A stretch of DNA of 33,445 nucleotides from a virus. The DNA lies in the IMG/VR virus record IMGVR_UViG_3300002514_000118, positions 614 through 34,058 of that record; one strand, written 5' to 3'. The position numbers were made by a program, and so were the translations under genes. Positions 1 to 33,445 of the stretch are shown here, one piece after another; position 1 is the first letter of the stretch, and each line of letters opens with the position of its first letter. The notes under the pieces are model-generated. The model was not told where the DNA came from and made no database searches. It saw nothing but the letters and a program-made list of their open reading frames with translations.

Positions 1-1811
1 GGAACGTATGGTGCATATACATAGCCTGTCTCAAGATAGCTACCGCCCTTGTAGCCAACGAGGATCTTATTCCGAGGGAAGTAAGGATCCTTATAGACTG
101 TGAAGCGATTACTAAGAGAACCAACCGGAGTTGCGCCTAGGGTGAATGGATTACCCATCTGCCCTTGTCCATCCATGCTTATGTTCGGCTTATAGAGTAC
201 TGAAGCCTCAAAGACGGTGGAAACCTCTGGTGAGGTCACAACGAAGTTGGCTGAGCCGCGCAACGTCTTACGATGAATCTGGTTTGCTACATCAATGATT
301 GTCTCAACCAGGGTCTCGTACCACTCACGAACTGTACCAGTGAATGCAGGACCAGCAGCCAATGTCGAAGACTTAGTCTGCTCTGTACCGCTTGTCTTAT
401 TAACGAACTTACCTGGCATTCTTGACCAGTAATAGTTAGCACCCTTAGCTTCACTAAGAAGATCATTGAGGATCTCGCGATCAATCTCAAGTGCGATCTG
501 CTCAGAGAGGATCTGAGTAAGCTCAACCTCAGCGTCAAGGCTGTGGTAAGCATTCAAGTCCTGAGCAAGCTCTGGTGACCAACGAGCACGAAGCTTACGT
601 GTCTGAGCTGTAACAGCAATTGACTCAATCTTTATGTCGATCTCTGGGATGACTGGAGATGGAGAAGTGCCGAAGTTAGACTCAAATGTTGGAATCGTTA
701 ACGTTGATCCAACACCAGATTCAACATCAAGACTTGGAGCTATAACGTAAGAACCGGTGAGGTTGTTAGCAGTTGTTGTACCAGTTGGCTGACGTAGAGT
801 TCCAGATATGACAAGAAGCAAAGCAGCATTAGCTGTGCTTGTTGTTACCATTGGATCAGGTGTGAACTTACTTCCCACATATGTACCAAGCTGATTAAGA
901 CGACGAATGTTAAGAATACCCTTACCATTCTGAATCTTATCGGATGGTCCTATCTCGTGCAACGTTGCATCTGAAACAATCGTGCGTCCGCCTGTTCCAG
1001 AGTTAGTGAACAATCCAAATCCCTTGATTTGACTAAGGTCGGCATCTGTCGGGAACCCGGTCGTAAGATTAACAACAAGCAGCTGGAACATACCAAGTGA
1101 TGCAGGTGTTGTGCTAGAAAGGTTATCTTCAATCAAGTTTGTGACCTGTGGATCGAACTGAAGCGCCTTTCCATCAGAACCTGTTGACCATAGATAAGCT
1201 CCGTTTGATATTGTTGAGCCGCCATTATACGCGCCTGACGCAAGAAGCGATAGGCTCGTTGATGTCTTATGAACCTTAGAATATGTCGTTCCAACAAGGT
1301 CATACTGACCGCCAACAGCAAGAGATCCGGAACGGACACCTTTACCTGGTGGCATGTTGTAAATTGACTGTCCTCTAGCATACTGCTCAGTATCAAGGGT
1401 ACCTGCATTGCCTGTTGTAAGGCTTGCGTCACCACCGACATTGGATCCGTATGTATAATCCAGATAGAAAAGCAGACCAGAAGGAAGGCTCATTGGCTGG
1501 ATGGAAACAAGTTCATTTGAAATTAATCCGCCGAAAACTCGACGAACGATTGGGAATGCGATATTTGTGAAACCGCGAAGATCGCCAGAGGAAGTAAGGT
1601 TACCACCACCGGAGCTTATTGAGCTTTGCTCTTTAAGCAGCTGTGAAGCCTGATTTTCAAGCAAGCGAGACATCGTCTCGCGACCATGGTCCTGTAGACC
1701 GCGGAGTAGACCCGTTCGAGTCCACTTTTCCACTAATCGCATACCATCGGCACCCACGTTTCTTTCGCGAATACCTTCGGTTAGCTGATTAAGTGTGAAC
1801 GACTTAGACAT
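1..1811 (-). CDS. 23: Major capsid protein, T4 gp23-like (C-terminus cut by window edge)
   Basis: Forms the hexameric shell of the phage head. The 603 codons visible run open from an ATG at 1811 to the window edge. The start has a strong Shine-Dalgarno (AAGGAG, five bases before the ATG). Residues about 405-445 (SPELAQDLNAYHSLDAEVEL, then an LSEQIALEIDREIL-type helix) and the last residues seen (ILVGYKGG...GYVYAPYVP) are hallmark gp23 sequences. The N-terminal stretch WTRTGLL...MSRLLENQ (30-54) is also typical. T4 gp23 has 521 residues and is trimmed by the prohead protease after Glu65 at an (L/I)xE site; here LLKE ends at Glu61, a likely equivalent cleavage point (inference). The gene directly follows the scaffold, as in T4. 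Base composition is richer in G and C than its neighbours, as often seen in very highly expressed genes. Confidence 0.96.
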   Translation of the reverse strand, partial: MSKSFTLNQLTEGIRERNVGADGMRLVEKWTRTGLLRGLQDHGRETMSRLLENQASQLLKEQSSISSGGGNLTSSGDLRGFTNIAFPIVRRVFGGLISNELVSIQPMSLPSGLLFYLDYTYGSNVGGDASLTTGNAGTLDTEQYARGQSIYNMPPGKGVRSGSLAVGGQYDLVGTTYSKVHKTSTSLSLLASGAYNGGSTISNGAYLWSTGSDGKALQFDPQVTNLIEDNLSSTTPASLGMFQLLVVNLTTGFPTDADLSQIKGFGLFTNSGTGGRTIVSDATLHEIGPSDKIQNGKGILNIRRLNQLGTYVGSKFTPDPMVTTSTANAALLLVISGTLRQPTGTTTANNLTGSYVIAPSLDVESGVGSTLTIPTFESNFGTSPSPVIPEIDIKIESIAVTAQTRKLRARWSPELAQDLNAYHSLDAEVELTQILSEQIALEIDREILNDLLSEAKGANYYWSRMPGKFVNKTSGTEQTKSSTLAAGPAFTGTVREWYETLVETIIDVANQIHRKTLRGSANFVVTSPEVSTVFEASVLYKPNISMDGQGQMGNPFTLGATPVGSLSNRFTVYKDPYFPRNKILVGYKGGSYLETGYVYAPYV

Positions 1812-1846
1812 TATAACTCCTTTATGTTTTATTTGTGCAGTTGTTC

Positions 1847-3328
1847 TTATTCGTTGTTATTAATTCCTGCAAGCACTGCCCATCGATTTACCTCTGTTGC
1901 TGCAGAGTCAGATGATGATCTTCCTGCAACTCTTGAAGATGAACCGAGTGCGCGTCGTGTCGCAGATTCTCTTAAAGCTCCGCCACTACCCTTCGAAAAG
2001 GATTCTGTCAAAGTTTTATAAACTAACTTAACTTCTCTTAGACTTTTTGCGTTGTCAATTGACTCAACGACGGTTTTCCTCTGCGAGGATGAGACGTCCT
2101 TGTTTTGCAACAGCTTATTAACATAGAGAAGCTTTGCGTTAAACAGATTGAGATCTGTCAATTGCTCACGAAGTGTTTCAACTGCACTTCTGTATTCACT
2201 GAGCCTATTTGCGAGAGATCGATTCTTGCGTCTCTCATTTTTCACAGCTTCAGAAAGCTTGTTAAGCGTAACCTTTAACGGATCGCCAGAAGCCTTGCCT
2301 CCACCATATGAACCATCGACACCGGCCTTGCCAGTTCCAGAGCCACCGTATGCTCCTTTAACTCCAGCACCTGAGGATCCTTTTCCTCCCCAGCTGTGGG
2401 CCATGTCATTTTTAATACCTTTTAACTTTGCGAGCTCCTTGGCTTCTGAGATGCCTATCTTAAGTCTTCTGATTTCAGACCGAAGCATTCCAGGATCGAT
2501 ATCAAATACCTCATCGAGATCTTCGAGCTCGCCACCTTCATCTGGGAGTTCTATCTCTTCCTCATCTTCAACTTCAACTTCTTCTTCATCTTCGTCATCA
2601 AGAACAAGTCTCGCTGCAAGCTGAATATCATCAGGAAGCTCTGCGTCGCCTAGATCAATTTCAATCTTGTCTTCGTTGAGATGACCAAGACCCAGGATAC
2701 TCATTATTTCATCAAGTTTGTCATCTTCATCTTGCGGCTCCACCTCTGGACCGCCTTCCAATTCTTCTAACTCAACTTCATCATGATCCTCTTCTGCCAT
2801 CATTGCTGCAGCCATCTCTGCTAATTCATCGAGATCAACCTCGTAAAGTCTATCTTTATTTGCTGACATTCTAGAGCTCTCCTGTTGAATGTGTACATCA
2901 TTAGGTATTATGTCATCTGTAAAAAGATCTATGTTTTGGTTAAGTTTATTGGCTACCTGTATCAATTTTTGCCTTTCAGCAGCGCCTAGAGACACAAATG
3001 ACTCGCGTAAGGCATCTTTTACAGAAGATTCTGTTGCGAGACTTGATATTTCTTTTCCGCCAAATACCTCTAAAAGTGACACGAGAGCACTTTCGTCGAG
3101 CATAACTTCATCTATAGAAGATTCGCCGACGATATCAGAAGCAACTGATTCAAGAATGTCATGATCATAAGATTTGTCAACTTGATTATTTCCAAGAAGC
3201 TGATCTTCAATAAAACTTCTAATTCTTGGCGTTACTGCTTCGATTATAGCATTTTTTGCATTTTGTTCTGCAGTTTCTTTTAAAAGCTTAGCTTCTGCTA
3301 TTGCATCTGTATAAATGGTATTTGACAT
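1847..3328 (-). CDS. 22: Prohead core scaffolding protein, gp22-like
   Basis: A 493-residue, very acidic, mostly helical protein just upstream of the capsid gene and downstream of the protease, which is the gp22 position in T4. Residues 1-130 are helical. Residues 160-275 are dominated by Asp/Glu, including an almost unbroken acidic run near 244-262. Residues 312-348 are a Gly/Ser linker with two similar GAYGG/GSYGG units. Residues 350-445 form a predicted coiled coil (LREQLTDLNLFNAKLLYVNK at 386-405), a pattern I associate with scaffold-type proteins of large T4-like phages. It should form the core around which the shell assembles and be degraded by the protease. T4 gp22 is about 270 residues, so this one is unusually long, mainly through the acidic middle and Gly linker. 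The ATG at 3328 has an AGAGGG ribosome site. The role is assigned from position and composition, not from a catalytic motif. Confidence 0.8.
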   Translation of the reverse strand: MSNTIYTDAIAEAKLLKETAEQNAKNAIIEAVTPRIRSFIEDQLLGNNQVDKSYDHDILESVASDIVGESSIDEVMLDESALVSLLEVFGGKEISSLATESSVKDALRESFVSLGAAERQKLIQVANKLNQNIDLFTDDIIPNDVHIQQESSRMSANKDRLYEVDLDELAEMAAAMMAEEDHDEVELEELEGGPEVEPQDEDDKLDEIMSILGLGHLNEDKIEIDLGDAELPDDIQLAARLVLDDEDEEEVEVEDEEEIELPDEGGELEDLDEVFDIDPGMLRSEIRRLKIGISEAKELAKLKGIKNDMAHSWGGKGSSGAGVKGAYGGSGTGKAGVDGSYGGGKASGDPLKVTLNKLSEAVKNERRKNRSLANRLSEYRSAVETLREQLTDLNLFNAKLLYVNKLLQNKDVSSSQRKTVVESIDNAKSLREVKLVYKTLTESFSKGSGGALRESATRRALGSSSRVAGRSSSDSAATEVNRWAVLAGINNNE

Positions 3329-3364
3329 AAGTACCCTCTTAGTATTTAATTATTATGCTGAATT

Positions 3365-4090
3365 TTAAATTTCATCAGAATCGATCTCATCTATTTTATT
3401 TAATAGTCTCATTATCTTTATTCTCTGACGAAGTATTGATCTTTCTCCTGCATCCATGTCGATAATATCGTCATAGTTCATGAGCGGAAATTCTTCTTCT
3501 TCAGGCTGAGACAATGGCGCCCGAGATGATCCATACTGTGTTCCTGTTCTTTTATAAGGGCCTGTTGTATTAAATGCCTGTCCTGCACCTCCCGATCCCA
3601 GTGGCGGACCGTCAAATCCGCGAGGATATAATACTGCTGCAGAGAAAGGAGCTATGCTTTTGCTAGCTTTTGGCAGTCTTTGCCCTTTTGCCCTTGGAAG
3701 ACTAAGACCTGTAGATCTTACTGCTGCAGCAGCTTCACCTATTCCTGTTGCACCCAACCCTAGCCCCCATCCTATGCTAGTTTGACCAAGAGAACCTCTA
3801 TCAGCCCTTGGCCAGAATCCTTGGTCAGAGCTATAGTTAGATTGTTTATTTATCATCCTTACAAATTTATCAGTTTCTGGCTTATCGTCAAAAATATCAT
3901 CTTCGTCTTCATCGTCTTCTTCACTATAAGATGGCCCTGCTCTATAAATTCCAGTTTCAGATGAACTCATGGGTCTCTCAGATCCCTGGCCGCTTCCCAT
4001 GCTAGGAATCTTTTGTGCCTTACCATATCCGTGACCAGTTCTTGGATCACCCGTAGCAGATGCTTGATTATAGTAAAGTCTTTTAGTCAT
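3365..4090 (-). CDS. Unassigned disordered acidic protein of the head cluster
   Basis: A 241-residue protein I do not recognise. Residues 1-55 are rich in Gly, Ser and Pro. Residues 56-70 are an acidic patch (SEEDDEDEDDIFDD). The middle is Gly/Ala/Pro-rich with few predicted structured segments. The C-terminal 40 residues (from about MNYDDIIDMD) look like an amphipathic helix with alternating charge. It sits between the third member of a paralogous trio and the scaffold. Expression with the head genes suggests a prohead core or minor head role, but nothing in the sequence proves it. The composition would suit a soluble, flexible assembly factor. Confidence 0.7.
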   Translation of the reverse strand: MTKRLYYNQASATGDPRTGHGYGKAQKIPSMGSGQGSERPMSSSETGIYRAGPSYSEEDDEDEDDIFDDKPETDKFVRMINKQSNYSSDQGFWPRADRGSLGQTSIGWGLGLGATGIGEAAAAVRSTGLSLPRAKGQRLPKASKSIAPFSAAVLYPRGFDGPPLGSGGAGQAFNTTGPYKRTGTQYGSSRAPLSQPEEEEFPLMNYDDIIDMDAGERSILRQRIKIMRLLNKIDEIDSDEI

Positions 4091-4096
4091 TACGAC

Positions 4097-4591
4097 CTAT
4101 TGTTTACCATTAGATCCGGCGAAAGATTTTCCAAGCCCATATGATCCTAAAGTTTGTGATTGTATCTCTGCACTTGTTATGCTTGGAGAGACAAGCCCAC
4201 CTAAACCAGACCCGAATTCAGGTGAGCTATCTGGAATAGTTCCTGTAAATTCTGGCTGATCAGCGGCATTTGTGCTACCAGCACCAGGAGACGCTGGATT
4301 AGGTGTGTATGGAGTTGCTGGCTTGCCTTCACCGCCCGTGTCCACATTATCAAAACTAGGAGATCCGTTCGCTGTATATTCTGGATTAAAATTAGGAAAG
4401 CCGAGGCCGTTTGTAACAGTTCCGTCAAGAACAGTAGATTGATATATCTCCTTTACAGCAGAATCATCATTATAATCTGTGTATAGCGGTGATGTGGGAA
4501 AAGCTGCCTGTATATTGCCTTCGTTTCTCGACCCATAAGGCCGATCTACGGGAGCTGCGGGCTGTACTATTGTTTGGGGCTGTGATGCCAT
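4097..4591 (-). CDS. Head-cluster paralog family protein, copy 3
   Basis: A 164-residue protein of unknown function and the third of three adjacent relatives. Shared landmarks with its two upstream neighbours are an N-terminal R/N-rich turn followed by F-x-x-x-P (AAFPTSP), an aromatic GFPNFNPEYTANGSPSFDNV segment, DTGGEGKP, then NPAS and a Gly/Pro/Ser-rich tail. It lacks the PKQ(R/K)xIN(F/Y)GxGP segment that ends the core of the other two, so this copy is shorter or has diverged at its C-terminus. The ATG at 4591 has an AAGGAG site eight bases upstream. The 59-base gap separating it from copy 2 is the largest in this part of the cluster. Confidence 0.75.
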   Translation of the reverse strand: MASQPQTIVQPAAPVDRPYGSRNEGNIQAAFPTSPLYTDYNDDSAVKEIYQSTVLDGTVTNGLGFPNFNPEYTANGSPSFDNVDTGGEGKPATPYTPNPASPGAGSTNAADQPEFTGTIPDSSPEFGSGLGGLVSPSITSAEIQSQTLGSYGLGKSFAGSNGKQ

Positions 4592-4634
4592 TTTTAAATC
4601 TCCTTACGGGTTCATAATATAAGTATGATGCAAG

Positions 4635-4659
4635 AAAAAAAACAACTCAACTATGTTGA
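4635..4659 (-). terminator. Weak terminator-like hairpin with U tract between paralogs
   Basis: On the minus strand the end of the copy 2 gene reads TCAAC-ATA-GTTGA (five base pairs, three-base loop), followed four bases later by eight T residues. The stem includes the TAG stop codon. It is short and AU-rich, so it is at best a leaky terminator or a 3'-end stabiliser. It may also be chance in AT-rich DNA. Confidence 0.25.
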
Positions 4660-5190
4660 AGATCCTGGTGATAGAGTCCACGGAAGTTGCCTAGCAATAA
4701 TTCCAGACGTGTCACTTGGGCTTTGTGGTCCAACTGGACCGCTGCCGTAGTTTATATTTCTCTGTTTGGGCTTGTCAGCATCGTTATTATAGTCTGGTTT
4801 TGGCTGTAGCGTCCAAGTTGCATCTACCGCAGATGCTGGATTAGGTATTGGCCAGTTTTTTGTCTCTTCATCATTAGGAGTTAGTGCCTTCCCTAGCTGA
4901 GGTCCTCCAGAGTTATCAGCGCCCGAATCGACGCAAGTGCTTAGGTCAGGTGCACCATTTGCCAAATAGTCTGTATTAAAGCTAGAGAATCCGTATCCGT
5001 CTACTTCTGAAGCTTTTAGAGCTTGTTGGACATATACTAGCCTAACCTTGTCATCAATGCTATAGTCTCCTTCAAATGTAGGGCAGCCCACAAAAGATGC
5101 CTTAGTTTTTTTCTCGTCTCTCTCTCCGAGAGCACCACCCACAGTAGTTGGTATAAGCTCAACTATTATTTGATTTTCGCTAGGCATCAT
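4651..5190 (-). CDS. Head-cluster paralog family protein, copy 2
   Basis: A 179-residue protein of unknown function, related along its length to the genes on either side. Common landmarks are a charged start, F-x-x-C/S-P, a GYGFSSFNTDYLANGAPDLS segment (compare NFNPEYTANGSPSF in copy 3), DSGADNSGGPQLGK, WPIPNPASAVDATW (compare WPVPTPVNALGPAV in copy 1), and KPKQRNINYGSGPVGPQSPS (compare PKQKSINFGAGPSSPVNPS). The start ATG overlaps the stop of copy 1 as ATGA, and a GGAGGG ribosome site precedes it, so translation is coupled. A second Met follows immediately. There is no signal peptide, membrane segment or recognised domain. Confidence 0.78.
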   Translation of the reverse strand: MMPSENQIIVELIPTTVGGALGERDEKKTKASFVGCPTFEGDYSIDDKVRLVYVQQALKASEVDGYGFSSFNTDYLANGAPDLSTCVDSGADNSGGPQLGKALTPNDEETKNWPIPNPASAVDATWTLQPKPDYNNDADKPKQRNINYGSGPVGPQSPSDTSGIIARQLPWTLSPGSST

Positions 5191-5834
5191 GACCCTCCAG
5201 TGTCATCAGACGGTGTATATGATCCAATTCTTAGAGAATTTGATTTTCCTAGCTGTAAATCTGTAAAATCTTGATCTGCAGTATCAGCTGATGAATCTGA
5301 CGGGTTTACGGGTGAAGACGGCCCAGCCCCAAAATTAATAGATTTTTGCTTTGGAACTCCTCCATCGAAATCATAGGGGCGCTGATCTGTTGGGCTTGCA
5401 CCTATTCCAAAAGTACCTCCTACAGCTGGCCCTAGAGCATTAACAGGTGTCGGTACTGGCCACGCAGAACCGTCCTCTGTTTGACCACCGACGGGTTTTC
5501 CATCGCCACCAGCTTGGCCAGCAGGGCCCACATCACTCATATTAGGTGCATTTACATAGTTAAACTGCACTCCTTCTGGAAAAAGATACCCTTTTTCAAC
5601 TCCCGTTGCAAGTGTCCTTCTATATAGCTTAGTCAGCTTCTTATCAGTTAAAAGTTTACCAGAGTCATCTGACCACATTATGGGAGAGTTGGGAAACGAT
5701 CCTTTAAGTATTGCGTCATTTCTATACCCTACTAGCGTCCCGTTAGAAGCATATCCCTCGCGCGGAGGATCTGGCTCAACCATGGTTTGACCTCTCGAGT
5801 GATATCCTTCTGGTAGTGGATCAAGTTCAGACAT
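5187..5834 (-). CDS. Head-cluster paralog family protein, copy 1
   Basis: A 215-residue protein, first and longest of the tandem trio. Its N-terminus carries two short repeats (DPLPEGYHSRG and DPPREGYASNG, roughly residues 5-28) that are absent from the other copies. After that the family landmarks appear: GSFPNSP, a V(Q)FNYVNAPNMSDVG segment, GGDGKP, WPVPTPVNALGP and PKQKSINFGAGPSSPVNPSD. The sequence is Gly/Pro/Asp-rich and probably forms an extended or beta structure. It is placed between the prohead-core candidates and the scaffold. A decoration, vertex or internal head role is possible, but this is inference only. Confidence 0.78.
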   Translation of the reverse strand: MSELDPLPEGYHSRGQTMVEPDPPREGYASNGTLVGYRNDAILKGSFPNSPIMWSDDSGKLLTDKKLTKLYRRTLATGVEKGYLFPEGVQFNYVNAPNMSDVGPAGQAGGDGKPVGGQTEDGSAWPVPTPVNALGPAVGGTFGIGASPTDQRPYDFDGGVPKQKSINFGAGPSSPVNPSDSSADTADQDFTDLQLGKSNSLRIGSYTPSDDTGGS

Positions 5835-5840
5835 AATCTA

Positions 5841-6095
5841 TTATAGCCCTTTTACTATCCTCTTTTTTATTTCTGATCGTATTTTAGATATCTTGTTCGC
5901 CCTGATTCTTAGCTTTGACTCTTTTATTCCTAGCTTTTTAATAAAATCTATCTTATTAACAAGATTTTCGCCGCCAGCCCAGGCGTCGTCAACTGTCTCG
6001 ACGTCATCAACTGATGTCACGACTTTTTTTTCAATCTTTTTCTTTTCTTCAAGCACTATGCGCTTGAGATCTTTGAAAGTGAGCTTTTTAGACAT
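5841..6095 (-). CDS. Small basic protein, possible prohead core or internal head protein
   Basis: An 84-residue, strongly lysine-rich protein. It begins MSKKLTFKDLKRIVLEEKKK and ends with a basic helix (residues 60-84, many Lys/Arg). The start is preceded by an excellent GGAGG ribosome site. Two (L/I)xE tripeptides, the recognition pattern of the T4 prohead protease, occur at residues 15-17 (LEE) and 57-59 (IKE). Cleavage at the first would release a short leader and leave a basic protein that could go with DNA, like T4 internal proteins. That processing is inference. The function is otherwise unknown. Confidence 0.7.
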   Translation of the reverse strand: MSKKLTFKDLKRIVLEEKKKIEKKVVTSVDDVETVDDAWAGGENLVNKIDFIKKLGIKESKLRIRANKISKIRSEIKKRIVKGL

Positions 6096-6130
6096 TTAAT
6101 CCTCCAAGATAACACTAATACATATACGTC

Positions 6131-6162
6131 TGTCTAATAAATTAGACAAATGATTGTCTAAT
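6131..6162. repeat. Nested inverted repeats (three TGTCTAAT-type arms)
   Basis: Three arms of the same 8-9 base unit lie in the only non-coupled gap of this stretch. Positions 6131-6148 form an 8-bp stem with a two-base loop (TGTCTAAT-AA-ATTAGACA). Positions 6141-6162 form a perfect 9-bp stem with a four-base loop (ATTAGACAA-ATGA-TTGTCTAAT). The middle arm is shared, so the hairpins exclude each other. The second hairpin contains the TAG stop of the 168 aa gene. No long U tract follows on the minus strand, so this is not a standard intrinsic terminator. Confidence 0.6.
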
Positions 6163-6664
6163 TTTGCGGTCTATTAACTGGACCGGAAAAAGCAAGATCT
6201 GCCCATTTTCCTGCTGAGTCTCCAAAAAGATCCTCTGGAGTTGACATAGCGACGGTTCTAGCTGCTTCATCGCCTGCCATAGATGTAGGAATACTAATTC
6301 CATTTGGACCACTTTGTTCAGCTACAATCTGCTCCTGGAGCGTCGTCTTTGCTGTATCTTCTAGAATCGATGATAAAACCGGATCTGATGTCAGACTTTT
6401 TGCAGTTTCCTTTACACTATTTTCAAAGCTTTCGTTAGACACTCTTTTTTTACCTGCATGCCCTATCTTGTCTAGACCTAGCCTACGTGAATGCTCTTCG
6501 CTCATTCTTCTTTTTTTTCTATTTTCAGAGATGTGAGCATGGGAAGTATTCCTAATAGACTCTTTTAGAGGTGCGACCTCTTTGCTCATGAGGCCTTCCT
6601 GTAATATCTCTATAAGACACTCTTTAACAATTGATTTTATAGCTATTCTAGTTAATTTTGCCAT
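6158..6664 (-). CDS. Unassigned head-cluster protein with leader-like N-terminus
   Basis: A 168-residue protein just downstream of the prohead protease. Its ribosome site (GGTGAG) overlaps the TGA stop of the protease gene, so the two are co-translated. Residues 1-23 form an amphipathic helix ending ILQE|G, a good match to the (L/I)xE cleavage rule of gp21-type proteases. Further matches are LKE at 33-35, ILE at 100-102 and LQE at 109-111. The middle (45-75) is basic and the C-terminal third is less charged. Position, size and multiple candidate sites suggest a prohead core protein or one packaged into the head and processed there. This is inference, and I do not recognise the family. Confidence 0.68.
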   Translation of the reverse strand: MAKLTRIAIKSIVKECLIEILQEGLMSKEVAPLKESIRNTSHAHISENRKKRRMSEEHSRRLGLDKIGHAGKKRVSNESFENSVKETAKSLTSDPVLSSILEDTAKTTLQEQIVAEQSGPNGISIPTSMAGDEAARTVAMSTPEDLFGDSAGKWADLAFSGPVNRPQN

Positions 6665-6668
6665 TTTC

Positions 6669-7274
6669 TCACCAAGACAAGATATCGTTAAAAATCCTAT
6701 CTATTCTGTCTGTTTGTGTAAAATGCTTATCAAGATCTTTTCTTGATATCTCTTTGCCTTCTCTCATCATGAATGCACCAGGTGTAGAAGGCTCACTCAC
6801 CATGTCGAAACAAATCAATTGAAAATCATCTTGAACTATCTGGGTATCACCTTCTTTTGTAGTTGACCCTACACCTCTTGAAGATATTCCCAAAGTCACA
6901 CCTGCTTCTATGAGACTTTTTAATATTTTTCCGCTCGGCGTATCGAGAATTTCAATAACTCCAATAAGGTTGTCTCCATCCATACTTGCTTGCCTAACTA
7001 TATGAGATACATTTTTAAGCTCTACGACTGATGAATCCGGGTGATCACATTCACCAAGGGCCCTGTTTTCAGATATAAATTTTTGATAATTTGTAACTTC
7101 TCTCTGCAAAACAGATCTCGGATAAATTCGACCATTTTGATTTAAAGTATTACATCGTTGCAATACTCCTTTTAGCATTATCTTTCCAGAGTTTAAGTCC
7201 TTAGACTCTTTTATCATCTCTGCTGTATAAGAGAGAGGCGTCCACTCTGTTAATAGTTTTAAATTTTCACTCAT
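6669..7274 (-). CDS. 21: Prohead core protease, gp21-like (MEROPS S80 type)
   Basis: The maturation protease that sits inside the prohead, removes the scaffold and trims capsid proteins. The 201-residue length fits T4 gp21 (212). The family pattern is clear: LKGVLQRCNTLNQNGRIYPR at 34-53; the catalytic His in GECDHPDSS (His78); VIEILDTPSGK at 106-116; the catalytic Ser in GISSRG (Ser131 or 132, within 129-134); and FDMVSEPSTPGA at 156-167. This His/Ser arrangement is that of the herpesvirus assemblin fold. The gene overlaps the upstream 284 aa gene by eight bases. As in T4, it lies between the portal and scaffold genes. Confidence 0.95.
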   Translation of the reverse strand: MSENLKLLTEWTPLSYTAEMIKESKDLNSGKIMLKGVLQRCNTLNQNGRIYPRSVLQREVTNYQKFISENRALGECDHPDSSVVELKNVSHIVRQASMDGDNLIGVIEILDTPSGKILKSLIEAGVTLGISSRGVGSTTKEGDTQIVQDDFQLICFDMVSEPSTPGAFMMREGKEISRKDLDKHFTQTDRIDRIFNDILSW

Positions 7275-8121
7275 TAATCACCCCGGCGAGCTCTTCCTGG
7301 AGCTGCATTAGAATTAAAAATCTTGAAATAGAGCTATCGTTGATTTCATCAAATGATTCACTAATAATCTTATTTCTAACTTCACTAACTTTTTCAAGAA
7401 GTATAGAATTCTTAGTCTGGCTTTTAAATGAATCTAAATCAACAAGTGTTCTATCTTTTATCTCGTTTAATTTCAAGTGTATTCTGTCATTTTTTACATC
7501 AGATAGAGAAAATATATAATCTTGTATCACATCTCTTTGATCATCACTAAATTTTCCACTATACTTTTTATTAATTTTTTCTGTCATTATATTGACAACT
7601 AGCGAGTTTACATCGCTGTCTACACACTTGTCAAGGTCTGGCTCAATTTTTTCAGAAAGAAGATGTTCTGCTACTTTTGATTCATATTGAATAACTCTTG
7701 TAAGATCTGCTTGATCGTTTTTTCTCCAATCGTTTAGAAGAGTTTGAATTGTAGCATATGTTGTATACTCAGGCACTCTTCTATGATAAAAGCTAGAATC
7801 TCCAAGATTATAGTTTATGTCCCGTATAAGAGCTGATTTCTCTTTTGTTAATTTTGAAGTATTGCACCTTCTTGCTGCATTTTTAGCCTCCATCAAAATT
7901 CCCGCTGTTGCTGCAGAACTACTAACAGTTGATTTTGCAAGTGCATTAAAAAGCCTGAATTCTTTATATACTTCTGTAGATTTATCAAATCTTTTAGCTA
8001 TAATATCTAGCGCTTTTTGTGCTGATTTTTTGTCATCATTTATTAGTGAGTTTGAAATACTTCTTAGCATCAGCTCATAAATAATCCCTACATTTCTTTT
8101 CTTGTTGTGAGATTTTGGCAT
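7267..8121 (-). CDS. Conserved-looking protein between portal and prohead protease
   Basis: A 284-residue, mostly helical protein with a basic start (MPKSHNKKRNVGIIYELMLR). Charged heptad-like stretches continue to the end, where ILEKVSEVRNKIISESFDEI and LILMQLQEELAG are helical. It has no catalytic motif, Cys cluster or membrane segment that I recognise. It occupies the position of the small prohead core genes 67 and 68 of T4 but is far longer. Four bases separate it from the portal stop and eight bases overlap the protease start, so it is expressed in lockstep with both. A portal-vertex or core role is plausible from position only. Confidence 0.72.
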   Translation of the reverse strand: MPKSHNKKRNVGIIYELMLRSISNSLINDDKKSAQKALDIIAKRFDKSTEVYKEFRLFNALAKSTVSSSAATAGILMEAKNAARRCNTSKLTKEKSALIRDINYNLGDSSFYHRRVPEYTTYATIQTLLNDWRKNDQADLTRVIQYESKVAEHLLSEKIEPDLDKCVDSDVNSLVVNIMTEKINKKYSGKFSDDQRDVIQDYIFSLSDVKNDRIHLKLNEIKDRTLVDLDSFKSQTKNSILLEKVSEVRNKIISESFDEINDSSISRFLILMQLQEELAGVINE

Positions 8122-8124
8122 GAA

Positions 8125-10164
8125 CTATATCTCCTCTTCTTGTGAATCTTCTGATTCAGAAATTACTCTACTGTTATTACCTATTTTAGTCTCAAGGGAT
8201 TTTAACGTAGAACGTATCTGAGATGTCATTCTTGTTTGAATATCCATCTTATCGTCTATAAAACCTGTAATAAAGTCATCATATTCTGATAGTCTAGAAA
8301 ACTTATGAAGATCACGAGCAGGATTTATATCTTTTTTCCTTTCGCTTTTTTCTTTTTGTTTTCTAAGTTTTTCACCATCAGGATGTGATATAGAATCAGA
8401 AGCATCTTTAGGATCTGAAGAGACTAGCTTTAGGTGATCTGTGTCTGAATATCCTTTTTTATTTCTTCTCTTGCTGTTTGCTATATCTTTCTGAGCTGGG
8501 GTTTCGTCTTCTAGTAGTTTTTCATCATCAGCAAACAATTCTGATATTTGATTGACGTTATTTTGCGCTTTGATTGGCGCACTGATGTCACTTATTGAAA
8601 GATTTTTTAAACTAAATGTGCTGTCGTTTGTAAGAAGCGGCAGGCCTCTTGTGTTCATGTCATCAGATGCAACTTCTAGATCTTCTCCCTCTTCCTCGAT
8701 TCCGATATCTTCGCCTGCTTCACCTGCACCGCCTGCTTCTTCACCTTCTGGTGTAGGCAGCTTGACGGCTTCGATTTCAAGATCTTCCATCTTGTCATCT
8801 ATTCTCTGATCTCTTACTGTCTTGATATCATCGTCGGTCATGCTAAATAGCTTTTTTCTTACCCAGTCTCTACTTACCAGTCCTTCGACGCCTGCTGCAC
8901 TTGTAGCAATTTCAAATCGTGTTCTATAGAGCTCTAGCTTTTGCTGCTGTGCTATTGTTGACGGATTGGATAGCTGTAGAGCAAAGTCTAACAAGTCTTC
9001 ACCTTCAAATCCATTGCAAAATAAGTGAATTATTGCTAGCTTATTAAGCTCTGCTATAACTGTTCTCTGTATCCTATTAATGGTTCGTGAAAACCTTATA
9101 TCTTCTTGAGAAAGCGTTGCTTTTGCTCCCAGGCCTTCATCATAACCAAGATATGCTTTAGGTATTTTTAATGCAGCAAATAGTTTCTTCTGAATATATT
9201 CTACATCTTCGATTGCTGTGGCATTCGCTCCGCCAGCAAGCGTATCGATTTTTGTTCCCGATTCTGATCCTCGGACTGGAAGGTAATAATCCTCATCTAC
9301 ACTTAGTGGATTATATCTCAGATCTACTCTGCCTGTCTCTCTATTGACAACCTGGGCCTTCTTAAGCGTGGACTGGACCTGCTCCATGTAGTTGGGAATT
9401 TCTTCAGGAGGAACATTTCCTACATCTACGTAAAAAACTCTTCTCTCTGGAGATCTTACAACACGATAAACTAGCATCGCATCTTCAACAAGGATTAGCT
9501 GTCTCCATATTCTCCTAGCTGCTTCAAGAACAGAAGATCCGTATGGAAGAAATGCATCATTTCCTAAAACTCTCATATGGCACACCTGCCAATTCTCAAG
9601 AACTTGATTTCCCTGCGTAACCCACCTAAACCTCACAGCCATGGGATCTGTGGGATCAAACCCCTCTTCACGCTCAACCTCATTGACTGGCATGGGATAT
9701 CCGTTAATAATGCCATATTCTGGATCAACATCATTAAAAAGAAAGAAATCACCATATTTACACAGATTTCTGACCCACGCTGTAAGATTAAATTCGACAT
9801 TCAATATGTCATAAAAAACTTCATCTAAAAGCTTTTGAATAGTTGGATTTTCAGAATGAATGTGTAAAACTTTTCCATGCTCATCTGACGCCACAGTCTC
9901 TTCTGCGTAGATATCTAGGGCCGAGCTTATCTCAGGCGTGTATTCCATTTCACTGAAATCTGAATATCTCGCCATTCTATCATAAGTGCCGTACGCGCTC
10001 ATAGCAGTGCTGTAGACATGGCTCTGAGTCTTTCTGAACATCTCGAATGCAGACGAAGTTTTTGATGATGACTCGAAGTCTCTCACCTTTCTCTTTATAA
10101 CTGGTCCACTTCTAAAAAGTTGTGTTAGTCTTCTAAAAAGACCCTGTGAATTCATATCTGCCAT
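8125..10164 (-). CDS. 20: Portal protein, gp20-like
   Basis: Dodecameric ring at the head vertex through which DNA is packaged and to which the neck attaches. Family landmarks in order are YDRMARYSDFSEMEYTPEIS (61-80), NLCKYGDFFLF (133-143), an RSPERRVFYVDVGN segment (237-250) that is highly conserved in gp20 proteins, PVRGSESGTKIDTLAGG (296-312), and the LKIPKAYLGYDEGLGAKATL stem region (332-351), followed by DIRFSR. T4 gp20 has 524 residues; this protein has 679. The extra length is a low-complexity C-terminal tail from about residue 466, first Gly/Glu/Asp-rich (472-503) and then Lys/Ser-rich and helical to residue 679. The ATG at 10164 lies eight bases after the terminase stop. Confidence 0.95.
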   Translation of the reverse strand: MADMNSQGLFRRLTQLFRSGPVIKRKVRDFESSSKTSSAFEMFRKTQSHVYSTAMSAYGTYDRMARYSDFSEMEYTPEISSALDIYAEETVASDEHGKVLHIHSENPTIQKLLDEVFYDILNVEFNLTAWVRNLCKYGDFFLFNDVDPEYGIINGYPMPVNEVEREEGFDPTDPMAVRFRWVTQGNQVLENWQVCHMRVLGNDAFLPYGSSVLEAARRIWRQLILVEDAMLVYRVVRSPERRVFYVDVGNVPPEEIPNYMEQVQSTLKKAQVVNRETGRVDLRYNPLSVDEDYYLPVRGSESGTKIDTLAGGANATAIEDVEYIQKKLFAALKIPKAYLGYDEGLGAKATLSQEDIRFSRTINRIQRTVIAELNKLAIIHLFCNGFEGEDLLDFALQLSNPSTIAQQQKLELYRTRFEIATSAAGVEGLVSRDWVRKKLFSMTDDDIKTVRDQRIDDKMEDLEIEAVKLPTPEGEEAGGAGEAGEDIGIEEEGEDLEVASDDMNTRGLPLLTNDSTFSLKNLSISDISAPIKAQNNVNQISELFADDEKLLEDETPAQKDIANSKRRNKKGYSDTDHLKLVSSDPKDASDSISHPDGEKLRKQKEKSERKKDINPARDLHKFSRLSEYDDFITGFIDDKMDIQTRMTSQIRSTLKSLETKIGNNSRVISESEDSQEEEI

Positions 10165-10172
10165 TTAAGATC

Positions 10173-11798
10173 TCACTTAATTACCCAATCCCAATCCTTT
10201 AGAAGCTGGAGCTTTTTATTCCAGCCAGGAGAAAGAGGTGACTTTTTTACATTGTTAGGATTATCAGTTGGGTTTCTAGATGTAGCACTATGCGGGCGAC
10301 CCTCGGTAATTGCTCCAGGCATATCATCATATGTATTTCTTGTCATCTTCATAGCCTTCAACATTGCAGAGTTAAGTTCTTTAGAATTTTTACCATATTC
10401 AGAAGATGAATCATACATCCACATCCCAATGGCAAAGCTCATAACAAGATCATCATTGTATCCCTTCATAGCCTGTGCCTTGTTTCCTTTCCACACAAAT
10501 GTTTTTAATTCTTCATAGAACCTAGTTGAATAAATATTAACTTCCTTGTTTCTTATAACTTCTTCAAGTTTTGTTAATATTAAATTACGTGTTTTTCCGC
10601 TTGTTGTAAAACCTGCAATATCACTTTCCGCCTTGGGAACATAGTCTCCAATAAAGACTGATTTTCTTCTTTTATAGTAAAGGTTTGGATATTGTAGCTC
10701 TTTTAGCTTTATGATAGTAGCATATCCATAACTATTGTTTTCTGGACACAAAAGCGCTTTATTGTATTTTAATCCAAATTCATTTAAAAGCTCACCAAAT
10801 CTATCAGGGGGTATTTTTCCTTTATACTCTGCTACACATTCTCCTGCATTTAAATCAATTATATGAAATGTAGAATAGTCTCGAGAGTCTCCTCTTGCTA
10901 CATCTGCAGAAATTACGTAGCTATGCTCAGAAAGCGGATACTTCCACACCCATACATTTCTATCTACACCCAGCCTATCTTTAGGAGGAATACATGCCTC
11001 TCTTACCCACTCTATGTCATTTGAAGATAAAAACGTATCGCCAGAAGACGCGAAATCGCAAAGGTACTCTTGTGAAATCTGCCTATCAGAAAGATTTTTT
11101 GTCGTTTCATCAAACCACTCTTTGTCTCTCTCAGGATGTACATCCCACGGAATTTTTATTGGTGTAAACTCATTTAAACCAGCTTCTGCATCTGTGTAGA
11201 GCTTGTAATATTGTCCGCCTACTCCGTTTGGAGTTGATAAAATTATAACTCTACCTCCTGTAGAAATTGTAGGATAGAGCCCCATCCACAAAGAGTCAAA
11301 ATTTCTTACAAACGCTGCCTCATCTATAATAAGAAGGGAAAGTGCTTCAGATCTACCAGCGTCGTCTGATGTTGGTATGGCCTTTATAGAGGACCCGTGA
11401 CTAAACTCCAATAGCTGCTTATTGTTTGTAATAATTTCTGGCAAAACTAGCCAGCTTGGAAGACTTCTTATCATGGTCTTCACTTTTGTTATAAAGTTTT
11501 GTGCGACACTCAGCTTTGTTGCAATAACTAATATATTTTTATCTCTCTGGAAAAGAGCGAGCCACACAGCATAACCCGCAGAAAGCGTAGACATTCCAAG
11601 CTGTCTAGATTTTAAAATTATAGAGAATCTTTCACTATTAAATGTCTCGACGCAATCATCCTGAAAGGGATACGTATTAAACTTTATTAGCCCTCTTACC
11701 GGATGCTGGATCTTCATGTAAGAGTTGAAAAAATATACAGGATCTTTTCCACACTTAACAATCTCAGCTACCTGCCTCGATTTGTTAATTTTGGACAT
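10173..11798 (-). CDS. 17: Terminase large subunit, gp17-like (ATPase plus nuclease)
   Basis: Motor that drives DNA into the prohead and cuts the concatemer. In the N-terminal ATPase the Walker A-like loop is SRQLGMST (64-71), Walker B is LLIIDEAAF (155-163, with Asp159 and catalytic Glu160), and the coupling motif is STPNG (188-192). In the C-terminal RNase H-fold nuclease, acidic residues lie at Asp299 (SADVARGD), Glu353 (CPENN) and Asp449/450 (YNDDLVMSFA). The length of 541 is close to but shorter than T4 gp17 (610), and all motors and nuclease motifs are intact. The start ATG overlaps the stop of the upstream 128 aa gene (TAATG). The portal follows directly, with no sheath and tube genes between them as there are in T4. 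Confidence 0.97.
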   Translation of the reverse strand: MSKINKSRQVAEIVKCGKDPVYFFNSYMKIQHPVRGLIKFNTYPFQDDCVETFNSERFSIILKSRQLGMSTLSAGYAVWLALFQRDKNILVIATKLSVAQNFITKVKTMIRSLPSWLVLPEIITNNKQLLEFSHGSSIKAIPTSDDAGRSEALSLLIIDEAAFVRNFDSLWMGLYPTISTGGRVIILSTPNGVGGQYYKLYTDAEAGLNEFTPIKIPWDVHPERDKEWFDETTKNLSDRQISQEYLCDFASSGDTFLSSNDIEWVREACIPPKDRLGVDRNVWVWKYPLSEHSYVISADVARGDSRDYSTFHIIDLNAGECVAEYKGKIPPDRFGELLNEFGLKYNKALLCPENNSYGYATIIKLKELQYPNLYYKRRKSVFIGDYVPKAESDIAGFTTSGKTRNLILTKLEEVIRNKEVNIYSTRFYEELKTFVWKGNKAQAMKGYNDDLVMSFAIGMWMYDSSSEYGKNSKELNSAMLKAMKMTRNTYDDMPGAITEGRPHSATSRNPTDNPNNVKKSPLSPGWNKKLQLLKDWDWVIK

Positions 11799-12184
11799 TA
11801 TTCAACCTTGAACCTTGTAAATCTTTTATAGTAGGCAGTCTTTCTAGGTGAAAATGGAGACGTGGTTATCATCTCAACACTATCAGACGTTCCAGATTCT
11901 TTTACCTTTAGTGCTCTTCCAGTTGATTCTTTAAATTCTTTTTTAATAATTTTCACATAGTCACTTGTCAACTTAATAGATTCATCTTCAAATACTTTGA
12001 CTTGATCTCTTAGATTTCTTTCAGAAGCCAGGTGTACGACAGTGGTATAGTTACACGATAAGCTGTCTCCAGAAAGAGCCGTATTCATAGCCATTGTTGA
12101 ATTTCTAAAATTCCCTAATGTTGACTGTCCCCATGTATCATTGAGAATCTGTCCCAAGGCATTAATTTCACTTGTGCTTAACAT
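11798..12184 (-). CDS. Small protein coupled to the terminase, function unknown
   Basis: A 128-residue protein. The first 60 residues look like a small alpha/beta unit (MLSTSEINALGQILNDTWGQ, then YTTVVHLASERNLRDQ). Residues 65-95 form a charged helix, followed by a beta-like tail. Its stop overlaps the terminase start by one base, so the two are translationally coupled. This is where T4 has the small terminase subunit gp16, but I see no helix-turn-helix or other small-terminase signature, so I do not assign that role. The start has a GGGAG site about ten bases upstream. Confidence 0.65.
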   Translation of the reverse strand: MLSTSEINALGQILNDTWGQSTLGNFRNSTMAMNTALSGDSLSCNYTTVVHLASERNLRDQVKVFEDESIKLTSDYVKIIKKEFKESTGRALKVKESGTSDSVEMITTSPFSPRKTAYYKRFTRFKVE

Positions 12185-12202
12185 AATAAATTACTCCCAA
12201 TA

Positions 12203-12505
12203 CTAATTATGCCCATCAACTAAAAATAAATTTAGTGGTTGATTTTCAATTGTTATCTTTTGACTATCTACTTCGATTTTGGATGGTCTCCATCCTTTTT
12301 TCCAGTCAGCTCTTCTTGGCTGCGCGAACTTCATTCCACATTCAGAACAGCACCCAAAGTCTTGATAAAATTCTGGATCTTCTAGTTTATTCATAATAAA
12401 ATCACATATTGGGCAAAAAAACGCTGATTGAGAAAAATTTTCGTCTATAGTGACAGAAAATCCTGTATCATCACTATCCGTGATAGACTTTTGCGTCTTT
12501 TCCAT
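12203..12505 (-). CDS. Small zinc-ribbon protein
   Basis: A 100-residue protein with one four-cysteine zinc-binding pattern: CPIC at 31-34 and CSEC at 53-56, separated by an acidic/aromatic loop. A basic stretch (PRRADWKKGWRPSK, 63-76) follows. Such small ribbons bind nucleic acid or protein partners, but the specific function is unknown. The first 32 bases overlap the end of the Mre11-Rad50 gene, and a GGAG site within that gene serves it, so expression is tied to it. The 3' end lies 18 bases before the next start codon. Confidence 0.72.
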   Translation of the reverse strand: MEKTQKSITDSDDTGFSVTIDENFSQSAFFCPICDFIMNKLEDPEFYQDFGCCSECGMKFAQPRRADWKKGWRPSKIEVDSQKITIENQPLNLFLVDGHN

Positions 12506-15500
12506 TTTTTGTTATCTCCAGCAAATTGTCAACAGCATCTTTAATTGCATCAACGTGTGATATTATTATTATATTTTTAAACCACTTCTTAAGTGACTCT
12601 AATAATCTACTGCATGCTTCAATATTAGTTTCATCCAATGCACCAAAACCCTCATCTATGATTAACATATTTGTTTTAGTAAGAGATGAAACATTTATAA
12701 GTGCAACTCTAATTGCCAAAGATGACATCATTTTTTCCATTCCAGAAGCTAATTCAATAATTCTTCTTGAGTCTCCGTAGTTTATATAGATATCCATTGA
12801 ATTTGAATCTGAATCTGCTTCAAGCTCGACAGTAAATCCAGCTACGCCTTGCAGAATCTTTGATATTTCAGCATTAATTACCGGAAGCTGTGACATCATT
12901 ATCTGAAGAGGAATCCCTGTTTTGGATACTGCCTGTATAAAAAGATCATACACTCTTAGGTCTTTTTTAATCTTTTTCAGGTCTTTTCTGTCTTTTTTAA
13001 TCTTTTCTATTTGAACTCTTAGCTTTGCAACATTTTCAAACTTTTTTAATCTTTCTTTATCATCTGTTTTTATTTCACTTTCTAGAGATGAGATTTTTTC
13101 CCTTGCGATATATGAATGATTATCTTTGGAATACACTACTCGATCTTTCATATCTTGTAATGTCTCTATTTCTTCATGAATAGATTCTGCAATATACTTT
13201 TCTTCATTCAAAATATCATTTAGTGATATTTGTAAATTAGAGATTTCAAGAGATAGATCTGTCTGCTTTTTAGCAAAAGCATCGTGTTTTAAAATTTTCT
13301 CCTCTATCTCTTCTGCGATGACTACAGATAGAGACTTCTTTATCTCACTAAGTGACTGTAGTGATTTTTTTACGATTTTATTTTGATCATTTATAGTCTT
13401 TTTATCTTGATGAGAATCTTTTATAAATTTACAAGAAAGAAAACTAGTCCCACACGGGACTTCTGATAGTTTTTTAACTGACTTCTTTTGTCTTTTTAAT
13501 TCACTCTTGCTCTTTTCATATGCATAGTTTAATTCCAGTACAGATTTTTCAAGATCTTTTTGAATATCTAGCTTGAACTTTAAATTTTCTATTGAAAAAT
13601 CAGACTTGACAAGATCTATTTTTTCTTTTTTCTCTCTTGCTGTGTCTATTTTTTTTAAAATATTTCTTTTTGACTTTTCGACATTTTTAATCTTCTCGTC
13701 TAAGTCGACAACTATTTGTTTCTGATTTTCATAATCTGTACTTGTTATAATATCTGGGTTACTAGAGGTTGCTAGCTCTATATTGAGATCTTTTAAAAAA
13801 TTTCTTTTTTTAGAAATATCTTTTTCTATTTTTTCTATTTTCTTTTCCAGATCAAGTATATCAAACTTCCTATTGTCTATCTCTTCGTCGTAGTCTATGC
13901 TTGGGTATATCTTGGCACGAGATCTTATCTCTGATGATTCAGACTTTGCTATGTCATGCATTTTTTCAAAGACAACGAGATCTAAAAACTTAGTTAAAAT
14001 AGCTTTTCTTGCAGTTGCTTTCTCACGAATAAATGTATTCATTTCTCCCTGTGATGCCAAAGATGTCATTAGAAAATCTTCAGGCGTCCCTATCATTTTT
14101 CTTAATATTTTCTCTGTTTCCCTTCTTTGCTCTTCTGTTATATTCTCATAATATCCGTCAACTATTGATGCTTTTTTCAAATGCAAAGAAGTTGATGCAT
14201 AGACCTCACCTTTTCTAGTCTGGTGAGAGATTGTTTCTCTTTCTATCCGCATAGGGTCTCCATTGAGTGTGATGTCTATAGTTGCACTACAATTATTTTT
14301 CCTGCTATTCATTATATGAAGATTTTTTATAGATCCCCTGTCAGTAGTGTTGAATAACCCGTACATTAAAGCACCGATAATAGATGATTTACCTTTTCTA
14401 TTTTTTCCAAAAATACCAGTTATACCAGTAAGATTTTTAAAATTAACAAAATTACCGCTCCCGTACGCAAATAAGTTATCAAAGTTAATCGAATTAATTT
14501 CCCATCTTGTATTTCTCAGTGTATCTTTTTCGTCAGTCACTTGCGAAATGTATTTGTCAATTAATTGTTCTAAATTGTCAAACTCTTCATCAGAAATCTC
14601 AGAGTCTGAATAAAACTCTTTTACAAGATTCTTGTGTGTTGCTGGGTCTCTAAGATTGTCTTTACTCAGCGACCCGGCTGACGTTGTTATTTTTGAAACA
14701 TCAAAAGATGAATCAGATTTAAATACAACCTCTGTTGCATCTTTTTCTCTTTTTAAAGCGTGATACAGTTGAGTGCTTTCTGCCTGAGATATCTGGTTTT
14801 TAGATCTTATTCTAAATCTAGCTCTGTCTGGATAGCTAAAAGACTCGTCTACAGTAGACTCTACGTCTCCTTTCCAATCAATTGTAACAAAAGGCTTTGT
14901 ATGAAGAATCTGATAGAACTTGCTGGTAAAATTATTTCTATCTTTAATATCCCAAAATAAAAATCCTTTGTCTATATTTTCTCCGTAGTTTTGTTGAATT
15001 GTAGACCCTGGGTAGGCCATGGTTCGATCTTCATTTAAAAATTGAGTCTTGTGAATATCTCCAAGCAAAGCGAAATCAAATTGATCAAAAAAGTCATCTG
15101 TAACCTCTCCTTCGAGGCTAAAGTTGATATCTGTCTTTGATCCCCACACCGCACCGTGAAATAATGCTATGTTTACCTTATCTTCTTCTGGCTTTACGTT
15201 TTTCCAGCCGTCTTCATCAAAGCATGAGAACACACACCAGTTAAAATCTTCGTACCCTTTAATAGGATAAACACCCGAATCCTTATAGAGGTGTATGTTA
15301 GGATTGTTTAAAGCTGACAAGATAGGAGAGATGGCATCCTGTCTGTCATTGTTAAGCACCAGGCCGTCATGGTTGCCAAGAATTACGTGGGTGGGTGCAA
15401 TGTCAGCTAGTGAGCTAAACCACCAACAGAGACAATCTATGAGCTCTGGGGATATACCCTGCGTCTTACTGTGGACTATATCTCCGCCAATATAGATTAT

Positions 15501-15611
15501 ATCAGGCTCAAGCTCTCTAGCCTGGTCAAAAAATTGAGAAAAAGACTCTCTATATTCATCATGTCTAGATAAACCCCTCCAGTGAATATCAGCTATATGA
15601 ATAATTTTCAT
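12474..15611 (-). CDS. Fused Mre11-like nuclease and Rad50-like ATPase (gp47-gp46 in one chain)
   Basis: A 1045-residue protein that processes DNA ends for recombination-dependent replication. The N-terminal calcineurin-like phosphoesterase has ADIHW (Asp8, His10), IGGD (Asp44), GNHD (80-82), FHG (His152) and LGDIH (Asp185, His187), the complete metal set of Mre11/SbcD/gp47. Residues 370-1045 are a Rad50/SbcC/gp46 ATPase with Walker A GKNRKGKSS (402-410), a Q-loop ASQGEMN (519-525), and long coiled coils (about 580-715 and 740-890). A cysteine pair at the coil tip (C720, C727) precedes the ABC signature ELASGMEKM (953-961), Walker B MLIIDEGFGALD (982-993) and switch His1019. T4 and cellular versions are two separate proteins. 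Here one uninterrupted frame joins them through a capping-like region of about 130 residues (240-370). The start overlaps the methyltransferase stop as ATGA. Confidence 0.95.
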   Translation of the reverse strand: MKIIHIADIHWRGLSRHDEYRESFSQFFDQARELEPDIIYIGGDIVHSKTQGISPELIDCLCWWFSSLADIAPTHVILGNHDGLVLNNDRQDAISPILSALNNPNIHLYKDSGVYPIKGYEDFNWCVFSCFDEDGWKNVKPEEDKVNIALFHGAVWGSKTDINFSLEGEVTDDFFDQFDFALLGDIHKTQFLNEDRTMAYPGSTIQQNYGENIDKGFLFWDIKDRNNFTSKFYQILHTKPFVTIDWKGDVESTVDESFSYPDRARFRIRSKNQISQAESTQLYHALKREKDATEVVFKSDSSFDVSKITTSAGSLSKDNLRDPATHKNLVKEFYSDSEISDEEFDNLEQLIDKYISQVTDEKDTLRNTRWEINSINFDNLFAYGSGNFVNFKNLTGITGIFGKNRKGKSSIIGALMYGLFNTTDRGSIKNLHIMNSRKNNCSATIDITLNGDPMRIERETISHQTRKGEVYASTSLHLKKASIVDGYYENITEEQRRETEKILRKMIGTPEDFLMTSLASQGEMNTFIREKATARKAILTKFLDLVVFEKMHDIAKSESSEIRSRAKIYPSIDYDEEIDNRKFDILDLEKKIEKIEKDISKKRNFLKDLNIELATSSNPDIITSTDYENQKQIVVDLDEKIKNVEKSKRNILKKIDTAREKKEKIDLVKSDFSIENLKFKLDIQKDLEKSVLELNYAYEKSKSELKRQKKSVKKLSEVPCGTSFLSCKFIKDSHQDKKTINDQNKIVKKSLQSLSEIKKSLSVVIAEEIEEKILKHDAFAKKQTDLSLEISNLQISLNDILNEEKYIAESIHEEIETLQDMKDRVVYSKDNHSYIAREKISSLESEIKTDDKERLKKFENVAKLRVQIEKIKKDRKDLKKIKKDLRVYDLFIQAVSKTGIPLQIMMSQLPVINAEISKILQGVAGFTVELEADSDSNSMDIYINYGDSRRIIELASGMEKMMSSLAIRVALINVSSLTKTNMLIIDEGFGALDETNIEACSRLLESLKKWFKNIIIISHVDAIKDAVDNLLEITKNGKDAKVYHG

Positions 15612-16603
15612 TTCTCTCTCTTTGTGCGTCTTCGCGATGCAATAGAATCTTTATATCGTTTTGGCTTAGTGCCGAAGTCTCTAACAACACTAAAGGTCGA
15701 GGGAAGCTTTCTAGACCATATAGCGTTATTCTTGAGATTTAGTATGATATGGAAGCCTAGCCCTCTAAGTAGATCGCTAACGGGGTTGTTATTATGTGAT
15801 ATATTTTTTGACTTATCACTGTAAGGCTGCTCTATATGAATAAGTTTACAATCTTTAAAAAAATCCCTATGAGAGTCAATTATCTCTCTTTCAGCGCCTT
15901 CGACGTCAATCTTAATAATATCAGGTGATTTTTTATTTCCAATAATTTTTTCAAGTCTAGAAAATCTACACTCTATTTCTTCAAAGCTGATTGGGGGCTT
16001 ATTTACTGTATACAGGCCCGAATTTATTCTGGCTTCTCTATTGGGCAAATATACTTTCCTATTTTCACTATTTGGACCGATCCCGACATTGTGTATCTTT
16101 ATATTGTCAAGATTATTGGCTCTAATATTAGCTAGTGATTTTTCAAAATTATCACGAACTGGTTCAAATCCTATAATTTCACAATCTCTAAACGCATAAG
16201 AAAACACAATAGAGTAAATTCCAATATTTGATCCAATATCTAGTATTAATTCTGGACTACTTTTTGGAAAAATATTATTCCAGAGACTTTTTATTATGGA
16301 TATCTCATCTCCTGCGCGAAAAGCTGTTGAGTTTAATCCACAAGTGCATCCATGCGTATAATAACCGCATCTGCCTTTCATAGCCCAGGATGGTGACATC
16401 AAGGTGGCGGTGCATTTTCCTAAAGTGACGAGAAATCGTCGGTGTCTGGGAACCGCTGGATTTTGTCTTGGAATCGTTAGAGTTTCAAACTCAGTAAAAA
16501 CATTAGCATCAGATGCCGTGTCTGTTTTAGATTTCTTTAAGCTCACGTAATTGTTGCCTGTGGCACACTGGGTGCTTTCTCTACAAAAGCAATCATAGCA
16601 CAA
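15608..16603 (-). CDS. FkbM-family SAM-dependent methyltransferase
   Basis: Likely O-methylates a sugar or similar small acceptor. The class I fold is clear: motif I LILDIGSNIGIYS (119-131), acidic end of beta2 in IIGFEPV (143-149), and the FkbM hallmark IIKIDVEGAEREI (229-241), followed by LIHIEQP. The substrate is unknown; phage enzymes of this family could modify virion or host-surface glycans. The start is doubtful. The first codon in the open frame is TTG at 16603 with only a weak AGG beside it; alternatives are GTG at 16546 and ATG at 16399 or 16381. The N-terminal 90 residues are Cys-rich (C2, C5, C7, C13, C64, C79, C86, C88) and Arg-rich, unlike the usual family. It is the only gene of this block not coupled at its 5' end (71-base gap). 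Its stop is coupled to the Mre11-Rad50 start. Confidence 0.85.
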   Translation of the reverse strand: MCYDCFCRESTQCATGNNYVSLKKSKTDTASDANVFTEFETLTIPRQNPAVPRHRRFLVTLGKCTATLMSPSWAMKGRCGYYTHGCTCGLNSTAFRAGDEISIIKSLWNNIFPKSSPELILDIGSNIGIYSIVFSYAFRDCEIIGFEPVRDNFEKSLANIRANNLDNIKIHNVGIGPNSENRKVYLPNREARINSGLYTVNKPPISFEEIECRFSRLEKIIGNKKSPDIIKIDVEGAEREIIDSHRDFFKDCKLIHIEQPYSDKSKNISHNNNPVSDLLRGLGFHIILNLKNNAIWSRKLPSTFSVVRDFGTKPKRYKDSIASRRRTKREK

Positions 16604-16674
16604 CCTATTAGTTTAATTATGCTGTATATAATTTTGATGTACAAATTTTATCTTGCTAGTGTATGGGATTTAGT

Positions 16675-17637
16675 TTAAAACAGCGATCCAGTCCTTATTG
16701 AAGAGATCTTTTCCATTATAGAGTCTTCTCTTGTCCACTTACTTGCTTTGTTCTGTAGTGTTTCGAAATCTTTTTTTGACATTTCACCTGCATCGTGAAA
16801 GCTTTCTAAATCCATTATCCTCACGTCACATGAATAAGATGCTAGAAGATCAGCTATCTTAAAAGATTTCTCTCTTGCATCTGAATCTAGACAAAGCAAA
16901 ACAGGTGTGTTGTTAGATGCTATTCTTTTGAATAAGTAAGAGTGCTTACTGAGTATTGATCCCAAGAGACATGTTGAATTTTGACCTGACTTGAGGAGGT
17001 CGAATGGGCCCTCTACAAGAGTCAGCTCTTTTTTCCAGTTTATATTAGATTCATTAAATATTATTGTGCTCTTTTTGACATTAGAATTTATATATTTTCT
17101 ATACACGTCATCATCTATTGCGCGAGCTGTAAAAAAATTTAACTCTCCATCAAGGTCAAATGAGGGTATTATGACTCTTCTTCTAAATTTTCCGCTTGCC
17201 GCTGTTCCTATTTTAAAATACCACAGATCCCTATGTCCGATACCTCTTTTTAAAAGATAATCAAAACAAGATTTTATATCTGGATCTTTTGATTTGAAAT
17301 TAGTTGCAAGAGAAATAAAAGATTCAGGTAAGGATATTTTTTCAGATATCTCATCGACTACTTTATCTACTTTTTCATGTAAAAATCTTACTCTAAATTC
17401 TTTTGAAAGTGCTGCACTAACGTATTTAGATAGAATATAGCCTAAGTCTTTACCCTTAACTCCGCACACCCAGCAATGACAATTCCAAGTATTTAAGTTT
17501 ATAGATAGCTTCTTTTTCTTATTTGATCCACTGCCACACGATGGACAAAAAGTAGCAACGTTAACTTTATCCCTAGCAATCTCTACTTCACCAAAAGCCT
17601 GTCTTACAAACCTTATTTTTGATGAAAATGTTTCCAT
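16675..17637 (-). CDS. DNA primase with CHC2-like zinc finger and Toprim domain
   Basis: Makes RNA primers for lagging-strand synthesis and is likely the counterpart of T4 gp61. It has 320 residues (T4 gp61 has 342). The N-terminal zinc ribbon has CPSC (31-34) and CHCWVC (53-58), as in DnaG-type primases. The catalytic core begins near RRRVIIPSFDLDGELNFF (152-169). The Toprim motifs are VEGPFD (208-213, Glu209) and LCLDSDA (248-254, Asp251 and Asp253). A DAGE motif follows at 282-285. There is no helicase domain, so a separate replicative helicase (gp41-like) must lie elsewhere. It is flanked by the RuvC-like resolvase gene 23 bases upstream and the methyltransferase downstream. Confidence 0.9.
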   Translation of the reverse strand: METFSSKIRFVRQAFGEVEIARDKVNVATFCPSCGSGSNKKKKLSINLNTWNCHCWVCGVKGKDLGYILSKYVSAALSKEFRVRFLHEKVDKVVDEISEKISLPESFISLATNFKSKDPDIKSCFDYLLKRGIGHRDLWYFKIGTAASGKFRRRVIIPSFDLDGELNFFTARAIDDDVYRKYINSNVKKSTIIFNESNINWKKELTLVEGPFDLLKSGQNSTCLLGSILSKHSYLFKRIASNNTPVLLCLDSDAREKSFKIADLLASYSCDVRIMDLESFHDAGEMSKKDFETLQNKASKWTREDSIMEKISSIRTGSLF

Positions 17638-17660
17638 ATAAAAAAAATACTAACTAAATC

Positions 17661-18212
17661 TCAAATGTTCATATGAATAGAAGATGCAGCGATGACATAT
17701 GCATCTGCCATATCATAACATCCTATTTCTAATACTTCCTGCCCTTTTCTAGGGCCGCTTTTTAAAATCTTTGTTGGCCACACATGATTAGTTCCGTCAA
17801 GCCTATCTGAGACCCAGTCTAGTATTTGCTGCTTTGTAGATTTTCCACAAACTTTTTCTCTTTTTACTTTTATTCCAACGCTTTTTCTAGCCTGATTAAC
17901 ATTAATGAATACAGGAGAATCATCAAAGATCTTGAAACAAGTATAGGATACTATTCCATTAAATTTTGAAAGAGTAGACAAGGTTCTTGCAGATGAAAAA
18001 CCGGGTCTATAGGATTGAAAATCTTCCTCTATATAGACACGCTCTATGCTGTAGAGATTATTGATCTTTAATATTTTATTTCTTACTATTTCTGCTTTTT
18101 CAAATAAGCTATCACCAGATCTGAGCTTTATAAATCCGATATCAACTAACTTATCATTGTCTAGAACACACCAGCCTGTACAGCTTGTTGAAATATCAAG
18201 TCCCAGTATCAT
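17661..18212 (-). CDS. RuvC-like Holliday junction resolvase
   Basis: A metal-dependent endonuclease of the RNase H fold that resolves branched DNA during recombination and before packaging. Counting from the ATG at 18212, the 183-residue protein opens MILGLDISTSCTGW (first catalytic Asp6). It then has VYIEED (Glu62/63) and CYDMADAYVIA near the C-terminus (Asp167, Asp170), the expected acidic set. The frame is open to another ATG at 18251, but RuvC proteins start directly before the first beta strand and an AGGGA site precedes 18212, so I prefer the shorter form. The 5' end overlaps the zinc-ribbon gene by 17 bases. T4 uses the unrelated endonuclease VII (gp49) for this job. Confidence 0.88.
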   Translation of the reverse strand: MILGLDISTSCTGWCVLDNDKLVDIGFIKLRSGDSLFEKAEIVRNKILKINNLYSIERVYIEEDFQSYRPGFSSARTLSTLSKFNGIVSYTCFKIFDDSPVFINVNQARKSVGIKVKREKVCGKSTKQQILDWVSDRLDGTNHVWPTKILKSGPRKGQEVLEIGCYDMADAYVIAASSIHMNI

Positions 18213-18468
18213 CTGGCCACTTTCCCTTTGGGCACTTTTTTGATTTAGCATATGTCATCATGGGAAATGCACACCCGCACTCTTTACACTTATACTTAAA
18301 GATATTTTTTCCCATAATAGTAAATTCTGCAAAGAGAAGGCTCGGGCAAGTCTTGCAAATATTTGCCCTCTTTTCAGCCATAATTTTCATTTCTTCTGAA
18401 AGTCTTTTCGGCTGGGAGGACTTGATAAAATTTACCCATCCTTCTGTTATATTTTTTAAGCTAGCCAC
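18196..18468 (-). CDS. Small six-cysteine zinc-ribbon protein
   Basis: A 90-residue protein. A helical N-terminus (1-33) leads into C38-x2-C41, then C61-x2-C64-x-C66 and C79 in CPKGKWPDD. This arrangement (ICKTCP ... CKECGC ... CPKGKW) resembles small phage-encoded zinc proteins of unknown function. It starts with GTG, which shares its G with the TAG stop of the preceding 828 aa gene (TAGTG), so translation is coupled although the preceding gene encodes a virion-type protein. It overlaps the resolvase start. Regulatory or replication-accessory roles are possible but not shown. Confidence 0.78.
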   Translation of the reverse strand: MASLKNITEGWVNFIKSSQPKRLSEEMKIMAEKRANICKTCPSLLFAEFTIMGKNIFKYKCKECGCAFPMMTYAKSKKCPKGKWPDDTGT

Positions 18469-20954
18469 TAGAAATCCATTTTAAATTTTATTAAGAATTC
18501 GTCCTGCTCTCTCTTGGTTATTGGCTGGGCGAGATTACCTCTCATTATAATATTAAGATTGTCATCATGTAAATTGAAGCCTGATACATAAACAAATTTT
18601 TGATCTTTATCAGATGCATCCGATGATGCAGACAGGACCTTATATTGAGGATTTGATGATGAATTAAACAGTCCTACACCTGCAGGTATACTCACAGTTA
18701 GTATGTGTATATTCTGATCACCTTTAAATGACATTTCAAACTTATTTTTTCCAAAATATGCAACGTGGGGAGATTTGATTATTGCAACTCCCTCATTATA
18801 TAAGACATTTCCGACATTTGCCCATCTTGGGTGTTTAGTAAGGGCATCAGCTCTATATAATCCGCCTTTTTCATTGTCTCTCAGAGTAACTTTTACTTTT
18901 CCGCCTGATCCTGACATATCAGGGTCAGTTATATAGAGAGATCCAGGTGAAATTCTATTTCCATAATAGAGATTAGATATATCAAAAATAGTGATTTCGT
19001 TTGAACTTGGATCGCGTGTTCTTTGATATATGGTCAAAACCTGGCTAGTAGACGTAGATCCGCCGCCCATACTATCTGGAGAGACGCCTGCTACTTGTGA
19101 TGCTATTGATTCACTTGATGTATCATCAGGTAGTGTCAAAGTTGATCCTGCTACAGCAGCGGCGACTCCCTTTGATGATACTGTTGCGAGACCAGCATAT
19201 GCAGATGATGTCGGGATCATTTCATTAACATTGATAATACTTAGATCAAGTCCGCCATGAACACTTTTAAACGTAGACATATCAGTGTTGATTGATCCGC
19301 TCCTAAGTAGATCATAGTCTGGAATGAATCTTCCATTATCATTGGGAAGAATTGTAAGATTTCCCTTTCTTATAGAGCCTGTTCCAAACACATATCCATT
19401 TGCTGTTATGTCAAGAACAGTCGTATCTATAGTAGAAGCAGTTAGATTATATAGTCGAGGATAATTTCCTTCCTTGAAATCTCTACAGAAATTTGGCAGG
19501 TTGATTAGATACCCACCTACACCAAATGAAAATGTTGTATTAAACGGATGCTTTGTCCACTTTTTCTCTGTTTGAAAAGGTGTTATTAGTGAGTCACGAG
19601 TCTTGCTAGCTTGAGTAAATAACGGTGGTAGATAAAACATAAGTCTGTCACTGCTCATCTCTGAGCCCATTGATCTTTGACCAAAGCTCTCATTATATTT
19701 TATCTTATTTCCGCTTATATAATCGTTGAATATCTTTAAGTCATGTACCTCTGCATTAAGCGGATGGTCAAGTTTAAAAGTTCCCCATGGCGGATCATCA
19801 GTGTACCCTGCCTCATACGGATACACACCGCCGTTCTGGCCAGCATCTATATTGAAAAACATTGCTTCATCAACCGAATCTGCTGCTTCGTAATAGTTTC
19901 CAATAAACAGGGCATTAGCACTAACGTGCGACGGTGGTAATATTGAGGAAGAGGGTATATTAAAATAATATTGCTTGTCATCTATGTGGATGCTTCCTGT
20001 TCCATCATTTACTTCATTTCCTCCCCACCTTACACATACGTGATGCCAGTGATTTTTTCTTAGTGAGTTATCATTAGATGTGAATATAAGATCTTGAGGA
20101 TATGATCTTTTATTGTTTGCAATAGATAGATCTACAGTGGACGGTGCTATATCTGCGCTGTGGCTAAGCTGAAGAAGCAGTCTATATCCATCTACGGTGT
20201 CATTTCCATCTTTTAGTGTTCCCGAAACGAGAGACAAAGCAAATGTCGATGAAATGTGCATGATCGTCCCTGCTTTGAACTCAGCGTTATAGTCATTTGC
20301 ATATCTGGGATTTATATAAAAGTCAAGACTAAACGATCCAGTGGGTGAGTATGGACGAGGATTATCACCTATTACAAAGTTAGGATACATTATAGCAGAT
20401 GCAGACGGAACAAGAGAGCCTGTGAAAAAGTTAAGCGTGTTGTAATTAGTATAAGAAAATTGACAGACATCATAGTATGCTGAGTAGAATGGCATTAGCA
20501 CTTTTCTTATACAATTTTTTACAGATGAGTTCATTGTAAATGAGAACGGCGGATCAAATCGAACTATCGGAAGCTTTTTGGTGTTTCTAGCTATAATAGA
20601 TGCTGAATTGACCAGCTCCATGTATTTTGCTATAGACCCGGATACATTTGCAGAAGTTCCATCTGCATACGCTTTTTTTACTGTCTTATTTATCTCTTTA
20701 AGATTCGACACAAGAGAAAAGTCGCCTTCATTGAATCCAGAGACTCCAGCACTATTTACGTCAAATGAATTTTCTCCCATCTGTGATGGATCAGTAAGGT
20801 TCTTAAAGCACTTGCTTGGTCGGACTGCAACTGGCATTGAACCAGTTGGGTGTGCAGTTGCACCTTCAAATGAGGAGCTTAAATACCTCACTTCGGGATG
20901 AAGGCTTAGTGAAAATTTTTCAACATATTCTGGAAGAATTTTTATTAGGGACAT
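18468..20954 (-). CDS. Virion-type structural protein with LamG/concanavalin-like domain
   Basis: An 828-residue, beta-rich, Ser/Gly/Asn-rich protein. Residues about 205-412 look like a LamG/concanavalin A-like jelly roll: GSFSLDFYINPR at the first strand, NHWHHVCVRWGG (301-312) matching the usual WHHVA-x-x-W strand, and AEVHDLKIFNDYIS (401-414) as the closing strand. Such domains bind carbohydrate or protein. The last 40 residues (VYVSGFNLHDDNL ... QPITKREQDEFLIKFKMDF) resemble the C-terminus of the next upstream gene product. No enzyme motif is seen. The setting in a block of structural genes suggests a tail, baseplate or fibre-associated component. Confidence 0.78.
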   Translation of the reverse strand: MSLIKILPEYVEKFSLSLHPEVRYLSSSFEGATAHPTGSMPVAVRPSKCFKNLTDPSQMGENSFDVNSAGVSGFNEGDFSLVSNLKEINKTVKKAYADGTSANVSGSIAKYMELVNSASIIARNTKKLPIVRFDPPFSFTMNSSVKNCIRKVLMPFYSAYYDVCQFSYTNYNTLNFFTGSLVPSASAIMYPNFVIGDNPRPYSPTGSFSLDFYINPRYANDYNAEFKAGTIMHISSTFALSLVSGTLKDGNDTVDGYRLLLQLSHSADIAPSTVDLSIANNKRSYPQDLIFTSNDNSLRKNHWHHVCVRWGGNEVNDGTGSIHIDDKQYYFNIPSSSILPPSHVSANALFIGNYYEAADSVDEAMFFNIDAGQNGGVYPYEAGYTDDPPWGTFKLDHPLNAEVHDLKIFNDYISGNKIKYNESFGQRSMGSEMSSDRLMFYLPPLFTQASKTRDSLITPFQTEKKWTKHPFNTTFSFGVGGYLINLPNFCRDFKEGNYPRLYNLTASTIDTTVLDITANGYVFGTGSIRKGNLTILPNDNGRFIPDYDLLRSGSINTDMSTFKSVHGGLDLSIINVNEMIPTSSAYAGLATVSSKGVAAAVAGSTLTLPDDTSSESIASQVAGVSPDSMGGGSTSTSQVLTIYQRTRDPSSNEITIFDISNLYYGNRISPGSLYITDPDMSGSGGKVKVTLRDNEKGGLYRADALTKHPRWANVGNVLYNEGVAIIKSPHVAYFGKNKFEMSFKGDQNIHILTVSIPAGVGLFNSSSNPQYKVLSASSDASDKDQKFVYVSGFNLHDDNLNIIMRGNLAQPITKREQDEFLIKFKMDF

Positions 20955-20966
20955 TAATCATTGCCG

Positions 20967-22229
20967 TTAGAAGTCTAGCCTAACTCTGATCGTTATATCC
21001 TTCTCGTTATTCTTTTCTATTGGTCTGGATAGCTTAGCCACTGCCAAGAGATTGTCTGCTGCGTCATAAAGCCCAACAGTCGTAATAAAACAGAATGCCT
21101 TTTGTGTGTTTTCCTGTCCTGTTTCTATGACACGAATCTTGTTTGTAGTTGTGTCAGTATATGTTGGATTTGAAGAGTAGTTAAACTCATCAGCCGTAGC
21201 TCTGCAGAATATCAACGTTGAGTTAATGTTTGTTAGGTTTTGGAATGTCATTGCAGTATTTGATCCTGAGCTGAATCTGCATGAAGCAAAGTGGTTTACT
21301 ATGTCGTCTACAGAAGCAGACACCATTAAGTCTGGAATGAATGCTGCTGCAGGGTTAGATGACATACCCAGATCTTGTGATCCTAGAATAGTATATCCTG
21401 TACCTACAGACTGTGGATTTTGATCATTCATAGCTCCGATCACACCTGAGACATGCTGAGATCCTGATATTATCTTCTTGAGATCAAAGATTCCAATTCC
21501 TTGCTCGTAAAACATTAGACCAACAGTTGCATTAGTATCTGCTGAGTTTACTATGTTTCCGACTGCACCACCAAAAGAGCTTTCCTGATTTGCAGAGGCC
21601 CCGACGTCTGTAAAGATAGCAGATCCTGACTCAGTTGTGACTATAAGGTTTTCTTCACACTTTGTTCCTTCCCATTCCTTATTATCTGCATTACGATGAG
21701 GTGTTGCAGAAGCTGACGTATAGAATCTCATTGCAAAAGACTCTCTCTTAATCATGTCTCTTGCAAATAACCGCTTGAAGCAGACAAACATTGCTGTATC
21801 TATGACATCAGTAGTTGTGTATCCTGAGTAGGGTGCAGCAAACTGGGAGTCTGCGTTTCCAAGAAGAAGTTGTGCGAACTGTCTATAGTTGCCTATCTTT
21901 TCTCTCATCATTAATGAATTAGATGGAAACAGCACCTTTCCTGTAGAGTCTACACCAGAAGATGCAGAAGCTACGTATGAACTTCCTGAAAATATACCAA
22001 CAGTTAAGTCAAAAACAGGGTTTGCTGTCTGAAGAGTGAAATCTTGATCGTAGACTGTCTGAAATAAAGAAGATGTGACTCCTGGACCCACACCTCCTGT
22101 AACATATACTTGATATGTCTTTCTTGTAAGGGACCCTGATATGTCCTCTTGAATTATATCTACTAGCTGATTAAGAAAAGACTTTGTTGTTTTCTTATCT
22201 GAATTTGTAAGCTCTTTAAATGTAGCCAC
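20967..22229 (-). CDS. Virion-type structural protein (420 aa), unassigned
   Basis: A 420-residue, beta-rich protein with a helical N-terminus (MATFKELTNSDKKTTKSFLN). The start codon is GTG. Ser, Ala, Gly and Thr dominate and few residues are charged, as in self-assembling virion proteins. The C-terminal segment FCFITTVGLYDAADNLLAVA followed by KLSRPIEKNNEKDITIRVRLDF resembles the C-terminus of the 828 aa protein, suggesting a shared assembly or docking domain. I cannot match it to sheath, tube or known baseplate proteins. It lies 12 bases from the 828 aa gene and 13 bases after the 232 aa gene. Confidence 0.75.
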   Translation of the reverse strand: MATFKELTNSDKKTTKSFLNQLVDIIQEDISGSLTRKTYQVYVTGGVGPGVTSSLFQTVYDQDFTLQTANPVFDLTVGIFSGSSYVASASSGVDSTGKVLFPSNSLMMREKIGNYRQFAQLLLGNADSQFAAPYSGYTTTDVIDTAMFVCFKRLFARDMIKRESFAMRFYTSASATPHRNADNKEWEGTKCEENLIVTTESGSAIFTDVGASANQESSFGGAVGNIVNSADTNATVGLMFYEQGIGIFDLKKIISGSQHVSGVIGAMNDQNPQSVGTGYTILGSQDLGMSSNPAAAFIPDLMVSASVDDIVNHFASCRFSSGSNTAMTFQNLTNINSTLIFCRATADEFNYSSNPTYTDTTTNKIRVIETGQENTQKAFCFITTVGLYDAADNLLAVAKLSRPIEKNNEKDITIRVRLDF

Positions 22230-22242
22230 TTTTACCTCAATA

Positions 22243-22941
22243 TTATGATATCTGAATTCTAAAACTTATTGTCGCGCCGGAATTGACACCTGAAATTGTT
22301 GCGACTTTTTCAACAACACTTGCGCCTTGCTGCTGGTATGAAGAAAATAAATCAGACGAAACTGATTTTGCGTAAAGTGTCATCCCTACGGTTGAAAGAT
22401 TCTGTGCATCTATTGCAGCGTTTGCAGGAATTGTATACACTGCAACATTATTTGTATCCACGCTATCTGGAACTCTATTTGTCACACCAACAAAAAGATA
22501 GTCAACAGTTAGCCTGTAGCTAAAGTCTGTTAGATCCGGATCTAGTGTTCCCGCCTCTAATCCTTGCTTGAATTTTGCAAATACAGAAGTGGATCCCACT
22601 GTGCTACTTCTAGCAAGAGATACTATGCTATCTGTTAAACCTTCTATTATAGTCAGTGAAGGCAGTCTCGAAAGTGCATCATTATTAATAGATCTACATC
22701 TAAACTTTTGCGCCAAGCTCCCCTGCGTAACTGCCTCTAAGACAGGTGTATTTTTTTCAATTTTCTCTTTTCCAACTGTTCTTCCGAATTGAACTATGTG
22801 TCCATAATCGACCTCTTCGTCAGAAAATGCAAATTTAAAAATTTCAAAACTTCCATCATTCCTTGCAAGTGCTTCACGGCCTAAGTCAGTAAGTACTGCG
22901 TCTAAGATGATATTATTTGTGCTCTGATCAAGAAATCCCAT
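22243..22941 (-). CDS. Virion-type structural protein (232 aa), unassigned
   Basis: A 232-residue protein. Its first 50 residues (MGFLDQSTNNIILDAVLTDL, then GREALARNDGSFEIFKFAFSDEEVDYG) share a pattern with the start of the 382 aa protein at 32049-33197: G(F/I)LD, a helix ending LGR or IGR, then a short strand and an acidic turn with a Tyr. The rest is beta-rich and ends with a short hydrophilic strand (SGATISFRIQIS). There is no enzyme motif. It is probably a small tail or baseplate component, judged by position and composition only. The start has an AGGAG-like site in the 55-base gap upstream. Confidence 0.73.
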   Translation of the reverse strand: MGFLDQSTNNIILDAVLTDLGREALARNDGSFEIFKFAFSDEEVDYGHIVQFGRTVGKEKIEKNTPVLEAVTQGSLAQKFRCRSINNDALSRLPSLTIIEGLTDSIVSLARSSTVGSTSVFAKFKQGLEAGTLDPDLTDFSYRLTVDYLFVGVTNRVPDSVDTNNVAVYTIPANAAIDAQNLSTVGMTLYAKSVSSDLFSSYQQQGASVVEKVATISGVNSGATISFRIQIS

Positions 22942-22996
22942 TTTTACGCTCCTGTCTTTAAATATACAGATAAAATGTATTCGAAGTAAATCGTTA

Positions 22997-25033
22997 TTAA
23001 GAAATGGTTAATAAGGTTGAATTTGTCATAGGAATCTCAAGCATTTCTCCAGAATCGTCACTTATTGAAATATCTATAACCTTGCTCATCTGGCTATCAA
23101 TGTTTATTACTTGTATCTTATACTTATCAGATAATAAATCTAAAAATTGTGTATTTTTCCTAATAACAGGCTTCTTATTTTTATACGTTGTATAAGTCCG
23201 TGTCTTAAAAACGTCATAATACTCAGGGTCAAAAAATATTCTCATTCTAGTGTGGCCAGAATCTTTCATCGTGTCAGCAAAGAGATCCTGATTAAGGTAT
23301 AGATTGGGATAGGGCTTAGGTGCGCCTGATCTAGAGATGACATCTATTTTTATTTTATTTCTAGATACATCGAAACTTACTCTAAACTGCATCGAATAGT
23401 TAGATGAAAACCCCCTTGCATCAATCGCTGCTAGCGTGTAAATATATGAGCTAGTCCTTTTAAACTTCTTATCTCTAAAAACTTTTCTGGGTCCGTTAAA
23501 CTTTGTTATAAGATTCTTAGGGGTTTTCTCAAGAGGTACTACTCTTGAAGTGGACATATCAAAGTCAAACTCTCTTATAATTGTAAATGGAACGTGTATA
23601 GATTTTCTTCTAAATATTTGGTATCTAACGACATCTCTTTGTGGGTTTAGCTCTTCTTCCCAGAATAGCATTAGATTATCTTGCTCATAATCCCACTTAA
23701 ATCTTAGATTTTGGGGCGGATTGGGAGGAATAGACTCAAGACAGTCAATTTTTGTCGCTTTTCCAGCCGATGCTACCATTATAGTTGCCATAACAACTTG
23801 GTCTTCTACATCATCTGATTCATCTCTTCTTAACATTTCTACTCTAGTAAGCGCTATTGTTCTAACATTATAAATGTATGTAGCTCCATATCGTATATCT
23901 CTATCAAGAAGATTGACAGGCTTATAGCCCTCTAGGATCATTGGCTCGTGCTCTACTCTGTCAAAGTCGTCACCGTCCTGTGCAAGCTCTATTTTCTCAA
24001 CTATGTACCCTATTGGATATGAATTTTCATTCATTTCTACAGCATTTTCTATATCTCCTTGCAAGCCTTTTGTTGTCTCCGAATCTAAGACCACCATTTC
24101 AATTGCGCCGCCTATTGTCAGTTCAAATTCGTCTGAGTCTATAGACGATGGATTAGCTGCTGCAATCGCTTTATCTTGTATAGATTTTGATGATTCAAGT
24201 ACTGATCTCAATTCATTCTCGTATATATTCGACTTATCTTCTATAGATGCTTGAATTATATTGTTTACTAGCTTGTTATTAGCCATAACTGATATGTCTA
24301 AATTTGTGACGCTAGTAAATGCATTCTGTGAAACTTCGCTCCTGGTGTCAGACGGAGCATAGGCTACTCCTTGAGACTGGACGCTTGCAAGCGAGTTCTG
24401 TATCTGCAGCCCTGATGTTCCTAATTCTGATCCAGATATTACGTTGCTTAGCTCTTTTGCCTGCTGATTTCCGCTTGTCTCCTCATCTAAGCCAAAAAAT
24501 GACACAGATGCTTCAAGGTTGTCATAAAACTCTTGATCTATAAAGTCATCCTTAAGATGTATCGCTGAAAAATTTTCAGTAGAGACAGCATCTTCATATT
24601 GAAGATTTTCTATATTGTCATGTATTATTCTCCCGCCTAGAGAGCTGGCTAAGCCTTTTAGATATTTGTCATTATCTGCAAAATGTGCCGGCTGGATACT
24701 TACCCTATTATACCTTGGCATTCTATCTGCCTTTTTTAAAAATTTCTCTTCTTGAGTAGGATTGTTTAAGTTTATAACTGCAAACTGTCCTGCGCCGGAT
24801 GTTCTCTCATTTCTTGTATAGAAATTATAGACAAAATCTGACTTTACGCTTGCAATCTCTGGAATGTTTATCTGCGTGATTGGAGTGCTTGGATAGCTTA
24901 TAAACCCCCAGTCATCAGAAAATTCATCTAAGCCTGCCTCTGCTGCCTCCAGGACTGTTGTATATCCTCCGTATTCTTGATCCGATCCAAAAGAAGATCC
25001 AAAAAACTTTTTAGTGCTTTTTCCTTTTCCCAT
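22997..25033 (-). CDS. Large structural protein with FnIII-like domains (678 aa)
   Basis: A 678-residue protein with a basic, Gly/Ser-rich start (MGKGKSTKKFFGSSFG). Residues 150-300 are acidic and helical. A fibronectin type III-like domain spans about 436-552: PPNPPQNLRFKWDYEQDNLM, VRYQIFRRKS, then SSYIYTLAAIDARG. An earlier strand YGATYIYNVRTIAL (382-395) hints at a second, diverged copy. The remaining C-terminus is beta-rich. FnIII domains are common in tail, baseplate and fibre proteins, where they act as spacers or bind surfaces. The exact role is unknown. It lies eight bases after the 1414 aa gene. Confidence 0.78.
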   Translation of the reverse strand: MGKGKSTKKFFGSSFGSDQEYGGYTTVLEAAEAGLDEFSDDWGFISYPSTPITQINIPEIASVKSDFVYNFYTRNERTSGAGQFAVINLNNPTQEEKFLKKADRMPRYNRVSIQPAHFADNDKYLKGLASSLGGRIIHDNIENLQYEDAVSTENFSAIHLKDDFIDQEFYDNLEASVSFFGLDEETSGNQQAKELSNVISGSELGTSGLQIQNSLASVQSQGVAYAPSDTRSEVSQNAFTSVTNLDISVMANNKLVNNIIQASIEDKSNIYENELRSVLESSKSIQDKAIAAANPSSIDSDEFELTIGGAIEMVVLDSETTKGLQGDIENAVEMNENSYPIGYIVEKIELAQDGDDFDRVEHEPMILEGYKPVNLLDRDIRYGATYIYNVRTIALTRVEMLRRDESDDVEDQVVMATIMVASAGKATKIDCLESIPPNPPQNLRFKWDYEQDNLMLFWEEELNPQRDVVRYQIFRRKSIHVPFTIIREFDFDMSTSRVVPLEKTPKNLITKFNGPRKVFRDKKFKRTSSYIYTLAAIDARGFSSNYSMQFRVSFDVSRNKIKIDVISRSGAPKPYPNLYLNQDLFADTMKDSGHTRMRIFFDPEYYDVFKTRTYTTYKNKKPVIRKNTQFLDLLSDKYKIQVINIDSQMSKVIDISISDDSGEMLEIPMTNSTLLTIS

Positions 25034-25041
25034 TTTTTTCC

Positions 25042-28000
25042 TTACGATGCTGATCCAATCTCTGAAACTATAGACACAGTTACATAATACTGATAATAAG
25101 TAGGACTTTCTGCAGAGCCTAAGCTAAGAATTGTTGCTTCGCTCTCAGATGAGACATTTTCATATGATTTCGATCCTGTTTCTATGTCAGTTGTATCTTG
25201 TGACTCTGGAACGTCGTCTTTCCACATCGACTCGTCTATATAGATGCAAAATACTCTATCAAATATTTTCGGATATATTATTCTATTTTTATATTTTTCT
25301 GGACTCAAGAATATTGATCTATCAAGCTCTCCAAGCATTCTTTGATATGTCAGACTAGATGCGATATCCCTTGTTTCAAACAGTGCTCTAAGTTTTTGCT
25401 CCCATTCTTTTCTTAGTGATGCTTTATTTTCATCTGGACCAGTTATCTCAGTTTTCTCATTTTTAAAGCAAAAAACCTCTTCTCTTAAATCTATCCCAGA
25501 GGTTAGTTTGAGATATTGTTTTAAGTAATAGTCAACTACATGATTATAAAAAATTTCATCAAGTATTGTTTTCGAGTTTCCAGTATAGTTTATACAGGTT
25601 GGTAGTATCTTATCAGAAAGTGCCGCTAGAGATCCATTTTTAGATGCAATGCTTTTAGTCTTACTGCTGTACGCTGTTCCTTTATATATTGACCCTATTC
25701 CATCTGACGTGTATTTGCATATACATGCATTTTTAAAAAGATCATTGATTGTCTGTCCTTTAAAATATTGAACAGCAGAGTCTAGAGTGCTTGGTTTGTT
25801 GGAAACGGTGTTTTCTCTAGTTTTAGGAGCATTCCGGCGGCCGTCTAACATAAACCGTTTTACATCAAAAAGATACTCTACAGGCAATTGTGCAGTTGTC
25901 TCTGTTAAAAGATTCCTTCTCCATATTGACAATTTTACAATTGATGATGTGTTAAAATCAGAGCTCATCAAAGACCTTGATGCAGATCTTCTCAAAAATT
26001 CGACAAGCCCAGCAGGAAGCCCTATCGCAAATATTCTTTTGTCACCTATCCCATCTGTATCTACTAGGCTCGGTAGTCGAAATAGTGTTCCAAGATTCTT
26101 GGGCGTGTTGGGAACAATCCCAGAAGCTGCAGGTAGATATGGATATTTTCTATTTTCTGATGAAAGAGAATCGTAAACATACCTTGCTAGTCTCACCTGC
26201 TCTGGTGTTATTAGATCAAATATCTGATCACTTAAGTCAGGATCATCTTGAAGTTTTTTCATTTGTGATATTAAATCATTTGATCCTGCCTCGCTAAATG
26301 TTGTAACAATTTCTTTAATAGTTTCTTCAACTAAGTCTATTACTTCTATTATGTAATATAGGTTATTCCACACTAGCATGTCCCACTCAAGCAACGGGAT
26401 GTGGTATGTATAGAATATTTCAAGATTTTCTCTTACAGCATCTCCATAGGGCACACCCTTTGTCCCAACGAGTCCGTCAGAATTTGTCGAGTAAAACCCA
26501 GGTGTCCACTCGCTATAATTTGCAGGACCGAATTTGTCAGCAGCTAACAGACCTTCTCTTCGTGAAAGTGACTTTGCCTTTAACAAATGAGTATATCCTA
26601 AAGAGTTAACTGCCCTTCTAGAGTATCCAAAGTCTATTCTGTCTGAAGCATAGACCATCCCAGCTACCCACGGCGGTCTTACATGACAAAGCGTTAGAGA
26701 TTCTCTAAAGATAACAAGGGCAATCATATATCCCATTATCACCCTTCCCCACTTGTCTATTTTTAAATCTGTTGTTTTCGCCCCTGCTTTTACCTTTTCT
26801 TCGACACCGTATTCATGGATCATAATTTTTTCCCAATCTTCAACAGCAGAAGATATCTCCTTGAAGATAGATAAAGGCTGATCTGATCCCATGACATCTG
26901 ATCTGTTTCCAGTGAGAATTCCTAAAAACCATTCTTTTTGGCCGTAGTCGTCTCCTGGGCGTAAAAATGAATCTTTGAAAGCTCCGCTGTAGTCTGTCCT
27001 TAGTCTATCTCCTTCATCAGCTCTGTCAATAGTTGCCTGTGGGTCAATTCCCCCTAATGCTGGCGAGCTTTCAAATCCATCCATGCCAGGAGATCCTTCT
27101 ACCTCATACGTCATATCAAAAGGTGCTTCATCAGCGTCATATCCATTTCCATAAAATTTTATTGATTCATTCCTAAGGAGCTTTTCTCCAAGCTCATAAA
27201 ATCTCCAAATTTCATCTGTCAAAAGCCTAGACTCATTAACCAGCCTATCATATGACTCGTCTGTAGTTTGGGCACCAGATTCAGTTCCTCTTATAAGATT
27301 ATTCTCATATGCTAAATACCATCTAAATGCTGCCCATGCCACATCTCTGTCTAGTGCTGCAGCCATAAAAACTTGATATTGAACAGCTTCTCCATACCAT
27401 CCTTCACCGTCACCGCCATCTGCTGCCCACGACGGGAGTGGTCCCTCGGGATCTGCGTAAGAAAAATATATCTCCCTTGTAATTCCATTCCATATTCGTT
27501 GAAAAAATGTTCCTGTTCCTTCTATTGCTTTTCTACCATGAGTGTCGTTTGTAACTCTGTGTCCGACAAGATTTATCCCCTGGACTTCAGGGCCTGAGTA
27601 ATCTGATTGGTATTTTATGCGACGACCCTCCTCATCTGAGAGCTTTCTAATAACAGTATTGGCAAAGCTTGCACCCAGGCCTACTTTCGGTGCTATTCTC
27701 GGCTTGATAAATTTATAAAGCTTTCTCTTTACTTGTTTTAAGTCATCTTTGAGGTCTGCGAATCTTTTAACGCCTTCTTTAACTCCGGCACTGCCATTTT
27801 TAAAAAAGTCGTCTACAAAATATGATTGACCAGTTATTGCAGAAATATCTCCTGACTCTGTATCACCCCAGCCTTCGTTGAAAGTTGCAACGACTGTATT
27901 GTCACCAATAGATTTTCTAAAAGCGTTTAGTCCTATAACATCTCCAGAAGATGTTTTTATATCAGCTATGTTATCATAAGATGAAAACGGATTGAACCCC

Positions 28001-29286
28001 AGTAAAGACTTTATACTATTCTTTGTAGAGGTTCTTGTAGGCATTGATCCCGGCTCCATGGCTAGGGCTGTCTGTGCGCAGTGATTCATAAAGTCTCTAG
28101 CAACAATGTAGAGAGGCTTTGGATTTTTACGATCATTTACAACAGTCCATAACTCAAAAAAGTCACCTTTTGTAAAATAATCAGTCCCTGTTTCCTCAGT
28201 TTCAAGAAGCGGATTTTCAGCTGGGGTTGAAATTCCCAACGACCGTAAAAATCGTTCATTTTCATCCGTATCTGCTAGTAATTTTTCTGCTTCACCTATT
28301 ATTTTTATAGTTTCTACAAGCTGAGATAGCTGAGTAGTTACTCTATAATCTCTATTGCTTTTAAATGACACCCCTGGCAGACACATTGGTCCAAAATCAC
28401 CTGAAGGTGTTGATAAATTTGAAAATGATGTTTTAGGGTAGATTATTCTTGACGCTGTATCTGCCAATAGTTGCATCATCAAGGCAGAACTAGAGACATT
28501 CTGGAGATATTCTTCTGGGTACTGGAGAAATGTTGTCAAATATTCATTGAGTGACATCTTTCCAGGAGCTTTATTTTTAATAAAATTTCCACTATACATT
28601 TTCATCATTCCAGCTACGCTTTTGGATAAATCACGGTGACCAACGGCACCGGTAGCATTGTTTACAGTAAGGTATCTGTTTAATTTTATATCTGTGACAG
28701 TTGCAAAATCTGTCAAAAGTAGTGCTGCTGATAGAAAATCTAGAACAGACTTAGCTTTAACCATTTCATTAAAAAAAGGTTTCCACACAGTGTCTGTATA
28801 GTTGCCGTTCAAGTGCCTCCACCATGTTTTATATCCTCTTCGATTTGTCTTTAGGCCAATTTTCTTTATTAGAAAGCTCATGGTCTGTGAACATCTTAAA
28901 GCTTTGAGCTGGGTTTGCATATCGATAAGCTCGCCTGATGATGTTGTATCGTATACTACTTGCCCCTCCTTCTGAGAAACATCGTCGACGTCTGAAGACA
29001 CTGGTGGAATGAATTCGAATGCTCCGACAATTTCAGGTCGCATAGAAGAAAATCCTCGCTGTGTTAGCTGTGACTCTAGCGATGTGTCTTTAAACTTGCT
29101 ATAAAAATCATTTCCTGCATTCGTATTAATAGAGTCGTTTGATGTGCTAGAAGATTTTTTTGACGACCTTCCCGTTGATTTTAAAGATGTAGATCCAGAC
29201 TTTTTACGTGAAGCACCTTTGCCTCCCTTTTTGGCCTGTACGTACATTGAGTTTTTTCCAAGAGATTTTTTGCTTCCTATAGCCAT
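25042..29286 (-). CDS. Very large unassigned virion-type protein (1414 aa)
   Basis: The largest gene in the window and one I do not recognise. The first 55 residues are a disordered Lys/Ser/Gly/Thr-rich tail. The rest looks globular and mixed alpha/beta, with many aromatic residues (for example GYKTWWRHLNGNYTDTVWKP near 150-170) and helical stretches such as VIMGYMIALVIFRESLTLCH. There is no clear signal peptide, transmembrane segment set, coiled coil, protease, lysozyme or nucleotide-binding motif. The ATG follows the TAA of the 920 aa gene with no spacer (TAAATG). Size and position suggest a tail or baseplate hub-type component or an ejected protein, but this is a guess. Confidence 0.72.
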   Translation of the reverse strand: MAIGSKKSLGKNSMYVQAKKGGKGASRKKSGSTSLKSTGRSSKKSSSTSNDSINTNAGNDFYSKFKDTSLESQLTQRGFSSMRPEIVGAFEFIPPVSSDVDDVSQKEGQVVYDTTSSGELIDMQTQLKALRCSQTMSFLIKKIGLKTNRRGYKTWWRHLNGNYTDTVWKPFFNEMVKAKSVLDFLSAALLLTDFATVTDIKLNRYLTVNNATGAVGHRDLSKSVAGMMKMYSGNFIKNKAPGKMSLNEYLTTFLQYPEEYLQNVSSSALMMQLLADTASRIIYPKTSFSNLSTPSGDFGPMCLPGVSFKSNRDYRVTTQLSQLVETIKIIGEAEKLLADTDENERFLRSLGISTPAENPLLETEETGTDYFTKGDFFELWTVVNDRKNPKPLYIVARDFMNHCAQTALAMEPGSMPTRTSTKNSIKSLLGFNPFSSYDNIADIKTSSGDVIGLNAFRKSIGDNTVVATFNEGWGDTESGDISAITGQSYFVDDFFKNGSAGVKEGVKRFADLKDDLKQVKRKLYKFIKPRIAPKVGLGASFANTVIRKLSDEEGRRIKYQSDYSGPEVQGINLVGHRVTNDTHGRKAIEGTGTFFQRIWNGITREIYFSYADPEGPLPSWAADGGDGEGWYGEAVQYQVFMAAALDRDVAWAAFRWYLAYENNLIRGTESGAQTTDESYDRLVNESRLLTDEIWRFYELGEKLLRNESIKFYGNGYDADEAPFDMTYEVEGSPGMDGFESSPALGGIDPQATIDRADEGDRLRTDYSGAFKDSFLRPGDDYGQKEWFLGILTGNRSDVMGSDQPLSIFKEISSAVEDWEKIMIHEYGVEEKVKAGAKTTDLKIDKWGRVIMGYMIALVIFRESLTLCHVRPPWVAGMVYASDRIDFGYSRRAVNSLGYTHLLKAKSLSRREGLLAADKFGPANYSEWTPGFYSTNSDGLVGTKGVPYGDAVRENLEIFYTYHIPLLEWDMLVWNNLYYIIEVIDLVEETIKEIVTTFSEAGSNDLISQMKKLQDDPDLSDQIFDLITPEQVRLARYVYDSLSSENRKYPYLPAASGIVPNTPKNLGTLFRLPSLVDTDGIGDKRIFAIGLPAGLVEFLRRSASRSLMSSDFNTSSIVKLSIWRRNLLTETTAQLPVEYLFDVKRFMLDGRRNAPKTRENTVSNKPSTLDSAVQYFKGQTINDLFKNACICKYTSDGIGSIYKGTAYSSKTKSIASKNGSLAALSDKILPTCINYTGNSKTILDEIFYNHVVDYYLKQYLKLTSGIDLREEVFCFKNEKTEITGPDENKASLRKEWEQKLRALFETRDIASSLTYQRMLGELDRSIFLSPEKYKNRIIYPKIFDRVFCIYIDESMWKDDVPESQDTTDIETGSKSYENVSSESEATILSLGSAESPTYYQYYVTVSIVSEIGSAS

Positions 29287-32049
29287 TTAGTTTCCCCTTC
29301 TAAATTTATCATTTCTATTAATCAGCCTTGTGGATCCTACAATTGTTTCATTTCCAATATTTCCATCAAGAAATACTGGAATTATAGCATACGTTATTCT
29401 TCCAATAAAATTTTTGTTTTTATGATCAACAAACCTACATGTCTCTCCGGGAATGTTTGTGCATGTTCCTGCAACATATTTTGATCCCTGCTTGGTTGCA
29501 ATTATAACAAAAAAATCAATTAAATGACCTACACCTCCGCCTCTAATCGTAGGTATCCACTTTACAATCGGTCCAGCTCGAGATCCAATTGAAATCCTCC
29601 CTTGTTTTACCCTAACTCTCTTTGCACCAGTTCTTACAGTAAAGTCTAAAAAATCTCCGGTTGAAAATTCACTCATTATTGTCTCTACAGATGCCACTGT
29701 TGCTTGATCAGATTTAAGATTTCCTTTGCTAAATGAAGACTTGCTAAATGACTTTCTTGACTTGCTCAATATAAATGAAGCTGTTTTTGCAGCTTCAGAA
29801 GTGGCTTCTGCTGCATCAGATATAGCAGATGTTCTAATTGTAGCTATTCTAGAGGGATCTCTTATATTAGATGTAGATGTAAAAGATGTGGTAGAATTAG
29901 AATTCTTTTGTTTGATAAATGTAACTGCTTCTTCAGGAGACACTAGTGATGCTGTAGCTCTATATTTGTAAATTTGACCTGTCAAAGGTGACGGTGCATT
30001 TGTGCTTGCTCCGTCATCAACTATTGTTTTTTCTGTCGGGAATGTTCCTAAATAAAATGTTTCACCAGTTTTAGTATTGTATCTTTCAACAGTAAAAAAT
30101 ATTAGATTGTTAAGAGATGCCTTTATATCATCGAGATCATCACTATATAAATCATCTAATCCAGCTGCTGATAAAGCATCTAGTATTTCTGTTGAATCTG
30201 TCGATGGAAAGCTATATGCTATATTAAACGTGACTGATACTGGCGATCCTTGAACTATCTCAGATACCTTAGATGAAAACTTTGATCTTTTTACTTTTTT
30301 ATTTGCTATCACTAACTTTAGAAAACCCATCGGCCTGGTAAAAACTTGAAATCTAGATAGTGTTGAGTCTTTAGTTATCCCAGTGTCTAAATAGAGTCTT
30401 GCTCGATATTCATATAGCTGTCCTTCTTTTACATTTTCATCTACTATGGCAAAAGAATTTATATTTCTATTTCCACGAGATCTAACCATTGGAATACCAG
30501 ACTGATTTACAGACATTGCTTCGTATTCTTTGTCTCCGCCGTGTGAGTTATATATTCTTTTAAAATGTTTTTCTTTTATTGAGACGTTTCTTTTTTCAAA
30601 ACACACGCCGATGACGTTTTTTGTTGAATCAATTACTTCGACTTTTATGCCCTTTTCTGATACTACTGTGGTGTATAGAGAGGTTGCATACGGCACGAAT
30701 GACTGTCTTGTCACTGTCGACGATGTAAACCCTCCGTAGACATCTCCTGTTTTTGATACAGCGACAGCTCTCATTATTGTCATTGTTCCATCGTTTCGTG
30801 TTAGAGCAAATCTTTGTTTTTGAGAATATGATCTATGCCCTCTTTTAAATTTTATTCTTTTAAATCTAGAAAATGATGAAACAGATAGCGGAAGTATTTC
30901 ATTTACATTTCTAATATAGATATCAGAGGCTATTATATTTCTATCTCTTCTTACAAGTGTTATTCTAGCACTATTTTTATTTGACATCATAGACTGATCA
31001 AGTCTTGATTCAACTAAAGATTTTGGTGCATAATAATCACTAATATTTTCTGCATGATTTATTTTCATCTTGAGTGTCTGAAGGATTAATCCTTTAGAAT
31101 TTATTAGATCAAAGATAACAAAAAACTCTCCTCCTGAGCCTATTTCACTTCTTTTTAACATCATTATTGTAGAAAGCAATCTAATCCTGTGTATCTTTTT
31201 TGTATTAATAGATACATCTCCGTCAGTCTCTAGCTGAGAAGTTGAAATTACTGTTGCTGTGTCTTGAAATGCATCTCTCATTGAAAACATTACTGAATCT
31301 TTTGCCAATCTTCCTGAATTTAGCCTGGGTCTTACAAATGTACCAGATTTTCTAGGGTCTGCGGGTGTTTCATCATCTGTCCCAAATAGAACAGATGCGG
31401 GATCAAGTCCGACTGTGAAGCATTTTTCGTAATTAGAAGAAAATCCTCTAGAATTTATCATATATGGATCAGAAGTATTTACTGATTTTTGTGCTAGCTG
31501 GACATCTTTTCCTGCTCTTCTTGCTGCCCTCATATTAACTGTCTCTGTAGAGGTTATTGTTCCAAACAATTCTCTATCATTTAGCTTTTTTCTATTCTTA
31601 AGCTTTTTAGGATTCATCGATCTAAGCGGATTGATATATTTTCTTCTTATTAAACCGTCTCTGTCTGAATTTGCGATGTCGCTTCTTATGTCTTTATTTT
31701 TTCCATAAAGTGATGCAACCAGGCCTTTTGAAGTCGTGTTTGATAAATCACTAAACATAGAGTATCGTTTTTGTTTTTGATTTACCCTAACGCTAACTCT
31801 AACTTTTATTTTATCTTCCAGTTCTATAAGTTTTTTAAAATCTACAACAAAATAAAATTTATATCTATAATACTCTTCACGTACTTGAGATATTAAAGAT
31901 CTTCTTGGAATTTGATTTCCAACAATAGTGGTGTTAGATGAATTGCTTTTTTTTATATAGCTTTTTCTTCTTCTAATTTTGACTATATAAGATTCATCTA
32001 TTCTTGGCTTTCTTAAAATTTGAAATTTTTTATTTTTTTTAATTCTCAT
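29287..32049 (-). CDS. Large structural protein with FnIII-like repeats (920 aa)
   Basis: A 920-residue protein with a strongly basic N-terminus (residues 1-35 carry about 17 Lys/Arg). The body is beta-rich. Two copies of a FnIII-type strand, GQLYEYRA (543-550) and GQIYKYRA (691-698), are each preceded by a VDxx segment, which marks two similar domains roughly 150 residues apart. A third candidate closes the protein (about 815-915, GRITYAIIPVFLDGNIG). A Ser/Lys-rich stretch lies near 755-785. The start overlaps the stop of the 382 aa gene (TAATG). It is probably a tail or fibre-type component. The FnIII call rests on strand patterns, not on alignment. Confidence 0.74.
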   Translation of the reverse strand: MRIKKNKKFQILRKPRIDESYIVKIRRRKSYIKKSNSSNTTIVGNQIPRRSLISQVREEYYRYKFYFVVDFKKLIELEDKIKVRVSVRVNQKQKRYSMFSDLSNTTSKGLVASLYGKNKDIRSDIANSDRDGLIRRKYINPLRSMNPKKLKNRKKLNDRELFGTITSTETVNMRAARRAGKDVQLAQKSVNTSDPYMINSRGFSSNYEKCFTVGLDPASVLFGTDDETPADPRKSGTFVRPRLNSGRLAKDSVMFSMRDAFQDTATVISTSQLETDGDVSINTKKIHRIRLLSTIMMLKRSEIGSGGEFFVIFDLINSKGLILQTLKMKINHAENISDYYAPKSLVESRLDQSMMSNKNSARITLVRRDRNIIASDIYIRNVNEILPLSVSSFSRFKRIKFKRGHRSYSQKQRFALTRNDGTMTIMRAVAVSKTGDVYGGFTSSTVTRQSFVPYATSLYTTVVSEKGIKVEVIDSTKNVIGVCFEKRNVSIKEKHFKRIYNSHGGDKEYEAMSVNQSGIPMVRSRGNRNINSFAIVDENVKEGQLYEYRARLYLDTGITKDSTLSRFQVFTRPMGFLKLVIANKKVKRSKFSSKVSEIVQGSPVSVTFNIAYSFPSTDSTEILDALSAAGLDDLYSDDLDDIKASLNNLIFFTVERYNTKTGETFYLGTFPTEKTIVDDGASTNAPSPLTGQIYKYRATASLVSPEEAVTFIKQKNSNSTTSFTSTSNIRDPSRIATIRTSAISDAAEATSEAAKTASFILSKSRKSFSKSSFSKGNLKSDQATVASVETIMSEFSTGDFLDFTVRTGAKRVRVKQGRISIGSRAGPIVKWIPTIRGGGVGHLIDFFVIIATKQGSKYVAGTCTNIPGETCRFVDHKNKNFIGRITYAIIPVFLDGNIGNETIVGSTRLINRNDKFRRGN

Positions 32050-33197
32050 TAATCTAACACTATGGTAAACAAGTTAACGTATGTAGGGACATCAAAGCTG
32101 TCAAGAAAAACTTTTCCTGCAAAAAATATATGCTTATTAGGTCTTTTACTATGTTGCGTAGAAAATTCTCCAAAATCAATTACATCTAATTTTTTAAATT
32201 TCAACTTTTGATCATTAGTTTCAAACATTTGCATAACAATATTATTATCCTCCGAAGTCTCAGAAAACAATATTATCTCTCTTGCTCTTTTTAGAGATAT
32301 AGATGCATCTGGCAGATCGACATCATCTTTTTTTGATCTTCTTCTTGCAGACCTATTACTTTGATTAAAAGGAGAATCATTATCTGGAGGCCCATCAAGA
32401 TCATCAGGATCTACACCGCGCGCCTTCGGGCCGTTAAGATGATTCATTAATTGTCTATAGGTCATCTCTCTTTGCTGTTCATTAATAGGTTTATAATTAC
32501 CTAAAAAAACTTTTTGTCTTGTGCGTCTACGCCTTCTTCGCATAGCCCGTAAGCTAAATTTTTCTCGACGTGGCTCTACTAAAAGTGGAGGCAAAAATTT
32601 AAAATTAGGAATATGTGAAAGCCTCTTGTCCATGAAAAGAGGTTCAACTGAGTCTATATCTGAAATTGATTTTTGCGGAGTATTCTCAAAGGGATATGAG
32701 TTTGTTATCTTAAAGTTTAAATTATTTTTACTTAATTTAAACTCTCTGCTTAATGTTTCTTCACCCAGTAGAGATCCAATCATATAGTTTTCTTTAAAGT
32801 GATTAATTGAAGACGTCACTATTCCAGCGGATAGACTTGCAAACTTTCCGCTCTTTTTGACAAATTTTGAGCTATTTACATTTGATGATGTTGGCTCGTT
32901 TTCAAATAGCTCATCACCGACTATGCTCAGCTTAGTGTCTATAGGAAATCCCAAAAGATTTCCAGAATCGTCTGTCTCAAAAGTTATAAAATCTTGCTTT
33001 CTTTTTCCGGGACTTTCGAAATATATTCTCTCTCTTGGGTCTACACTTCCATTGAATTCATCAGCTTCATAGTATGTTGCTGAATCTGTGAGTGACACAA
33101 ATTCTACTCTAAGCCTTCCAGTTGAAATCTGTCGTCTTCCTATCTCTGTTACAACAGAATCTAGGATTCTTGTTTTCTTATCTAAAATTCCCGCCAT
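32049..33197 (-). CDS. Virion-type structural protein (382 aa), unassigned
   Basis: A 382-residue protein. Its N-terminus (MAGILDKKTRILDSVVTEIG, then RRQISTGRLRVEFVSLTDSATYY) follows the same pattern as the 232 aa protein at 22243-22941. The middle (about 220-300) is unusually basic, with clusters such as AMRRRRRRTR and SARRRSKKDD, and looks disordered. The C-terminus (HIFFAGKVFLDSFDVPTYVN) is beta-like. There is no enzyme motif. It is translationally coupled to the 920 aa gene by TAATG. The basic middle could contact nucleic acid or an acidic partner, which is inference. Confidence 0.72.
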   Translation of the reverse strand: MAGILDKKTRILDSVVTEIGRRQISTGRLRVEFVSLTDSATYYEADEFNGSVDPRERIYFESPGKRKQDFITFETDDSGNLLGFPIDTKLSIVGDELFENEPTSSNVNSSKFVKKSGKFASLSAGIVTSSINHFKENYMIGSLLGEETLSREFKLSKNNLNFKITNSYPFENTPQKSISDIDSVEPLFMDKRLSHIPNFKFLPPLLVEPRREKFSLRAMRRRRRRTRQKVFLGNYKPINEQQREMTYRQLMNHLNGPKARGVDPDDLDGPPDNDSPFNQSNRSARRRSKKDDVDLPDASISLKRAREIILFSETSEDNNIVMQMFETNDQKLKFKKLDVIDFGEFSTQHSKRPNKHIFFAGKVFLDSFDVPTYVNLFTIVLD

Positions 33198-33256
33198 ATT
33201 AAATCCATCTTCATTAAGTATTCAAAAGAAAAAAACATCTGTATAATAGACACTGA

Positions 33257-33445
33257 CTATGACCCTGGCCTTAGTGTTGAAATTCCGTTATACGTTAAAA
33301 CCGGACTCACCCTATAGTACATTCTTATAGAAAATTCAGAATTTGAACCTTTATCAGAATTTCTACCTATGCCGACAGAAAGCGCTGCAGCAGTTGTAGG
33401 TCTAGATGACATTGAACCTCCCCACATAGATGTACCATTTACATC
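33257..33445 (-). CDS. C-terminal end of a cut gene, unassigned
   Basis: An open minus-strand frame runs from the window edge for 62 codons to a TAG at 33257-33259. The fragment is Ser/Gly/Thr-rich with beta-like stretches (ALSVGIGRN, EFSIRMYYRVSPVL) and fits the composition of the structural proteins downstream. The start lies outside the window, so nothing more can be said about its role. A gap of 59 bases, AT-rich and with a run of seven T on the minus strand, separates it from the 382 aa gene. Confidence 0.6.
   Translation of the reverse strand, partial: DVNGTSMWGGSMSSRPTTAAALSVGIGRNSDKGSNSEFSIRMYYRVSPVLTYNGISTLRPGS

Follow-up and report, generated by a model that had tools for sequence, protein, structure and literature searches.

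One open reading frame for both halves of the Mre11-Rad50 enzyme in a tailed phage

In phage T4, gp47 and gp46 are the products of two genes, and together they provide 3' single strands for recombination-dependent replication and repair. The locus described here, from a marine phage, raises the question of whether a phage can carry the same pair of enzymes, nuclease and ATPase, whole and in one chain, and what such a chain would do. The window (33,445 nucleotides, positions 614 to 34,058 of the IMG/VR virus record IMGVR_UViG_3300002514_000118) contains a minus-strand open reading frame at 12474-15611 that encodes 1045 residues, with an ATG at 15611, a stop codon at 12474-12476 and zero internal stops, and this is the sole copy of the fusion in the 34,058-base record.

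Domain layout of the fused chain

Our domain searches matched Pfam Metallophos to residues 1-188 of the protein (E 9e-14, over the cut-off), AAA_23 to residues 377-655 (barely over the cut-off) and SbcC_Walker_B to residues 952-1005 (under the cut-off), while the PHROGs SbcC family phrog_77 matched residues 272-1038 (E 1e-55). An N-terminal Metallophos/SbcD part and, C-terminal to it, both P-loop halves of an SbcC/Rad50 ATPase thus lie in a single frame, in which a complete Mre11/SbcD runs on into a complete Rad50/SbcC. The uninterrupted, covalent 1:1 fusion proposed in the preliminary description is therefore borne out by the frame, by both profile libraries and by 86 fused homologues. An AlphaFold2 model of the chain, built with 77 aligned homologues, had a mean pLDDT of 85 and a full-chain pTM of 0.54, and the placement of the two halves relative to each other is therefore of low confidence. 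The features of the chain are as follows.

12474..15611, minus strand: Mre11/SbcD-Rad50/SbcC fusion protein, one ORF, 1045 aa (frame, Pfam, PHROGs, full-length fused homologues)
14904..15611, minus strand: Mre11 phosphoesterase (nuclease) domain, residues 1-236 (Pfam Metallophos, invariant residues, AlphaFold2 block with pLDDT 73-97)
14712..14903, minus strand: Mre11 capping domain, residues 237-300, beta-alpha-beta-alpha-beta (AlphaFold2 secondary structure, profile match)
14538..14645, minus strand: helix-loop-helix, equivalent of the Rad50-binding domain, residues 323-358 (AlphaFold2 helices, profile match)
14505..14537, minus strand: linker between the halves, about 11 residues, 359-369 (structure superposition, profile match, AlphaFold2, dN/dS)
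13977..14504, minus strand: Rad50 ATPase lobe I, residues 370-545, with Walker A 402-409 and Q-loop Q521 (superposition on SbcC)
13461..13976, minus strand: ascending coiled-coil arm, residues 546-717 (AlphaFold2 helices)
13422..13460, minus strand: coiled-coil apex, residues 718-730, with the variant putative zinc hook C720-X6-C727 (invariant Cys, AlphaFold2)
12927..13421, minus strand: descending coiled-coil arm, residues 731-895 (AlphaFold2 helices)
12477..12926, minus strand: Rad50 ATPase lobe II, residues 896-1045, with SGME 956-959, Walker B 982-987, D-loop and H1019 (Pfam, invariance, superposition)

The capping domain is modelled with strands at 241-245, 265-270 and 294-299 and helices at 250-257 and 276-290, and the two helices of the helix-loop-helix span residues 323-333 and 341-358. 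Mre11 of T. maritima (3qg5_C, from an MR complex) was profile-matched over residues 202-376 of 379, its residue 376 falling at residue 359 of the fusion, and residues 210-399 of E. coli SbcD (6s6v_A) correspond by sequence profile to fusion residues 172-362, while in structure superposition the first residue of E. coli SbcC, the stand-alone Rad50, lands on residue 370 of the model (7yzo_D, Z 27.9; Z 27-28 to SbcC). Since the profiles end at 359 and 362 and the first residue of Rad50 falls at 370, the model presents a whole SbcD joined end to end with a whole SbcC through about 8-11 residues. For comparison, the T. maritima structure led Yoshida et al. to a calculated gap of about 28 Angstrom, or 9-12 residues, to be bridged (PMC3175470). 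The structural rows from VIA-align are confined to the Rad50 half, and the evidence for the Mre11 half is therefore drawn from sequence profiles and from predicted secondary structure. The best fold matches in BFVD, in a ranking that favours full-length fusions, were fused repair nucleases of giant viruses (Tupanvirus, 1379 aa; Harvfovirus; Yasminevirus).

The preliminary description had also supposed that a covalent link would impose a special geometry, with the C-terminal part of Mre11 obliged to reach the Rad50 coiled coil from residues 240-370. This does not hold: residues 237-358 are the usual capping domain and helix-loop-helix, followed by the short linker, and no problem of reach arises because residues 240-370 are the normal Rad50-binding part of Mre11. 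The motif positions first given were upheld for both halves (D8xH10, D44, N80H81, H152 and D185xH187 in the nuclease; Walker A 402-409, Q521, the SGME signature 956-959, Walker B 982-987, the D-loop 992-993 and H1019 in the ATPase), and nearly all of these residues are invariant in the 77 aligned homologues. The ATPase motifs are intact, and the ABC head is split by a long coiled coil; it is on this head and coiled coil, not on a hook feature, that the assignment to Rad50 is based. A self-contained end-processing machine is plausible, but the word 'minimal', used earlier for this protein, does not suit it, as both halves are full length and the coiled-coil arms are about 170 residues each. E. 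coli SbcCD resembles the fusion in its SbcD by sequence profile (6s6v, 7yzo) and in its SbcC by both sequence and structure (7yzo, 7yzp), but is encoded by separate genes overlapping by 4 nt and has a much longer coiled coil and a CPLC hook.

We consider it likely that the protein is a single-chain MR enzyme which acts as a homodimer and both resects and tethers DNA ends for the recombination-dependent replication of the phage. We infer that two chains would contact each other at the nuclease domains, at the ATPase heads and, by way of the hook, at the coiled-coil tips, giving the usual M2R2 complex in the form of a homodimer, in which the binding and hydrolysis of ATP would open and close the heads and let a DNA end reach the nuclease. 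The non-canonical spacing of the hook, Asp185 (see below) and the low pTM count against this reading.

Metal ligands and coiled-coil apex

The five phosphoesterase motifs supply seven metal ligands, canonically D, H, D, N, H, H and H; six of them are canonical here (D8, H10, D44, N80, H152 and H187), and the seventh is Asp185 in place of His, the equivalent of the His206 ligand of P. furiosus, so that motif V reads GDIH and not GHxH; the view that every metal ligand is retained stands for the six and fails for motif V. Among the 86 window-type fusions, motif V is GDIH in 81 and ADIH in 5, and GDIH was also found in the fused proteins of pT24, PTm1, MA9V-1 and LR756501, whereas every separate SbcD examined (T4, A511, G1, SIOphi, P-TIM68, E. 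coli and two bacterial MAG contigs) has GHxH. Of the fusions examined, all but one have Asp in place of the second-metal His of Mre11. GDIH was rejected as a strict marker of fusion, the fused protein of Sphingomonas phage PAU having GHIH.

Because Asp185 replaces a canonical metal-binding His, the nuclease activity of the protein is uncertain, and the change at metal site 2 could mean that the exonuclease has been lost or altered and that the protein works chiefly as an endonuclease or as a clamp that tethers ends. The occurrence of GDIH or ADIH in all window-type fusions and of GDIH in most other fused phage proteins, set against GHxH in the separate SbcDs, speaks for such a shift, as does the identical Asp in R555 of Mimivirus (PMC3175470). 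However, Asp can ligate Mn or Mg, the remaining metal ligands are all invariant and the PAU fusion retains GHIH, and we regard the loss or alteration of exonuclease activity as unlikely.

At the apex of the coiled coil both Cys residues of C720-X6-C727 are invariant in the 77 sequences, but the spacing departs from the CxxC of a canonical zinc hook and the motif is hook-like in position only. All of the separate SbcCs and the other fused groups compared have CxxC, and C-X6-C is found in the clade of the window protein. Two loci (L015 and L016) carry C-x-C-x6-C around the position of fusion residue 720 (CSCAAHAPNC and CSCFEHLPTC). A tentative suggestion, which we hold to be rather unlikely, is that the fused phage proteins form an old, separate MR lineage, marked by the change of the second-metal His to Asp and, in a marine clade, by a hook rebuilt as C-X6-C, whose metal chemistry and tip-to-tip joining would be unlike those of every characterised MR complex. 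The hook and the metal-ligand change are the only aspects of the protein that are perhaps under-described.

Genome context and proposed role

The fusion gene lies within a replication and recombination cluster, with the following neighbours in the window.

17661..18251, minus strand: RuvC-like Holliday-junction resolvase (PHROGs; homologue in 83/143 loci)
16675..17637, minus strand: DnaG-like primase, the usual conserved gene upstream of the fusion (Pfam, PHROGs; homologue in 111/143 loci)
15608..16603, minus strand: FkbM-type methyltransferase between the primase and the fusion gene (Pfam; its end overlaps the fusion start codon by 4 nt)
12203..12505, minus strand: small Cys-rich ORF with an overlap to the 3' end of the fusion gene, conserved as its downstream neighbour; p128, terminase and portal come next (locus comparison)

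The usual order in related loci is RuvC, primase, fusion, small Cys-rich ORF, p128, terminase and portal; many of the 143 loci are truncated, and a terminase was found in 115 of them. No homologue of the FkbM-type methyltransferase was found near the fusion in related loci, the gene being confined to the window, and the site between primase and fusion looks like a variable cargo slot. In some relatives (L008:1715-5990, L022:1851-6001) this slot is taken up by about 4.6 kb encoding a PAP2-Fic protein, a MoxR-like AAA ATPase (AAA_5) and a DUF2201 metallopeptidase/VWA protein. Further along, the portal gene of L005 (11437-15135; also those of L004 and L006) contains several intein-like insertions, with two stretches matching Pfam Intein_splicing, two matching HNH_3 and the start of a third seen by eye at the locus end; the portal gene of the window has no such insertions.

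Nearly all of 22 related IMG/VR contigs (44-267 kb) had one SbcC match and one SbcD match, both of them being the fusion, and the exceptions were a weak match in a 233-codon frame (G013) and a lone phosphoesterase of 256 aa (G016); the fusion is the only MR gene found on contigs of up to 267 kb. In the 735-kb phage LR756501.1 a separate SbcC-like gene (670999-672753) accompanies the fused one, which lies at about 278-282 kb. A RecA-family gene (RecA, PF00154) was present in 13 of 17 related phage records. In two contigs assigned to Halobacteriovorax and Methylococcaceae MAGs (L118, L119) a phage terminase and portal adjoin the fusion gene, so that in all likelihood these are phage sequences placed in a bacterial bin.

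From knowledge of the pathway, the enzyme would resect and tether the ends of the phage DNA and so supply the RecA-like recombinase of the phage with 3' single strands; the resulting role would be in recombination-dependent replication and repair, as for T4 gp46/gp47. The sole-copy status of the gene and the RecA-family genes in most of the related records support this role. T4 gp47/gp46 and the SbcD/SbcC pairs of Herelleviridae (A511, G1, SIOphi) are the same enzymes, with SbcD upstream of SbcC in replication clusters that include helicase, primase or clamp genes; they differ in being two genes, often with a small gene between them, and in having a GHxH motif V, a CPxC hook and a shorter SbcC of 560-639 aa. 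A note in the T4 gp46/47 record, that these proteins are also required for the degradation of host DNA, would fit a protein whose main task was to attack host DNA or to counter defences, degrading the host chromosome or defence-generated intermediates, rather than to serve phage replication and repair. The two roles are compatible, but the primase and RuvC cluster and the co-encoded RecA-family recombinase point to replication and recombination, making a mainly destructive role improbable.

Integrity, ancestry and known relatives of the fusion

A second, independent contig (L002, 15.7 kb) encodes the same protein at 100% identity. Homologue scans gave 86 distinct full-length fusions of 1038-1052 aa, nearly all from IMG/VR and from many metagenomes, and the second scan gave at least 449 relatives. 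Related phages with the two halves as separate genes, which would have spoken against the fusion, were absent among loci of at least 43% identity. Where dS could be computed, dN/dS was 0.01-0.15 over the capping and helix-loop-helix region and 0.00-0.12 over the linker (residues 355-372), indicating that the family is under purifying selection, linker included.

The linker and the loop at about 301-322 are among the less confident parts of the model, where a protease might cut the chain into an ordinary SbcD and SbcC; no protease site is known, no hints of processing were found at the locus and the linker is conserved in length and under purifying selection, which makes this very improbable. 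That the fusion arose by assembly or sequencing error, through a missed stop or a frameshift joining adjacent genes, has a practically negligible chance: a change of one base can suffice, as in Listeria phage LMTA-57, which is 1 base shorter here and annotated with one protein where its relatives have two, but against it stand a constrained linker, capping and helix-loop-helix regions that align family-wide, and 86 distinct fused sequences whose sources are many metagenomes together with several isolate phages. The 100%-identical second contig, the fused homologues and the selection on the linker show that the fusion is real.

In LMTA-57 itself (KJ591605.1:59521-62550) the single annotated D-C recombination exonuclease may be a recent fusion in one genome or a sequencing error. 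Split versions were sought within the clade of the window protein and no separate SbcD and SbcC genes were found; two interrupted cases are not such splits, because their break lies in a loop of the nuclease domain and not at the junction. In the 484-kb phage LR756508 (L034:4665-5579), an ORF for a 305-aa zinc-ribbon TnsA-like endonuclease interrupts the nuclease domain right after motif V (GDIHKRQ), which suggests a mobile intron or similar element, although Rfam gave no intron in L034 at gathering scores; Rfam matched nothing in L034 or in the window, and no tRNA was found in the window. In L151 (3304-6544) a relative of the window protein occupies two overlapping frames, with a similar insertion in the same loop after motif V.

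In the separate phage and E. coli genes SbcD lies directly upstream of SbcC or one to two small genes apart, so a fusion needs only the loss of the intervening stop and spacer. Fused halves all fell on one side of a branch in a tree of the nuclease half (21 rows; support 100/99) and likewise in a tree of the ATPase half (21 rows), where support was weak (77/67). With the separate pairs thinly sampled, the trees fit one old fusion in phages; fusions are scattered among non-fused sequences once cellular genes are included (PMC3175470).

The preliminary description had presented the single chain as a novelty set against separate polypeptides. Yoshida, Claverie and Ogata reported in 2011 fusions of Mre11 and Rad50 in Mimivirus, Bacillus phage 0305phi8-36, plasmids, bacteria and eukaryotes (PMC3175470), and we also found them in isolate phages, namely Microcystis phage Mel-JY01 and phages of Tenacibaculum, Chryseobacterium and Sphingomonas, so that the window fusion is a well-supported further case of a known type and not a new kind. 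Mimivirus R555 likewise has an N-terminal Mre11 and a C-terminal Rad50, with the capping and helix-loop-helix regions kept, a short linker and Asp at the His206 position (PMC3175470), but is 1351 aa long against 1045 aa, the window protein having a shorter coiled coil and a C-X6-C hook and belonging to a tailed phage. Mel-JY01 (WWT39521.1) and the Tenacibaculum, Chryseobacterium and Sphingomonas jumbo phages share the domain order in a single ORF, and Mel-JY01 also has a primase immediately upstream of the fusion; identity to the window protein is 29% for Mel-JY01 and about 22% for pT24, both groups have conventional CxxC hooks and the proteins of the jumbo phages have a length of about 1300 aa.

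With its fixed stoichiometry, a single-chain MR enzyme would be convenient for structural studies of the motions of Mre11 and Rad50 relative to each other, and with the C-X6-C hook nature provides a test of the spacing that a zinc hook tolerates. The 2011 study found R555-like fusion reads to be abundant in aquatic viral fractions, on short scaffolds only that were argued to be possibly of phage origin, and predicted that aquatic viruses, perhaps phages, would be rich in such fusions (PMC3175470). That prediction is borne out by full-length fused genes which stand on phage contigs beside terminase and portal and are the sole MR genes found there.
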